Source: Burkholderiales bacterium (GTDB taxonomy: Bacteria > Pseudomonadota > Gammaproteobacteria > Burkholderiales > Burkholderiaceae_A). From it: 64,000 bases of DNA. This document shows positions 1 through 64,000 of this stretch, piece by piece (the stretch's first letter is position 1; every line of letters begins with the position of its first letter). The DNA lies in assembly GCA_027486725.1 (NCBI GenBank), contig JAIXOP010000011.1, positions 62,001 through 126,000 on the forward strand, read 5' to 3'. Below the pieces are notes generated by a model. It ran no database searches. It was not told the DNA's origin and was given only the letters and a program-made list of their open reading frames with translations. Position numbers and translations under genes: made by a program.

Positions 1-1
1 T

Positions 2-1198
2 GCCCTGCCCTTCTTCGGCTTCGAGGCATATTCCCAGCGGCTGATTCGGCGAGGCCAACGCGAGCAGTGGCAGGCCGTGCTCTCGCAAGACGAGACCTTT
101 GGGGCGATCTTGGCCAGCCTTGCGGCCGAGGCACTTGGGCTGCCTGGAACTGCCCCCGAGGCGATTCTGGCCAGCCAGCACAAGCTCTGGGCACGACAGG
201 TCATGACGCAGGCCTGCCCTGAGGTCGCTGTACCGGCGTCGGCGCTCGACTGGCGGCCAGGCGAGCCCGCACCGCGGGTGAGCGGCTTTCCTTTTTTCCT
301 CAAGCCCATCCGGGCAAGCTTCTCGGTCTTGGCACGGCGAATCCACAACCAGGCCGAGCTCGACGAGCACCTGCAATTCAGCCTGCGAGAGCGGGCCACC
401 CTCGGCTGGCTGGTGCGGCCCTTCGAGCAGCTCTGTGCCACTCGAATCCCCGATGCACCTCCCGCCCTGGGATTCATGCGCGAGCCCATTGCCGAAGGCC
501 TGCAGTTCAATCTCGACGGCTATGTATTCGAGGGCACCGTGAACTTCCTCGGTGCTGTAGCGGCTGTCATGTATCCAGGAACCCAGGCCTTTCAGCGCTG
601 GGAATACCCGGGCCAGGTCCCCGCCGACGCGCTGGCTCGGGCCCAAGATGCCAGCCGACGATTTCTCGCTGCGGTGGGCTTCTCCCACGGCATCTTCAAC
701 ACCGAGTTCATCTACAACCCCCGCAGTGAGGCACTCACCATGCTGGAGTGCAATCCGCGGATGGCCTCACAGTTCAGCGATTTGTATCGGGCGGTGGACG
801 GGATCGACCTGCACCGACTGGGGCTGGGGTTGGCCTTGGGCGACCGGTCCATGATCGCGCACCGCGAGGAGCCCAGGGGCCGACAGGCCTCGAGTCTCGT
901 CTGGCGATCATTTGGGCTGAACGACACCCCACCCATGCCATCGAGGTCCCGCGTCGCCGAACTGCGTCGAGCGTTTCCCGATGCGGAGTTCTTTGTCTTC
1001 GATCGCGACCTCGATGAGCGCCGCAGGGACTTCAAGTGGCTGGGGTCGCACCGCTACGGCATTCTCAATCTCAGTGCCCAGTCGCCGGGGGACATGTTCG
1101 ATCGGGCTCAGCGGGCGGCGGATTTGCTGGGCTGGCCCAATGCACCCTTCTCGGAGGCCATCCAGGCCCAGAGTCCAACGCTGCTGGCCGCGACATAG
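2..1198 (+). CDS. ATP-grasp domain protein, 5'-truncated by window edge
   Basis: The reading frame is open from base 2, so the true start lies outside the window; an internal GTG at 77 is not a convincing start. The visible 398 residues have ATP-grasp character: a lysine in an FFLKPI context, and near the C-terminus a GIFNTEF strand followed by a LECNPR motif, which in this superfamily supplies the Mg-ATP glutamate and asparagine. ATP-grasp enzymes join a carboxylate to an amine or similar nucleophile; the substrate here cannot be read from sequence. Its 3' end overlaps the convergent glucan synthase gene by 91 bases. Its position beside glucan genes suggests, only by context, a role in envelope or polysaccharide modification. 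Confidence 0.75.
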   Translation, partial: ALPFFGFEAYSQRLIRRGQREQWQAVLSQDETFGAILASLAAEALGLPGTAPEAILASQHKLWARQVMTQACPEVAVPASALDWRPGEPAPRVSGFPFFLKPIRASFSVLARRIHNQAELDEHLQFSLRERATLGWLVRPFEQLCATRIPDAPPALGFMREPIAEGLQFNLDGYVFEGTVNFLGAVAAVMYPGTQAFQRWEYPGQVPADALARAQDASRRFLAAVGFSHGIFNTEFIYNPRSEALTMLECNPRMASQFSDLYRAVDGIDLHRLGLGLALGDRSMIAHREEPRGRQASSLVWRSFGLNDTPPMPSRSRVAELRRAFPDAEFFVFDRDLDERRRDFKWLGSHRYGILNLSAQSPGDMFDRAQRAADLLGWPNAPFSEAIQAQSPTLLAAT

Positions 1199-3873
1199 GG
1201 CAGCGCTAGGGCAGTGAGCAGCAGCGACCAGGCCCAGGCCGGTGCCCGGTCGTAGTCGAGCAGGCCCACCCCCACGGCCCAGGCAAAGCCCAGCGCAAGC
1301 GCCAGCATGGCGGGGCCCGTCAGGGCCGAAGCAAGACGGACAAGCCACTGCCACGCGCCCGTGGGTGCAGGCCCTGCACGGGTGCCCTGAAACACCAGGG
1401 CGCGCCGGCCAATGCCGGCAGCCATCCCGCGCAAGACCGAGACGCCGATGGTGGGGGTGAGGGCCACCCCCATGAGGGTTGCGGCAGCGATGTCCGACCA
1501 GCGGCGGTGCGGCTGCTGCATCCGCATCTGCCATGGGCCCAGAACAAGGCGCGCTGCCCAGAAGACTGCCAGCGGCATCCACAGCGCATCCAAGGGCAGG
1601 CCCAACATCCCCGGTCCATCGCCACCCTGCACGATCAGGGCAACAGTCCAAGCCACCGCCGCGATGGAAAACAGGGTGTGAAGCCCGTCGGTCAGCCAGC
1701 CAGCCCAGCCCATCCAAAAATGGTAAGCCTGCCCCGATCGCAGTCCCAGGCGCGGGCGACATCCGTGCGCCGAACTCCAGCCGTGCAGGCAGAGAATCTG
1801 CATGGCGCCCTGGGCCCATCGACTGCGCTGTCGGGCATAGGCAGACACATGGGCTGGCAGTTGGCCTTCGCCCGCAACTCGAGGGCGGTACTCGACCCGA
1901 TGGCCCGCCTGCAATAGCCGCAGCCCCAGCTCGCTGTCCTCGCACAGGGTGGCCGAAGACCACCCACCCACCTCAACCAAGGCAGCCCGTCGGATCAAAC
2001 ACATGGTGCCGTGCTGAAGTGCCGCGCCATGAGCCTGTCGGTGCAGCATGCCGCTGGCAAAGAAACTCTCGAGCTCGGTGTCCATGCCGCGAGCAAGCAG
2101 CGACTCCGCCTCTCGGCTGCTGAGCCGATGCGCCTGGGGATACTGCAGCAGCCCGCACCCAGCTCCGGGATCGCTCGACAAGGCGTCGGCCAGCCAATCG
2201 GGGTGGACCACATAGTCCGCGTCGACCACCGCAATCCATTGCGCCCAATCGGCGGTGTGGTGCAAGGCCAGATTCAGAGCGCCGGCCTTAAACCCAGGCA
2301 GAGTCTCCACGCCGATGAACTTCAGGCGGGGGTCGGCCAGCGCGCGGCACCACTCCTCGAGCTCGTCGGACAGCCGGCGGTCGCGGGTGTTGTTGTCGAC
2401 CAGCACAACCTCCAACCGGGGGTAGCGCATCGACAGCAGGCTGCGGACTCCTGCCATCACCATCGAGGGATCCTCGTTGGCGCAGGCCATGTGAATGCTG
2501 ACCCCCGGCAGAGGCTGCTCTGCCCCCAGATGTCGTTCCCCAGGTCTCGACACCATCGTTGACAGGGGCGCATCGGGTGCAGGCATGCGCGGCGAGAGGC
2601 GTTCGGCACGGCGAGATCCGAGCAGCTCGAACATCTGTCCCAACACCACCGCCGCCATCAGCGCCAGCGGTGGCAGCAGCCCCAGCAACACCGCCCAATC
2701 CCAGGCACTGGGGTAGTTGGCCAGCGGCACCGCCAAGAATGCAACCATCAGGCCCGAGGCCCCCTGAAGGGCGACCGCCATGAGCACCTCGCCCGACCGG
2801 CCAATGCCGGATCGGGCGACCACCAACAGCACGACCATGCTGGCCCCCAGAATGCTCGCCGCCAGTGCACGCCAGCGCCAGCTGGGGTCGGGGTTGGCAT
2901 CGCCCGAGAGTGAAAACTTCGGCACTCGTGCGGCATCGAGCAGGCCCCAATGGGCGCCCACCGGGCCCTCGGTGCTCTGCCCCTTCCAAGGCTGATCAAT
3001 GGCCTCCATGAGAAAGGCCTCGGGCGGACTCTGCATGGCGTGCCACCGCGCCAGCACCTCACGCACAAAGCGTGCCTGGGCCGTGGGTGAGGCCTCGGCC
3101 GCACCAAAGCTTCCACCGCCGCTGGGCCAGCCCACCTCGGCCACAACAATGCGTCGGCCGGGATAACGCTGCGCCAGCGCGCGGTACCGATCCACCACCA
3201 TCCCGGCGGCCACCTCGAGCGGGACACCTTCCCAGTAAGGCAGCAGGTGGACGCCAATGAAATCCACCTCACGAACCAGCCAGGGGTTGGACTCCCAGAT
3301 GTGCCAGGGCTCCGCCGTCGAGACCGGCGCGGAGAGCACCGCGCGCGCCTCGCGCAGGGCATCCCGCAGCGAGCGCGGCGAGACCATGCCGAGCAGCTGG
3401 GTCTCATTGCCCACCAGCCATTGGCGCACCAGGCCGGGATAGCGCAATTCCACGGCCCGCGCCGCGGCCAATTCGGCCTCATTGCGTCGCAGATCGTTGG
3501 ATAGCCAAAGGCCCGCGGTGATCTCAAAGCCCGCCGCTGCCGCAGCCTCAAACAGCGCGGGGCTCTCGGTGGTGGTGTAGGTGCGCAGGCTGCGCGTCAG
3601 GGGTCGGATCCTGGCCAGATCCTCGCGGACCACCTCTGCTGTCGGCAGCTCACCGGCTGCAGGCGACTGCCAGCGGGAGAATCCGTTGTAGGCGACCCCA
3701 GGCAGTGGTGCTGAGACCTCCGGCAGGTCGGACGGTCCTGCATGGCCTGCTGCCCAGACCAGGACATGGACAACGCCCGAGGCCAGCGCAAGCGACAATC
3801 CCCACAGCCAAGGCAAGACCGCAGCCTGCGGAGCCTGGGCGCTCGAATTCGATGGGGGGGTGACGGTGGGCAT
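1108..3873 (-). CDS. GH17-GT2 fusion, NdvB-like beta-1,3-glucan synthase
   Basis: This is a large membrane protein (921 residues from the ATG at 3873; an upstream ATG at 3927 is possible but runs deeper into the divergent gene). Order of parts: an N-terminal membrane segment; a GH17-type domain with the acid/base Glu in LVGNE (about residue 157) and nucleophile Glu in VVAEVGWP (about 246); two or more membrane helices; a family 2 glycosyltransferase domain with DAD (about 552-554), CEDSELG and QRSRW; then C-terminal membrane helices. GT2 plus GH17 in one chain is the architecture of Pseudomonas aeruginosa NdvB, which makes cyclic beta-glucans. Inferred role: membrane synthesis and trimming or transfer of beta-1,3-linked glucan from UDP-glucose. 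It is divergent from the GH17 gene at 3860. Confidence 0.85.
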   Translation of the reverse strand: MPTVTPPSNSSAQAPQAAVLPWLWGLSLALASGVVHVLVWAAGHAGPSDLPEVSAPLPGVAYNGFSRWQSPAAGELPTAEVVREDLARIRPLTRSLRTYTTTESPALFEAAAAAGFEITAGLWLSNDLRRNEAELAAARAVELRYPGLVRQWLVGNETQLLGMVSPRSLRDALREARAVLSAPVSTAEPWHIWESNPWLVREVDFIGVHLLPYWEGVPLEVAAGMVVDRYRALAQRYPGRRIVVAEVGWPSGGGSFGAAEASPTAQARFVREVLARWHAMQSPPEAFLMEAIDQPWKGQSTEGPVGAHWGLLDAARVPKFSLSGDANPDPSWRWRALAASILGASMVVLLVVARSGIGRSGEVLMAVALQGASGLMVAFLAVPLANYPSAWDWAVLLGLLPPLALMAAVVLGQMFELLGSRRAERLSPRMPAPDAPLSTMVSRPGERHLGAEQPLPGVSIHMACANEDPSMVMAGVRSLLSMRYPRLEVVLVDNNTRDRRLSDELEEWCRALADPRLKFIGVETLPGFKAGALNLALHHTADWAQWIAVVDADYVVHPDWLADALSSDPGAGCGLLQYPQAHRLSSREAESLLARGMDTELESFFASGMLHRQAHGAALQHGTMCLIRRAALVEVGGWSSATLCEDSELGLRLLQAGHRVEYRPRVAGEGQLPAHVSAYARQRSRWAQGAMQILCLHGWSSAHGCRPRLGLRSGQAYHFWMGWAGWLTDGLHTLFSIAAVAWTVALIVQGGDGPGMLGLPLDALWMPLAVFWAARLVLGPWQMRMQQPHRRWSDIAAATLMGVALTPTIGVSVLRGMAAGIGRRALVFQGTRAGPAPTGAWQWLVRLASALTGPAMLALALGFAWAVGVGLLDYDRAPAWAWSLLLTALALPYVAASSVGLWAWMASEKGALGQPSKSAAR

Positions 3874-5245
3874 CAAGCGTGCATTGTGGGGGCTGATCTG
3901 GAGCCTGGGTGGGGGGATGATCTTCAACGCAACCCCCTCCCCAGCAGAGGCGACGGAGATTGCCAGGGCGGCAGCCCGCCTGCCGGCTTGGACTCTGCCG
4001 GAAACGCGGGTTCCCTGCGTCTCCTATTCTCCCTTTCGCGAGCCGGGCCAAAGGCCCCAAGACCCCAGCCTTCGGATCTCCCCCGAGCAAATCCGCGCAG
4101 ACCTTCAACAACTGCAGGCCATCACCGGCTGCGTTCGCACCTATGGGCTGGATCATGGCCTCGACGCCCTGCCCGCCATTGCAGAATCCCTGGGCCTGCG
4201 GGTGGTGCTCGGAATCTGGATCGACCGAGACCCCGTGCGGAGCCGATCCCAGCTCGAGCGCGGACTCGCGCTGGCTGCGGCGCACCCCAACGCCGTGCGC
4301 CTGCTCATGGTGGGCAATGAGGTGATTCTCCGCGGCGAGCAGACTGCCGAGCAGATGGCCGGCTGGCTCGCCGAGGCCCAGGCCCGCACCGCCGTGCCCG
4401 TGAGCTACGCGGATGTCTGGGAATTCTGGCGAGTCCATGCGTCCGTGCTGGCACCCCATGTGGACATCGCCAGCATCCATGTCCTGCCTTACTGGGAAGA
4501 CGAGCCCGTGGGGGTGGACCAGGCGGTCGCCCATGTCTTCGAGAAGGCGACACTGCTGCGAGACGTGCTGCAGCCGACCCCCATTTGGGTCGCCGAGACG
4601 GGATGGCCAGCGGCGGGACGGCAGCGCGGCCCTGCCCTGCCCAGTGTGCGTGGCCAGCAGCAGTTTGTTCAAGCCATGCTGGCTGCCAACGCGGCCAGGC
4701 CCGAGTTCACCATCAACATCATCGAGGCCTACGACCAGCCATGGAAGGCAGCCCAGGAGGGTGCCGTGGGTGCCGCCTGGGGCATTTTCGATACACGCGG
4801 CCATCTGCGGGCACTGGCAGAGCCCAGCAGCACCCCTCGGCCGTGGGCATTCCTGTGGGAGAGCCATGCCCGGCTGTCCGGCCTGCAGGTGGCAGGGCTA
4901 TGTCTGGCGCTCGTGCTCGCAGTTGTTGGCCGCAAGGCCCTGGGGCTCTGGCTGCTGGTGGTGGCCGTCGACCTGTTCTTTTTGCTCACTGAGGGGCGCT
5001 ATCGATCCATTGCCTGGGGCATTCCCATGCTGGGCCTGGCTGCCATCGCCCTGCGTGGGATTCATGCCCCACGCTGGGGGTCTGTCGCCCTTCTCGGCAC
5101 GGCGGGCCTTGGCCTCGCCTTGCTGCACGACGAGGGCCTTGCCAATTTGCAGCTGAATCTTTATCTGGGCGCCACCGTGGGTGCAGCAGTCTGGCTGCTG
5201 TTGGGGCCAGCGAAGCTGCGCAGAAGAACGCCGGTGAGATCGTGA
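3860..5245 (+). CDS. GH17 family glycoside hydrolase (exo-beta-1,3-glucanase-like), membrane anchored
   Basis: It is 461 residues from a GTG start at 3860 (a GTG at 3866 is equally possible). A hydrophobic N-terminal segment is followed by a GH17 barrel containing MVGNE (Glu about 154) and WVAETGWP (Glu about 246), the two catalytic glutamates of the family. The C-terminal 110 residues are strongly hydrophobic, with about four membrane spans, so the enzyme is likely tethered with its hydrolase domain outside the cytoplasm. It pairs divergently with the GT2-GH17 synthase, which carries a related GH17 domain; together they suggest production and processing of one beta-1,3-glucan. Its 3' end overlaps the convergent sulfatase-fold gene by 85 bases. 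Confidence 0.85.
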   Translation: MTVGIKRALWGLIWSLGGGMIFNATPSPAEATEIARAAARLPAWTLPETRVPCVSYSPFREPGQRPQDPSLRISPEQIRADLQQLQAITGCVRTYGLDHGLDALPAIAESLGLRVVLGIWIDRDPVRSRSQLERGLALAAAHPNAVRLLMVGNEVILRGEQTAEQMAGWLAEAQARTAVPVSYADVWEFWRVHASVLAPHVDIASIHVLPYWEDEPVGVDQAVAHVFEKATLLRDVLQPTPIWVAETGWPAAGRQRGPALPSVRGQQQFVQAMLAANAARPEFTINIIEAYDQPWKAAQEGAVGAAWGIFDTRGHLRALAEPSSTPRPWAFLWESHARLSGLQVAGLCLALVLAVVGRKALGLWLLVVAVDLFFLLTEGRYRSIAWGIPMLGLAAIALRGIHAPRWGSVALLGTAGLGLALLHDEGLANLQLNLYLGATVGAAVWLLLGPAKLRRRTPVRS

Positions 5246-6870
5246 AGCCCGCCCAGACGCTGTCGGCCCTCAGGCTGCGCTGCCGGCAGCCCCGGGGATA
5301 GGCCCTCGGCGTCGAGGCGCTCCAAGAGCCGACGACTGCGGCTGGCCACCAACACCGGCACATCCCAGGGCGGCTGGGCGCCAGCCACATTGGCGGTGGG
5401 CTGGTGGTCACCGAAGAAGACCAGCACGCGATCGCGCGGCCAGGGGCGCTGCACCGCCTGGGCAAGCCAGCGCAGGGTGTAGCGAGCCAGGTCGATGTAG
5501 CCCGGCCGCATGTCCAGCCAGTTGGTCTCCACCGCCTGGGTCCTCGCCACATCGGCCGGGTCGTAGGGCTCTTGCGTGAGCAGCCGCGACCAGTCCGACT
5601 GCAGCGGCGGCGTGGGCGAGAACGGAAAGTGCGTGGTAATGAGCGGAAAGAACACGAACTGCGGTCCCGCTGCGGAGAGCGCCTGGAGCTTGGGCTCGGC
5701 CAGGGCCCAGGCCGCCTGATCGGGAATCTTCCAGTAAGTCATGGGCGGGCCGCGATAGTCCAGAGCCGGGCCATCGATGTAAGTGTCGAAGCGGTAAAAG
5801 GCGCGCTCCGGCCAAGGCCAATAGACCGATGCATAGAGGCCCACCGCTCGATGGCCGACACTCTGGAACACCTGAATGAGGGTGGGTCGATCCGTGGTGA
5901 TCAGCAGATCGTGGCGCTGAGGGACCGACAAGTCGACCCCCGAGAGGATGCCCACATGCGAGAGGTCGCTGCCCCCACCGATGGTCGGAGCCTCGAAAAA
6001 ACCGGACTGCAGGCCATATCCTGCGGCGCGCAGAGCCTCCTCGAACTGCTTCCAGTCGGGCGCCAGGGCGGCGCGAATCTCCGGATCGTCGAACATCACC
6101 GCCCCGAAGGATTCCAAGGAAATCATCCAGACATCGCTGCCCGACACGCCGGCCAGCCGCTGCTCCACCGGCAGCGCCAGGGCCGACTCCACCGAAGGCG
6201 ATGGCGGAAGGCGCTCGGCGGCGGCTCTGGGATTCCACTGCGCGTAGACCGCCGAGGCAGCGAGTTTCAGTTGCTGGGCATAGACGGGCACCACGGGCTT
6301 GGAGACCAAGGGCCAGGTGAATGGCTGGCCCGCCAGATTCGCCACCGCCATCGCAGCACCGAGAGTGCCCACGCCCAGGGTGACGCGCCGCCGAAGCGGG
6401 GTGCGGGTCCAGACCACGAGACCATCCTCGCAAAGGGTGCGCCAGGCGCTGCGCAAAAGGCGATGCAGGCCAAGCGTGACCAGCACCACACCAATGGCTG
6501 CGGCAGCGGTCTGCCACCAAGGCCAGGACTGCGCCGTCACCCACACAAATCTCGGAAGCTGCGGCACATCCCAGTAAAGATTGATCGGGCGACCGAAGAG
6601 GCTGGGAGCCATTAGGTCCACATACCGACCCAGAGCCAGCAGACCATAAACCGCGGCGAGCCAGCCAAAGGCGCGCGACCCAAGACGGATGCGCAGCGCA
6701 TAGACCACCGCCAGCACCACAACCATCAGGGCCAGCTCACCCGAAAACCGATGATCCGGCCGAACCCAGGGCGTGGGCCAAATGTTGGTCCACGACAGGA
6801 TGAGGTTGAGAAACAGCAGGGCGAGCACTGCCCGCCAGGGACGCTCCGGGGTGCGGAACCGCAGGGTCAA
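5161..6870 (-). CDS. LTA synthase/OpgB-like sulfatase-fold membrane phosphotransferase
   Basis: It is 569 residues from a TTG at 6870 whose last two bases lie in the TGA of the thioesterase gene (TTGA overlap); an upstream ATG at 6969 would run through that gene and is unlikely. The N-terminal 190 residues hold about four or five membrane spans, followed by an extracytoplasmic alkaline-phosphatase/sulfatase fold with SLESF, a glycine-rich TIGGGSD segment where the nucleophile loop is expected, and FFGDHQP for metal binding. This is the layout of lipoteichoic acid synthase and of OpgB/MdoB, which put phosphoglycerol on periplasmic glucans. Beside two glucan genes, a glucan-decorating phosphoglycerol transferase is a reasonable inference, but substrate and nucleophile are not proven. 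Confidence 0.75.
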   Translation of the reverse strand: MTLRFRTPERPWRAVLALLFLNLILSWTNIWPTPWVRPDHRFSGELALMVVVLAVVYALRIRLGSRAFGWLAAVYGLLALGRYVDLMAPSLFGRPINLYWDVPQLPRFVWVTAQSWPWWQTAAAAIGVVLVTLGLHRLLRSAWRTLCEDGLVVWTRTPLRRRVTLGVGTLGAAMAVANLAGQPFTWPLVSKPVVPVYAQQLKLAASAVYAQWNPRAAAERLPPSPSVESALALPVEQRLAGVSGSDVWMISLESFGAVMFDDPEIRAALAPDWKQFEEALRAAGYGLQSGFFEAPTIGGGSDLSHVGILSGVDLSVPQRHDLLITTDRPTLIQVFQSVGHRAVGLYASVYWPWPERAFYRFDTYIDGPALDYRGPPMTYWKIPDQAAWALAEPKLQALSAAGPQFVFFPLITTHFPFSPTPPLQSDWSRLLTQEPYDPADVARTQAVETNWLDMRPGYIDLARYTLRWLAQAVQRPWPRDRVLVFFGDHQPTANVAGAQPPWDVPVLVASRSRRLLERLDAEGLSPGLPAAQPEGRQRLGGLHDLTGVLLRSFAGPNSSQTAAPTVAPR

Positions 6871-7319
6871 GTGGCCGCGCCCTGCGGCAGAGCAGCGGAT
6901 GGCAGGCCCACCAGCGCGCGGACAGGATCGGGCAGGGCCATGGACTTGCCGGTGTTGGTGTCGATCCAAACGATCTTGGCGAACCCCTCGGCGTGAAGGC
7001 GCTCATCGCCCACCGGCCGCATCTCGAAGCGGGTGGTGAAGCTGCTGCGCCCGACCTCTTCCACAAAGACCTTCACCTCCACGGTTGCCGGGTAGGTGAG
7101 GGGCAGGCGGAAGGTGCAGCTGGTGTTGATCAGCACTGGGCCAGAACCCGACTGCGGGCCGCAGGGGATGTCGTGCAGATCGAGCCAATCCACACGGGCC
7201 TGCTCTGCATAACGGAAGTAGTAGGTGTTGTTGAGGTGCCCATAGGCATCCATCTCGCCCCAACGCATGGGGATGAGGCTGGTGTGGATGGGGACTGGAG
7301 GGTTGGAAGGCTGGGTCAT
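6867..7319 (-). CDS. YbgC/FadM-type acyl-CoA thioesterase
   Basis: It is a 150-residue single hotdog-fold protein. The segment RWGEMDAYGHLNNTYYFRY is the 4-hydroxybenzoyl-CoA thioesterase signature, with the catalytic Asp and the His-Asn-Asn pair. The family hydrolyses acyl-CoA thioesters in the cytoplasm. It starts inside the stop of the crotonase gene upstream (ATGA, 4-base overlap) and its own stop overlaps the TTG of the next gene, so translation is probably coupled through all three. The acyl chain specificity is not visible. The neighbouring crotonase and hydroxybutyrate dehydrogenase make a fatty-acid or PHA-linked role plausible. Confidence 0.85.
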   Translation of the reverse strand: MTQPSNPPVPIHTSLIPMRWGEMDAYGHLNNTYYFRYAEQARVDWLDLHDIPCGPQSGSGPVLINTSCTFRLPLTYPATVEVKVFVEEVGRSSFTTRFEMRPVGDERLHAEGFAKIVWIDTNTGKSMALPDPVRALVGLPSAALPQGAAT

Positions 7320-8152
7320 CGCGAAGACTTTGATCGGTTGGCGGCCGAGAGTGTAGCCCGATGCTCGGCATGACCCATCAAGGTTCGTTGGGTGGCGCGT
7401 TCGGCTGCCAGGGCCCGGTCTTCCGCTGCGTGCCAGGCCCTCTGAATCAGCCGCTTGGCACGACCCATGGCCTTGGGCGGCAGCGCCAGATACTTCAGCG
7501 CCTGCGTGCGTGCCTCGCTGGCGGGGTCGGGCGATGCGGTGGTCACCAGACCCAGCTCGGCCGCCTCCAGCCCCGAGACCACCCGCCCGGTCATGGCCAG
7601 ATCTTTGGCAATGTCGATCCGCACCAGCTCTCGCAGCAGGGTGGGGCCACCCATGTCCGGCACCAGACCCCAGCGCATCTCCATGAATGAGAGGCGCGCC
7701 TCGGGATGGGCAATGCGGAAATCCGCACCCAGGGCGAGCTGCACTCCGGCCCCATAACAGTGCCCCTCGATCACCGCGAACACCGGCATTGGAAGCCGAC
7801 GCCAGCCCATGGCCCAGGTCTGAAAGAGATTCTCAACCGGCGACCATAGGCGCAAGGCCATCAGAACCAGTTGCATCGGGCGCTTCATCAGCGCGGGGAA
7901 ATCCATGCCGGAGCAGAACGAAGCGCCCTGCCCCCGAATGAGCACCGCTCGAATGGGTGCCTGGCCGAGCTTCTGGGCATGCCGCGGGGAACGCAGCCAT
8001 CGTTGCGCCCTGGCCACCCCCGAGAGGGTCTCGGGCAGGACAGCGTTGTGCTTGTCGGGACGGGTCAGCCAGACCGTGGCCAGGCCGGGGATCTCGGGGT
8101 GCAACTCAATGGCAACGGTGGGGGAAGTCTGGATCCGCACGGGAATCTCCAT
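7316..8152 (-). CDS. Crotonase/enoyl-CoA hydratase family protein
   Basis: It is 278 residues. The crotonase fold is recognisable from the two oxyanion-hole segments: ASFCSGMDF, which follows a RPDKHNA-type opening, and EGHCYGAGVQLALGADFRIA. The following FMEMRWGLVPDMGG stretch holds an acidic residue at the usual catalytic site, with an Asp further on as in dienoyl-CoA isomerase-like members, so hydratase and isomerase are both possible. Its start overlaps the end of the upstream phosphodiesterase gene by 47 bases and its stop overlaps the thioesterase start by 4. Confidence 0.85.
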   Translation of the reverse strand: MEIPVRIQTSPTVAIELHPEIPGLATVWLTRPDKHNAVLPETLSGVARAQRWLRSPRHAQKLGQAPIRAVLIRGQGASFCSGMDFPALMKRPMQLVLMALRLWSPVENLFQTWAMGWRRLPMPVFAVIEGHCYGAGVQLALGADFRIAHPEARLSFMEMRWGLVPDMGGPTLLRELVRIDIAKDLAMTGRVVSGLEAAELGLVTTASPDPASEARTQALKYLALPPKAMGRAKRLIQRAWHAAEDRALAAERATQRTLMGHAEHRATLSAANRSKSSR

Positions 8153-9302
8153 TCAACAAACACTCGAGGGTGGACCGCACCGAGAGCGCACTGCGGGCAG
8201 GCTGCGGGCCGGGGGCGATGCCGCGGCCCCAGAGCAAGAAAATGCCGTGCATCTCGGGGTGTGTTCCGGGGTAGCCATGCTGTCCAGGGATTGGAAAGCC
8301 CAGCCGGCGATCGGTGACCGACCAGCCCATCGATGCCACACACACGATGTCCGGAACCCGTGAGTGTGCCTCGAGACCCCAAGCCTCGGGGAGCTGGGTC
8401 TTGCCATGGCACTGCAGCTTGGGTTCGCGGGCCAGCCGCTGCAAGACTGCACCGCGGTCTTCGCCATGCAGGCGCAGGCCCGAGGCAGGTCCAAACCATT
8501 CCCAGCGCACCGCCGGGAATCCCTCGATCAGTTCGGGGGCGTAAATTTGCTGATTCCAAGGCACCGGTGCCATGCCGTGGTCCGACACCACCACCAGCCG
8601 GGTTCCGGCCAGCAGCCCCCGGCTCTCCAGACCATCGAGAAGCCGGGCCAGGGCCGCATCCACGTCCTGAATCGCGCGATCCACCGCATCGCTGCCGGGG
8701 CCCGTGCTGTGGCCTGCGCTGTCGACCGCCGAGAAATACAGGGTGGCCAGCCGCGGTCGCCGATGGGCAGGACGATCGAACCACGACAACAGCAGGTCCA
8801 CCCGCTGGGTGTGGCCCAAGTCTCCGTCGTAAGGCAGCCAGTCCCTCGGCTGAACGCCCTGAATCTTGACCTCCGAACCGGGCCAAAAGACAGTGGCCGT
8901 GGGCAGGCCACGCTTTTCGAGCGACACCCACAGCGGGTCTGCGGTGGTCCACCAGGCGGGGTTGGTGATGGCCTCTCGATCCCTCAGGCGGAAGACCTGA
9001 CCAGGGATGGCCGGGTCGTGCATGGTGTTGTTGACGATGCCATGGCGGTGCGGCGGCTGCCCAGTGATGATGCTCAGGTGATTGGTGAAGGTGGCCGACG
9101 GAAACGCTGGGATGAGCGCCTGCGCCCGCCGACCCTCGGCGGCCAAGCGCCGCAGCGTGGGGCTCGGGTGCTGGTCAAGGTAATCCGCCCGATAGCCGTC
9201 GATGCTCACCAGGACGACTCTGGGGGTGGCATCCTCGGCCGACCATGCCCCCTTGGCAGCGAATGCCAGCGCCGCTGCCGCCAGAAACATCGGCCAACGC
9301 AT
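8106..9302 (-). CDS. Alkaline-phosphatase-fold phosphodiesterase (NPP family), exported
   Basis: It is 398 residues from an ATG at 9302 that overlaps the TGA of the upstream dehydrogenase (TGATG). Translation from there gives a clear signal peptide (hydrophobic stretch ending near AKGAWSA). The mature part has VVLVSIDGYRADYL (metal-binding Asp) and PAFPSATFTNHLSIITG, the loop with the nucleophilic Thr of nucleotide pyrophosphatase/phosphodiesterases, then VVSDHGM for metal binding. It probably cleaves phosphodiester or pyrophosphate bonds in the periplasm; the substrate is unknown. A longer frame reaching 9767 exists but is out-of-frame shadow of the dehydrogenase gene. Confidence 0.85.
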   Translation of the reverse strand: MRWPMFLAAAALAFAAKGAWSAEDATPRVVLVSIDGYRADYLDQHPSPTLRRLAAEGRRAQALIPAFPSATFTNHLSIITGQPPHRHGIVNNTMHDPAIPGQVFRLRDREAITNPAWWTTADPLWVSLEKRGLPTATVFWPGSEVKIQGVQPRDWLPYDGDLGHTQRVDLLLSWFDRPAHRRPRLATLYFSAVDSAGHSTGPGSDAVDRAIQDVDAALARLLDGLESRGLLAGTRLVVVSDHGMAPVPWNQQIYAPELIEGFPAVRWEWFGPASGLRLHGEDRGAVLQRLAREPKLQCHGKTQLPEAWGLEAHSRVPDIVCVASMGWSVTDRRLGFPIPGQHGYPGTHPEMHGIFLLWGRGIAPGPQPARSALSVRSTLECLLNGDSRADPDFPHRCH

Positions 9303-10093
9303 CACTGCGCGGTCCATCCTCCATCCATGCTCAGAATGGCGCCAGTGATGTTGGCCGCCGCCGGGGAGCAGAGAAACACGGCATAGGCCGCCACCTGCTC
9401 GATGGTGATGAACTGCTTGGTCGGCTGGGCCTTGAGCAGGACCTCCTGCTTGACCTGCTCCTCGGTCATGCCTCGGGCCTTCATGGTGTCGGGAATCTGC
9501 CGCTCCACCAAGGGCGTCCAGACATAGCCGGGGCAGATGGCGTTCACGGTGATGTTGCTGGTGGCAAGCTCCAAAGCCACCGCCTTGGTGAGGCCGGCCA
9601 CACCATGCTTGGCGGCCACATACGCACTCTTGAAGGGCGAGGCGACCAGCGCATGGGCCGAGGCGAGATTGATGATGCGGCCGCTGCCCTGCGCCTTCAT
9701 GGTGGGCACCGCCTTGCGAATGGTGTGGAAGTTGGAGCTGAGGTTGATCGCCAGAATGGCATCCCACCGCGCCACCGGAAAGTCTTCCACGGGCGACACA
9801 TGCTGAATGCCGGCATTGTTGACCAACACATCGAGCCGGCCGAAGGCCGCAATCGCTGCATCCATCATGGCCTCCGTCGCCTCAACCTGGGTGAGGTCGG
9901 CCGCGTCGTAGCGGACCTCCACGCCGTGCCGATCGGAGAGTTCCTTTTGGAGCGCAGCAATCTCGGCGGGATCGCCCAGGCCGTGGAGAGTGATGTTGTA
10001 GCCCTCGGCGGCCAATGCTGTGGCGATGCCGCGACCAATGCCGCTGGTGGATCCGGTGACAAGCGCTGCGGGGCGGGATGGGGCCTGCGCCAT
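9302..10093 (-). CDS. bdhA: 3-hydroxybutyrate dehydrogenase (SDR family)
   Basis: It is 263 residues from the ATG at 10093, which is preceded at good spacing by AAGGAG; upstream ATGs are not needed. It has a short-chain dehydrogenase fold with the NAD-binding TGSTSGIG near residue 12, NNAG, and the YVAAKHG catalytic Tyr-Lys pair after LASAHAL (Ser). The sequence resembles D-beta-hydroxybutyrate dehydrogenases closely, including the MTEEQVKQEVLLKAQPTKQF region before the C-terminal DGGWTAQ. The reaction is (R)-3-hydroxybutyrate + NAD to acetoacetate + NADH, used in PHB mobilisation. The phasin gene at 21.8 kb supports a PHB-storing lifestyle. Confidence 0.88.
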   Translation of the reverse strand: MAQAPSRPAALVTGSTSGIGRGIATALAAEGYNITLHGLGDPAEIAALQKELSDRHGVEVRYDAADLTQVEATEAMMDAAIAAFGRLDVLVNNAGIQHVSPVEDFPVARWDAILAINLSSNFHTIRKAVPTMKAQGSGRIINLASAHALVASPFKSAYVAAKHGVAGLTKAVALELATSNITVNAICPGYVWTPLVERQIPDTMKARGMTEEQVKQEVLLKAQPTKQFITIEQVAAYAVFLCSPAAANITGAILSMDGGWTAQ

Positions 10094-10121
10094 GGGGTTC
10101 TCCTTGGAAATATGGGAAATG

Positions 10122-11366
10122 CTAGCAGGCGCTGGATGAAGAACCGGGGCGGGATGCTGAGCTGCTGCCTGCATGGCGCCCGGCAACAAATCCGCTGGCC
10201 CAGGCCCACTGAAAATTGTGGCCGCCCAGGTGGCCCGTCACATCCACGCACTCGCCGATGAAATACACGCCGGGATGTGCCCTGGCCTCGCAGGTCTTGG
10301 GGCTCAAGCCCTCGGTGGCCACGCCGCCCCGCATCACCTCGGCCTTGTTCCAGCCGAGGGTTGCGGCGGGCCGAAATGGCACGCGCTGGAGTTGGGATCG
10401 CACCTGAGTGCGCGCCTGTCGGCCCAGCTCAGCCCAGCGGCGGGGCCGAATCTCCGGGTCGATGTGCTCCATCAATGCTGCAGCAAGTCGAGACGGAAGG
10501 CGCGCTTCCAGCATCTGGCCCACCGTCGATCGGCCCACCGCAGACTCATCAAAGGCCGCATCGGGCAGCCAATCCACCCAGAGCTCGGCGCCCTCTTCCC
10601 AAAAACTGCTCGCCTGCAGCACGGCGGGACCCGAGAGGCCTTTGTGCGTCAACAGCAGGTCCTCATCGAAGTGCCCCTCGCCGTAGCCGTCCCGAGAGAC
10701 GGCAGAGATCTGGACGGGCGCAGACACGCCCGAGAGGGCGCGCAGGGGCTCGCTGGCGGGGTCGGTGAGCGCCAACGGCACCAGGGCAGGGCGCGGTTCG
10801 ACGACCGACAGTCCAAGGCGACGCGCAAAGTCCAGGGCCCAGGCCGTGGCGCCGATCTTTGGCACCGGCAGGCCCCCAGTGGCCACAATCAAGCAGCGGG
10901 CGATGACCACCCCCCGGCTGGTCTCCAGTCGGGCCGGCTGCCCTGCCGTGGGTGGCGCGCAGTCCAGAACCTCCACCGGGTGGGCCAAAACAACGCCGTG
11001 GGCCCGACAGTCGTCGAGCAGCATGGCCACAATGTCTTGGGCGGAGTGGTCGCAGAAGAGTTGCCCTCGGTGCTTCTCGTGAAAGCCGATGCCCCGCTGG
11101 CGAACCCGTTCGATGAAGGCCTCGGGCGGGAAGGCGGCCAGCGCATGGCGCACGAACCGAGGGTCCTGCGAGAGGAAATTCGCTGGGCTGCAGTCGCGGT
11201 TGGTGAAGTTGCAGCGGCCACCCCCACTGATGCGGATCTTCTCGCCCAGCACGGGGGCATGGTCAAAGACCGCCACGCGGGCACCCAGTTCGGCCGCGCG
11301 CGCTGCCGCAAAGAGGCCAGCGGCGCCGCCGCCAACAACGGCCACATCAACATGGGTGGGGGTCAT
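10122..11366 (-). CDS. BaiN/HI0933-type FAD-dependent oxidoreductase
   Basis: It is 414 residues from the ATG at 11366. It opens with a dinucleotide-binding VAVVGGGAAGLFAA and, 35 residues on, the RISGGGRCNFTN motif typical of the HI0933/YhiN (BaiN-like) flavoproteins; the C-terminus has YFIGECVDVTGHLGGHNFQWAWASG, the second FAD contact. Length fits the family (about 400). The physiological substrate of most members is unknown. It sits 28 bases upstream of bdhA and may head the minus-strand run down to 5161. Confidence 0.85.
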   Translation of the reverse strand: MTPTHVDVAVVGGGAAGLFAAARAAELGARVAVFDHAPVLGEKIRISGGGRCNFTNRDCSPANFLSQDPRFVRHALAAFPPEAFIERVRQRGIGFHEKHRGQLFCDHSAQDIVAMLLDDCRAHGVVLAHPVEVLDCAPPTAGQPARLETSRGVVIARCLIVATGGLPVPKIGATAWALDFARRLGLSVVEPRPALVPLALTDPASEPLRALSGVSAPVQISAVSRDGYGEGHFDEDLLLTHKGLSGPAVLQASSFWEEGAELWVDWLPDAAFDESAVGRSTVGQMLEARLPSRLAAALMEHIDPEIRPRRWAELGRQARTQVRSQLQRVPFRPAATLGWNKAEVMRGGVATEGLSPKTCEARAHPGVYFIGECVDVTGHLGGHNFQWAWASGFVAGRHAGSSSASRPGSSSSAC

Positions 11367-11498
11367 GCGCCGATTATCCCGCACGGCCTCTGGCCAGGGG
11401 CTCGGTTGCCTGGGCGGAGTGCGGCCTGAAAACCAAAACCCCGAAGCCATCCATCGATACACTTCGAGCATCGCGGCCACCGCGACGACCGAATCCCG

Positions 11499-12170
11499 AT
11501 GCCCCCCAACCCCCCACTGCCATCGACCCCTGGACTGGTCGCCCCAGACTGGCGACAGCCCCTGGGCATTGCGCTCGCACTCCACGCACTGCCCCTGCTT
11601 GTTTGGCTTTGGGCGCCCCCCGCACCCACCCCGGTGGCCAGCTCGACGGCACCCATGGTTGCCCGCCTGCTGCCTTCCGACGCTTCGACCCTGGGCGGGC
11701 TGTCGTTGCCCCAGCCCATCGAGCGTCGATCCGAGTCGAGGCCAGCACCGGCGCGCCCCACCCCATCGTCGGCCGAATCCGCCACGGCAACGTCGGCAGC
11801 ACCGGCAACGTCCGCGACGTCGGCACCATCAACGACTTCCGCACCCGCATCGTCAGCATCTGCTGCAACACCGACCGCCGCGGCCAGCAGTGAGCCCCGG
11901 GTCGACGTGGATGCCTTGCAGAACCCCAAGCCGCCCTACCCCAGCCTGTCTCGTCGCCTGGGGGAAGAGGGCGCCGTGCTGCTGCGGGTTCGCGTCCTGA
12001 TCGATGGCACTGCGGGGGAGGTGCGTATCCTGCGCTCCAGCGGCTATCCACGGCTGGACGAGGCCGCCAAGAACACCGTGGCACAGTGGCGGTTCATTCC
12101 GGCGCGCCGCGGTGAACGCGCCGAAGAGGCCTGGGTCCAAATCCCCATCGATTTCACTCTGAAGAGGTAG
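11499..12170 (+). CDS. tonB: TonB-family energy transducer
   Basis: It is 223 residues. There is a short cytoplasmic start, one membrane span around residues 22-38, a low-complexity linker rich in Ala, Ser, Thr and Pro (about 50-140), then a C-terminal TonB domain beginning NPKPPYPSLSRRLGEEGAVLLRV and ending in the GYPRLDEAAKNTVAQWRF and FTLKR elements. The usual Pro-Glu/Pro-Lys repeats are replaced by an Ala/Ser/Thr linker. It is first in an operon with exbB and exbD; together they transmit proton-motive force to outer-membrane receptors. No receptor gene lies in the window. Confidence 0.88.
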   Translation: MPPNPPLPSTPGLVAPDWRQPLGIALALHALPLLVWLWAPPAPTPVASSTAPMVARLLPSDASTLGGLSLPQPIERRSESRPAPARPTPSSAESATATSAAPATSATSAPSTTSAPASSASAATPTAAASSEPRVDVDALQNPKPPYPSLSRRLGEEGAVLLRVRVLIDGTAGEVRILRSSGYPRLDEAAKNTVAQWRFIPARRGERAEEAWVQIPIDFTLKR

Positions 12171-12180
12171 ACACGCTCCC

Positions 12181-12888
12181 ATGGAAAACACAGCCCCCCA
12201 GCTTGGCTTCGGCCACTTCTTGGCCCAGGCCGATGCCGTCGGCCTGGCTTTGTTTGTTGTTCTGCTGGCGTTGTCCGTCGCAAGTTGGACCGTGATTTTT
12301 GGAAAGCTGCTCCGGCGGCGCCGGGCCCTGGCGGCGGAGGCCGCATTTGTGGCGCGGTTTGAATCTGCGGCCAACAGCAACGACGGCCTCCTGCAACTGG
12401 CAAAGGAGACCCAAGACACCACTGCCCATGGGGCCATCCTCGCTGCTGCCCTGGAGGCCGAGCGTTTTGCGCAGCAGGCCGAAGCCGCAGGGAAACTGGC
12501 CCACGTCGAGAGCGCCTCCGAACTGGTCAGCCGCTCGATTCAGCGGGCCCTCGACGACGCCCAGTCCGATCAGGAAGTGGGCCAGACACTGCTGGCCTCC
12601 ACCGCATCGAGCGCACCATTCATCGGCCTCTTTGGCACCGTCTGGGGCATCTACCACGCGCTTCTGGCGATTGGAGCCAGCGGCGAAAGCAGCCTGGATC
12701 AGGTGGCGGGTCCCGTGGGCGAGGCCCTCATCATGACCGCCCTGGGCCTGGCGGTGGCCATCCCCGCAGCCCTGGCCTACAACGCGTTTGCTCGGCAGAC
12801 CCGACTGCTGATTGGTCGACTGGAGCAGTTCGCCCACCTGGTGTTTGTGCGCGTGAGCACGGGCAGCATTCCCGCAGGGCGGCTTTGA
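12181..12888 (+). CDS. exbB: ExbB-type MotA/TolQ/ExbB proton channel protein
   Basis: It is 235 residues starting 10 bases after tonB. Membrane spans are near residues 17-40, 140-165 and 180-205, as expected for ExbB. The conserved TASSAPFIGLFGTVWGIYHALLAIG segment, followed by the GPVGEALIMTALGLAVAIPAALAYN span, forms the channel core. It is less likely to be TolQ because tonB precedes it and no tol genes follow. Its stop TGA shares a base with the exbD ATG (TGATG). Confidence 0.88.
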   Translation: MENTAPQLGFGHFLAQADAVGLALFVVLLALSVASWTVIFGKLLRRRRALAAEAAFVARFESAANSNDGLLQLAKETQDTTAHGAILAAALEAERFAQQAEAAGKLAHVESASELVSRSIQRALDDAQSDQEVGQTLLASTASSAPFIGLFGTVWGIYHALLAIGASGESSLDQVAGPVGEALIMTALGLAVAIPAALAYNAFARQTRLLIGRLEQFAHLVFVRVSTGSIPAGRL

Positions 12889-13313
12889 TGGCCTTCCATG
12901 TTCAAGCCCGAACGGGCCGCAATCAGCCCCAGGCCGAGATCAACATGATCCCGCTCATCGATGTGATGCTGGTGCTGCTGATCATTTTCATGGTCACGGC
13001 CCCCCTGCTCACGCACGGCGTGAAGGTGGATCTGCCCAAGGCCACCAGCCAGGCCGCCGACACGCCGCCCAAAACCATCCAGGCCTCCATCCGGGCCGAT
13101 GGCAGTCTCTATTGGGAGAAAGAGGCACTGCGGTGGGAGGCCCTGCCCGAGCGCCTCGCGGCACAGGCTGCGCTGGAGCCTCAGCCCGAGTTGCACATCC
13201 GGGCCGACTCGGCGGTGGCCTATGGCAAGGTGGCCGAACTGATGTCGGCGGCCTCGGCGGCGGGGATCACCAAGATCGGCTTCATCACCGCGCCAACGGC
13301 CCCAAAGCCCTAG
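12888..13313 (+). CDS. exbD: ExbD-type biopolymer transport protein
   Basis: It is 141 residues from the ATG at 12888 that overlaps the exbB stop. A single N-terminal membrane span, NMIPLIDVMLVLLIIFMVTAP, carries the essential Asp; the rest is a periplasmic ExbD/TolR domain with SLYWEKE and HIRADSAVAYGKV. It forms the proton-driven complex with ExbB and TonB. Confidence 0.9.
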   Translation: MAFHVQARTGRNQPQAEINMIPLIDVMLVLLIIFMVTAPLLTHGVKVDLPKATSQAADTPPKTIQASIRADGSLYWEKEALRWEALPERLAAQAALEPQPELHIRADSAVAYGKVAELMSAASAAGITKIGFITAPTAPKP

Positions 13314-13339
13314 GGTTCAGTACCCAGCCGAGCTCTGTG

Positions 13340-13363
13340 TGGGGTCGACCCATGTCGACCCCA
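13340..13363. terminator. Perfect inverted repeat between convergent exbD and ahpF
   Basis: The repeat has a 10-base perfect stem (TGGGGTCGAC / GTCGACCCCA) around a 4-base loop, placed in the 70-base gap between two converging genes. No T-run follows on either side, so intrinsic termination is only a guess; it could also serve as a transcript-stabilising hairpin. Confidence 0.45.
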
Positions 13364-13383
13364 GGGTCAGCCCCCGCAGATGC

Positions 13384-15003
13384 TTAGGCCGCCTTGGCAG
13401 CCTCGGCGGTCGTGGCCGAAAAATCGGCCTCGGACTCGACCGATGGGGCACTGTTGCGGATGAGGTAATCGAAGGCGCCCAGAGACGCCTTGGCCCCATC
13501 GCCGGCAGCGATCACGATCTGCTTGTAAGGCACGGTGGTGCAGTCGCCCGCAGCAAACACGCCAGGCACATCGGTGGCGCCGTGGGAGTCGACCTCGATC
13601 TCCCCGTACTTCGACATCGCCACAGTGCCCCGCAGCCATTCGGTGTTGGGCACCAGGCCGATCTGCACGAACACCCCCTCGAGGGTCAGCGAGATCTCCT
13701 CACCGCTCGTGCGATTCTTGTAGCGAAGTCCATTCACCTTCTGCCCATCGCCCGTGATTTCGGTTGTTTGGGCCTGGGTGATGAGGGTGACGTTGGGCAG
13801 GCTGCGTGCCTTGTTCACCAGCACCGCATCGGCCTTCATCTGATCGGCGAACTCGAGCACCGTGACATGGCCCACCACACCGGCCAGATCGATGGCGGCC
13901 TCGATGCCGGAGTTGCCCCCGCCAATCACCGCCACCCGCTTGCCCTTAAAGAGAGGGCCATCGCAGTGCGGGCAGTAGGCCACACCGCGGTTTTTGTATA
14001 GCTCTTCGCCCGGCACATTCACATTGCGCCAGCGCGCGCCGGTGGAGAGGATGACCGAGCGGGACTTCAACACCGCACCATTGGCCATGTGGACCTCGAT
14101 GAGTCCACCGGGCTGGGCGGCGGGCACCAGCTTTTCGGCGCGCTGCAGGTTGTGGATGTCCACATCGTAGTGGCGCACGTGGGCCTCGAGGTCGGCAGCG
14201 AATTTGGGTCCATTGGTCTCCAGCACCGAAATGTAGTTCTCGATGCCCAGGGTGTCGTTGGTCTGACCACCAAAGCGCTCGGCGGCAACACCCGTGCGGA
14301 TCCCCTTGCGGGCCGCGTACACCGCGGCAGCGGCACCGGCCGGGCCTCCGCCCACCACCAGCACCTCATAAGGGGCCAGGGCGTTGAGCTTCTTGGCGTC
14401 GCGCTCGGCAGCGCCCGTGTCGAGCTTGGCGAGGATCTCTTCGGCCGTCATGCGGCCCGAGGCAAAGAACTCACCGTTGCGGTAGACCATGGGCACGGCC
14501 ATGACCTTGCGCTCCTCGACTTCCTTCTGGAAGAGACCACCATCGATGATGGTGGTCTTGATGTTTGGGTTGAGGACAGCCATGAGGCTCAGTGCCTGCA
14601 CCACATCGGGGCAGTTGTGGCACGACAGACTCATGTACACATCGAACTCTTCAGGGCCCTGCAGGGCCTGCATCTGTTCGATCACCGAGGCCTCGACCTT
14701 CGGCGGATGGCCACCGGCCCAGAGCAGGGCAAGCACCAGCGAGGTGAACTCATGGCCCAGGGGGATGGCTGCAAAGCGCAGCTGCATGTCGGTGCCGCTG
14801 CGGCGAATCTGAAAGGATGGGACCCGGGGGTCCACCCCGTCGAAGGAGGCCGAGACCTTCTCCGACAGGGCAACGACTTCCTCGACCAGCTGCCGCATTT
14901 CGGCGGAGCTCGGCTCATTGCCAAGGGTGACGACGATCTCGATGGGCGCGGTGAGGCGCTCGAGGTAAGACTTCAGCTGGGATTTGAGGGAGTCGTTGAG
15001 CAT
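13384..15003 (-). CDS. ahpF: Alkyl hydroperoxide reductase subunit F
   Basis: It is 539 residues, a full-length AhpF. The N-terminal tandem thioredoxin-like domain has SCHNCPD (Cys128, Cys131); the FAD/NADH domain begins at [14 protein letters not shown] (about 216) and carries the second redox pair in AYCPHCDGP (Cys344, Cys347), then [14 protein letters not shown] and the C-terminal [20 protein letters not shown]. It passes electrons from NADH through FAD and both disulfides to AhpC. It lies 10 bases downstream of ahpC and is presumably co-transcribed from the OxyR-linked promoter at 15.72 kb. Confidence 0.95.
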
Positions 15004-15013
15004 GATGATTGCC

Positions 15014-15577
15014 TTAGATCTTGCCGACCAGGTCGAGCGAGGGGGTCAGGGCATCCGCACCCGGCGTCCACTTGGCGGGGCAGGCCTGGTTGGGGTTGGC
15101 AGCCACGTATTGGGCAGCCTGAACCTTGCGCAGCAGCTCATTGGCGTCACGGCCAATGCCGTTGTCGTGGATCTCGCAGAGCTTGATCTGACCCTCGGGG
15201 TTGATCACGAACGTGCCGCGCAGGGCCAGGCCCTCTTCCTCGATCATCACGCCGAAGTTGCGGGTGATGGTGCCGGTGGGGTCACCGATCAGGGGGTAGT
15301 TCACGTTCTTGATGGTGTCGGAGGTGTCGTGCCAGGCCTTGTGGGTGAAGTGGGTGTCGGTCGACACGCCATAAATTTCCACGCCCAGGGCCTTGAAGGT
15401 GTCGTAGTGCTCGGCCAGGTCGCCCAGCTCCGTGGGGCACACGAAGGTGAAGTCGGCGGGGTAGAAGAAGACGACCGACCACTTGCCCTTGAGGGTGGCG
15501 TCGGTCACTTCGATGAATTTGCCGTTGTGGTAGGCCTGGGCCTTGAACGGCTTGATGGTGGTGTTGATCAGCGACAT
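15014..15577 (-). CDS. ahpC: Alkyl hydroperoxide reductase subunit C (peroxiredoxin)
   Basis: It is 187 residues from the ATG at 15577 behind AAGGA. It is a typical 2-Cys peroxiredoxin: peroxidatic Cys47 in FTFVCPTEL and resolving Cys166 in ACPAKW, both at the expected positions. It reduces H2O2 and organic hydroperoxides and is re-reduced by AhpF encoded just downstream. A leader of about 135 bases separates it from the predicted promoter. Confidence 0.96.
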
Positions 15578-15718
15578 GGTTTTCCTTGTAGAGTGGCTGT
15601 GAAGGGGATCGAAACTGCGTCCCAGGGTGGCGTGCTGCGCTGCGATGATCGCCCCGCACCCCATCGAGGGATGCAGGAGGTGCGAACAGCCTCGCGAACA
15701 ACCTCCGGGAACACCCTT

Positions 15719-15747
15719 AGTTTATTGCAATGCGTCAACAAAAACGA
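15719..15747 (-). promoter_or_regulatory. Predicted ahpC promoter
   Basis: On the minus strand, TCGTTT (15742-15747) directly abuts the OxyR-type site and is followed after 17 bases by TAAACT (15719-15724), a 4/6 match to the -10 consensus. A weak -35 touching the activator site is the geometry expected for an OxyR-activated promoter. Confidence 0.55.
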
Positions 15748-15784
15748 ATAGTTATTTCCTAAACCTTTCATTGAGACCGGCTAT
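15748..15784 (-). promoter_or_regulatory. OxyR-type binding site
   Basis: Four tetranucleotides spaced by exactly 7 bases are seen on the plus strand: ATAG (15748), CTAA (15759), ATTG (15770), CTAT (15781). This matches the published OxyR pattern ATAG-N7-CTAT-N7-ATAG-N7-CTAT at the two outer elements fully and at the inner two at 3/4 and 2/4. It lies between ahpC and the divergent copper chaperone gene, and the predicted ahpC -35 abuts it. Confidence 0.7.
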
Positions 15785-15813
15785 TCCGGCCTCCTCCGAC
15801 AGGATCCGCCGAC

Positions 15814-16353
15814 ATGAATCCCAGCCTGCCCCACACCCTTCGATCCCTGGCGACCATCGCCGCCCTGTCCCTGCTCTCGGGCCTTGCCTTGGCCCCAGTC
15901 ACCCTGACCCCGGCCGAGGCCAGCGGCTCGCGGGAGGTCCGCGTCGGGAGCCTGAAGTTCGAGCACATGGAGATCGGGGAAACGCGACCTGGGCAGCCCG
16001 CGGCCGGAGCCTTCGTCGAGATTGAAAACAAAGGCCGCTCCGGCGACCGGCTTGTGGGCCTGACCCTCGACAAGGCAGTCGCCGCCCGCGGCGAGATTCA
16101 CACCATGAGCATGGAGGGCGGAACAATGACCATGCGGCAGATTCCGGGCCTCGACATCCCCGCCGATGGCAAGGCGCGGCTTGCGCCCGGAGGCAACCAC
16201 CTCATGCTGATCGGCCTACCGCAGCCCCTGACCGCCGGCCAGACGGTTTCTTTAACCCTTCAATTCGAGAAAGCCGGTGCCGTGCCCCTGCAATTCGTGG
16301 TGGTCCCACGCGACAAGTTGCGCCGCGAAGGGAGCAGCAAGCACCACCACTGA
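15814..16353 (+). CDS. PCu(A)C-type periplasmic copper chaperone
   Basis: It is 179 residues with a signal peptide (hydrophobic 11-27, cleavage near AEASG). The mature domain has the PCuAC pattern: a His-Thr-Met and Met cluster (IHTMSMEGGTMTMRQ) followed by GGNHLMLIGL, the copper ligands of this cupredoxin-like family, and an extra His-rich C-terminus (KHHH). It probably delivers Cu(I) to the cytochrome oxidase CuA site or handles periplasmic copper. It starts 30 bases from the OxyR-type site and could share its control. Confidence 0.85.
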   Translation: MNPSLPHTLRSLATIAALSLLSGLALAPVTLTPAEASGSREVRVGSLKFEHMEIGETRPGQPAAGAFVEIENKGRSGDRLVGLTLDKAVAARGEIHTMSMEGGTMTMRQIPGLDIPADGKARLAPGGNHLMLIGLPQPLTAGQTVSLTLQFEKAGAVPLQFVVVPRDKLRREGSSKHHH

Positions 16354-16364
16354 ATGACGCTCGG

Positions 16365-16946
16365 CTAGCCGCGTTTTTTGGGTTTGTATTCCTCGATGCG
16401 GGTGGCCTCCAGCCGATAGCCGGTGACACCCTGAGCGGTCTTCTTGCGGCTGGCCTCCAAGACACCCTCGACCCAGATGGCCTCCATGCTGTTCATGAGC
16501 CGCTCCACGCGCGTCTTGCTGCCAGGTTCAATCAGCACAATCTGATTGGCGGGCGGCGGCGGGGTGTGAATGCAGGCCCCGAAATACGGCACCAGCAAAA
16601 AGCTGCGGCGCGGATCGCGCGAGGCATCGAGCGGGACCACAAACCCAGGCAGTCGAACCAGCTTGCCCAGATGGGTCGGGGTGGTGGGTGCCGCGTCCCA
16701 CTTCTCGCGCAGCTTGGCCATCGCCGTGTTGGCCGCCTCGGTGCCGTCTTGCAGATTGCCCGCGCGGCCCAGGGCCATCATCTCGGCCTGAATGCCCTTG
16801 GCCCACTCCCGATCGATGAGGTCATCCCAGGTGATCTCGGTGGGTGGACCACCCGCCTTCTGAGCCAGCGCCACCGAGGGCATGGCGAGAACCGAGGCCA
16901 GGGCCTGAATCACACGCCGACGGACCATGTCTTGGTAGGAGTTCAT
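16365..16946 (-). CDS. DUF3299 family exported protein
   Basis: It is 193 residues with an N-terminal signal-like stretch (RRRVIQALASVLAMPSVALA). The conserved core SFLLVPYFGACIHTPPPPANQIV, preceded by GFVVPLD, identifies DUF3299. The molecular function is unknown. It lies 30 bases downstream of an ABC permease and in one direction with an ABC ATPase and a ZrgA-type protein, an arrangement associated with zinc handling. The invariant Cys-Ile-His in the core could bind metal, which is inference. Confidence 0.8.
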   Translation of the reverse strand: MNSYQDMVRRRVIQALASVLAMPSVALAQKAGGPPTEITWDDLIDREWAKGIQAEMMALGRAGNLQDGTEAANTAMAKLREKWDAAPTTPTHLGKLVRLPGFVVPLDASRDPRRSFLLVPYFGACIHTPPPPANQIVLIEPGSKTRVERLMNSMEAIWVEGVLEASRKKTAQGVTGYRLEATRIEEYKPKKRG

Positions 16947-16976
16947 ACGGATTTCCAGTGGATCGAAGCGCTCGAG

Positions 16977-18251
16977 TCAACCACTCGGCGGGTTTAGGCC
17001 ATCGGCCAAGGACAATCGACTTGCCAGAAGGGCGGGGAGGAGCCCCGCCACCAGGCCCGCCAGCAACACAACCGCCATGGGCATGAGTGCCTCGGAAGGA
17101 ATCTGGCCCAGGGCCACACTCAGACCCAGCTGGCTGCGCAGGGTTTCCTCGGCCGCCGACAACAGGATTTGGTGGAGCCCCAGGCCCAGCACGAGTCCCA
17201 CCGCCACGACCCAGAACGCCTCGGCAACCACCAGGGCGGAAATGCCCCCCAGCCCCACGCCCACGGCCCGCAGAATGGAGAGCTCTCGCCGTCGGCCGTT
17301 TATGGCCACCAGCAGCACCGCGCTCACCGACAGCGCTGCCCCCACGGCCATGGCATAGCCAATGATGCGCAGGCTGGCCTCGGCCACCCCCAGGACGCGC
17401 CAGAGCTCGTCCAAGGCGACCCCAGGAAGCACCGCCATCAGCTCGGCCTCACCCAGCCGCTCGATCCGATCGCGAACGGAAAAAATCATCGACCGATCCG
17501 AGAGCCCGACCCAGAGTGCCGTGAGTTGTGCCGGCCCGGCACTGGCCATCCATGGCAGCCCACCGCCCGAGTGCAGCCATTCAAAGGCCTCCAGCGAAAT
17601 GAGGACCGCGCCGTCCACCGGCCCACCGGTGGGCGCCAGGACACCCACAACCACCACGGGAGCATCGCTGTGGTCCTGCGACAGAGGCCCCTCGGTGGCC
17701 TGCATGCCGTGGGTCAGAACCACCGAATCGCCCACCGAGAGGCCCAGGTCATCGGCCACCCGAGCACCCACCACGGCCTCGAGGATCTCGGCAGGAGCGC
17801 TGGGCTCGGCACGGAAGGCACGCCCATCGTGCAGTGCGACCGCCCTGCCCTGCACGGCATAGTGGTCAAAAAATGTGGCGTCGGTTCCCCAGACGGGATT
17901 GCCTTGGAAGGAGTCGCCCAGCTGCAGCGGCATGGCCCAGGCGACCTCGGGCAGACGCCGAATCTCCTCGAGCCTCTCGGCGGGGAAGTTGCGGGTGGGC
18001 TGTCCGATTTGAAATGCGGTGTAGAGCAGCAGCTCGGCGGGACTTCCCTTGGGACCCACAATGAGGTCCACACCGCTGACCGCCTCGGAGAAGCTGCGCT
18101 GGGCGTCGCTGCGCAGCTGAACAGTGCCAACCAGCAGCACCGTGGAGACCGAAACCGACAACATGACGAGCAGCAGGGCGGGCCAGCGCCCCCGGGCACT
18201 CACCCAGGCCAGTCGAAAGACCCACAGCATGCGATCCATGGCCAGACTCAC
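16977..18251 (-). CDS. FtsX/MacB-type ABC transporter permease
   Basis: It is 424 residues. One membrane span is near the N-terminus (about 25-42), then a large extracytoplasmic domain starting with VSGVDLIVGPKGSP, then three C-terminal spans (about 290-415) of the FtsX family. The first codon overlaps the ATPase stop (ATGA). It forms a transporter or mechanotransmission complex with the upstream ATPase; context suggests zinc-related transport (Zrg-like). Confidence 0.82.
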   Translation of the reverse strand: MSLAMDRMLWVFRLAWVSARGRWPALLLVMLSVSVSTVLLVGTVQLRSDAQRSFSEAVSGVDLIVGPKGSPAELLLYTAFQIGQPTRNFPAERLEEIRRLPEVAWAMPLQLGDSFQGNPVWGTDATFFDHYAVQGRAVALHDGRAFRAEPSAPAEILEAVVGARVADDLGLSVGDSVVLTHGMQATEGPLSQDHSDAPVVVVGVLAPTGGPVDGAVLISLEAFEWLHSGGGLPWMASAGPAQLTALWVGLSDRSMIFSVRDRIERLGEAELMAVLPGVALDELWRVLGVAEASLRIIGYAMAVGAALSVSAVLLVAINGRRRELSILRAVGVGLGGISALVVAEAFWVVAVGLVLGLGLHQILLSAAEETLRSQLGLSVALGQIPSEALMPMAVVLLAGLVAGLLPALLASRLSLADGLNPPSG

Positions 18252-19066
18252 GCAGCCTCCGGTGCCAATGGCAGATGGCGATCGAAGTGGTGACGCAGTC
18301 GGGCATCGTGCGAGACCATCACCAGGGTGGGGGCAATGGTGGTGGCGCGATCGTGCGGGCTCGGCGGATCCTTGGCATCGGCTGCATCGGAGGCGGCTGC
18401 ATCGGACGATGCTGCGTCGGACGATGCTGCGTCGGACGAGTGGCGCAGGGCTCCCAAAAGGGCGCGCATGAAGGAGTCCCGAGACGACTCGTCGAGGGCT
18501 GAGGTGGGTTCATCGGCCAAGATGAGCCTGGGCGACCCCAGGAGGGCCCGGGCCGCGGCCACCCGCTGCTGCTGACCCACCGAGAGACTGCGGGCAGGCC
18601 TCTCCCATGCCCCAGGATCGACCTCCAGAGCGCGCAAAAGATCGGCGGCGCGCGCTCTGGCGCGGCGCATCGTTCCTCCCGCCGCCAACCGGCGTTCGGC
18701 ATGCCACCCCAGGGGCAGAAGGATGTTGTCCATGGCGCTCAGATAAGGCAGCAGATTGAACTGCTGAAAAATTACCCCAAGGTGCACCCCCCGGAGGCGG
18801 TCGCGGGCGGCGGTGCCCATGGTCGCCACATCGTGTCCCAGAACCCGGAGCGTTCCCTGCTGGGGGGTATGAATGCCGGCACACAAGGCCAAGAGAGTCG
18901 ACTTCCCACAACCGCTCGGCCCACTGACAAAGCAGGTCTCGCCGGCCTCGAGCGAGAATTCCTCGAGCCTCAGGGCGGGCCTTGCTGCCCCCGCATGGGT
19001 ATAAATCAGAGACCGGATCTCGAGGGTGGGAGCGGGCATGGCGTTGGCGCGCAACAACTCGGGCAT
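18248..19066 (-). CDS. ABC transporter ATP-binding protein, LolD/MacB type, with repeat insert
   Basis: It is 272 residues (a start at the internal ATG 19039 is also possible). Walker [12 protein letters not shown]-loop FQQFN, signature LSVGQQQR, Walker [13 protein letters not shown] and H-loop VMVSHD are all present. Between the D-loop helix and the H-loop strand is an inserted low-complexity segment, four copies of a Ser/Ala-Ser-Asp-Ala-Ala unit plus a Pro/His-rich stretch, encoded by a 15-base tandem repeat. LolD-type proteins normally lack it. It is coupled to the permease gene by a 4-base overlap. Confidence 0.85.
   Translation of the reverse strand: MPELLRANAMPAPTLEIRSLIYTHAGAARPALRLEEFSLEAGETCFVSGPSGCGKSTLLALCAGIHTPQQGTLRVLGHDVATMGTAARDRLRGVHLGVIFQQFNLLPYLSAMDNILLPLGWHAERRLAAGGTMRRARARAADLLRALEVDPGAWERPARSLSVGQQQRVAAARALLGSPRLILADEPTSALDESSRDSFMRALLGALRHSSDAASSDAASSDAAASDAADAKDPPSPHDRATTIAPTLVMVSHDARLRHHFDRHLPLAPEAA
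18381..18440. repeat. 15-base coding tandem repeat, four copies
   Basis: Four consecutive units of about GCTGCRTCGGACGAT start at 18381, 18396, 18411 and 18426; the first differs at its end. The unit length is a multiple of three, so copy-number changes would add or remove five residues without breaking the ATPase frame. Confidence 0.85.
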
Positions 19067-19079
19067 GGGCGGGAAGGGG

Positions 19080-19685
19080 TTAGAAGTGGATGCGCTGCAG
19101 CTTGCCCCGCTGCAGCCGTCGGCTGCCGGTGTCGGCGCCGCCAGGACCCGACTCGACCACGAAGCTCAGCTCCAGGGTGCGCAGGCGGGTGAAGTGTTTG
19201 AAGGCCGAGACCTCCAGTCCGGTCTTCCGACCTGCCGCACCCGTGAGGACTGAGGGTGTCTGGCACTGAAAGGTCTGAACGAGCTCGAGGTCGGCGTGGC
19301 CCTCTCGGGTGCCCTTGGCCGGCGCTGGATCAAAAAGCATGCTGCGGCCCTCGCTGGCGGTCAGCCTGCAGGCGGCCTCGGCCGGCAGCGCGATCACCGC
19401 ATCGGCCAGCAGGGTCTGCTGCCGCAGGGCCTCGACCGCAGCCCGCTGGGCGTCGTTGCGGGGTCGGTGTTCAAAACCCAGAAATCCGTCCATCGCGCCC
19501 TGCAGTTGCAGCCGCAGCTGCCCGGAGGCACTCAGGGTGAGCTGCATCTGGGCATGGCCGTGTTGGTGGGCTTTTTGGGCGAATGCGCTGGCGGTGACCA
19601 GCGACAGCACGAGGGCGACGGCCAGCGTCTGGGGGTGACGCACGCGGCGCGGGGCAACCGAAAGGATAGGGAGAAGCAGGGTCAT
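19080..19685 (-). CDS. ZrgA family (DUF2796) zinc-uptake protein
   Basis: It is 201 residues with a signal peptide ending near ASAFA, followed at once by the metal-binding KAHQHGHAQMQLTL motif and the GFEHRP segment typical of DUF2796/ZrgA. These periplasmic proteins bind zinc and are encoded with an ABC transporter. Here an ABC ATPase starts 14 bases downstream, then a permease and a DUF3299 gene, all on one strand. I saw no convincing Zur box in the 120 bases upstream; a 6-base stem (CCCCAC/GTGGGG) at 19756-19770 is the only structure there. Confidence 0.8.
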   Translation of the reverse strand: MTLLLPILSVAPRRVRHPQTLAVALVLSLVTASAFAQKAHQHGHAQMQLTLSASGQLRLQLQGAMDGFLGFEHRPRNDAQRAAVEALRQQTLLADAVIALPAEAACRLTASEGRSMLFDPAPAKGTREGHADLELVQTFQCQTPSVLTGAAGRKTGLEVSAFKHFTRLRTLELSFVVESGPGGADTGSRRLQRGKLQRIHF

Positions 19686-19813
19686 GGCGATGGGAGGGCA
19701 GCGATGGGCTCGAGTTCCAGTTCAGTGTAGATGGGCGGCAGAGGAAACCCACGGCCCCCACCACGTGGGGCTTGTCACGCCGCCGACATTTGTGTCATGA
19801 ATACTGAATGTGG

Positions 19814-20167
19814 ATGACGCCCGCGAGAAATCCCCTCCCCAGCCTTCAGCGCACCGCCCTCACCGAAGTGCGCGGCGCTGTGTTCTGCGAGAAGTTGATC
19901 TCTCAGGCGCGCATGGTGCTCTCGATGACGGCCTACCACTGGCTGCATCCCTCAGCGCTCGCCGCTCAGGGCCACGCCCTGCGCTCGGCTTCGGCCGAAT
20001 GGCGTCACACCCTGCGCGGATTTCAGGCTGCCGCGCGTCGCATTCTTGCCCTCGGTGCTGCCCGCAGCCCCTTTTCCAAGCCAGCGCGGCGCCTGCGACG
20101 CAAGGCTGCAGTGACGCGCAGGGCCCTTTCTCTCCGCATAGGCCCATCGTTCCCAGCACAGGAGTAG
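19814..20167 (+). CDS. Hypothetical basic protein
   Basis: It is 117 residues from the ATG at 19814 (an in-frame ATG at 19808 gives two more). No family recognised. The C-terminal half is rich in Arg and Ala ([19 protein letters not shown]-like), so nucleic-acid binding is conceivable. Support for coding: GC-rich third positions like its neighbours, and a stop only 4 bases before the next gene, whose ribosome binding site AGGAG overlaps the last codons. It could be a chance frame. Confidence 0.5.
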   Translation: MTPARNPLPSLQRTALTEVRGAVFCEKLISQARMVLSMTAYHWLHPSALAAQGHALRSASAEWRHTLRGFQAAARRILALGAARSPFSKPARRLRRKAAVTRRALSLRIGPSFPAQE

Positions 20168-20171
20168 ATCC

Positions 20172-20669
20172 ATGCCGCAGGCCCTCGACCTTCCCACCAT
20201 CCAACGGTTTATACGGGCCCAATCGGCAAGCACGCGAATCTACATCGGGGCAGACTCCTGCCGCGTCATGCAACACAACGTCTGGCATGCGGACTACACC
20301 CTGGTGGTGGTCGTGCACATCGACGGCAAGCACGGATGCAAGATTTTCGGCGAGACCCATCGGGAGCGGGATTTCGACCAGCGCGCAGACCGCCCCCAGA
20401 TGCGGCTCATGAACGAGGTCTACAAGGTTGCAGACCTTTACCTGCAACTGGCCGAGGCCATCGAGGATCGCTCCGTCGAGGTGCACCTCGACCTCAACCC
20501 AGACCCCGCCACCGGATCCTCGTGTGTGATTCAGCAGGCCATCGGCTATATTCGCGGCGTTTGCAATGTTTCCCCCCGCGTGAAGCCCCATGCCTTTGCG
20601 GCCAGCTGCGCCGCCGACCGATACAAGGAGTTGGCCAGCCTGGCTGGGCAGGCGCTGCGCGCGGCCTAA
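20172..20669 (+). CDS. YkuK-type (DUF458) RNase H-like protein
   Basis: It is 165 residues starting behind AGGAG. The opening RIYIGADSCR supplies a first acidic residue in an RNase H-like strand, followed by a hydrophobic TLVVVVHI strand, RLMNEVYKVADLYLQLAEAI helix, VEVHLDLNPDPATGSS with further acidic residues, and a closing helix. This matches the YkuK/DUF458 family, predicted RNase H-fold proteins of unknown role, sometimes linked to sporulation or phage in other phyla. It is probably co-transcribed with the small basic gene upstream. Confidence 0.8.
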   Translation: MPQALDLPTIQRFIRAQSASTRIYIGADSCRVMQHNVWHADYTLVVVVHIDGKHGCKIFGETHRERDFDQRADRPQMRLMNEVYKVADLYLQLAEAIEDRSVEVHLDLNPDPATGSSCVIQQAIGYIRGVCNVSPRVKPHAFAASCAADRYKELASLAGQALRAA

Positions 20670-20693
20670 CCCCGCCAGAGAAAACGCCAGCCA

Positions 20694-21650
20694 TTGAACG
20701 CCCTCCTCGACCCCGCAGTCCTCTTTTTTGCGGTTGGCCTGTTCGCAGGCCTCATCCGCTCCAACCTTGAGATTCCATCGGCGATCAGCCGGTTCCTAGC
20801 GCTCTACCTGCTGATGGCCCTGGGCCTCAAGGGGGGCCTCTCGCTGGCTGAGACCGGCCTGTCTTGGGAAGTGCTCAGCGTCTTGATCGCGGCAGTGGCC
20901 TTGGCTGGGCTGATTCCATTGCTCGACCTCATCGTGCTTCGCCGACTGACCACGCCTTTCAATGCCATCGGCATCGCCGCCACCTTCGGTTCGGTCAGTG
21001 CGGTCACCTTCATCACCGCCAACCAGTTCCTGGATCGGGCCGGAGAGCCTTATGGCGGCTACATGGCCGCCGCCATGGCCCTGATGGAATCGCCCGCGAT
21101 CGTGCTGGCGGTGGTGCTGGCCAATATGGAGCGCAAGAAGCAGGGCGCAGAGGCCCACCCCGATGGTCTGGGCAGCGTTCTGCATGAGTCGTTCACCGAC
21201 GGAGCCCAGCTGCTCCTGCTGGCCAGCATGGTCATCGGCGCCCTCATGGGGCCCGAGGGGGCCGCAGCGATGAAGCCATTCTCGGCCGACCTTTTCAAGG
21301 GCATGCTCGCGTTTTTCTTGCTCGACATGGGCCTGCTTGCAGCCCGAAACCTTCCGGGCCTGCGGGGGCAGTCTCCCCTGTTGATGGTCTATGCCATTGG
21401 CGCCCCTCTGGTGCACGGGGCCATCGCCCTGGGCCTGGGCACGCTGCTGGGGCTGAGTGTGGGCGATCTGACGCTGCTCATGGTGCTGGCGGCCAGCGCC
21501 AGCTACATCGCCGTGCCTGCGGTGCTGCGCATCGCTCTGCCCGAGGCAGATGCCGCAGCCTACGTGGGCCTGTCCCTCGGCATCACCTTCCCATTCAACA
21601 TCATCCTGGGGATCCCGTTGGCGCACGCGGTGGCGTTGGCGGTGCAGTAG
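20694..21650 (+). CDS. SbtA-like sodium-dependent bicarbonate permease
   Basis: It is 318 residues from a TTG start, nearly all membrane: about ten spans in two repeats, with SNLEIPSAISRFLALYLLMALGLKGG, SVSAVTFITA and the matching second-half ASASYIAVPAVLRIALPEA, the inverted-repeat substrate sites of the SbtA family. The long basic loop after span 5 (MERKKQGAEAHPDG) is typical. It probably imports bicarbonate with Na+. SbtA is usually paired with a PII-like SbtB; none is adjacent here. Confidence 0.82.
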   Translation: MNALLDPAVLFFAVGLFAGLIRSNLEIPSAISRFLALYLLMALGLKGGLSLAETGLSWEVLSVLIAAVALAGLIPLLDLIVLRRLTTPFNAIGIAATFGSVSAVTFITANQFLDRAGEPYGGYMAAAMALMESPAIVLAVVLANMERKKQGAEAHPDGLGSVLHESFTDGAQLLLLASMVIGALMGPEGAAAMKPFSADLFKGMLAFFLLDMGLLAARNLPGLRGQSPLLMVYAIGAPLVHGAIALGLGTLLGLSVGDLTLLMVLAASASYIAVPAVLRIALPEADAAAYVGLSLGITFPFNIILGIPLAHAVALAVQ

Positions 21651-21667
21651 GGTCCCGGCGACCATTC

Positions 21668-21700
21668 AGCACACGTCCAGCACCCGTCCAGCATCCGTCC
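21668..21700. repeat. 11-base tandem repeat, three copies
   Basis: AGCACACGTCC, AGCACCCGTCC and AGCATCCGTCC follow each other in the gap after the SbtA-like gene. Function unknown. Confidence 0.8.
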
Positions 21701-21714
21701 AGAGCTCGAGCGCG

Positions 21715-21748
21715 AAAAAAAACCGGCCCCACGTTGCCATGGGGCCGG
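21715..21748 (-). terminator. Rho-independent terminator of phaP
   Basis: Read on the minus strand, a GC-rich stem of about 10 base pairs (CCGGCCCCA.../...TGGGGCCGG, 21723-21748) is followed directly by eight T residues (21715-21722). It lies 55 bases past the phasin stop codon. Confidence 0.85.
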
Positions 21749-21802
21749 CGTTTCCCGATGGGCGACCAGCGGAGTCCGCCGGCCGGCCGAGTTGGGGATC
21801 GC

Positions 21803-22384
21803 TTACTCGGCGGCGGCCTTGCGGCGAGCCGGTGCCTTGGTGGCGGCGGCAGCCTGACCCACGGCAGCTTCACCGGCCTTCGCGGCGGCCTCGACGTTGG
21901 ACTCGATCATCTCCACGACCTGCTTGCTGGCCTTCTGCATGGCGTCGAGGGCCGAGTTGGAGGCCGAGAAGGCCGACTTCATCAGGGCGACCATGCCCTC
22001 TGAGCCCGCGGGGGCGTTCTTCGAGAGGTCGTTGAGGGCCGTGGAGAAGGCCTTGTTGGCCTCTTCCATGCGGGCCTCGACCATCTTGGTGAACTCCGAG
22101 GCGGCCTCGGCGTTGATGGCGTAGACATTGCGGCCATAGGAGGCAGCCTTGCTCACGGCCGGCTGGGCCAGGCCCTGGGCAGCGGCGTAGAGCTCTGCGG
22201 CGTCTTTCACGGACAGCAGCTGGCTGCCGGCCTCGGTGGCGTCGGCCAGATTGGCCTTGGCGGCCTTCAGGTTGAGGTCGATGTGCTTCTCGATGGCCTC
22301 GAGGCTGCGGGCGGTCATTTCGACCATGGCGGCCTGGGCTTCTTTGATCTGGTTCAGGACTTGCTCGGGGGTAAAGACGTTCAT
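21803..22384 (-). CDS. phaP: Phasin family protein (PHA granule-associated)
   Basis: It is 193 residues, almost entirely predicted amphipathic helix, beginning FTPEQVLNQIKEAQAAMVEMTARSLEAIEK, the usual betaproteobacterial phasin N-terminus, with an Ala/Lys-rich tail (TKAPARRKAAAE). Phasins coat polyhydroxyalkanoate granules. The start has AAGGAG upstream, and a strong terminator follows. GCA-rich inverted repeats 155 bases upstream are candidate PhaR targets. Confidence 0.92.
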   Translation of the reverse strand: MNVFTPEQVLNQIKEAQAAMVEMTARSLEAIEKHIDLNLKAAKANLADATEAGSQLLSVKDAAELYAAAQGLAQPAVSKAASYGRNVYAINAEAASEFTKMVEARMEEANKAFSTALNDLSKNAPAGSEGMVALMKSAFSASNSALDAMQKASKQVVEMIESNVEAAAKAGEAAVGQAAAATKAPARRKAAAE

Positions 22385-22403
22385 GGTGTGGCTCCTTGGG
22401 ATG

Positions 22404-22445
22404 GGCTCAGCGGGGTTGGCTCAGCAGGGTTGACTCAGCGAGGGA
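22404..22445. repeat. 14-base imperfect tandem repeat in the phaP leader
   Basis: GGCTCAGCGGGGTT, GGCTCAGCAGGGTT and GACTCAGCGAGGGA run consecutively just upstream of the phaP ribosome binding site, so they would lie in its 5' leader. Confidence 0.75.
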
Positions 22446-22538
22446 TACATCGGACCAGACCGCCCTCGATCTGGACCCGCACGCCGCTCGGCAACTGCCG
22501 ACTTCCATGCTTTTGTTGCGACGCACAAACGAAGCATA

Positions 22539-22552
22539 TTGCTGCACTGCAA
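22539..22552. promoter_or_regulatory. Candidate PhaR-type operator upstream of phaP
   Basis: TTGCTGCACTGCAA is an imperfect palindrome (outer TTGC/GCAA arms) in a GCA/TGC-rich region, followed by a further TGCA at 22557. PhaR repressors of PHA-producing bacteria bind TGC/GCA-rich inverted repeats before phasin genes. No phaR gene is in the window. Confidence 0.35.
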
Positions 22553-22614
22553 AAAATGCAAGCCCTTGAATATGAAATTTTCTTGACGCCCGGAGGCATG
22601 CGATACTCCGCGCC

Positions 22615-22887
22615 ATGACCCGCACCGTTCACTGCATCAAGCTCAACAAAGAGGCCGAAGGCCTGGCATTCCCACCCGCGCCCGGCGATTTGGGCCGGCG
22701 AATTTTCGAATCGGTCTCGAAGGAAGCCTGGGCCGACTGGCTCAAGCACCAGACCATGCTGGTCAACGAGTACCGCCTGAACCTCTCGGACCAGCGCGCT
22801 CGCAAATACCTCATGCAGCAGATGGAGGCCCACTTTTTCGGCGCAGGCGCCGAGCAGGCCTCCGGCTTCACTCCCCCAGCGCCATAA
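22615..22887 (+). CDS. yggX: YggX-type Fe(II)-trafficking / oxidative damage protection protein
   Basis: It is 90 residues, the full family length. [17 protein letters not shown] with its conserved Cys7, then [36 protein letters not shown] and [14 protein letters not shown] match YggX throughout. The family protects iron-sulfur proteins from oxidative damage. It is a single gene, transcribed away from phaP and toward phoU. Confidence 0.95.
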
Positions 22888-22891
22888 AGCA

Positions 22892-22913
22892 GTGTCCCCG
22901 AATCTGGGGGCAC
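22892..22913. terminator. Hairpin between convergent yggX and phoU
   Basis: GTG-T-CCCC pairs with GGGG-G-CAC across a short loop, in the 45-base gap between two converging genes. No T-run follows, so it is only a possible two-way terminator. Confidence 0.4.
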
Positions 22914-22932
22914 CCCGCCCAGCGATTTAAGC

Positions 22933-23610
22933 CTAGGCGTCGCCCTTGTGGCGAAGATCTTGGCCGCGCACCAGAAACGCCACATGCTCGGCCATGTTCT
23001 TGGCGTGGTCACCAATTCGCTCCATGGCCTTGGCGAAAAACAGCAGGTCAATGGCGCGAGAAATCGTGCGGCTGTCTTCCACCACATAGGAAATCAGCAG
23101 ACGAATCGTGTTGCGGAAGTGTTCGTCGACCTCTTTGTCTTCGAAGATGATTTCTTCCACCGCAGACGCGTCCTCGCGGGCATAGGCATCGAGCGAGCGG
23201 TCGAGCATGGCACGGATGTGATTCGCCATCGCGGAAAAGTTGATGCGCGGACCGATGGCCGTGGCGCTCGACTCCAGATATTTCGTTGCCATGCGGGCCA
23301 TCTTCTCGGCCTCGTCGCCAGCACGCTCCAAGTCGCGGACCATCTTCATGGCGGTCACGATGAGGCGGAGATCGTAGGCCAAGGGCTGCATGCGGGCGAT
23401 GAGGCTGTTGCTCATTTCATCGATCTGCACTTCCATGGTGTTGACCTGGGCCTCGAGATCAAAGACCTGGCGCAGCTTGGCGATGTCGGCCTCGGCAAAG
23501 CCCTGGGCCGAGAGCTTGACCATCTCTTCCACAGTGCCACCCATCTTCAGGATGGCGGTGCGGAGCTGCTCGAGCTCATTGTCAAACTGCGTCACGGTAT
23601 GCGGCTTCAT
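22933..23610 (-). CDS. phoU: Phosphate signalling protein PhoU
   Basis: It is 225 residues from the ATG at 23610 preceded by AAGGA (an ATG at 23646 lacks this). It contains the two PhoU three-helix repeats, each with the metal-binding E/DxxxD pattern: LARMQPLAYDLRLIVTAMKMVRDLERAGDEAEKMA and VVEDSRTISRAIDLLFFAKAMERIGDHAKNMAEH. It links the Pst transporter to PhoR and restrains phosphate uptake. It lies away from pstSCAB, 60 bases downstream of rpiA, unlike the common pstSCAB-phoU order. Confidence 0.95.
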   Translation of the reverse strand: MKPHTVTQFDNELEQLRTAILKMGGTVEEMVKLSAQGFAEADIAKLRQVFDLEAQVNTMEVQIDEMSNSLIARMQPLAYDLRLIVTAMKMVRDLERAGDEAEKMARMATKYLESSATAIGPRINFSAMANHIRAMLDRSLDAYAREDASAVEEIIFEDKEVDEHFRNTIRLLISYVVEDSRTISRAIDLLFFAKAMERIGDHAKNMAEHVAFLVRGQDLRHKGDA

Positions 23611-23670
23611 GGTGTCCTTGGGTGTGGGGATGGTCGATGCGCTCAAGACTATGTCGGTTTTGTTGCGAAT

Positions 23671-24348
23671 TTATGATGTGGCGGGGCGATGTCGCCGCAG
23701 GACGCCGGAGGGCGTTGCGACCAGGACCTCGTCGGCGCGATGCCGAGCAAAAATGCCGTTCTCCACAACCCCGGGAATGGCGTTGATGCGGTCTTCCAAA
23801 TCCGCGGGCTGCGCAATTCGAAGGCCGTGCACATCCACGACGGGGTTGCCGTTGTCGGTGATGACGCCCTCGCGCAGGCGCGGCTCCCCCCCCAGGGCCT
23901 GCAGGGCCCAGAACACGGGCCGCTGTGCGATGGCCAAGAACTCCACCGGCAGCGCAAAGCTGCCCAAGACAGACACCTCCTTGCTGGCATCCACGAGGCA
24001 GAGGAAGCGGCGCGAGGCGCTCGCCACAATCTTCTCGCGGGTCAGTGCAGCACCCCCTCCTTTGATGAGGCATGCCTGGGGATCGACCTCGTCGGCCCCA
24101 TCGATGTAGAGGTCGAGCGGCGCCTCGAGTCGGTCCAGCGGCCAGACCTCCACCCCGAGGGCTCGAAGCCGCTCCGTGGAGCGCTCTGAGCTCGAGACTG
24201 CAGCCCTCGGCAAGACCCCCATCTCAGCCATGGCCTCGATGAAGAGATCGATGGTGCTGCCCGTACCGATGCCCAGGAGCATGCCGGGCGTGAGTTGCTG
24301 ACAGGCCGCCAAGGCGACCTCCTTTTTCAGTTCGGTTTGTGTTTTCAT
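23671..24348 (-). CDS. rpiA: Ribose-5-phosphate isomerase A
   Basis: It is 225 residues from the ATG at 24348, behind AGAAGAG. GIGTGSTIDLFIEAM (phosphate loop), YIDGADEVDPQACLIKGGGAALTREKIVA (catalytic acidic residues and Lys) and DNGNPVVDVHG are the RpiA hallmarks. It interconverts ribose-5-phosphate and ribulose-5-phosphate in the pentose phosphate pathway. Confidence 0.95.
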   Translation of the reverse strand: MKTQTELKKEVALAACQQLTPGMLLGIGTGSTIDLFIEAMAEMGVLPRAAVSSSERSTERLRALGVEVWPLDRLEAPLDLYIDGADEVDPQACLIKGGGAALTREKIVASASRRFLCLVDASKEVSVLGSFALPVEFLAIAQRPVFWALQALGGEPRLREGVITDNGNPVVDVHGLRIAQPADLEDRINAIPGVVENGIFARHRADEVLVATPSGVLRRHRPATS

Positions 24349-24385
24349 GCCGACTCTTCTCTCATTCATTCCCCCGCAAATCCCT

Positions 24386-24772
24386 ATGCCGAAAGCCCCG
24401 AAGTACGACTGTGCCCAGTGTCCTGGCTACTGCTGCAGCTACCCGCGCATTATCGTCTCGGAAGAGGACATCGCTCGGCTCGCCCGGCACCATGGGCTTG
24501 AGGAAAAGGAGGCACGGAAGAAATTCACCCAACGCTATCGCTGGGCGTCGGAGACAGAGACCATCGACGAGCGCGTTCTGCGGCATCGGCCCGACACGGT
24601 CTACACCAGCACCTGCCAGTTCCTACACCCCACCGAGCGGCGCTGCACGATTTATGAGGCACGACCGCAGGTCTGTCGGGAGTACCCCAACAGCCAACGC
24701 TGTGGCTACTACAGCTTTTTGAAGTTTGAGAGGAAGCAGCAGGGCGACCCAGAGTTCATCCCCAGCGCCTGA
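24386..24772 (+). CDS. YkgJ family cysteine cluster protein
   Basis: It is 128 residues from the ATG at 24386 (an upstream ATG at 24347 would overlap the divergent rpiA start). Cysteines are patterned as YDCAQCPGYCC near the N-terminus and CQFL...RCTIYEARPQVCREYP later, the zinc- or iron-chelating YkgJ/UPF0153 pattern. The function is unknown. Confidence 0.82.
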   Translation: MPKAPKYDCAQCPGYCCSYPRIIVSEEDIARLARHHGLEEKEARKKFTQRYRWASETETIDERVLRHRPDTVYTSTCQFLHPTERRCTIYEARPQVCREYPNSQRCGYYSFLKFERKQQGDPEFIPSA

Positions 24773-24804
24773 TCTGTTGGGGGCCCCGAGGGGGCGGGAA
24801 TGGG

Positions 24805-24881
24805 TGGGGTGACCGATGGGACTCGAACCCACGACGACCAGAATCACAATCTGGGACTCTACCAACTGAGCTACGGCCACC
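24805..24881 (-). tRNA. tRNA-His (GTG)
   Basis: The cloverleaf can be drawn: acceptor GGTGGCC/GGTCACC with the extra 5' G typical of tRNA-His, anticodon loop TTGTGAT, T-loop GGTTCGAGTCC, and an encoded CCA at 24805-24807. It is the third of a Pro-Arg-His cluster on the minus strand. Confidence 0.95.
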
Positions 24882-24897
24882 ACGGACAACCTGCATT

Positions 24898-24974
24898 TGG
24901 CCTGCCGAGAGGGAATCGAACCCCCGACCCACAGCTTAGAAGGCTGTTGCTCTATCCGACTGAGCTACCGGCAG
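24898..24974 (-). tRNA. tRNA-Arg (TCT)
   Basis: Acceptor CTGCCGG pairs with TCGGCAG, the anticodon loop is CTTCTAA (anticodon TCT, reads AGA/AGG), and CCA is encoded at 24898-24900. It is the second gene of the tRNA cluster. Confidence 0.95.
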
Positions 24975-25030
24975 GTGGGTGTTCCAACGCGACATCCATC
25001 GACTACAGACAGCAGGCCCGGGGGCCTGCA

Positions 25031-25107
25031 TGGTCGGGGTGGAGAGATTCGAACTCCCGACCCTCTGCTCCCAAAGCAGATGCGCTACCAGACTGCGCTA
25101 CACCCCG
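25031..25107 (-). tRNA. tRNA-Pro (TGG)
   Basis: Acceptor CGGGGTG pairs with CACCCCG, the anticodon loop is TTTGGGA (anticodon TGG), and CCA is encoded at 25031-25033. It is the first gene of the tRNA cluster, 33 bases after pstB. Confidence 0.95.
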
Positions 25108-25117
25108 AGAGGGGAGA

Positions 25118-25123
25118 ATTATA
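25118..25123 (-). promoter_or_regulatory. Predicted -10 box of the tRNA cluster
   Basis: A perfect TATAAT on the minus strand sits about 10 bases before the tRNA-Pro 5' end, in the gap after pstB. The -35 (a TTGGCT inside the pstB end, 19-base spacer) is weak. Confidence 0.5.
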
Positions 25124-25140
25124 GCCCCAAAACCCAGGGT

Positions 25141-25974
<834 letters not shown>

Positions 25975-26020
25975 GATGGAGAGATCGAGGGGATGTTTGG
26001 GCAGATGACAGAGGTGGGGA

Positions 26021-26078
26021 TTGGGCTGGCGGTTGGGCTGGCGGTTGGGCTGGCGGTTGGGCTGGCGGTTGGGCTTGG
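26021..26078. repeat. 12-base tandem repeat between pstA and pstB
   Basis: Four perfect head-to-tail copies of TTGGGCTGGCGG start at 26021, 26033, 26045 and 26057, then a partial fifth. It fills half of the 118-base pstA-pstB gap and would lie in the operon mRNA. Confidence 0.9.
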
Positions 26079-26092
26079 TACGAACCGGCGAA

Positions 26093-26935
26093 TCAAGCCG
26101 ACTTGTTGCGCAGGAAGGTGCGGGCCAGAATATTGAGCAGAAGCACCGTCATGGTGATCAGCAGTGCTCCGCCCCAGGCCAGCTCCACCCAGTTGTCGTA
26201 GGGGCTGAGGGCAAACTGATAGATCACCACCGGCAGGTTGGCCAGCGGCGTATTCATGCTGCCGAAGAACTGGTTATTCAGTGCGGTAAAGAGCAGCGGC
26301 GCGGTCTCGCCACTGATGCGGGCCACCGCCAGGAGCAGGCCCGTCACCACGCCAGCCTTGGCCGCGCGCAGGGTCACGAAGGTGGCCACCTTCCAGCGGG
26401 GGGCCCCCAACGCAAAGGCAGCCTCGCGCAGGCTTCCCGGCACCAGGCGCAGCATGTTCTCGGTGGTGCGCACCACCACGGGAATCGCAATCAACGACAA
26501 GGCCAGAGAACCGGCCCAGCCAGAGAAGTTGCCCATCGGGGCGACCACCACGGCATACACAAACAGGCCGATGATGATGGAGGGTGCCGACAGCATGATG
26601 TCGGTCACAAAGCGGGTGACCTCGGCGGTCTTGCTCTCGTCGCCATACTCCGCAAGGTAGACACCGGCGAACACACCGATCGGCGTGGAGATCAGGGCGG
26701 CAAAGCCCACGATCATCAGGCTGCCCAGGATGGGATTGAGCAATCCACCGCCCTCGCTGCCGGGAGCTGGGGTGCCCTGAGTAAAGAGGTCCAGATCCAG
26801 GGCAGCGATGCCGTTGTAAAAGAGCTCAAAGAGAATCCAGACGAGGACGAAGAGTCCAAGCGCCATGGCCAGCATGGAGGCCGTCAGGCCCACGGTGTTG
26901 ACCAGCTTGCGGCGACGATAGAGGGCAGTGTTCAT
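26093..26935 (-). CDS. pstA: Phosphate ABC transporter permease PstA
   Basis: It is 280 residues with six membrane spans. The permease coupling loop [32 protein letters not shown] (EAA motif) and the preceding [19 protein letters not shown] match PstA. It forms the membrane channel with PstC, whose stop lies 3 bases upstream. Confidence 0.96.
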
Positions 26936-26938
26936 GGC

Positions 26939-27961
26939 TTAGGTGCCTTTCCGCTTCTCAGCGCGGATCAGCATGATCTTGGCTGCAGACAGCACAACGA
27001 AGGTGATGACGAAGAGGAGGAATCCGAGGGCAAACAGGGTATTGAAGTGCAGACCCTCGGCCTCACCGAACTCGTTGGCCAGCGTGGCGGCAATCGAAGT
27101 TCCGGGTCCGAAGAGCGACTCCGAGAGGCGTTGGGAGTTGCCGATCACGAAGGTCACGGCCATGGTCTCGCCCAGCGCTCGGCCCATGCCGAGCATGATG
27201 CCGCCGACCACGCCCTTTTGGGTGTAGGGCAGCACGATGTTGCGAACCACCTCCCAGGTGGTGCAGCCAATGCCATAGGCCGACTCGCGCAGGATGGGAG
27301 GAACGATCTCAAACACATCCCGCATCACCGCGGCAATGAAGGGCAGCACCATGAAGGCAAGGATCAGACCCGCTGCCAAGACACCAATGCCGTTCATGGC
27401 GCCGCCGAAGAAGGACCCAATCAAGGGCATCTGCCCGAGGGTCGACTGAAGGGCGGGCTGGCCATATTCGGCAAACAGCGGGGCAAAGATGAAGAGACCA
27501 AACATGCCATAGATGATCGATGGCACGGCGGCCAAGAGTTCAATGGCGGTGCCAAGCGGGCGCCTCAGCGGCACGGGGCAGGTCTCAGTGAGAAACAGGG
27601 CAATCCCGAAGGCCAGAGGCACGGCAATCAAGAGGGCGATGGCGGCACTGACCAGGGTACCCACAATCGCAATGGCTGCACCGAACTCTTCGTTGACGAT
27701 GTCCCACTCGACGCGCCAGACAAACTGGATGCCGAACTTTTGGAAGACCGGCCAGGCCTGGATGATCAGCGACACGATGATTCCGATCAGTGCAGCGAGC
27801 ACGATCAAGGAGAAGCCCATCGTTACTTTGTGAAACAGGAAGTCTTCCATGCGCTGTCGGCGCATCTTGGAAGCTCTCTGCGCGGCGAGCACTGCCGGAT
27901 TGTCTTGGAGGGTGCTGGACATGGTGGCGCCTTTGGCGGGGATGCTGGCTGTGTCGCTCAT
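26939..27961 (-). CDS. pstC: Phosphate ABC transporter permease PstC
   Basis: It is 340 residues from the ATG at 27961; the ATGs at 27994 and 27922 are alternatives and none has a strong ribosome binding site. Six spans follow a 50-residue cytoplasmic start. [23 protein letters not shown] and the coupling loop [32 protein letters not shown] are characteristic of PstC. Confidence 0.95.
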
Positions 27962-28063
27962 GGTGTGGCGATGATCTGGCGAAAGACACGACAAACGCGG
28001 TGGCGCTCATCGAAAACAGCCCCCAGCAAAGGCGCCGGGGGCTGAAATGGAACAACCGTGTGC

Positions 28064-29089
28064 TTACTTAACGGCGATCTCGTTCCAGACCTTAGCGCGG
28101 ATCTGGTTGGTGAGCGCGTCGGGCAGGGGCACGTAGTCGAGGTCGAGAGCCATCTTCTTGCCGTTCTTGAACGACCAGTCGAAGAACTTGAGGGCCTCGG
28201 CAGCGGCGGCCTTATCGGCGGGCTGCTTGTACATCAGGATGAACGATGCGGTCGAGATCGGCCAGGTTTCTGCACCAGGCTGATTCACGATCGACAGGCC
28301 CATGCCCGGCACCGAGAACCAGTCGGCGCCAGCAGCGGCGGCAGCAAAGGCCTCTGCATCGGGGTTGGCAAACTTGCCCGACTTGTTCTGCAGCAGCATG
28401 TAGGGCAGGTTGTTCTTCTTCACATAGGCGTACTCGACATAACCCACGGCACCCTTTACACGCGCCACGTTGGCTGCGACGCCTTCATTGCCCTTGCCAC
28501 CCACGGACGAGGCAGCCGGCCACTTGACGGCGTTGCCCTTGCCCACGTTGTCGGCCCAGCGCTTGCTGACCGTGGTGAGGTAGTCGGTGAAGTTGAAGGT
28601 CGTGCCCGAGCCGTCGGCGCGGTGGATCACGGTGATGGCCTGGTCGGGCAGCTTCACGCCAGGATTCAGCTTGGCGATGGCGGAGTCGTTCCAGTTGACG
28701 ATGTAGCCCATGAACATGTCGGCCAGAACTTCGCCCGTGATTTTGAGCTGACCGGGCTTGATGCCGTCGAGGTTGAAGATGGGCACAGTACCGCCGATGA
28801 TGGCGGGGAACTGAACCATGCCGTCCTTGGCCAGCTCCTCAGCCTTCAGGGGCGAGTCGGTGGCACCAAAGGTAACGGTCTTGGCGCGGATCTGGCGAAC
28901 GCCGCCCGAGGATCCGATGGACTGATAGTTCAGGCCAGTGCCGGTCTCTTTCTTGTAGGCCTCGGCCCACTTGGAGTAGATGGGGAACGGGAAGGTCGCA
29001 CCGGCGCCGGTGATGTCGGCGGCGGATGCGCCGAATGCCGTGGCCAGAGCGGCCACGCCAACCAGCGACTTGATCAGAGCGTTGCGCAT
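28064..29089 (-). CDS. pstS: Phosphate-binding periplasmic protein PstS
   Basis: It is 341 residues behind AAGGA, with a signal peptide cleaved after GASA. ADITGAGATFPFPIYSKWAEAY, the SIGSSGGVRQI and FGATDSPL phosphate-contact segments, and HRADGSGTTFNFTDYL are diagnostic. It captures phosphate for PstCAB. The Pho box 79 bases upstream predicts PhoB control. Confidence 0.97.
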   Translation of the reverse strand: MRNALIKSLVGVAALATAFGASAADITGAGATFPFPIYSKWAEAYKKETGTGLNYQSIGSSGGVRQIRAKTVTFGATDSPLKAEELAKDGMVQFPAIIGGTVPIFNLDGIKPGQLKITGEVLADMFMGYIVNWNDSAIAKLNPGVKLPDQAITVIHRADGSGTTFNFTDYLTTVSKRWADNVGKGNAVKWPAASSVGGKGNEGVAANVARVKGAVGYVEYAYVKKNNLPYMLLQNKSGKFANPDAEAFAAAAAGADWFSVPGMGLSIVNQPGAETWPISTASFILMYKQPADKAAAAEALKFFDWSFKNGKKMALDLDYVPLPDALTNQIRAKVWNEIAVK

Positions 29090-29167
29090 GAATGATCCTT
29101 TGGGACGATTGTGGGTTTGACAGGGACAGGCCGCGACTGGCCGTCCCCAAAACCTTACCGCCGCAAG

Positions 29168-29185
29168 ATGACCATTCCATGACAG
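29168..29185 (-). promoter_or_regulatory. Pho box of pstS
   Basis: On the minus strand, CTGTCAT (29179-29185), a 4-base spacer and TGGTCAT (29168-29174) reproduce the 7-4-7 direct-repeat structure of PhoB sites; the first half is a perfect match and the second 5/7. Ten bases further lies TAAGGT as a possible -10. Confidence 0.7.
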
Positions 29186-30421
29186 TCACATTCGTCGGGT
29201 CCCCTTGGAGACCGGCAGCCGCGCACTGAGGTGGGCGCTGGCCGCCAGCAGGAGGGCCGATCCCAGCAGACAGGCGAGCAGTCCGCCCACCCCGAAGAGC
29301 AGCCCCGACAGCAGAGTGCCCAGAAAACGGCCGGCAGCGTTGGCGGCGTAGTAGAAGCCGACATCTTCCGCAGCCTTCTCCGAACCCGCGTAGGCCAGCA
29401 CGAGGTAGCTGTGGACCGAACTATTCACCGCAAAGGCGAAGCCAAACAGCAGAAGCCCCCCCACCACCCACCACGCCATGTGCGGGGGCTCGGCGGCAAC
29501 GATGGCCGTCAAGACCGCCGGAATCGCAGCAAGGATCAGGCCCCAGCGGCGGGCCTCGGGCACCTCGGCACTGAGACCATCGGCGCTGCGTCGGATGATT
29601 CGTGGCGCGGCAGCCTGCACGCCCCCATACAACATCGTCCAGACGGCCAGGAAGCTGCCCACCTGGGCGAAGGTCCATCCCTGCGCATAGAGAAACACCG
29701 GAACGCCCACCACAAACCAGACATCGCGGGCCCCAAAGAGGGCGAGCCTGCCGGCCGCCAGAAGATTGAGCCCCGGCGACTTGGCGAGAAACTCCCGAGC
29801 CGAACTGGAGGCCTTGCCCTGCCCAAGTTGGCGAGGCAGCGAGAGCATCACGCCCAGGAGCACCACGCCCAGCACCCCAGCCATCAGCCAGAGCGCCGGA
29901 GCAAAGCCCAAGGTTTGAAGCAGCAGACCTCCGAGAAAGAAGCCCGCGCCCTTCATGGCGTTTTTGCTTCCCGTGAACCAGGCGACCCAGCGGAACAGCC
30001 GGCTGGACGACTCCGAATTCTCCGCGTCGGCCGACACCTGACGCGCTGTCGTCTTGATGGCGGACTTGCTGGCGGTTTTGGTCAGGTCTTTGGCCACGCC
30101 ACAGATGCCCTGGGCCACGACCACCCAGGCCACCGAGAGGGCCGCCGACCACTCGGGTGAGACGGCCGACAGCAGCAGAAATCCGGCCATCTGGGTGGCA
30201 AGCCCCACCACCAGCATGCGCGGAATGCCGAAGCGGGTGGCGAGCCATCCGCCCACCAGATTGGCGACGATGCCCGCAGCCTCATAGAGCAGGAACAAGA
30301 AGGCCAACACAAATGGCGTGTAGCCCAGCTGAAAAAAATGCAGCAGCACGAGCATGCGCAGCGCACCATCGGTGAGGGTGAATCCCCAATAGGCTGCGGT
30401 GACAATCAGGTAGGCGCGCAC
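29186..30421 (-). CDS. arsJ: ArsJ-type MFS transporter (1-arseno-3-phosphoglycerate efflux)
   Basis: It is 411 residues from a GTG start 3 bases after the GAPDH stop. It is a major-facilitator protein with about twelve spans. MRAYLIVTAAYWGFTLTDGALRMLVLLHF and the central GVAKDLTKTASKSAIK segment are typical of ArsJ. ArsJ exports the unstable 1-arseno-3-phosphoglycerate made by its partner GAPDH, thereby removing arsenate. The partner gene is immediately upstream, which strengthens the call. Confidence 0.9.
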   Translation of the reverse strand: MRAYLIVTAAYWGFTLTDGALRMLVLLHFFQLGYTPFVLAFLFLLYEAAGIVANLVGGWLATRFGIPRMLVVGLATQMAGFLLLSAVSPEWSAALSVAWVVVAQGICGVAKDLTKTASKSAIKTTARQVSADAENSESSSRLFRWVAWFTGSKNAMKGAGFFLGGLLLQTLGFAPALWLMAGVLGVVLLGVMLSLPRQLGQGKASSSAREFLAKSPGLNLLAAGRLALFGARDVWFVVGVPVFLYAQGWTFAQVGSFLAVWTMLYGGVQAAAPRIIRRSADGLSAEVPEARRWGLILAAIPAVLTAIVAAEPPHMAWWVVGGLLLFGFAFAVNSSVHSYLVLAYAGSEKAAEDVGFYYAANAAGRFLGTLLSGLLFGVGGLLACLLGSALLLAASAHLSARLPVSKGTRRM

Positions 30422-30424
30422 CAG

Positions 30425-31474
30425 TCAGAGCCCCAGCACATCGCCCAGATGGCAGGTCAGATCGACCATGCGGCAGGCGTAGCCCATTTCGTTGTCGTAC
30501 CAGCTGTAGACCTTGAGCATCGTCCCGTCGGTCACCATCGTGGAAGGGCCATCCACGATGCTGCTGCGGGCATCGCGGGCATAGTCGGCACTCACGAGCG
30601 GCAGCGTCTCAAAGCCAAGGATTCCCTGCAGAGGCCCCTGCGCAGCCGCAGCTCGAAACGCCGCGTTGGCCTCCTCCGCGGTGGTCGGTCTTTGAAGCTC
30701 AAACACACAGTCGGTCAGCGACGCATTGAGGTTGGGCGAGCGCACCGCGTGGCCATTGAGCTTGCCCTGCAGCTCGGGATAGATCAGCCCGATGGCGGTG
30801 GCGCTGCCGGTGGTGGTGGGTGCCAGGCCCATCATCGCGCTGCGGGCGCGACGCAGATCCTTGTGGGGGGCATCCACCACCACATTGGTGTTGGTGGGGT
30901 TGTGGATGGTGGTGATCTGTCCATGGCGAATGCCGAAGGCTTCGTGGACCACCTTCACCACCGGGGCGAGGCAGTTGGTTGTGCAGGATGCCGCGGTCAC
31001 GATGGCATGGCGTTGCGGGTCGAAGTCCTGGTGGTTGACCCCGACCACCACATTCAGCACGGTGGGATCCTTCACCGGCGCCGAAACCACGACCCGCCGA
31101 GCACCCCGAGCGAAGTGGCCCTGCAGGGCTTCGGGCGTGAGGTGCTTGCCGGTGCATTCCAGAACCACATCGACCCCCAGCTCGCCCCAGGGGATGTCTT
31201 CCGGATTCGCATGGCTGCTGAAGCCCAAGGCCCTGGAGCCAATTCGAATGGACTCCTGCCCCTGGGCCTCGATGTGCTCGCGCCAGCGGCCCTGCACCGT
31301 GTCGAAGGCGAGCAGATGCGCGGTGGCGGCCGCCCCACCCTTGATCTCGTTGAGGTGCACCACCTCGAGCCGATTGCCCGCGCGCGGATCGTCCAGGCCG
31401 CGCTCGGCAGCCCCGAAGGCAGCCCGCAGCGCCAGACGTCCAATCCGCCCCATTCCATTGATGCCCACGCGCAT
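30425..31474 (-). CDS. ArsJ-associated glyceraldehyde-3-phosphate dehydrogenase
   Basis: It is 349 residues behind a strong AAAGGAGG. It starts [18 protein letters not shown] (NAD fold) with catalytic Cys164 in [11 protein letters not shown] and the C-terminal [16 protein letters not shown]. The gene is paired with arsJ, as in arsenate operons where this GAPDH uses arsenate in place of phosphate to form the ArsJ substrate. A glycolytic role is possible but less likely given the pairing. An inverted repeat lies 15 bases upstream. Confidence 0.9.
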
Positions 31475-31488
31475 GCTGCCTCCTTTAA

Positions 31489-31510
31489 TAATTCTAGAAA
31501 AATCGAATTA
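31489..31510. promoter_or_regulatory. Inverted repeat before the GAPDH-arsJ pair, possible ArsR operator
   Basis: TAATTC and GAATTA arms are separated by 10 AT-rich bases, in an otherwise GC-rich region and directly before the ribosome binding site. ArsR-family repressors bind such AT-rich dyads with ATTC/GAAT arms. No arsR gene is in the window. Confidence 0.5.
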
Positions 31511-31567
31511 AAGAGCAAACCCCCACATCCTGCAACCCTTGGGAGGTCAATCCAGTGGATGCCTCAA

Positions 31568-32920
31568 TCAGTTCAATGATGCGGCGAGCTGCTGCGCCAG
31601 TGCAGAGGCCTCGTCCCTGCAGGCAGTCTCCACCATGACCCGCAGCAGCGGCTCGGTGCCCGAGGCGCGGATCAGGACCCGACCCCGACCGGCCAGCTGG
31701 GCCTCGGCCGCCTGAAGTGCTGCAGCCAGACCGGAATGATCCCGCCACCCATCCCGCAGGCTCGGGGTCAGAGGCACATTGATCATCACCTGGGGGAAGA
31801 GCTGGAGGTCGCCCAACAGCTCCTCGAGGCGCTGGCCCGAGGCAACCATCGCAGCCAACACCTGCAGAGCACTCACGATGCCATCGCCGGTGGTGTGCAG
31901 ATCGAGATTGAGCAGATGGCCCGAGGACTCGCCGCCCAGACGCCAGCCCGTCTCCTTCAGCATCTCGAGGACATAGCGGTCGCCCACCTTGGCCCGGCGG
32001 AAGTCGAGACCCATGCGCTCGAGCGCCTTCTCAAGGGCGAGGTTGGACATCGCTGTTCCCACCACCCCTTCCAGGGACTGCCGCCCCTGGGCCATGACCC
32101 GCTGGCGCACCATGGCGTAGAGCAGCTCGTCGCCCGAGAAGATTCGGCCATCGGCACCCACCATGATGAGTCGGTCGCCATCGCCGTCGAGGGCAAGGCC
32201 ACAGTCAGCGCCCTGCTCCACCACCGCAGCCGCCAGGGCTTCGGGGTGGGTGGCGCCCACACCCTGGTTGATGTTAAAGCCATCGGGGGTGTCGCCCATG
32301 GCAATCACCTCGGCACCCAGTTCGTGGAAGACCTGGGGGGCCACCTGATAGGCAGCACCATGCGCACAATCCACGACCAGCCGCAGCCTCTGCAGACTCA
32401 GCTGCGCAGGAAAAGCCCGCTTGCAGAATTCAATGTATCGACCGCCTGCGTCGTTCAGGCGGCGGGCCTTGCCCAGGCGATCGGGGGCCGCACACCGCAA
32501 GGGCTGTTCCATGCGCTGTTCGATCTCGAGCTCCATGGCATCGGGGAGCTTCTCCCCATGGCCATCGAAGAACTTGATGCCGTTGTCCTCGAAGGGATTG
32601 TGCGAGGCACTGATGACCACACCCGCGGACAGCCGCAGCGTCTTGGCAAGATAGGCGACGGCTGGGGTGGGCATCGGCCCGGCCATCAGAACATTGACCC
32701 CGGCGCTGGCAAAGCCGGCCTCGAGCGCGGCCTCAAAGATGTAGCCAGAGACTCGGGTGTCTTTGCCGATGAGCACGGTGGGCTCGGCCGAGCGCTCGGC
32801 CAGCAGGCTGCCGGCCGCCATGCCGAGCCGAAGCACGAAGTCGGGGGTGATGGGGTGTTCGCCGACCCGGCCGCGAATGCCGTCGGTTCCAAAGTATTTT
32901 CTCTGCGCGTTGGAGGCCAT
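31568..32920 (-). CDS. glmM: Phosphoglucosamine mutase
   Basis: It is 450 residues from the ATG at 32920 ([14 protein letters not shown] start as in E. coli GlmM). The active phosphoserine is Ser106 in [13 protein letters not shown], the Mg loop is LDGDGDR, the sugar loop is GGESSGH, and the phosphate site [14 protein letters not shown] is near the end. It converts glucosamine-6-phosphate to glucosamine-1-phosphate for UDP-GlcNAc. It follows folP by 10 bases. Confidence 0.96.
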
Positions 32921-32930
32921 GCTGCCGATT

Positions 32931-33785
32931 TTAAACGGGGGCGCCGAGGGCTGCGGCGAGCCGCAATGCCGCCAAGGTCCCCGCGACATCGTGAACGCGC
33001 AGCACCGATGCCCCCGACTGTGCGGCCAACACCGCCGCGACCGCACTGGCAGCATCGCGCTGGGCCGGTGCGGAATCGGGCTGACCCATGGCTTCCGCAA
33101 TCATGCGCTTGCGCGAGACCCCCACCAGAATGGCGTGGGGGCCCTGTGCCGCCGAGGAGAGCCCCCGAAAGAGGGTCTGATTGTGGGTGTAGGTCTTGCC
33201 AAAGCCAAAGCCAGGATCGAGCAGGACGCTTTGCGGATCGACCCCCGCAGCCTCGAGCATCTCGGCCTGACCGCGAAGAAAGCCATAGACCTCGCCACAG
33301 ACATCGGCGTAGTGGGGACTGGCCTGCATGGTGCTGGGGCTGCCCTGCATGTGCATGACGCACAGGCCCTGGCCTTCGGCCACCAGCCGGGGCAGCAGCC
33401 GCTGCATGGCCGACGAGCGAAAGCCATCGACGTCATTCACCAGATCGATGCCCACATCGAGTGCGGGCTCCACCACCTCAGCGCGCCGGCTGTCGAGCGA
33501 GAGCACCATCCCCAGAGGCTGGAGCTCGCGCAGCACCGGCAAGACCCGACGGCGCTCTTCATCCGGCGAGACGGGGGCAGCACCAGGGCGCGTGCTCTCG
33601 CCCCCCACATCGATGATGTCGGCACCGGCACGATGAAGCTCCGCGGCCCGCGCAACAGCGACATCCACCGAGGCCACCAAGCCTCCGTCGGAAAAGGAAT
33701 CCGGGGTCACATTGAGCACCCCCATAAGCAAAGGCCGATCCCGCGACAAACGGAACCGGCCCAAATGCAGCGACAGCGGGCGCAA
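32931..33785 (-). CDS. folP: Dihydropteroate synthase
   Basis: It is 284 residues from a TTG at 33785, two bases after the ftsH stop; no ATG precedes the conserved core except ones inside fts[43 protein letters not shown] and GVSRKRMI are the DHPS motifs. It joins pABA to the pterin pyrophosphate in folate synthesis. The ftsH-folP-glmM order is the common one in Burkholderiales and gammaproteobacteria. Confidence 0.94.
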
Positions 33786-33787
33786 CG

Positions 33788-35686
33788 TTAGGCCGGCGCT
33801 GTGGCACCACTCGATGGCACGGCGCCGGCGGGCGTGGAGCCTGTGCCCGCCGATGGGCTGTTGCCACCATCGGAATGCTTGGGTGGCCTCGGCTCGCGGC
33901 CCTGAACGATGTCTTCGATCTGGTCGGCGTCGATGGTCTCCCACTCCAGCAGGGCCTTGGCCATGGCGTGCATCTTGTCCCGGTTGTCCTCGATGATCTG
34001 GCGCGCCACGCGGTATTGCTCATCGATGATGCGGCGGATCTCGGCGTCGACCTTCTGCATCGTGGCCTCCGAGACATTGGTGGTCTTGGTGATGCTGCGA
34101 CCCAGGAAAACCTCGCCCTCGTTCTCGGCGTAGACCATGGGACCCAGGGAGTCGCTCATGCCGTAGCGGGTCACCATATCGCGTGCCAAAGCAGTCGCTC
34201 GCTCGAAGTCATTCGAGGCGCCCGTGGTCATCTGGTCCATGAAGACTTCCTCGGCGATCCGTCCGCCAAAGAGCACCGAAATCATGCTCAGCATCCGGAC
34301 CTTGTCCATGCTGTAGCGGTCGGACTCGGGCAGCTGCATGGTCACCCCCAGGGCACGGCCTCGCGGGATGATGGTGACCTTGTGCACCGGATCGGTCTTG
34401 GGGAGCATGCGCGCAACGAGGGCATGGCCCGACTCATGGTAGGCGGTGTTGCGGCGCTCCTCTTCGGGCATGACCATCGACTTGCGCTCGGCGCCCATCA
34501 GGATTTTGTCCTTCGCCTTTTCAAAGTCGTTCATATCGACCAGGCGTCCGCCGCGGCGGGCGGCAAAGAGTGCCGCCTCGTTGACGAGGTTGGCCAAGTC
34601 GGCACCCGACATGCCGGGGGTGCCGCGGGCAAGAATATCGGCGCGGACATCCGGGGCGATGGGGACCTTGCGCATGTGCACATTGAGGATCTGCTCGCGG
34701 CCACGAATGTCGGGCAGGGGCACCACCACCTGGCGGTCGAAGCGGCCAGGACGCAGCAGCGCCGGATCGAGAACATCGGGTCGGTTGGTGGCGGCGATCA
34801 CGATGATGCCTTGGCTGGTCTCAAAGCCGTCCATCTCCACCAGCATCTGGTTGAGGGTCTGCTCACGCTCGTCGTTGCCGCCACCAAGGCCGGCGCCGCG
34901 CTGGCGGCCGACCGCATCGATCTCGTCGATGAAGATGATGCAGGGGGCATGCTTCTTGGCGTTTTCGAACATGTCGCGGACGCGGGCAGCACCCACACCC
35001 ACAAACATTTCGACAAAGTCGGAGCCCGAAATGGAGAAGAACGGAACCTTGGCCTCACCCGCAATGGCCTTGGCCAGCAGGGTCTTGCCCGTTCCGGGGG
35101 ATCCCACCATGAGCACGCCGCGGGGAATGCGGCCACCCAAACGCTGAAACTTGGTCGGGTCGCGCAGGAAATCGACCAGCTCGGTCACGTCCTCTTTGGC
35201 CTCGTCGCAGCCCGCCACATCGGCGAAGGTGATGTTGTTGGTGTTTTCATCGAGCATGCGGGCCTTGGACTTGCCAAACGAAAAGGCACCGCCCCGCCCA
35301 CCGCCCTGCATCTGGCGCATGAAAAAGACCCAGACCCCGATGAGCAGCAGCATGGGGAACCAGGAGACAAAGATGCTCATGAGCAGCGAGGGCTCCTCTT
35401 CGGCCTTGGCCGAGACCGCAACCCCCGCCTTGAGCAGATCGCCCACCATCCAGAGATCCTGAGGCGCATTGACCACGATCGGCCGCTCGTCGGTGGTGAC
35501 GGCGCGCACCGTGCGGCCATCGATCACGGCAGAACGGATCCGCCCCTGACGGGCCTCCTCCATGAACTGCGAATACGTGACTTCCATGCCCCGACTCGGG
35601 CCACTCTCGAACTGCCGAAACACCGAGAAGAGGATGAGGCCGACCACCATCCAGATGGCGAACTTCGAGATCATGTTGCCGTTCAC
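33788..35686 (-). CDS. ftsH: ATP-dependent zinc metalloprotease FtsH
   Basis: It is 632 residues from a GTG at 35686 behind AGGAG. Order: membrane span 7-22, a short periplasmic domain, span about 102-122, AAA domain with Walker A GSPGTGKT (Lys201), Walker [12 protein letters not shown] and the second-region-of-homology Arg, then protease HESGH (His417-Glu418-His421). The C-terminal tail is low-complexity Gly/Ser/Pro/Ala. It degrades membrane and regulatory proteins. Confidence 0.97.
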
Positions 35687-35765
35687 GTTTGCTCCTAGCG
35701 CGGCGCCATTTGTCGCCGCAATCGATAGTCAGGGACCAATGTTCAAAATCTACAACAAAAGCCGC

Positions 35766-36329
35766 TCACACCCGCAGATTCCGGCCCAGAAGGAAGGTTT
35801 CCGAGGATTCCGACCTCGAGGAGGGGGGCTTGCGGGGACTCACGGTGTGAAACACCCGCTTGAACTCCTCGACCAGCTGACTGTAGCCACTGCCATTGAA
35901 GCATTTGACGAGCAAGGCGCCCGAGGGTTTCAGGTGTCGATGGGAAAAATCGACCGCCAGTTCCACCACATGGGCGATGCGCGCCGCGTCGGCCGAGGCC
36001 ACCCCGGATAAGTTGGGGGCCATATCGGACAAAACAAGGTCCACCTTCTGACCATCGAGCATGGCGGAGAGTTGGGCGTCCACCTCCTCGTCTCGGAAGT
36101 CCCCCAGCACGAATTCCACATCCGCGACCGGCTCCATGGGCAGGATGTCGAGGGCAATGATGCGGCCGTGGATGCCCTGGCGGCCAGGTCGGGCCAGGCG
36201 TTGCCGCAGGACCTGAGACCAGCTGCCCGGGGCCGAGCCCAGATCGACCACCGTCATGCCGGGGCGGATGAGCTTGTCCTTCTCGTCGATTTCAATGAGC
36301 TTGAAGGCCGCCCGGCTGCGGTATCCCAT
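35766..36329 (-). CDS. rlmE: 23S rRNA U2552 2'-O-methyltransferase RlmE (FtsJ)
   Basis: It is 187 residues from the first canonical start, the ATG at 36329. YRSRAAFKL (catalytic Lys), [16 protein letters not shown] (SAM site), [11 protein letters not shown] (Asp) and the later [10 protein letters not shown] (Lys) are the RlmE catalytic set. However, the same frame continues upstream, without a stop, into about 25 residues matching the conserved RlmE N-terminus ([19 protein letters not shown]), and that stretch has no ATG, GTG or TTG. The true start may be a near-cognate codon around 36404-36407. It lies downstream of greA. Confidence 0.9.
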
Positions 36330-36421
36330 GCCCTGCGCCCGCCGGACGTAGGGATCGGTGAGGTGGCGGTTGAGCCACGCTGCGTTGAATTTGTTCTTGG
36401 CCGTGACAGCCCCCGAAGGCT

Positions 36422-36888
36422 TTAGAGGTAGAGGACTTCGAGGATCTCGAGCTCGCGCTTGCCCGAGGGGGCCTGGAGCGTGACCACGTCGCCGGCCATT
36501 TTCCCAATGAGGGCACGGGCAATCGGACTACCGAAGGAGATTTTGTTGGCCTTGGGGTCGGCCTCGTCGTCGCCAACGATCTGGTAGCGGCTCTGCTGGC
36601 CGCTGTCGCAGTCCTCGAGCTCCACGGTCACGCCAAAGACCACGCGGCCATCCTGGGGCAGCGCCTTGGGATCGATGATCTGAGCCGAGGCGAGCTTGCT
36701 CTCGATCTCGGCGATGCGGCCCTCGACAAAGGCCTGCTTTTCTTTGGCCGCATCGTATTCGGCGTTCTCGGAGAGGTCGCCCTGGGCCCGGGCCTCAGAG
36801 ATGGCCTGGATGACATCCGGACGCTCCACGGTTTTGAGCTGGTGGAGCTCGTCCTTCAGGAGTTGGGCACCCAACACGGTCAGCGGAG

Positions 36889-36892
<4 letters not shown>
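36422..36892 (-). CDS. greA: Transcription elongation factor GreA
   Basis: It is 156 residues. The N-terminal coiled coil carries the GreA tip acidic pair in [17 protein letters not shown], followed by the FKBP-like C-terminal domain ending [38 protein letters not shown]. It rescues backtracked RNA polymerase. The ATG overlaps the carB stop (ATGA), so it is coupled to carAB. Confidence 0.96.
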
Positions 36893-40135
<3,243 letters not shown>

Positions 40136-40143
<8 letters not shown>

Positions 40144-41380
40144 TCGGTGCGCTCATCAGTGAGACGAAATGATCGAAGAGGGGAAGCAGGTCGTGGGGTC
40201 CGGGGCTGGCCTCGGGGTGCCCCTGGAAGCAAAACGCCGGCGCGGATTTGTGGGCCAGGCCCTGAATCGACCCATCAAAGAGCGACACATGCGTGACCTC
40301 GAGGCAGTCGGGCAGCCCCTCGGCGACCACCGCAAAGCCGTGGTTCTGGGCCGTGATGGCCACGCGGCCGGTGCGCAGATCCTTCACTGGGTGGTTGCCC
40401 CCGTGGTGGCCGAACTTCATTTTGTGGGTCTTGGCACCCGCCGCGAGGGCCAGAATCTGATGCCCCAGGCAGATGCCGAACAGGGGAATGCGGGCGGCCA
40501 TGGCCTGGCGGGCCACCTCGATGGCGTAGGTGCAGGGCTCGGGGTCGCCAGGGCCGTTGGAGAGAAAAATGCCCGAGGGCTGGAGGGCCATGGCCTCGGC
40601 ATACGGGGTCTTGGCGGGAACCACGGTCACGCGGCAGCCGCGATCGACCAGCAGGCGAAGGATGTTGGTTTTCACGCCAAAGTCGTAGGCCACCACATGG
40701 TGAACCGGCGAGGCGGGGGCCTGACGATGGCCCTGACCCAAGGTCCAGGTGCCCTCACGGAATTCGTAGGGGGTGGCGCAGCTCACCACCTGGGCCAGGT
40801 CAGCGCCCACCAGGCCACCAAAGCCGCGGGCAGCAGCCAGCGCGGTCTCGGCGTTGGCCATCTGGCCAGCGGCAGCCGCGTGGATGGCGCACGACTGGGC
40901 GCCACGATCGCGCAGGGTGCGGGTGATCTCTCGGGTGTCGACGCCCGAGATGGCCACCACTCCCGCGGCGGCTAGGGCCTGGGCGAGGGACTGATTGGCA
41001 CGAAAGTTGGAGACCACCGGAGGAAGGTCTCGGACGACGAGGCCCGCCGCCTGGATGCTCGACGATTCGAAGTCCTCGGCGTTGAAGCCCACATTGCCGA
41101 TGTGCGGGTAGGTGAGGGTGACCACCTGATGCTTGTAGCTCGGGTCGGTCAGGATCTCCTGATAGCCCGTGAGCGAGGTGTTGAACACCAGCTCGCCCAT
41201 GGTGGTCCCGGCCGCGCCCATGGACTGGCCCCAGAAGAGCTCACCCGAGGCCAGCGCGAGAACCGCGGAGCGCGCCTCGCCGGCGCCTGCGGCGCCCGCA
41301 GCGCGGAGGTGGTCGGAATTTTGGGCGTGCGAAGAGTTGGGCTCGGCACCGGCCAGAGCCAACAGCTGACGAAGCTGCAA
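40136..41380 (-). CDS. carA: Carbamoyl phosphate synthase small subunit
   Basis: It is 414 residues from a TTG at 41380, supported by AGGGGG at correct spacing and a TATAAT 28 bases upstream. The class I glutaminase has its nucleophile Cys304 in [11 protein letters not shown] and the partner His in [13 protein letters not shown]; the N-terminal domain has [15 protein letters not shown]. About 35 residues precede the usual family start ([12 protein letters not shown]), a longer than normal N-terminus rich in Ala and Gly. It hydrolyses glutamine and channels ammonia to CarB. Confidence 0.94.
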
Positions 41381-41407
41381 AGTGGATTCCCCCTAGAAGA
41401 CCCGCGC

Positions 41408-41413
41408 ATTATA
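41408..41413 (-). promoter_or_regulatory. Predicted -10 box of carA
   Basis: A perfect TATAAT on the minus strand is positioned for a transcript start about 20 bases before the TTG start of carA. The -35 region is poor (TCTGAC at about 16 bases), which suggests an activated or regulated promoter. Confidence 0.5.
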
Positions 41414-41483
41414 GCCGGGCCTCCCGGGGTCAGACGGCCCTCAGGCCTCGGGCCAGAGTGCCCGAGGGGCCTGCACCGGGGAA

Positions 41484-41513
41484 GTTTTGAAGGACGGTGT
41501 TTTGAAGAACGGT
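41484..41513. repeat. 15-base direct repeat, two copies
   Basis: GTTTTGAAGGACGGT is followed at once by GTTTTGAAGAACGGT, directly beyond the stop codon of the MAPEG gene. Confidence 0.8.
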
Positions 41514-41514
41514 A

Positions 41515-41901
41515 TCAAAGGGGCTTGGGGGCCGACTGGAAGAAGATCGCCACCGTCAGACCAATGCCGACAAACCAGACCAGGCTTCGGGCCGTGGCCA
41601 GATTGCCCACATAGAGGGCGATGTAGATCAGCCGTGCCGCGATGAAGGCCATGGCCAGCTGATCGAGCTGCGCACCAGCGCCACCGTTGTGATGGGCCAC
41701 CAGCATGGCGGCAGTGAATAGGGCAAAGGCCTCCCAGCTGTTGAGCTGGGCTGCGTTGGCACGAGCCTGGTAGCCCTCACGGCGGGCCAGCCACTCGCGC
41801 GGATTGCGGTTGTCGTAGCGGCCGGGTCCGGCCTTGGCAATACCGACACACACAATCGGCAGAAAGCCGGCAATGAAGAGGCACCACTGAGCAATCGACA
41901 T
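41515..41901 (-). CDS. MAPEG family membrane protein
   Basis: It is 128 residues with about four membrane spans. The KAGPGRYDNRNPREWLARREGYQARANAAQLNSWEAFALF segment is the conserved loop of bacterial MAPEG (eicosanoid/glutathione-related) proteins. Enzymatic activity is unknown. It lies between carA and recR on the same strand. Confidence 0.85.
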   Translation of the reverse strand: MSIAQWCLFIAGFLPIVCVGIAKAGPGRYDNRNPREWLARREGYQARANAAQLNSWEAFALFTAAMLVAHHNGGAGAQLDQLAMAFIAARLIYIALYVGNLATARSLVWFVGIGLTVAIFFQSAPKPL

Positions 41902-41913
41902 AAAGACTCCTGG

Positions 41914-42597
41914 CTATGGTTGTTTTAAAGAGAGTGGTTTCGGAGGCAGCGGGGGAGACTCTGGCGAGGGCGACAGCGGACGCCGCTCGCGCAGTGCCTG
42001 GGCAATGGTACCGAGATCGACATACTCCAGCTCGCCCCCCGCGGGAACTCCCCGAGCCAGGCGCGCGATGCGCAGGGGCGGCGACAACCCCTGCCCCTGA
42101 AGCAGGGTCTCGAGCGCATGGGCCGTGGCCTCACCCTCGGGCGTGAAGTTGGTGGCGATGATGACTTCCTCCAGCCCCGGCCGGCGGGCCTGCTCGAGGA
42201 ACTGGGGCAACGGCAGTTGGGAAGGCCCAACGCCATCGAGCGGAGAGAGCCGCCCCATCAGCACAAAGTAGCGGCCTTGAAAGGAGCCGGTCTGCTCCAG
42301 CATCAGCATGTCGGTGGGCGTCTCCACCACACAGAGCTGCGCCTCCGACCTGCCCCCATCGAGGCAGAGGCCGCAGATTGGCTCTTCAGAAAAGGTGTTG
42401 CAGCGGGCGCAGTGGCCAATGCGGTGGAGTGCGCCCAGCAGCGACTGGCCGAGCCGCTCGGCGGCTGGGCGATCCGACTGCAGCAGATGGGTGGCCATGC
42501 GTTGCGCCGTCTTGGGGCCAACACCCGGGAGTGCCTGCAGGGCATCCACCAGGGCCGCCAAAGAGGCGGGCATCGCCGACGGCGCGGTCTTGGCCAC
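41914..42597 (-). CDS. recR: Recombination mediator RecR
   Basis: It is 227 residues from a GTG at 42597 with AAGG upstream (an ATG at 42573 is the alternative). Helix-hairpin-helix [18 protein letters not shown], the zinc finger [16 protein letters not shown], and the Toprim domain with [16 protein letters not shown] and [12 protein letters not shown] are present. The C-terminus has an extra Pro/Ser-rich tail of about 20 residues. It loads RecA in the RecFOR pathway. It sits in the common dnaX-ybaB-recR order. Confidence 0.95.
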
Positions 42598-42611
42598 GGG
42601 CCTTGCGCTGC

Positions 42612-42947
42612 TCAGAACTTCATTCCGGGGGGCAGCGGCATGCCGGCCGTCACCGACGACATGCGCTGCTGGCTGGCGGCATCGATCTGGCTGTGCGCGC
42701 CATTGAGGGCCGAGGTCAGCAGGTCTTGCAGCGTCTCGACATCGTCGGGCTCGGCCGAGCCGAGCAGGCTGGGTGCCACGCGAATCGAGACCACGTGGTG
42801 CTTGCCATTGACCTGCACCGAAACGAGCCCCGAGCCGGCCTCCTGGGTCACCACCATTTGGGCGACCTCGTCCTGTGCCGCCTTGATTTTGTCCTGCATG
42901 GCCTGCGCCTGCCGCATGAGGCCTGCGAGTTGTCCTTTGAGCATCAC
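42612..42947 (-). CDS. ybaB: YbaB/EbfC nucleoid-associated protein
   Basis: It is 111 residues, starting [29 protein letters not shown] and continuing with [20 protein letters not shown], the family signature. It is a small dimeric DNA-binding protein. Its ATG overlaps the dnaX stop by 4 bases. Confidence 0.95.
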
Positions 42948-44581
42948 GAATCTCCGTGGGAGGGTTTGGCCCCGGCATTGGGGCGGATGGAATCGGGCAG
43001 GATCTTGCCCTGAAAATCGTGCAGCAAGGCCTGAACCACCGGCGAGGCCGAAATGGCCGCCTGGGCCTCGGCAAGCTCCTTGGCCGACTGGGCATCGCGG
43101 CGGGCCAGCACGGTGTCGGCGGGGACCTCGGCCGCGCCGACCCGGACCTCAACGCTCACCGCGCAGGCCAGGGCCTCGCTCAAGACCTCGGCCAGCCGGA
43201 GCCGGGCGCGGCTGTCGGCCAGGCTCGCGCTGGCCACCGACAAGCGCACGGGCTGTCCTGCCGCCTCGGGCCATGCCTCGAGCGTGGACTGCACCGCGAG
43301 TTGTCGGGTCAGCCCCACCACCGGCAGCGAGGCCGCCAGAACTGGCCAGCCGCCGGGGGGCAATGGGGGTGGAACCGCGCCCTCGGCCCGCACCACCGCC
43401 TGAACCGGCGCCGGTGCCAGCAGGGGGGCCGTGGCCCGAGGCGACATCGGGGCTGGGGTGCGGCCCGCCATGGCGTCGGGCCGGAAAGCGAGCAGCCGAA
43501 GAATGGTGGCGCGCAGACCGGTGGTCTCGTCGGGGGCCAGGCCCAGATCGCGCCGCCCCAGGATGAGAATTTGGTAGAAGAGCTGAAGGCCCTCGGGCTT
43601 CATCGATTGGGCGAGATCCACCCAGGGCTCGGACGACTCCCCCAGAACCTGACCCACCGAGATGTCGTGCACCAGTCGGGCCAGGCCCTCCAGGATGCTC
43701 TCGGCCAGCGCACCCTCGGCCACCAGAGCCTCGGCGGCAGCCAGGGCCTGGGCGGCATCGCCCGCCGTCACCCGCCGAAGCAGCTCCAGAAGCGCCTCGC
43801 TGCCGACCCGGCCCAGCATCGAGCGCACGGTCGCGCCGTCGACGCGTCCGCCACCCACAGCGATGGCCTGATCGGTGAGCGAGAGAGCATCGCGCACACT
43901 GCCCTGCCCCGCCTGAGCAAGAAGGCGAATGGCCTCGGGCTCGTGGCCAATGCCCTCGGCCTCGAGCACTCGAACGAGGTGCTGCTCGAGCACCTCGGGC
44001 CGCACATTGCGCAAGGAAAACTGCAGGCAGCGCGAGAGCACGGTGACCGGGATCTTTTGTGGGTCGGTGGTGGCCAAGACGAAGATCACCCGGGGGGGCG
44101 GCTCCTCCAGGGTCTTGAGCATCGCATTGAAGGCATGGCCGCTCAGCATGTGGACTTCATCCACCACAAAGACCTTGGTGCGGCCGGCCGACGGGGCAAA
44201 TCGGGACTGCTCCAGCAGCTGCTGAATTTCACCAACGCCGCGGTTGGATGCGGCATCGAGTTCGAGGTAATCCACAAACCGGCCGGAATCAATGCCCACG
44301 CAGGCGCTGCATTGGCCACACGGCTCCGAGCCCACACCGACCTCGCAGTTGAGGGCCTTGGCCAGGATGCGGGCCAGGGTGGTTTTTCCCACCCCGCGCG
44401 AGCCGGTGAGGAGGTATGCGTGGTGGAGCCTGCCCTGGGAGAGCCCGTGCTGGAGTGCCGCGACCACCACTTCTTGGCCGATGACCGACTCAAAGCGCCG
44501 GGGCCGGTACTTGCGCGCCAGCACAGCGGGGGCGGTGTTGCCGCCCGCGGCAGCGTTGGAGTCGGGGAAAAGGCTATCCAA
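42944..44581 (-). CDS. dnaX: DNA polymerase III subunit gamma/tau
   Basis: It is 545 residues from a TTG at 44581 (start uncertain; a GTG at 44680 would begin inside the SRP RNA gene). [18 protein letters not shown], Walker [12 protein letters not shown], zinc-binding CGQCSAC, Walker [11 protein letters not shown] and sensor LSRCLQF are the clamp-loader features, followed by the collar and an Ala/Pro-rich linker. I found no AAAAAAG-type slippery site, so a separate gamma form by frameshifting is not evident. It comes before ybaB and recR. Confidence 0.93.
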
Positions 44582-44659
44582 GTGGGGAGTCCAGCGTGAG
44601 GTGTCGAGCGGCGGGTTCAGCGTTGACGTCCAGCGGCGTTGCCTGGGCAGACCGGAGGG

Positions 44660-44757
44660 GGCGAGCCGTTCCCCCGGCACTTGAAAGTGGCTGCTGGGGC
44701 TGCTTCGTTCCCGACCTGACCCGGTTGACAGTCTTCCAATGCGGGGCGACCCGCCCG
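44660..44757 (-). ncRNA. ffs: Signal recognition particle 4.5S RNA
   Basis: The minus strand contains the universally conserved apical sequence GGGTCAGGTCGGGAACGAAG followed by CAGCCC, flanked by complementary GC-rich arms (GGGCGGGTCGCC... and ...CGGCTCGCCC) forming one long hairpin of about 98 bases. This is the Ffh-binding SRP RNA. Ends are approximate. It lies just upstream of dnaX, as in several other bacteria. Confidence 0.88.
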
Positions 44758-44767
44758 AGCCCGAAGT

Positions 44768-45418
44768 CTACCCCCGATTGATGGCAAGGCTGAGCACGAA
44801 CTCCTCGGCTCGGGAGTCCGACTGGCGAAGAACCTCGCCCGAGGCCAGGAGCAGAAAACCCTCGGGCAGGGTCGATGGCGCTCCGGCGAGCATCTGCCGG
44901 TATTGCCAGAGCTGCGCGCCGTAGGTCTCCCACTGCGGTCGGTCGGCCTGCCATTTGTAGTCGATGACCCGACGAACCTCGCCCGAGGCCGGCTCGCGCA
45001 GCAGCAGATCTGGCCTGCGCTGTCGAAGCAGGCCTTCGCCATCGATGTCGGCGAGAAATCCCACCTCCACCTCCCGCACGAGCAGGCCTGCGGCGCTCTT
45101 GGACGCCGCCGCAGTGGTTGATGACGCATCGGCCAGCCCGAGGAGCTGTCGATGCGGGGGCGACCGGAGAATATCCAGGACCGAGGCCACGACCTCGGCC
45201 TGCACGACGCCCGGTAGGCCCATGGGCGCCAGCAGGCGTTGGACCCAGGGGCTGCGGCAGACCCGGTCCACCGAATCATCGCTGCCCGAATCGGGAGCGG
45301 GCCGGCCATCGAGCCAGACCAGAAGTGGCGTCGGCACCTCCAGCAGCCGGTGAAAGGCCATCCCACGCCGCTGCGGCAGGGTGTTGGTGGGGGTTGATGC
45401 TGTGAAGACCCCGGTCAT
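44768..45418 (-). CDS. Stand-alone PD-(D/E)XK nuclease, AddA nuclease-domain equivalent
   Basis: It is 216 residues from an ATG at 45418 that overlaps the helicase stop (ATGA). It carries the RecB-type nuclease set: GMAFHRLLE (His23, Glu27), RPDLLLRE (Asp137), VIDYKW (Asp153, Lys155) and AQLWQYRQML. In canonical AddA this domain is fused to the helicase C-terminus. Here it is a separate but apparently coupled gene with all catalytic residues kept. Together the two proteins (913 + 216) are about AddA length. Confidence 0.85.
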   Translation of the reverse strand: MTGVFTASTPTNTLPQRRGMAFHRLLEVPTPLLVWLDGRPAPDSGSDDSVDRVCRSPWVQRLLAPMGLPGVVQAEVVASVLDILRSPPHRQLLGLADASSTTAAASKSAAGLLVREVEVGFLADIDGEGLLRQRRPDLLLREPASGEVRRVIDYKWQADRPQWETYGAQLWQYRQMLAGAPSTLPEGFLLLASGEVLRQSDSRAEEFVLSLAINRG

Positions 45419-48156
45419 CGAACGGCCACCTCTGCAGAAGCGGGCCACGGCCGCACCTCACTCTGGGCGAGGGCCCAGAGGGCGGCCAGTCCACTGGGAC
45501 CGGCCTGCGCATCGCCGAGGTGTTGGAGGGCCGCAGCCTTGGGCGGCGCCAATCCCGAGAGCAACACCATCGACTGCGCCCGCGTCATCGCGACATAGGC
45601 GAGATGGAAATCCTCCTGCACCCGATGCTGGCGGAGGGCGCGCCAGCGCTCGAGCAGCCCACCCAGCGCGGGGGGCTCCGAACGGCTTCCCAGGCGCAGG
45701 CCCGCCAGATGGGCATGGCCATCCGCCCAGTCCTCAAACAGCTGAAGGCCCGACTCGGCACGACGCCGCGAGTCCATGCCCGCCAGGATGACCACCGGCG
45801 ACTCCAGGCCCTTGGCCGCGTGCACCGACTGGATCTGAACCGCATCGAGGGTCTCGGGCAGAACACCCGGCCCGCCCGTGGCCTCGCCGCCGGCCAGGAG
45901 CCTCTCCTCCATGTCCTGAAGGCAGGGCAGCAGGCCCGGAAGTCGGCCGGCCTCGCTCTGCAAGGCAAAAACCAGCAGCGCCTGCAGGTTGGCCAGAGTC
46001 TGGGCGGGCGGCTGCGGGGCATAGCCCAGGGCCCAGCGCTCCGGGCCCGAGCAACGCAGGATGTCACTCAGTGCCTCGGCTGCCGGAAGGACCGGCAGAA
46101 TGGGCCTGAGCAGGCTCGCCCACTCGGAGAGCTGTTGGGCGGCATTCTCGCCAGGCAGCCAACATCCTGCCGCCGCCAGGCGATGCTCGATGGGCTCCAG
46201 CCCCTCGACGGCGAGGGCCCGAGCCAAGGACAGAAAATCCATCACCTCGGGCGAGGCCAAAAGACCCGACGCCCGGCTCGTGATGAAGGGAATGCCCGCC
46301 TCGGCCAGGCCGGCCTCGTAGGCGGGAAGCTGGGTCTTCACCGGCAGCAGGATGCGAATGTCTCGGTATGCGATCGCTCCGGCGCCATCGCCCACCAGCT
46401 GCACAATCGCCGCAGCGATTCGGCGCCCCTCGGCCAGCGCCGCCGGGGGCGCAGAGTCCTCGTCATCGTCGGCGGAATCATCTGCACCGGAGGCGTGGGG
46501 TGCTCCCCGCGCCTCGGGGAGATCGCTGACTGAGGCCTCCGGTGCGGGCAGCCGCCAGGTGCCGTGGAGTTCCAGGGGCACCGTGCTCTGCGCCTTGGGC
46601 TGCGAGGCATGGGGTCGCAGGACCTCGCCACCGGGAATCCGGGGGCAGAGGCGGTTGAGATCGTCGACCACGGCCGGGCCACAGCGTCGGGTCGTGTCGG
46701 TGGCCTGAAGCACCGCGTTGTAGTGCGCGACCAGCCAATTGCTGGCAGAGCGGAACATGGCAAGCTGGGCCCCGCGAAAGCCGTAGATCGACTGCTTGGG
46801 GTCGCCCACCAGAAAGACCGCCGGATGGTTCGCCTGGGGAATGCTCTGGCCGGTGTAGGCCTCGAGCCAGGTTCGGATCGTGGTCCACTGTGCCGGGCTG
46901 GTGTCTTGAAACTCATCGAGCAGAATCTGCTGATACCGGAGGTCGAGCCGCGACAGCGGATGCGCACTGCCCTCGCCCTGCACCAAGGACAGCGCAGCCG
47001 CCTCAATGCCGGCGTGGTCGGTTTCATTGGTAGCGGCCTCATCATCGAGCTGAACCCGCTCCCAGAGGTGGGCGAGATCGGCGGCCAGACGCGTGCGCAA
47101 GCCATGTCGAGCCTCCCACTGGTGGGCCTCGGCCGCCAGCAGGGCCTCGCCCAGCCGGCCGAGCACCTCCGAGAGGCCCGAGGCCTGAAGTGCCGCCTGG
47201 AAGGCCTTGTCGCCCAGCTTCTTGCGCAAGGCGCGGTGGGGCGGCTGATCGAGGTCGAAGAGTTCGGGAACACTCTTGGTGCAGAAGCATTGAATCCAGG
47301 CCGCCCAGAGGGCATCGATCTCACCGGGATGGTCGCGCCAGGCCTGGCAGGCGGCATAGAGGGGCTGCGCCGTGGACGAGGCCTTGGACTGAGGCATGGC
47401 CGCCGGCAGGCCCTGCGCAAGCTGCTCGATGTCGGCGCGATGCTGCTCAAAAAAGCCCGCCCGATGGGCCTGCCGCCAGACAATGTAGCCATCGGCAGTG
47501 GATGCCTCGGGGGCCATGTTGTCGATCGGAGGCCACAGCGGTCCCGCCCGAAGGCTGCGCTGCGAGCGGCGCGCGGCCATCGCATGCAACAGACCCATGG
47601 CGGCGGTTTCTCCCTCGAGGGCAATGAGCTGGGCCAAGGCCGAGCCGCGTCGCCCCAACGATCTGCGCAAGACCTCATCGATCTGCCGGCGGCGCTGCTG
47701 CCAGGGCCGGGGCGCGAGTGCCAATGACTTGAGCCCCGCCAGAGGCAATGGACTCGATCGGAGAAGCCGCTGGTTCCACGCATCGAAGGTGGTGATGGTG
47801 GGCGCATGCTCCGCCGCCAAGAATCGCTCGTAGACCTCCGAGGCCTGGCCCGCCAGACGGTGGGCCTCTTCCTCGGTGAGCCCCATAGCGCGCAACGACG
47901 ACTCGGCCTCGGCCTCGCCCAAATCGGCGAGTTCCCGCAGGCGAGCGCTGACCCGCTGGGCCATCTCTGCGGCTGCCTTGCGCGTGAAGGTCAGGGCCAA
48001 GATCGCCTGAGGTGGGATGCCCTCCAAGAGGCAACGCAGGATGCGCGCACTCAGCAGCCAGGTCTTGCCACTGCCCGCGCAGGCCTCGACCACCACGCTG
48101 CGGCGCGGGTCGGTGGCAACCCGAACATCCAGGGCCGATGCGTTCACGGGCGTCAT
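45415..48156 (-). CDS. UvrD/AddA-type helicase lacking its nuclease domain
   Basis: It is 913 residues. Superfamily 1A helicase motifs: I ACAGSGKTWLLS, Ia ALTFTRKAAAEM, II QILLDEFQDTS, III VGDPKQSIYGFRGAQ, V VQIQSVHAAKGLESPVVIL, VI VAYVAMTRAQ. This matches the AddA/RecB helicase core but ends after motif VI, where the nuclease domain would begin; the next gene supplies it. It overlaps the AddB-like gene start to stop by 4 bases. It probably unwinds double-strand break ends. Confidence 0.9.
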   Translation of the reverse strand: MTPVNASALDVRVATDPRRSVVVEACAGSGKTWLLSARILRCLLEGIPPQAILALTFTRKAAAEMAQRVSARLRELADLGEAEAESSLRAMGLTEEEAHRLAGQASEVYERFLAAEHAPTITTFDAWNQRLLRSSPLPLAGLKSLALAPRPWQQRRRQIDEVLRRSLGRRGSALAQLIALEGETAAMGLLHAMAARRSQRSLRAGPLWPPIDNMAPEASTADGYIVWRQAHRAGFFEQHRADIEQLAQGLPAAMPQSKASSTAQPLYAACQAWRDHPGEIDALWAAWIQCFCTKSVPELFDLDQPPHRALRKKLGDKAFQAALQASGLSEVLGRLGEALLAAEAHQWEARHGLRTRLAADLAHLWERVQLDDEAATNETDHAGIEAAALSLVQGEGSAHPLSRLDLRYQQILLDEFQDTSPAQWTTIRTWLEAYTGQSIPQANHPAVFLVGDPKQSIYGFRGAQLAMFRSASNWLVAHYNAVLQATDTTRRCGPAVVDDLNRLCPRIPGGEVLRPHASQPKAQSTVPLELHGTWRLPAPEASVSDLPEARGAPHASGADDSADDDEDSAPPAALAEGRRIAAAIVQLVGDGAGAIAYRDIRILLPVKTQLPAYEAGLAEAGIPFITSRASGLLASPEVMDFLSLARALAVEGLEPIEHRLAAAGCWLPGENAAQQLSEWASLLRPILPVLPAAEALSDILRCSGPERWALGYAPQPPAQTLANLQALLVFALQSEAGRLPGLLPCLQDMEERLLAGGEATGGPGVLPETLDAVQIQSVHAAKGLESPVVILAGMDSRRRAESGLQLFEDWADGHAHLAGLRLGSRSEPPALGGLLERWRALRQHRVQEDFHLAYVAMTRAQSMVLLSGLAPPKAAALQHLGDAQAGPSGLAALWALAQSEVRPWPASAEVAVR

Positions 48157-50720
48157 CCTCGACAGACCCCCGCGGCCGGGCAGTGCTGGCAGGCCTTGCC
48201 CCCCGTGCTGGCGCGAGCCCAGGCCGGAAACGCATTGGACTCCAGGGCCCGCACCAGGGCGGACTCCAGCCGGGCCAGGACGCCGGGCTCCGGTGTGGCC
48301 TCCAGCAGGTCAAAGCCCTCGCGCTGCATGGAGACCAGACCGAGCTGGGTCACAGGCCAGGCAGGCCGATCGGCGGGCGGCGAGATGGCGAGCATCTCGG
48401 CATAGACCTGCAGCTGCAATGCGCCTGCGCCAGCGAATGGCTGATCGCCGTGCGCAATGCCATCTTTGAGCGTGCGCCGCAGGGACGAGGCACCGGTGGA
48501 TTTGAAATCGAGGAGTCGCCAGCTCTGAGGATGCGGCCGGTCGAGGCGATCGAACTGCCCCACCAGGGTGGTCCCCAGCACCGCCAGGGGCACTCGAAGC
48601 TGGAGTTCGCTGGCCTCGTGCACGACCCCCAGCGCTTGCTGTGCCCGAATCCAGGCCACCGCAGCCGGGGCCCGCTCGAGCAACGCCGGCACGCGGGGCA
48701 GGCCAGTTTGTTGGGCGAAGGCCTCGACCACCGCCTCGACCTCGACCGGAGCCTCGACCTCGGCCTCGGGCAGCGTTGCCGCAGCGAGCCACTGCATGAA
48801 TCGGTGCAAAACGACTCCAGCATCGCTGGCCCCGGGGCTCGGCGCGAGGCTGGGGGCATTGCGGCCCCCCTGCAAGACCCGCCAGGAGAAGCGCTGCGGG
48901 CAGAGGGCGAAGTCGACCATGGCGCTCACACTGAGCTCGGCCGGGAGCTGCGGCACAGCCTGCAGCCCGGCCGCCGCATGTGGGCGGTGGGGTGAGCCCT
49001 GGGGCAAGGCACCGGTGGTTGGCCGGGCGGGAAGAGCCTGGACACCGCAGAGCCAGAGCAGGCGCTCCAGAGGCCTCGACCAGGCCAGGGCCTGCTCGGG
49101 CGCCACACGAATGCCCAAGAGGTCGAGGCGAGCCCCCCGCTCGAGGATGCGCAGGATGGCCCCCAGAACCAGCCGATGCTCCTGCCCCGGCGCGAGCTCA
49201 CCGAGGAGCATGGCCTCGGTCTCGGACTCGGCCAGGCGGGCCGGTGGCTGCGGCGGGAATTGATCGGCACTGCCGCCGAGGAGCAGCACATCGGCATCGA
49301 CCATCTGGGCGGCCTCCTCAATGCCCACCACCCGCACCAGGGCCTGCGGACTGCGCAGGGTCAGATTGGCCTCTTGGAGACTGCGGCGCACCAGAGCGAG
49401 GTATCGCGGCCCTGTGATGGCGACGTCACCGCTGCTGGCTGCGGCCGCCTGCAGGGCAGACCAGATCGCCACCCCGCCCTCATCGGATTGGATGCAGGAC
49501 ATGAGGCCGAGCTCGGTGATGCGCTGCTCGAGCTCCATGTGCCAGGCCAGCGCTGGCCCCTCGGAGAACGGCCAAGGACGGATGGCCCGCAACAGCCCAG
49601 GCGGCAGGCTGGGGATGCCAGGATTCAGTGGACGACGGGCACGATCGGCGTGCCACCGCGCAAGGCCATCGGAGGGCCAATCGTCGGGAAGCCCCGGCAG
49701 GCTCTGAACCCAGGGATGGGAGAGCCAGGCGGCCAGCGCCTGATGCGCCGATGCGTCGAGGGCCACCTCGAGCAGGCCCAGAACCGCCGTGCTGGAGACG
49801 CTGGTGATGAGGCTGTAGCCGCTGGGGTCGTGCAGGGGAAGGCCAGCCTCGCGGGCCAAGGCCTGGAGCCGGCGCAGCAAGAGCCGATCGGCGGCCACCA
49901 GAGCAAGCCGACGGCCCTCGGCGCTCGCCTGCAATCCCCGCTCCAGGGCCCAGCCGGCGGCCTGCTCCAGGGTGCTCGCCTCGAAGGCTCGGAGGCGCAG
50001 CCCCCAGGGCGCAAGGACCTGCCTGCGCTGCGCGACGGTGTGCGCCGGCTGGGTGGGCACGGCCCCCGCAGATGTCCCCGCCCCAGACAACACCTCGGGG
50101 AAGGCCGCCGCAGACCGCTCGAGCGATTCGGGAAGCCAGGCAAGTTCCAAAGGCTCAACCCGGCCCCCCCAGCCCACCGCGGCCACCGCCTGCGCGAGGG
50201 GACTGGCAGGTCCCACCGAGACCAGCACCGCAGACTCCGCGGACTCCGGTGGATGGCGCTGGAGCCAAAACGCCAGATCGTTGGGATCGTGGGCTGCCCG
50301 ATAAATGGGGGCCAGAATTGGGAGGGTGGTCTCGGGTGGCGCCCAGGGGACGGCAAGCAGGCCGGCGGCTTGGGCGACCTCCAGAAAGTCCCAGCACTCA
50401 AAAAGCCGAACCCATTCGGCCGCAAGCTGCTGCGCTGCGGCTGGGCTCATGGGCGGGGCCGAGGCATCGAGCTGACGATGTTCCAGCAGCGCTGCAAGCT
50501 CGGCGACCCTCTGACGTCGGGAGCGTGGAACGTCATCAACTGCGCGCGCACGGTGCAAAAAACCCTCGTCGATGGCCTCGAGTCCCAGCCAGCGGGGCAG
50601 GACCCGGGCACCACGGCCCGCCATCAAACCCTGGATGGCCGGCCTCAGGCCCGGTCGAGAGACCAGAAGGGTCGTGCTGTGGCTGCAGTGGTCGAGGATG
50701 TCCTGGGCTTGCGAGGGCAT
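48153..50720 (-). CDS. AddB-like PD-(D/E)XK nuclease / inactive helicase
   Basis: It is 855 residues from the ATG at 50720 (50753 also possible). The N-terminal half resembles the degenerate helicase of AddB, without a clear Walker A. The C-terminal nuclease domain has GVVLHRFMQ, GQFDRLDR, LLDFKSTG and QLQVYAEML. One cysteine in ALCPQRF plus a terminal ACQHCPAAGVC (Cys-x2-Cys-x5-Cys) give the four ligands of the AddB iron-sulfur staple. It is first of a three-gene break-repair operon with the helicase and the split nuclease. Chi recognition is inferred only. Confidence 0.87.
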   Translation of the reverse strand: MPSQAQDILDHCSHSTTLLVSRPGLRPAIQGLMAGRGARVLPRWLGLEAIDEGFLHRARAVDDVPRSRRQRVAELAALLEHRQLDASAPPMSPAAAQQLAAEWVRLFECWDFLEVAQAAGLLAVPWAPPETTLPILAPIYRAAHDPNDLAFWLQRHPPESAESAVLVSVGPASPLAQAVAAVGWGGRVEPLELAWLPESLERSAAAFPEVLSGAGTSAGAVPTQPAHTVAQRRQVLAPWGLRLRAFEASTLEQAAGWALERGLQASAEGRRLALVAADRLLLRRLQALAREAGLPLHDPSGYSLITSVSSTAVLGLLEVALDASAHQALAAWLSHPWVQSLPGLPDDWPSDGLARWHADRARRPLNPGIPSLPPGLLRAIRPWPFSEGPALAWHMELEQRITELGLMSCIQSDEGGVAIWSALQAAAASSGDVAITGPRYLALVRRSLQEANLTLRSPQALVRVVGIEEAAQMVDADVLLLGGSADQFPPQPPARLAESETEAMLLGELAPGQEHRLVLGAILRILERGARLDLLGIRVAPEQALAWSRPLERLLWLCGVQALPARPTTGALPQGSPHRPHAAAGLQAVPQLPAELSVSAMVDFALCPQRFSWRVLQGGRNAPSLAPSPGASDAGVVLHRFMQWLAAATLPEAEVEAPVEVEAVVEAFAQQTGLPRVPALLERAPAAVAWIRAQQALGVVHEASELQLRVPLAVLGTTLVGQFDRLDRPHPQSWRLLDFKSTGASSLRRTLKDGIAHGDQPFAGAGALQLQVYAEMLAISPPADRPAWPVTQLGLVSMQREGFDLLEATPEPGVLARLESALVRALESNAFPAWARASTGGKACQHCPAAGVCRG

Positions 50721-50978
50721 GGGATTGTGGTAGTCTGAAGCGCAGTAGGGCATGCATGGCGGGCATTGAAACACCCAAGCCCCCATTAAACAGTCTCTCC
50801 GGATCGTGCGGTGATCCTGCACCGGTCCAGTGCTCAAAACCCCCAAAAATCCCAAAAATTCTTCCGCTGGCCATCGCCCATTCCCGACGGCGTCTTGGCC
50901 ACCTCAGGGCCCAACCCAGCGTGGCCGAATCAAGCCCCCCAGTCCATTTCCACTCCTTCCCAACCCAAGGACCATCCC

Positions 50979-51305
50979 ATGAGCGATACCGTCAAAGTCG
51001 TGACCGACGCCAATTTCAATGCCGAAGTGCTCCAGGCCAGCCTGCCCGTTCTGGTCGACTTCTGGGCCGAGTGGTGCGGCCCCTGCAAAATGATTGCCCC
51101 CATCGTGGCCGAGCTCAGCAAGGACTTTGCCGGCAAGGTGGTGGTGGCCAAGATGAACGTCGATGAGAACCCCAAGGTTCCCGCCGATCACAACATCCGC
51201 GGCATCCCCACGCTCATCCTGTTCAAGGACGGCAAGGTGGCCGCACAGAAGGTTGGTGCCGCATCGCGCACCCAACTGACCGACTGGCTCAACAGCCAAA
51301 TCTAA
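50979..51305 (+). CDS. trxA: Thioredoxin 1
   Basis: It is 108 residues from the ATG at 50979 behind [30 protein letters not shown] has the active-site Cys-Gly-Pro-Cys, and the cis-proline loop is [13 protein letters not shown]. It is the general disulfide reductase, followed 8 bases later by rho, a conserved pairing. Confidence 0.97.
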
Positions 51306-51313
51306 GCGTGGCC

Positions 51314-52576
51314 ATGACCCTTTCCGAACTGAAGTCAATGCCAGTGACGCAGTTGGTCGAACTGGCCAACAGCCTCGAGGTTGAAAACGCAAGCCGGATG
51401 CGCAAACAGGAGCTGATGTTTGCGATCCTTAAAAAGAAGGGCAAGACCGGGGAGCAGATCTTCGGCGACGGCGTGCTCGAAGTCCTGCCCGACGGCTTTG
51501 GTTTCCTGCGCGCGCCCGAGTCGTCCTATCTCGCCAGCCCCGACGACATCTACCTCTCGCCCTCGCAGGTCCGCCGATTCAATCTGCACACCGGCGACAG
51601 CGTGGAAGGCGAGGTCCGGACCCCCAAAGATGGGGAGCGGTACTTCTCGCTGACCAAGCTCGACCGCATCAACGGCAAGGCCCCCGAGGCGTCGAAGAAC
51701 CGCATCCTGTTCGAGAACCTCACTCCCCTCTTCCCGCAGGAGCCGATCCGTCTCGAGCGTGACATGAAGGGTGAGGAAAACATCACGGGCCGGATCATCG
51801 ACATGATCTCGCCCATCGGCAAGGGCCAGCGTGGACTGCTGGTGGCCCCGCCCAAGAGCGGCAAGACGGTGATGATGCAAAACATTGCCCACGCCATCAC
51901 CACCAACTATCCGGAGATCACCCTCATTGTGCTGCTCATCGATGAGCGCCCCGAAGAGGTCACCGAGATGCAGCGCAGCGTGCGCGGCGAGGTGGTGGCC
52001 TCGACCTTCGACGAGCCCGCCACACGCCATGTGCAGGTCGCTGAAATGGTGATCGAAAAGGCCAAGCGGCTGGTGGAGCACAAAAAAGACGTGGTGATCC
52101 TGCTCGACTCGATCACGCGACTGGCCCGGGCCTACAACACGGTGGTGCCCACCTCCGGAAAGATTCTGAGCGGCGGTGTCGACGCCAACGCCCTGCATCG
52201 GCCCAAGCGCTTCTTCGGTGCTGCCCGAAACATCGAAGAAGGCGGCTCCCTCACCATCATCGCCACGGCGCTCATCGAGACTGGCTCCCGGATGGATGAG
52301 GTGATCTACGAGGAGTTCAAGGGCACCGGAAACATGGAAGTCCACCTGGAGCGGCGCCTGGCAGAAAAGCGGGTCTACCCCGCCATCAACATCAACCGCT
52401 CGGGAACCCGAAAAGAAGAACTCCTCATCGAGCCCGACAAGCTCCAGAAGATCTGGATCCTGCGCAAGCTGCTGCACGACATGGACGAAATCCAGGCGGT
52501 CGAATTCCTGCTGCCCAAGCTGCGCCAGACCAAGAACAACAACGAGTTCTTCGACATGATGAGAAAAGGCGGATAA
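51314..52576 (+). CDS. rho: Transcription termination factor Rho
   Basis: It is 420 residues from the ATG at 51314 (a GTG at 51308 adds two). The Rho N-terminal domain has [16 protein letters not shown]; the RNA-binding cold-shock-like domain has [30 protein letters not shown]; Walker A is APPKSGKT; Walker B is [16 protein letters not shown]; and the Q/R-loop region is [10 protein letters not shown]. It is a hexameric RNA helicase for factor-dependent termination. Confidence 0.97.
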
Positions 52577-52709
52577 AGCAGTACAATCCGCGGTTTACCG
52601 GGACCAGACACGTGGGGCGGCGAGAGACCTTGCAGTTCAGACCTGCCGCCCTGGCGATCACCGACATCTTCACGGGCCCCGTGCCCAGGCAACCCAGAAA
52701 GGCTTCACC

Positions 52710-52979
52710 ATGAAAGAAGGCATTCACCCCAACTACCGCGAAGTCGTCTTCCAAGACATGTCGAACGACTTCCAGTTCATCACCCGCTCGACCGTCCAGA
52801 CCAAGGAAAAGATCACTTGGAAAGACGGCAAGGAGTATCCGCTCTACAAGCTCGATACCTCATCGGAGTCGCACCCCTTCTACACCGGCACCCAGAAGAT
52901 GATGGACACCGCCGGACGGGTCGAGAAATTCCGCCAGAAGTTCGGCGCCAAGCGCGGAGGCGGCAAGGCTTCGGCCTAA
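52710..52979 (+). CDS. rpmE2: Ribosomal protein bL31, type B (zinc-free)
   Basis: It is 89 residues. [28 protein letters not shown], with [26 protein letters not shown], is the type B form. The CxxC pair of zinc-binding L31 is absent. It follows rho after a 133-base gap and is followed by a strong terminator that lies inside the next reading frame. Confidence 0.95.
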
Positions 52980-53001
52980 GTCGCTGCGGCGCTCAGATCT
53001 C

Positions 53002-54801
53002 ATGCTGACGCCTCCGCTGCCTGGCCTCTGGGCCAGTGCCTCACGCCCGCTCCCGCGGGCGTTTTTGTGCCTGCTTTTTGCATTGCTCGCCTTCACTGGC
53101 TTGGTGGGCCGCGGCCCCTGGCAGGGCGATGACCTTCAAGGGGTCGCCCAGGCCCGTGCGGCATTCCAGTCCCTCCAACAAGATCCAGGGGCACAGCGCC
53201 CTCCCCTCTGGGTGCCCAGCCTGGGAGTCGACCTCATCCTGCCCGAGGAGGGGCCCCTGCCGGCCGTGCTCGGCGCTGGCGTGCTTCAAGTCAAATCCTG
53301 GGTGGATGGGCTGCAGGATCGCTCGCCCACCGTGCTGGACCCGCAGCGGCACGACGACCTGATTCGCCTTTTGCAGCCCCTGTTCCTGGGCCTTGGCCTC
53401 TGGGGCGTCTGGGGCGCCGCTGGCCGTCTGGCCCAACGGCGCGAGGCCAAGCCGACCGACCCCCTCGGCATCGGGCCCGATGCCAGCCGCTACGGGCGCG
53501 CTCTGGGCGATGCCGCGGTGCTGCTCGTTCTGGCGTGCCTTGGGGCGGTGGTTCGTTGGCACGAGGCCGGCAGCTTTGCGATCTCCTTTGCTCTGCAGGC
53601 CCTGCTCCTCTGGGCCCTGTCGGCAGCCCCGGAGTACCCGCGGCGCAGTGGTGCGTTGGCGGGAGTCCTCGCTGGCGGACTCTTTCTCACCGATGGCCTC
53701 GAGGGGCTCGCGGCCGTGGTGTTGGGCATGGCGGTGCTCCTCTGGATGGCCCAGCCTTGGCGCCTCGTCGCCCGCCGCGTATCGGCCCACGCCGTGGGCC
53801 TGCTCTCCATCACCCTCGCTGCCTGGCTGATTGCTCTGAGTGCGCGCGGGGAGTGGCCTGCCGCCCTGGTCTGGCTGAATGCCCAGGTCACCATGGAGCC
53901 CAGCCGATTCCTCAAGGCGCCCCAGGAGTGGCTGTGGGCCTGGTGGCCCCTATGGCCCCTGCTGCTGGCGCTTCTGGCCACCCAGGGCCGAGGCCTGCTT
54001 CGGGGCATGGCGCCGCACCTCTGGGTGCCCCTGGGCCTGCTGATCGGTCAGGTCCTGCTGGCTGTGCTGGTGGTGGGAGAGCAGGATCCCCGCCGTCTCT
54101 TGGGCGTTGCGCCCTTGGCCATCCTGGCGGCCTTCGGCCTGCTCAACCTGCCTCGGCGGATCACCAGCCTCATGGACTGGTCGGGACTGGCGTTCTTCAC
54201 TTCGCTGGCCGCGCTGATTTGGCTCACGTGGAGTGCGGCCTACCTGCAGGCCCCGTCCAACCTTGCCCTGCGGGTGGATGCCCTGGCGCCGGGCTTCGCT
54301 GGGGAGCCCTTGTCTCTGCGCGGCATGGCCCTCGGGCTCGTGGCCACCGTGGCCTGGGTCGGCCTGCTCATGTGGCGGCTTGGCCGCGGCTCTGCCCAGC
54401 TCTGGCGTCCTCTGGCCATCAGCCTCGGCGGGGTCTGCCTCTGCTGGGTGCTGCTCATCCAACTGCTGAGCAGCGGCATCGAGAAAAATCGCGGCTACAA
54501 CGCCATCGGCGCCAGCCTCAACGAGACCCTGGCCCGGGTGGCCCCCATCTCCGAAAAAGACCTCGCGCTGGCTCCCTGCATCCGCGCCCCCCAAGGCGAT
54601 GTCGCCGCCCGGCGGGTGGTGCTGGGTCTTGCCCACCTGCCCATCGGAACGCACTGCCCGCTGCTGCTCATCACCGCTCCCGCCAGCCGGCACGACCTGG
54701 GACCAGGCCGGGCGGTGCTGCTGTGGTCGGGCCGCAAGCCCCGCGAGCGGGCCGAGGAAGACACCTACCAGCTCTACCGAGTGGGCATCGCAAAAAATTG
54801 A
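53002..54801 (+). CDS. ArnT-like membrane glycosyltransferase
   Basis: It is 599 residues with about eleven or twelve membrane spans. After the first span comes GRGPWQGDDLQG, an acidic loop like the catalytic periplasmic loop of ArnT/PMT-type (GT-C) enzymes, which transfer sugars from a polyprenyl phosphate carrier. The C-terminal 100 residues form a soluble domain. Substrate unknown; lipid A or glycan modification is the usual role. The first codons overlap the predicted rpmE2 terminator, so a downstream TTG at 53065 is a possible alternative start. Its end overlaps orn by 28 bases. Confidence 0.75.
   Translation: MLTPPLPGLWASASRPLPRAFLCLLFALLAFTGLVGRGPWQGDDLQGVAQARAAFQSLQQDPGAQRPPLWVPSLGVDLILPEEGPLPAVLGAGVLQVKSWVDGLQDRSPTVLDPQRHDDLIRLLQPLFLGLGLWGVWGAAGRLAQRREAKPTDPLGIGPDASRYGRALGDAAVLLVLACLGAVVRWHEAGSFAISFALQALLLWALSAAPEYPRRSGALAGVLAGGLFLTDGLEGLAAVVLGMAVLLWMAQPWRLVARRVSAHAVGLLSITLAAWLIALSARGEWPAALVWLNAQVTMEPSRFLKAPQEWLWAWWPLWPLLLALLATQGRGLLRGMAPHLWVPLGLLIGQVLLAVLVVGEQDPRRLLGVAPLAILAAFGLLNLPRRITSLMDWSGLAFFTSLAALIWLTWSAAYLQAPSNLALRVDALAPGFAGEPLSLRGMALGLVATVAWVGLLMWRLGRGSAQLWRPLAISLGGVCLCWVLLIQLLSSGIEKNRGYNAIGASLNETLARVAPISEKDLALAPCIRAPQGDVAARRVVLGLAHLPIGTHCPLLLITAPASRHDLGPGRAVLLWSGRKPRERAEEDTYQLYRVGIAKN
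53044..53066 (+). terminator. Rho-independent terminator after rpmE2
   Basis: A perfect 7-base-pair stem CGCCCGC/GCGGGCG with a TCCC loop is followed by five T residues, 65 bases past the rpmE2 stop. It sits inside the 5' end of the following glycosyltransferase frame. Confidence 0.75.
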
Positions 54802-55427
54802 TCGCGGTAGTACCGCATCTCGTCGATGGACTCCAACACATCGGCCAGGGCGGTGTGCGCTCCCTTTTTCACAAAGCCCTTCAAGAGCTCCGGGCGCCAG
54901 CGCCGGCAGAGCTCCTTGATCGTGCTGACATCCACATTTCGATAGTGAAAGTAGGCCTCGAGCTGGGGCATGTAGCGCTGCATGAAGCGCCGATCCTGGT
55001 GGATGGTGTTGCCGCACAGCGGCACCGCGCCCCGCGGAATCCAGCCAGCGAGTTGCTGAAGCAGCGCGGCCTCGACTGTGGCCTCATCCAGGGTGGATGC
55101 GCGAACCTTGTCGATGAGGCCCGACTTGCCATGGGTGCTTTGATTCCACTGATCCATGGTCGCGAGGTGCTCGTCGGTCTGATGCACCACCCAGGCCTCG
55201 GACTGGTCCAGCACCCGCAGCTGGGCATCGGTGAGCACCATGGCCACCTCGAGGATGCGGTTCGACATCGGGTCCAGGCCACTCATCTCCATGTCGAGCC
55301 AGACCAGGTGCTGGTCGGAGACTGCGAATGGCAGGGCGCTGGCGCAGCCCTCGTCCGCGGTGGCGGGGGTGGGCGGTGGGGTGAGCGATGGGGTGGAGAT
55401 CGGGGAAGAGATGTCGGGCGTGGTCAT
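54774..55427 (-). CDS. orn: Oligoribonuclease
   Basis: It is 217 residues from the ATG at 55427. The DEDDh exonuclease motifs are LVWLDMEMSGLDP, STIKEL with its Asp neighbours, and HTALADVLESIDEM. It degrades 2-5-nucleotide RNAs. Compared with E. coli Orn (about 181 residues) it has an N-terminal extension of about 35 residues rich in Ser, Thr and Pro; no later start codon precedes the catalytic Asp, so the extension is probably real. It is divergent from rsgA. Confidence 0.93.
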   Translation of the reverse strand: MTTPDISSPISTPSLTPPPTPATADEGCASALPFAVSDQHLVWLDMEMSGLDPMSNRILEVAMVLTDAQLRVLDQSEAWVVHQTDEHLATMDQWNQSTHGKSGLIDKVRASTLDEATVEAALLQQLAGWIPRGAVPLCGNTIHQDRRFMQRYMPQLEAYFHYRNVDVSTIKELCRRWRPELLKGFVKKGAHTALADVLESIDEMRYYRDQFFAMPTR

Positions 55428-55462
55428 GGGCGAAGTGTCGCACGCTGATGCATCATTGTTCG

Positions 55463-56497
55463 ATGCCTCCGCAGCCTCCGATGCCCTCCGCGACCACCGC
55501 CACCGCGACCGTCGACCATGCCGCCGGCACTGCGGAGGGCAGCATCGTGTCCGCCCTCGGCCATCGGGCCCTGGTGTCCTGGGCCGGTGCCCAGAGCACC
55601 ATCGCCATTGCCCAGGGCCGCGATCTTGCCTGGGTGACGGGCGACCGCGTGCTGATGGACTTGGGCGATCCGCCGGTGGTTCGGGCGGTGCTGCCCCGGC
55701 GCAACTGCGTCCAGCGGGCCGAGTCCGGCAAGACCCGACTCCTGGCCGCCAATGTGGATGCTGCCTGGGTGGTGGTCTCGGGCAGCCCGATGTTCTCGCC
55801 CGACGCCATGGCCCGACTGCTGGTGAGCCTGCTGGCACAAGACATCCCCACCCAACTGCTGCTCACCAAGGCCGACCTTGCCGAGCCCGCGGAGCGGGCC
55901 TGGTCGCACCTGCAAGACCTTCTGCCCCCCGCACTCCGCCATGGCGTGCTGCGCGTGAGCAGCAGCAGCGGCGAAGGACTGGACGAACTTCGGCAGACGG
56001 CGGAGCGCATTGCCCATGCCAGCGACGATCCTCAGGGGGCACAGATTCTGGTCGTGGGGCAATCGGGCATGGGCAAGAGCAGCCTGCTCAATGCCCTCAT
56101 CCCTGGGCTCTCGCTGCGCACCCAGGAAATCTCTCAAGCCCTGCAGACAGGCCGACATACAACCACCGCCAGCACCGTGCATCCATGGTCGGGGCTGGCC
56201 TGCGGCAGACCCGTGGGGCTCATCGACACCCCGGGGTTTCAACGCTGGGGCATTGAGCATCTCGATGAGGGGGACCTGGCGCTGCTGTTTCCCGATGTGG
56301 TGGAGGCCTCCGAGGCTCAGCCCTGCCGATTCCGGGATTGCCAGCACCAGCGTGAGCCAGGCTGCGGGCTGCTGGCCTGGGTGCAGGCCGCCACAGATGA
56401 GGCCGAGCAAGACCGCCGTCGGGCCCGGCTGGAGCGGCTCGATGCCCTGCGCAGCGGGCTGGCCGGAGGGGGTCCCGGCGTGGGATTGCTTAGGTGA
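55463..56497 (+). CDS. rsgA: Ribosome small-subunit-dependent GTPase RsgA
   Basis: It is 344 residues from the ATG at 55463 (an ATG at 55481 is possible). After an OB-fold start it shows the circularly permuted GTPase order: G4 LLTKADL, then G1 GQSGMGKSSLLN, then G3 IDTPGFQ. The C-terminal zinc finger is PCRFRDCQHQREPGC. It helps 30S subunit maturation. It ends with an 8-base overlap on the convergent CobD-like gene. Confidence 0.94.
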   Translation: MPPQPPMPSATTATATVDHAAGTAEGSIVSALGHRALVSWAGAQSTIAIAQGRDLAWVTGDRVLMDLGDPPVVRAVLPRRNCVQRAESGKTRLLAANVDAAWVVVSGSPMFSPDAMARLLVSLLAQDIPTQLLLTKADLAEPAERAWSHLQDLLPPALRHGVLRVSSSSGEGLDELRQTAERIAHASDDPQGAQILVVGQSGMGKSSLLNALIPGLSLRTQEISQALQTGRHTTTASTVHPWSGLACGRPVGLIDTPGFQRWGIEHLDEGDLALLFPDVVEASEAQPCRFRDCQHQREPGCGLLAWVQAATDEAEQDRRRARLERLDALRSGLAGGGPGVGLLR

Positions 56498-57533
56498 TCC
56501 AGCTTCCCAGGGTGTAGAGGAAGACCATAAAGAACCACAGGATGACTGCCCGCCACACCAGGCCAACGGCCGAGGCCATCGAACCTGTGCTGGCCTCATC
56601 GAGATCGGGTTCCAACTCCGATGGCAGGTCGAGGTCATCGGAAATGTCGTAGAGGTTGGGAGCGTCGGGCACCGACAGTCGAACCCCCAAGGCACCGGCG
56701 GCCGCAGCCACCAGCACGCGATCTTCGTCGTCGAAGGCATCGGGGGCTCCGCCTGGGCGGGTCCGCCACATGGCCATGGAGTCCTCGAAATTGCCGGCCA
56801 CCGCGAAGACCACGGCAGTCACCCGCACGGGCACCCAGTCGATGTAGCGGTAGGCACGCAGCGCCACCGCGCTTGGGCAGCCGTCCATGAAGTCCAACGA
56901 CGGACGAAGCGCAGGGGCGTCGTGGGCAGCGAGCGCGAACTCCGAATCGGCCGAGACCGGCTGGGCATAGCCACGCCAGGCACGCATCACCTGGATGCTC
57001 ATCCAGTAGGCCACGGCGCCCATGGGGCCTGGGAGAATCACAAACCAGAACATCACGCCAAACACATGGCGCTGGGCGGCCACCAACGACAGTCGGATGG
57101 TCTCGCGGGCAACCGCCGATGCATCGCCATCGAGAGCTGCAGCCCGGGCCACCGGATCCGCGTCGATCTCCTGGGTCCAGCGGGCCAGCTCTGCCCGCGC
57201 CTCGGGCAGGCGCTCCTCTCGAAGCAAGGCCTGGATGCGGCTGAAGGGATGGCTGAATTGCCGAAAGCCAAACACGAAATACAGCATGGCGACGGTGGCC
57301 ACGAAGGCGAGAATCGAGTGCACCAGGCCGAGCAAGAAAACCACGAGCCAGGCGGCAATCGCCGTGAGACCGACGGCTGCGCCATAGGCCAGCCAAGGGC
57401 TTCGGCCCTGCTCGCCAGCGCTTTTGCCCAGGAGTTCCAGCCGACCAATCACCCAGGTCTGCAAGGGATTGTTGGCCCGCAGTGGGTGAACCTGCTCAAG
57501 CAGGAGGGCAGCAAGAAGGGCAAGGAAGGTCAT
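56490..57533 (-). CDS. CobD/CbiB-AmpE superfamily membrane protein
   Basis: It is 347 residues from the ATG at 57533 that overlaps the Nudix stop (ATGA). It has membrane spans at the N-terminus, around 45-75 and at the very C-terminus, with a long loop containing AAQRHVFGVMFWFVILPGPMGAVAYWMS and YIDWVPVRVTAVVFAVAGNFEDS, typical of the CobD/CbiB-related proteins found in Burkholderiales. True adenosylcobinamide synthesis is doubtful as no cobalamin genes are near; a regulatory AmpE-like role is an alternative. Confidence 0.8.
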   Translation of the reverse strand: MTFLALLAALLLEQVHPLRANNPLQTWVIGRLELLGKSAGEQGRSPWLAYGAAVGLTAIAAWLVVFLLGLVHSILAFVATVAMLYFVFGFRQFSHPFSRIQALLREERLPEARAELARWTQEIDADPVARAAALDGDASAVARETIRLSLVAAQRHVFGVMFWFVILPGPMGAVAYWMSIQVMRAWRGYAQPVSADSEFALAAHDAPALRPSLDFMDGCPSAVALRAYRYIDWVPVRVTAVVFAVAGNFEDSMAMWRTRPGGAPDAFDDEDRVLVAAAAGALGVRLSVPDAPNLYDISDDLDLPSELEPDLDEASTGSMASAVGLVWRAVILWFFMVFLYTLGSWIT

Positions 57534-58099
57534 TCGGCGAGGGCGAGGTAGAGGCTGCGAAGAATGGCTGCGGTGGCTCCCCAAACAACCCGGCCACCCA
57601 GCTCGATGACAAAAAACTCGGGTCGATCGGATTCTAGCCTGACCGTGCGCAACGACGCGTTGCGCGGATCGAGCAGCTCAGCCAGGGGCAGCTCAAAGAC
57701 CTCGGCCACCTCGCGGGCGTCGGGCCGCAGATCCTGCACCGAGGCAATGCCCTGCACCAGCGCCACGATCGGCACCACCCCGAATCCCGTTCGGGTGATG
57801 TGGGGCGGCAGCTGTCCCAGGGGGGTGAGGTGTCCGGGTGAAAGACCCAGCTCCTCATGGGTCTCTCGGGCGGCCGTGTGCCAGTCGGACTCGTCGCCCG
57901 GCTCGTGGCCGCCGCCGGGAAAGCCGATCTGACCCGCATGGTGCCTCAGGGTCTGTGGCCGCTGGGTGAGGATCACCTGGTCCGATCGGATACCAACCAG
58001 CACGGCCGATCGGCGCAGCTCTGGGGGCAGCGGTGGGGTCTGATGCAGTGGGAGGAGCCGGGGCGCGATGGCCTCGGCCCTGAGTCGGTCCGGCGGCAA
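57530..58099 (-). CDS. Nudix hydrolase, CoA pyrophosphatase type
   Basis: It is 189 residues from a TTG at 58099. The Nudix box GGGHEPGDESDWHTAARETHEELGL fits G-x5-E-x7-REUxEExGU, and the preceding TLRHHAGQIGFPGG is the NudL/CoA-diphosphatase variant. It cleaves CoA to 4'-phosphopantetheine and 3',5'-ADP. The same frame stays open upstream with plausible coding (LPGFRPEKAERLEWTPGVP) but no canonical start, so the N-terminus may be longer. Confidence 0.88.
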   Translation of the reverse strand: MPPDRLRAEAIAPRLLPLHQTPPLPPELRRSAVLVGIRSDQVILTQRPQTLRHHAGQIGFPGGGHEPGDESDWHTAARETHEELGLSPGHLTPLGQLPPHITRTGFGVVPIVALVQGIASVQDLRPDAREVAEVFELPLAELLDPRNASLRTVRLESDRPEFFVIELGGRVVWGATAAILRSLYLALAE

Positions 58100-58204
58100 G
58101 GGGACGCCGGGAGTCCATTCCAGCCGCTCGGCCTTCTCCGGACGAAAGCCCGGGAAGGCGCTGGGGAGCGGCGGAGGGGTGCTTCGAGAACCGAGGGCCG
58201 TGGC

Positions 58205-58630
58205 TTAGGCCTCGGCGGCGTCGGCCGTGGGCGTGGTGTCGGTCGAGGCCAGGGCCTGACTCACCGCAGCACGGCGGGCGGGCAGCTTCTCGCGGATGCG
58301 TGCCGACTTGCCCGAGCGCTGGCGGAGGTAATAAAGCTTGGCTCGGCGGACATCGCCGCGGCGCTTGACCTCGATCTTGGCAATCGCCGGGGAGTAGGTC
58401 TGGAACGTGCGCTCGACGCCCTCGCCCGCGCTGATCTTGCGAACGATGAAGGAGGAGTTGATGCCACGGTTGCGCACGGCGATGACCACGCCTTCGTAGG
58501 CCTGGACCCGCTTGCGGGTTCCTTCGACCACATTCACCGACACCACCACGGTGTCGCCGGGGCCGAATTCGGGGACTTCCTTGCCCAGGCGGGCAATTTC
58601 TTCTTGTTCCAGCTGCTGAATCAGATTCAC
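58205..58630 (-). CDS. rplS: Ribosomal protein bL19
   Basis: It is 141 residues from a GTG behind [50 protein letters not shown] and the [12 protein letters not shown] segment are L19. It has a C-terminal extension of about 25 residues, Thr/Ala-rich. It is last of rpsP-rimM-trmD-rplS. Confidence 0.97.
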
Positions 58631-58639
58631 GTCGTGCTC

Positions 58640-59458
58640 CTAGACATCGTTTGCCGGGTTGTTTTGGTCACTGCTCTTGCCGCAGTTTCTGCTGCTGTTT
58701 TTGCTGGGAAATTCCAGCGATCCCGGCCAGAGGATGGGTTGTTCAATGGGATGTTGGTGCGGGTTGGCCAGAAACTGGGCCGTACGAACTTTGGCCTGCT
58801 GGGCACGCCAATCCGCTATTTTGCCATGGTGCCCCGACAAAAGCACGTCGGGCACTGCCTGCCCCTCGAAGACCTCGGGGCGCGTGTAGTGGGGGTGGTC
58901 CAGCATGCCGTGCACGAAGGAGTCCTGCTCGGCCGACTCGGGATCCCCCAACACACCCGGCAGACGGCGGATCCAGGCGTCCATGACCGCCAGGGCTGCG
59001 ATTTCTCCGCCCGAGAGCACCACATCGGCCAGGCGCAGCTCCTCATCCACATAACGATCAATGAATCGCTGGTCGATGCCTTCGTAGCGCCCGCAGATGA
59101 GGGTGGTCTGCACCAACCGGCCAGCACGGCTGGCATCGAGCCGAGGGCGCAGCCAGGGCTCGGACAAAAGCGGGCCCGAGGGCGACATCAGGATGGTGGG
59201 GCCCGCCGGCAGGCCCTGCCCCTCGAGGTCCTCGCGGATGGCCTTCAAGCAGTCGGCCAGCGGCTGGGCGAGCATGACCATGCCAGGCCCCCCACCATAG
59301 GGTCGATCGTCCACCGTCTGATGAACGTCGTGCGTGAAGCTGCGGGGATTCCATGCCTGGACGGTAACCAGACCCCGCTGAACGGCGCGGCCGCAGACGC
59401 CCTGGACCTGAAACGGTGCCAGAAGCTCGGGCAGAACGGTGATGACATCGAAGCGCAT
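58640..59458 (-). CDS. trmD: tRNA (guanine-37-N1)-methyltransferase
   Basis: It is 272 residues. [63 protein letters not shown] (trefoil-knot SAM site) and [21 protein letters not shown] (catalytic Asp) are TrmD motifs. It methylates G37 to prevent frameshifting. It is third gene of the operon. Confidence 0.97.
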
Positions 59459-59461
59459 GGC

Positions 59462-59950
59462 TCAGTCTCTCAGCCAGTCGGGGTCCCAGTCGACCCGCAC
59501 CTCTTTGGCGCTCAGGTCGACAGCATCCACATGGGCATCCACAAAGGGAATCCAGTGGGGCCCAACGACCATCCAGTCTTGAACACCATTGGTCTCGAGG
59601 CGCTCGATGGTTCCCAGCTCCCGGCCATCGCGATGGCGCACACGACACCCGATGAGATCGACCCAATAGTGCGTGTCGTCGTCGAGCGGGGGCAGCTCAG
59701 CGCGGTCGAGTCCGACCTCGGCATGAAGAAACTGCTCGGCCAACTCGCGGCGTTCCACCCCATCGATCAACAGCGCCCAGTCGCCCCCGTGGCGGGCGAA
59801 TTTCAACAAGGCAATCTGTGCCCACGCCGCACCCGAGCTGGAGCGACGCACAATCCAGACCGCCTTGGCCTGGGCCAGGCTCTCGCCATCGGCATCGGGA
59901 TTGAGGGGCCGGACTCGAAGTTCACCGGCATTTCGCACCGCGCCAACCAC
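59462..59950 (-). CDS. rimM: Ribosome maturation factor RimM
   Basis: It is 162 residues from the first canonical start, a GTG at 59950. NAGELRVRPL, then the PRC-barrel domain with YWVDLIGCRVRHRDGRELGTIERL and WIPFVDAHVDAVDLSAKEVRVDW are RimM. The family N-terminus normally begins with a VxLGRVxxxxGxxGELRV strand; here FVALGRVVGAVRNAGELRV is encoded, but its first half lies upstream of the GTG in a frame that stays open to the rpsP stop without any ATG, GTG or TTG. Start unresolved. Confidence 0.9.
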   Translation of the reverse strand: MVGAVRNAGELRVRPLNPDADGESLAQAKAVWIVRRSSSGAAWAQIALLKFARHGGDWALLIDGVERRELAEQFLHAEVGLDRAELPPLDDDTHYWVDLIGCRVRHRDGRELGTIERLETNGVQDWMVVGPHWIPFVDAHVDAVDLSAKEVRVDWDPDWLRD

Positions 59951-60094
59951 CCGGCCCAGGGCGACAAACTGGGCGGGGGCACGGGCATGAAAGAGCCGAT
60001 CGATGCGATCGGCTGGGGAGGCTTTGGCTCCCGGGGGGGCAAGGCGGGAGAGCCGCCGTTCTAGGAAGCGGCTCAGGGCAGCAACCGAGGTCGG

Positions 60095-60349
60095 TTAGGC
60101 AGCAGCCGCAGCAGAGAACTCGCGCACCAGCTGGGCAACCCGGGGGCTCATCTGCGCGCCCTGGCTCTTCCAATATTCCACCCGCTCCATGGCAATGGTC
60201 ATGCGGGGATCGTTGCCACGAGCCAGGGGGTTAAAGTAGCCCACACGCTCGATGAAACGACCATCGCGGCGCGACCGCGAGTCGGTGGCGACCACATGAT
60301 AAAAAGGGCGCTTGTGGGAACCGCCGCGGGCCAGACGAATGACAACCAT
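60095..60349 (-). CDS. rpsP: Ribosomal protein bS16
   Basis: It is 84 residues from the ATG at 60349 behind [47 protein letters not shown] is S16. It is the first gene of the rpsP-rimM-trmD-rplS operon. Confidence 0.97.
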
Positions 60350-60360
60350 GATGAAGTCCT

Positions 60361-60420
60361 TTAATCCTTGAAATCTTTGAAGTCCCTGACATCCTTCAGT
60401 TCTGAGTCTTTCAGTTCTGA
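60361..60420. repeat. Degenerate short repeats in the rpsP leader
   Basis: On the plus strand, CTTCAGTTCTGAGT and TTTCAGTTCTGAAT are direct repeats, and CTTTAATCCTTG, ATCTTTGAAG and CATCCTTCAG repeat a CTTT/CCTT theme. On the minus strand these lie just before the rpsP ribosome binding site, so they are in the operon leader. The stretch is AT-rich relative to its neighbours. Confidence 0.5.
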
Positions 60421-60466
60421 ATGTCCAGCTAGGAATTCTTCTGGAGAGGGAATTTGGTGAAAAGCC

Positions 60467-61654
60467 GTGGAGTTTAACAGCCCACCCCCCCTTTGCAAAG
60501 GCGAGGGCCTGCGCCGGCGGTTGCTTGGCATGGCCGGACGCTGGGGCCTGGCCTCGGTGCTGGGCGGCCTGGGGGGCGGCCTCGGGGGAGTTCTCACCGC
60601 TGGTCCCGTGGCGATGGCAGCCCCCACCCGGGCGTCTCGCCCGGCCTGGATGTCGGAGCCCCTCTATGCCGCCCTCCTCGAAGATCTGCGCAGCCAGGCC
60701 CAAATGCCCAGCGCCCGGGCCGAGGCCCTGCTGGCTGGGGTCAAGCTGCAGGCCCGTGCGCTGCGACTCGCCTTTCCACCCCCGAAGATCGAGCCCCCAG
60801 GATCGCCACCCACAATCCCACCCAGCTTGTCGGAGCTTGCCCTGCGCCAGACCCTGCCCGACATCCTCGCCCAAGGCAGCAGCTTTGTTCGCAGCCACAG
60901 CGCAGCCATCGACGAGGTGTCGGCTCAGTTCGAGGTGCCCCCGGCGGTCCTGCTCGGAATCCTCGGCGTGGAAACGCGCTTTGGGCGGATCCAGGGAACA
61001 TTCCCCACCCTCGACACCCTGGCCACGCTGGGCTTCAAGGGCCAACGTCGGCAAGACTTCTTCCTGCAGGAGCTGGTTGCCCTGGTGCGCCTGTCCGATG
61101 CCTTGGGCCGGCCCGTCGGCAGTTTTGCGGGCTCCTTTGCCGGCGCCCTGGGAATCCCTCAGTTCATGCCCAGCAGTTACCTGCGCTGGGCACGCAGCCA
61201 TGCACGAGTCGATCGCCCGGCCGACCTGTTCCAGCGTCCCGAGGATGCGCTGGCCTCGGTCGGCAATTTCCTGCGCGAGCATGGATGGTCGGCGGCACAC
61301 CCTGTGGCCCTGCCCTGCCGATCCGCGGATCCCGATCTGGACCGATGGGAGGTCGTGGGCCTTCAGGCCCAGCACACCCTGGGGGAGCTGATCGAGGCGG
61401 GGGCCGTGGCCCCCCGCGATGCCGAAGGCTACAGCCGTCGAGCGCCCATGAGCCTCATCCGACTCACCGAGGGCACCGAACCCGACACCCGCTGGGCAGT
61501 GGGTCCGAGTTTCTTTGCCATCACGCACTACAACCGCAGCTACCGCTACGCTGCCTCGGTCTTGGCACTGGCCGGTGGGCTGCGTGGCAGCCTGGGCATC
61601 AGTGGTCCGCGCTGGGCGGGAAGCCGATCAGTGCCGCTGCCGCTTCAGGGTTGA
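60467..61654 (+). CDS. Lytic murein transglycosylase, MltB family
   Basis: It is 395 residues from a GTG at 60467 (an ATG at 60530 is possible and would still leave an export signal). The catalytic Glu is in [44 protein letters not shown] and [13 protein letters not shown] are the following MltB motifs. It cleaves peptidoglycan glycan strands to anhydromuropeptides in the periplasm. No lipobox cysteine is seen at a cleavage site, so it may be a soluble form. Its 3' end overlaps the convergent Nudix gene by 56 bases. Confidence 0.88.
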
Positions 61655-62327
61655 ATTCGCCCGCAACGCAGCGCCGTCCGATGTCCTCAAGCCCCATCGG
61701 GGCGAAGTCCATCACCTCGCCATCGATGGCCCGAGGCGCAAAGCCCTCCGGAGCCGCAGCCTCGAACACCCAAACCCGCTCGCGCTGCAGGCCCTGCGCA
61801 CAAGACCGGGTGATCCGCATCCAACCACGAAACCGCGGAGTGACGGCCAGGACAAGGCCGCATTCTTCATAGGCCTCCCGAACCACCGCCCTGGCGGCGC
61901 ACTCGTTGGCTCCCAGCCCGCCGGCGGTAACCGCATCCCAGAGCCCTGGGTCAATGGCCTTGTGCAAGGCCCTTCGGCCACACCATGCCTGGCCATCCGG
62001 CCGCCAGAGATTGAGCTGAACAGAGTTGCTCCAGAGGCCCAATGGCCGAAAGAGGCTGCGCTCGAGCCCGAGGACTCGGCCCCCCGCATCGCGCAGCCGG
62101 TGCCCGTCGGTGCCGGTGATGGCGAAGTTCTCACCTCGCCAACTGGCCGCAGGCATCTGGGGGCGAAGCCGATCGGCAAGAGCGTCCCAGGCTGCCTGAT
62201 GCATCGGTCGGGCATGAAGGCCGCCCAGCACCTGGCTCACCATGGGGGCGAGCTCTGGCAAGGCCAGACCAAGGCCATCGCCCCAGGGAATGGGGCTTCG
62301 TGAATCGGGGGATATCAGTTCGGCCAT
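61599..62327 (-). CDS. Nudix hydrolase with N-terminal DUF4743 domain
   Basis: It is 242 residues. The N-terminal half (about 10-110) resembles DUF4743, found with Nudix domains in thiamin pyrophosphokinase-related proteins; the Nudix box [23 protein letters not shown] follows at about 135-157. The substrate is unknown; related eukaryotic/bacterial proteins act on thiamine diphosphate analogues. It is divergent from the thermonuclease-like gene. Confidence 0.85.
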
Positions 62328-62345
62328 GGGTGCGATGATTGGGCC

Positions 62346-62999
62346 ATGAGAATTCCAACGCTTCGAACACTGCCCACCCGCCGACGGGGACTCATCCCCA
62401 CGGTGGGCTTTGCCCTATTTTGCGTGTTGATGCTGGCCTTGCAAGAGTCTCCGCTGTTTGGCTCAGCGCCCGCCCGATCGACCTCGTCGCCCGAGGCTGC
62501 CTCGGCATCGCCGCCCGCCCCATCCCAGGCCTCCGGTCCTGTGCTGCGGCTTGATCCTCGGGGCGAGAAGGTGATGCTGCGTCTGGACAAGGGCACCGAT
62601 GGTGATTCCTTCGTGGGCATCACCCGGGCGCAGGAGTCGGTCCGCGTTCGGCTCATCGGGATTGATGCGCCCGAGCGGGCCCAGCCCCATGGACCCCAGG
62701 CGCGCAAGGCCCTCGAGGAAAAGCTGCGGCGTGCGGAATTCGAGGTCACCCTGGTCCGGCGGGACAACTACGGCCGTTGGCTGGTCACCGCCCGCATCGA
62801 TGGCAACGATGTGGGCGAGTGGATGCTGCGCGAGGGCCATGCATGGATGTACCGCGAATACCTGAAGGACATCCCTGCCGGGGTGCGCGAGCCCTACGAC
62901 CGGGCCGAGGCAGCGGCCCGTTCGGCTCAGCGAGGCCTCTGGGCCTTGCCGTCGCCCGAGGCTCCCTGGGACTTCCGTCGACGCCGCAGGGATTCATAA
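62346..62999 (+). CDS. Staphylococcal-nuclease-like (thermonuclease) protein, exported or anchored
   Basis: It is 217 residues. A basic start and one hydrophobic segment (about 17-36) form a signal or anchor, then a Ser/Ala/Pro linker, then the SNase domain: GTDGDSFVG, VRVRLIGIDAPERAQPHGPQA (catalytic Arg and Glu) and RRDNYGRWLVTARIDGNDVGEWMLREGHAWMYREY. It probably degrades extracellular or periplasmic nucleic acid. Its 3' end overlaps rlmB by 73 bases. Confidence 0.88.
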   Translation: MRIPTLRTLPTRRRGLIPTVGFALFCVLMLALQESPLFGSAPARSTSSPEAASASPPAPSQASGPVLRLDPRGEKVMLRLDKGTDGDSFVGITRAQESVRVRLIGIDAPERAQPHGPQARKALEEKLRRAEFEVTLVRRDNYGRWLVTARIDGNDVGEWMLREGHAWMYREYLKDIPAGVREPYDRAEAAARSAQRGLWALPSPEAPWDFRRRRRDS

Positions 63000-63733
63000 C
63001 AGACCACCCCCGCCGTCACCGAGACATTCAGACTCTCCACCGCGCCAAGCATGGGCAGGGACACCATCTCGTCGCAGTGCTCTTTGACGAGGCGCCGCAG
63101 GCCTGCCCCTTCCGCACCCAAGACCCAGACCATCGGCTGCGCAGGCCAGTCGCCCTCGAAGAGGTCGGTGGCGCCCTCGTCGTCGAGGCCTAGGACCAGG
63201 TAGCCCGCGTCCTGGGCCTGCTCGATGGCGCGGGCGAGATTGGTCACCCGCAGGTAGGGCATCGAATCGGAGGCGCCGGCAGACACGCGGATGGCCACAT
63301 CCGAGAGGGGGGCCGAATGGTCCTTGGGTGCGACCACTCCGCCAAACCCCGCCCCATCGGCCGATCTCAGGATCGCCCCCAGGTTGTGGGGGTCGGTCAC
63401 ACCATCGAGAAACAGCAGCTGCCGGTCCTTGGGCGCGCGGTCGGCCATCAGCTCCAGGAGGCTGGGCAGGTCATCGGGCTGGGTACGCGGCAAGGCCTTG
63501 GCCAGGGCACCCTGGTGGCGCTCCCCTCCGGCAAGGCCGTCGAGCTCGCGGGCGGCCACCAACTGCACCTGAGCCACCCCCGCCTGCTTCAACTCGGCGA
63601 TGAGGGCCTTCACCCGGCCATCGCGGCGGGCCTCATCAAAGTACACGCCCACCAGCGTGTCGGGCGCAGCCCGCATGCGGGCGCGAATCGCGTGAAAGCC
63701 CAGGAGGTTTACGTGGATGTCCTTGCGGCTCAT
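62927..63733 (-). CDS. rlmB: 23S rRNA G2251 2'-O-methyltransferase RlmB
   Basis: It is 268 residues. The N-terminal substrate-binding domain begins VNLLGFHAIRARM; the SPOUT domain has LDGVTDPHNLGAILRSADGAGF, VWVLGAEGAGLRRLVKEHCDEMVSLPMLGAVESLNVSVTAGVV. It methylates G2251 in the ribosomal P loop. It starts inside the stop of the upstream frame (ATGA). Confidence 0.94.
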   Translation of the reverse strand: MSRKDIHVNLLGFHAIRARMRAAPDTLVGVYFDEARRDGRVKALIAELKQAGVAQVQLVAARELDGLAGGERHQGALAKALPRTQPDDLPSLLELMADRAPKDRQLLFLDGVTDPHNLGAILRSADGAGFGGVVAPKDHSAPLSDVAIRVSAGASDSMPYLRVTNLARAIEQAQDAGYLVLGLDDEGATDLFEGDWPAQPMVWVLGAEGAGLRRLVKEHCDEMVSLPMLGAVESLNVSVTAGVVCYESLRRRRKSQGASGDGKAQRPR

Positions 63734-64000
63734 GCACCGGCCCCCGAGCGACGTTTGGCGTTGGACTTGCCTTTGCGGCTTGCCTTGGCCGGCTTGGCGG
63801 ACTTGGCTGCCTTGGGCTTGACTGCCTTGGCCTTGGCCGACTTCGCCGTGGCCGACTTGTCCGTCGCAGGCTTGCCTTTCGTCGACTTGGACGCCATCGA
63901 CTTGGCCGCCGTCGATTTGACCTTCGCGGATCTGGCCTTGGGCGATTTGGCGGGCTGGCTGGTTTTGGCTGCGGGAAATTCCAGCTCCGCCCCCACGAGC
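63730..64000 (-). CDS. Lys/Ala-rich C-terminal tail, probably of RNase R; truncated by window edge
   Basis: The frame is open to the right edge; the GTG at 63996 is the first start-like codon inside the window but the real start is probably outside. The visible 90 residues are dominated by Lys, Ala, Ser and Pro in AKSxKxK-type repeats, ending KRRSGAGA. In many Burkholderiales rnr lies directly upstream of rlmB and RNase R ends in such a basic tail, so this is the likely identity, but no catalytic or S1 domain is visible here. Confidence 0.55.
   Translation of the reverse strand, partial: LVGAELEFPAAKTSQPAKSPKARSAKVKSTAAKSMASKSTKGKPATDKSATAKSAKAKAVKPKAAKSAKPAKASRKGKSNAKRRSGAGA

Follow-up and report, generated by a model that had tools for sequence, protein, structure and literature searches.

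The window, by which we mean the whole 64,000-nucleotide stretch of DNA analysed here, comes from the draft genome of a Burkholderiales bacterium (1.66 Mb, 84% complete) and carries on its minus strand three genes transcribed in the order addB, helicase, nuclease, each joined to its neighbour by an overlapping ATGA. The addB gene (48153-50720, minus strand) encodes 855 amino acids from the ATG at 50720, evidently the start adopted in the earlier note, within an open reading frame (48153-50855) that would give 900 from a TTG, and its stop codon overlaps the start of the following gene at 48153-48156 (minus strand). This second gene (45415-48156, minus strand), an addA helicase gene with an ATG start and a TGA stop, encodes 913 amino acids; motif VI (YVAMTRA) lies 53 residues upstream of the C-terminal end, and the nuclease domain is absent. 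Another ATGA, at 45415-45418 (minus strand), holds both the stop of the helicase gene and the start of an AddA-type nuclease gene (44768-45418, minus strand), which encodes 216 amino acids from the ATG at 45418; a longer version of this frame (44768-45448, minus strand) would begin with the GTG at 45448 and reach 226 amino acids. The overlap suggests that the translation of both genes may be coupled. Thus, the layout described in the earlier note, a 913-residue AddA-type helicase that stops after motif VI and a 216-residue nuclease sharing its ATGA, is indeed what the reading frames contain.

The three genes belong to a larger array (36889-50720) of recombination and replication genes, in which addB, addA, the nuclease gene, dnaX, ybaB, recR, a MAPEG-type gene, carA and carB are all encoded on the same strand; the names dnaX, ybaB, recR, MAPEG-type and carA reflect our reading of the window's open reading frames. 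The neighbours are alike in the stretches fetched from three related genomes (G002, G025 and G011). On the other side of addB, trxA and rho are encoded on the plus strand.

As expected of an AddA motor, the first half of the split protein is a UvrD-like SF1A helicase with conserved motifs: it matches the Pfam UvrD-helicase family (E 9.6e-37) and retains the SF1A motif residues common to all 45 aligned AddA proteins. Its best NCBIfam match, addA_alphas, reaches 178.8 bits against a cut-off of 860.75, and addA_Gpos 113.8 bits against 707.65, cut-offs that fused betaproteobacterial AddA proteins may miss too; the window nuclease and AddB have no NCBIfam match. A scan of the genome contigs with the window helicase as sole query gave no match. 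The predicted helicase model (pLDDT 81.6) aligns to RecB residues 5-876 (5ld2_B, Z 26.7) and to AddA residues 10-954 (4ceh_A, with the end given as 954-961; Z 22.6). The partner protein has what defines an AddB, a RecB-type nuclease and four cysteines. It matches PDDEXK_1 (E 9.5e-21), and both its cysteines (C652, C889, C892 and C898) and its nuclease residues (H684, E750, D769, D783, K785, Q814 and Y818) are identical in all 19 aligned AddB proteins, in agreement with the earlier note, which had the AddB partner keeping its nuclease and its four-cysteine cluster. RecC, the partner that would indicate a RecBCD enzyme, was not found in the window genome, which is 84% complete.

Our family sample comprised 26 genomes from the window's genus (g1) and two other genera (g2 and g3). 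AddA was found in 14 of them: six of 11 in g1, one of eight in g3 and all seven in g2. Two further matches of the AddA search (G007 and G010) were left out since their genomes carry RecC, and were taken for RecB. All six AddAB-bearing g1 genomes and the single g3 copy (G025) are split within the same linker, while the g2 copies are fused (7/7), including one (G013) that spans two contigs but is unbroken where helicase and nuclease meet. The split helicases measure 884-921 amino acids and the nucleases 162-226, counted from the first start codon, and the helicases are 33-62% identical where compared; most of the split genomes other than the window's are drafts in many contigs. Beyond the family sample, the best 80 AddA loci of named genomes comprised 75 fused loci (those whose frame stays open for 183 codons or more past the helicase match), three split loci, all from g1, and two that ran off the contig end. 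A strict motif pattern matched 40 of the 75, and the 39 of the 75 that were aligned have the invariant nuclease residues. The question raised by the earlier note, whether relatives have a fused or a split gene, therefore receives a double answer: g1 and G025 are split, whereas fused orthologues occur in g2 and outside the family. Chance is excluded by the single arrangement found in seven of seven split genomes, and its presence in distant members of the lineage suggests that the split enzyme works.

Nine positions are identical in every one of the 57 AddA nuclease domains aligned, and the small nuclease has all nine (G19, H23, E118, R135, D137, D153, K155, Q169 and Y173 in window numbering); the earlier note had credited it with the whole RecB-type motif set. 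This alignment contains six split and 51 fused sequences, the latter being 12 from the genome search and 39 of the 75 fused loci. The g3 nuclease stays outside it because of an ambiguous base; it agrees in an alignment of the seven split nucleases, where the catalytic residues are kept in 7/7 genomes and the conserved glutamate falls on a nearby window residue (E116 in the 7-row alignment versus E118 in the 57-row alignment). A nearly invariant arginine, at position 138, is leucine in the window and tryptophan in two other split members. On its own, the window nuclease stays under the Pfam cut-off (PDDEXK_1, E 0.023); five of the seven split nucleases match this family, the best with an E of 5.7e-6, and a hidden Markov model built from all seven recovers the fused AddA in each of the seven g2 genomes, none of which is in the model (E at most 1e-32). 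The AlphaFold model of the nuclease (pLDDT 86.7) has AddA as its best VIA-align match (4ceh_A 1043-1232; Z 9.9, rmsd 5.5 over 160), although RecE, Dna2 and a Cas4-like protein score practically the same, all at most one Z unit apart; a plain Foldseek search places the Cas4-like ACE1 on top, and AddA is first only under VIA-align. The predicted fold is thus of the RecB/Cas4 type, and it is sequence and locus that point to AddA. A search of PDB sequences with the nuclease profile gave one match, to an RNA-splicing protein (E 0.021), which we took as chance.

What separates the two halves has also changed. Between motif VI and the conserved nuclease histidine, all 13 fused proteins compared have 76-112 residues, and all seven split ones have 45-75, summed over both pieces; the tether appears to have lost some of its length. 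The helicase model aligns up to about the start of the RecB linker (residue 876, against a linker given as 870-929 in PMC13101046), which locates the break within the tether. A 20-row helicase tree groups all seven split copies in a single clade (92/90) beside the fused g2 copies, the window and g3 copies being long branches. Placing G025 outside g1 and g2 costs 3.3 log units (p-AU 0.25), and neither this placement nor that of g3 with g2 (p-AU 0.12) is rejected. A CarB tree does not fix the order of the three genera, and a single fission in the ancestor of g1 and g3 is therefore compatible with it. This is the simplest history; two separate fissions are possible. Drift of the overlap after fission can give the mixed reading frames described below. 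A g1 contaminant in the G025 genome was also considered and is unlikely, as its split addAB lies on a contig with its own Rho and CarB, and this CarB groups with g3.

In all seven split loci a start codon for the nuclease frame lies 3-10 nucleotides ahead of the final base of the stop codon that ends the helicase, with an additional one at 0 in two members. Relative to the helicase, four members (the window, G004, G008 and G009) have the nuclease in the -1 frame, and the other three (G002, G003 and G025) in the +1 frame. These junctions bear on two trivial readings of the locus. We give next to no credence to a sequencing or assembly error, or to a nonsense or frameshift mutation that has recently broken a fused gene in the window genome alone. 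The window genome is admittedly an incomplete draft and fused orthologues are the rule outside, and one genome of our class survey (G381, locus L192) does have an in-frame stop past motif VI, after which the nuclease domain goes on in the same frame, in a stretch with ambiguous bases. However, the split is shared by all five other AddAB-bearing g1 genomes and one g3 genome, with a shortened tether, and its two relative frames and differing overlaps cannot be explained by one indel or by one conserved frameshift signal. The earlier note had reasoned that a mutation or sequencing error would be indicated if every close relative had a fused orthologue differing by one base at the junction; instead, the split recurs in two frames, and the note's proposal of a separable nuclease subunit is supported. 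It is also very unlikely that ribosomal frameshifting joins both frames and thereby still yields a fused AddA: the nuclease frame does stay open over the 19-157 bases ahead of the end of the helicase stop, but the required shift would differ among the members (-1 in four of them, +1 in the others), inspection by eye found no slippery heptamer at the window junction, and a start codon is present at the junction in 7/7.

A third reading, more serious and still unlikely in our judgement, is decay: the AddB nuclease would suffice, the AddA nuclease would be turning dispensable and its gene would be on its way out. There are precedents for such a loss. In another family of the same order (f42; G066, G110, G249 and G307, loci L158, L159, L160 and L161), AddA ends 36-39 residues past motif VI in four of four genomes, no nuclease gene follows, and a search of these genomes (98-99% complete) with the 57-row alignment at E 0.01 found no AddA-type nuclease (0/4, with 5/5 controls found), while AddB retains its nuclease residues in the three genomes aligned. 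Two more members of the class (L194 and L195, in genomes G662 and G601) are truncated with no nuclease in open frames of at least 110 codons within 1.8 kb downstream, and isopod Wolbachia are described as having lost the AddA nuclease domain through a stop codon (PMC4224334). Decay would also fit the dN/dS values, which are higher in the split genus than in g2 and highest in the window. Against it, the catalytic residues are kept in 7/7 nucleases though the helicases are so divergent, and the junction start codon is likewise kept in 7/7. Thus, f42 indicates that the AddA nuclease can be lost altogether, whereas in g1 and G025 it is detached yet kept. A last alternative is that the small nuclease has left AddAB and acts elsewhere, for example as a free exonuclease or together with the products of the nearby dnaX or recR. 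Its gene adjoins dnaX-ybaB-recR, but the neighbours are the same in the fused relative G011, so this position is inherited, and the gene it overlaps is that of the helicase; we regard this reading as scarcely plausible.

The dN/dS values deserve a closer look. For nuclease, helicase and AddB, respectively, they are 0.36, 0.20 and 0.24 (G002/G003), 0.19, 0.28 and 0.38 (G008/G009), 0.36, 0.30 and 0.41 (G008/G003), and 0.57, 0.38 and 0.57 (window/G003), with dS near saturation; the fused g2 pairs give 0.10-0.17 for the helicase and 0.13 for the nuclease in the sole pair that is not saturated. All values are below 1, yet by this measure constraint is weaker in the split genus than in g2, and weakest in the window. 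The generally higher values of the split genus fit with relaxed constraint. Moreover, the window helicase is only 33-37% identical to those of its genus mates, against 86-87% for CarB (six full-length genus matches), and its terminal branch measures 2.83, against 0.12 for CarB. This fast evolution makes partial decay in the window's own species possible.

RecC was found in five of the 26 family genomes, exactly the five g1 genomes without AddAB. AddAB and RecBCD thus replace each other within g1, with split AddAB in six of the 11 genomes and RecC in the other five; in one genome (G001, locus L191) dnaX adjoins trxA, with addAB missing between them. As RecC occurs only where AddAB is absent, AddAB is the sole enzyme of its kind found in six g1 genomes. 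In seven of the eight g3 genomes (G012, G014, G016, G018, G020, G022 and G024) neither AddAB nor RecC was found, and four of these seven have stop codons within the CarB match.

The wider taxa were covered by two surveys. The order survey comprised 300 genomes, 123 of them with a match, and short frames were fetched from six: the four f42 genomes, and G075 and G182, whose contigs end at, or at most 155 bases from, the helicase match. Short pieces in G031, G054, G076, G159, G217 and G264 were left out. The class survey comprised 369 genomes, 129 with a match, and eight short frames were fetched, five of which reach the end of the fetched stretch, this being the contig end for four; G340, G349, G522, G530, G555, G571 and G584 were left out. 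Among the short frames fetched in both surveys there was no second coupled split.

We consider it likely, with the alternatives weighed above, that gene fission cut and shortened the tether and so produced a version of AddAB, the machine that trims back broken DNA ends for repair, with three polypeptides: an AddA motor, a free AddA nuclease and AddB. The sequences themselves show the common split, the catalytic residues kept in all three proteins, the shorter tether, the common locus and the mutual exclusion of AddAB and RecC among the g1 genomes. An ancestral fused addA would have been broken in the tether that leads from the helicase to the nuclease domain at the C-terminus, with the halves retained as adjacent overlapping genes, and ribosomes finishing the helicase would re-start on the nuclease. 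Crystal structures of AddAB show the AddA nuclease on a surface of AddB, in position for cutting the 3'-ended strand, which Chi is proposed to sequester (PMC4824097). By analogy, the free nuclease may dock non-covalently on AddB at the same site and cut the 3'-ended strand, while the AddB nuclease would cut the 5'-ended strand; Chi would presumably exert its control by steering the 3' strand away, like in ordinary AddAB.

It is tempting to speculate further about the missing tether. In one RecBCD study, the nuclease domain is absent from the density in 18% of particles (PMC5030088), and another takes it as undocked and held by its linker (PMC13101046). A nuclease that undocks with no linker to hold it could be lost from the complex. 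We entertain as a tentative, rather doubtful extension of the three-polypeptide enzyme that the nuclease is a dissociable subunit, which either leaves for good at Chi or is never present on some complexes. If so, the switch from destruction to recombination would be made by subunit loss, not by strand steering, and the cell could contain two enzyme populations, one that carries the 3'-strand nuclease and one that lacks it.

Neither the components nor the pathway of this enzyme are new: split AddA descends from AddAB and shares its locus with the fused addAB of relatives, but the C-terminal RecB-type nuclease that an AddA carries in one chain is here present as a separate gene. In the open-licence literature, outside which most subscription papers lie, we found no description of an AddA split into two conserved coupled genes. 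Compared with fused AddAB (g2, and Bacillus subtilis for structure), the helicase, both nuclease active sites, the AddB cysteines, the order addB-addA and the locus are the same, and split AddAB should, by analogy, work like AddAB; what differs is that AddA consists of two polypeptides, with the tether cut and shortened. RecBCD with an undocked RecB nuclease domain (7MR1/7MR2) resembles it in having a nuclease able to leave its dock. However, the RecB nuclease is reported to stay on a linker of about 60 residues, while split AddA encodes no covalent link (PMC13101046, PMC5030088). The addA of isopod Wolbachia likewise ends ahead of the nuclease domain, by a premature stop that is described as deleting it (PMC4224334), whereas here the domain has a gene to itself, whose start codon is present at the junction in 7/7 genomes. 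The laboratory-made RecB-delta-Nuc CD is likewise a motor complex without a covalent nuclease, but as described it was made by deletion, with no nuclease encoded alongside (PMC13101046); split AddA has one. The need for a covalent tether, and undocking of the nuclease during work, are under study for RecBCD (PMC13101046). Here the tether has been cut in nature with both halves kept across a genus, and a single order offers fused (g2), split (g1) and missing (f42) AddA nucleases as a ready comparison set.
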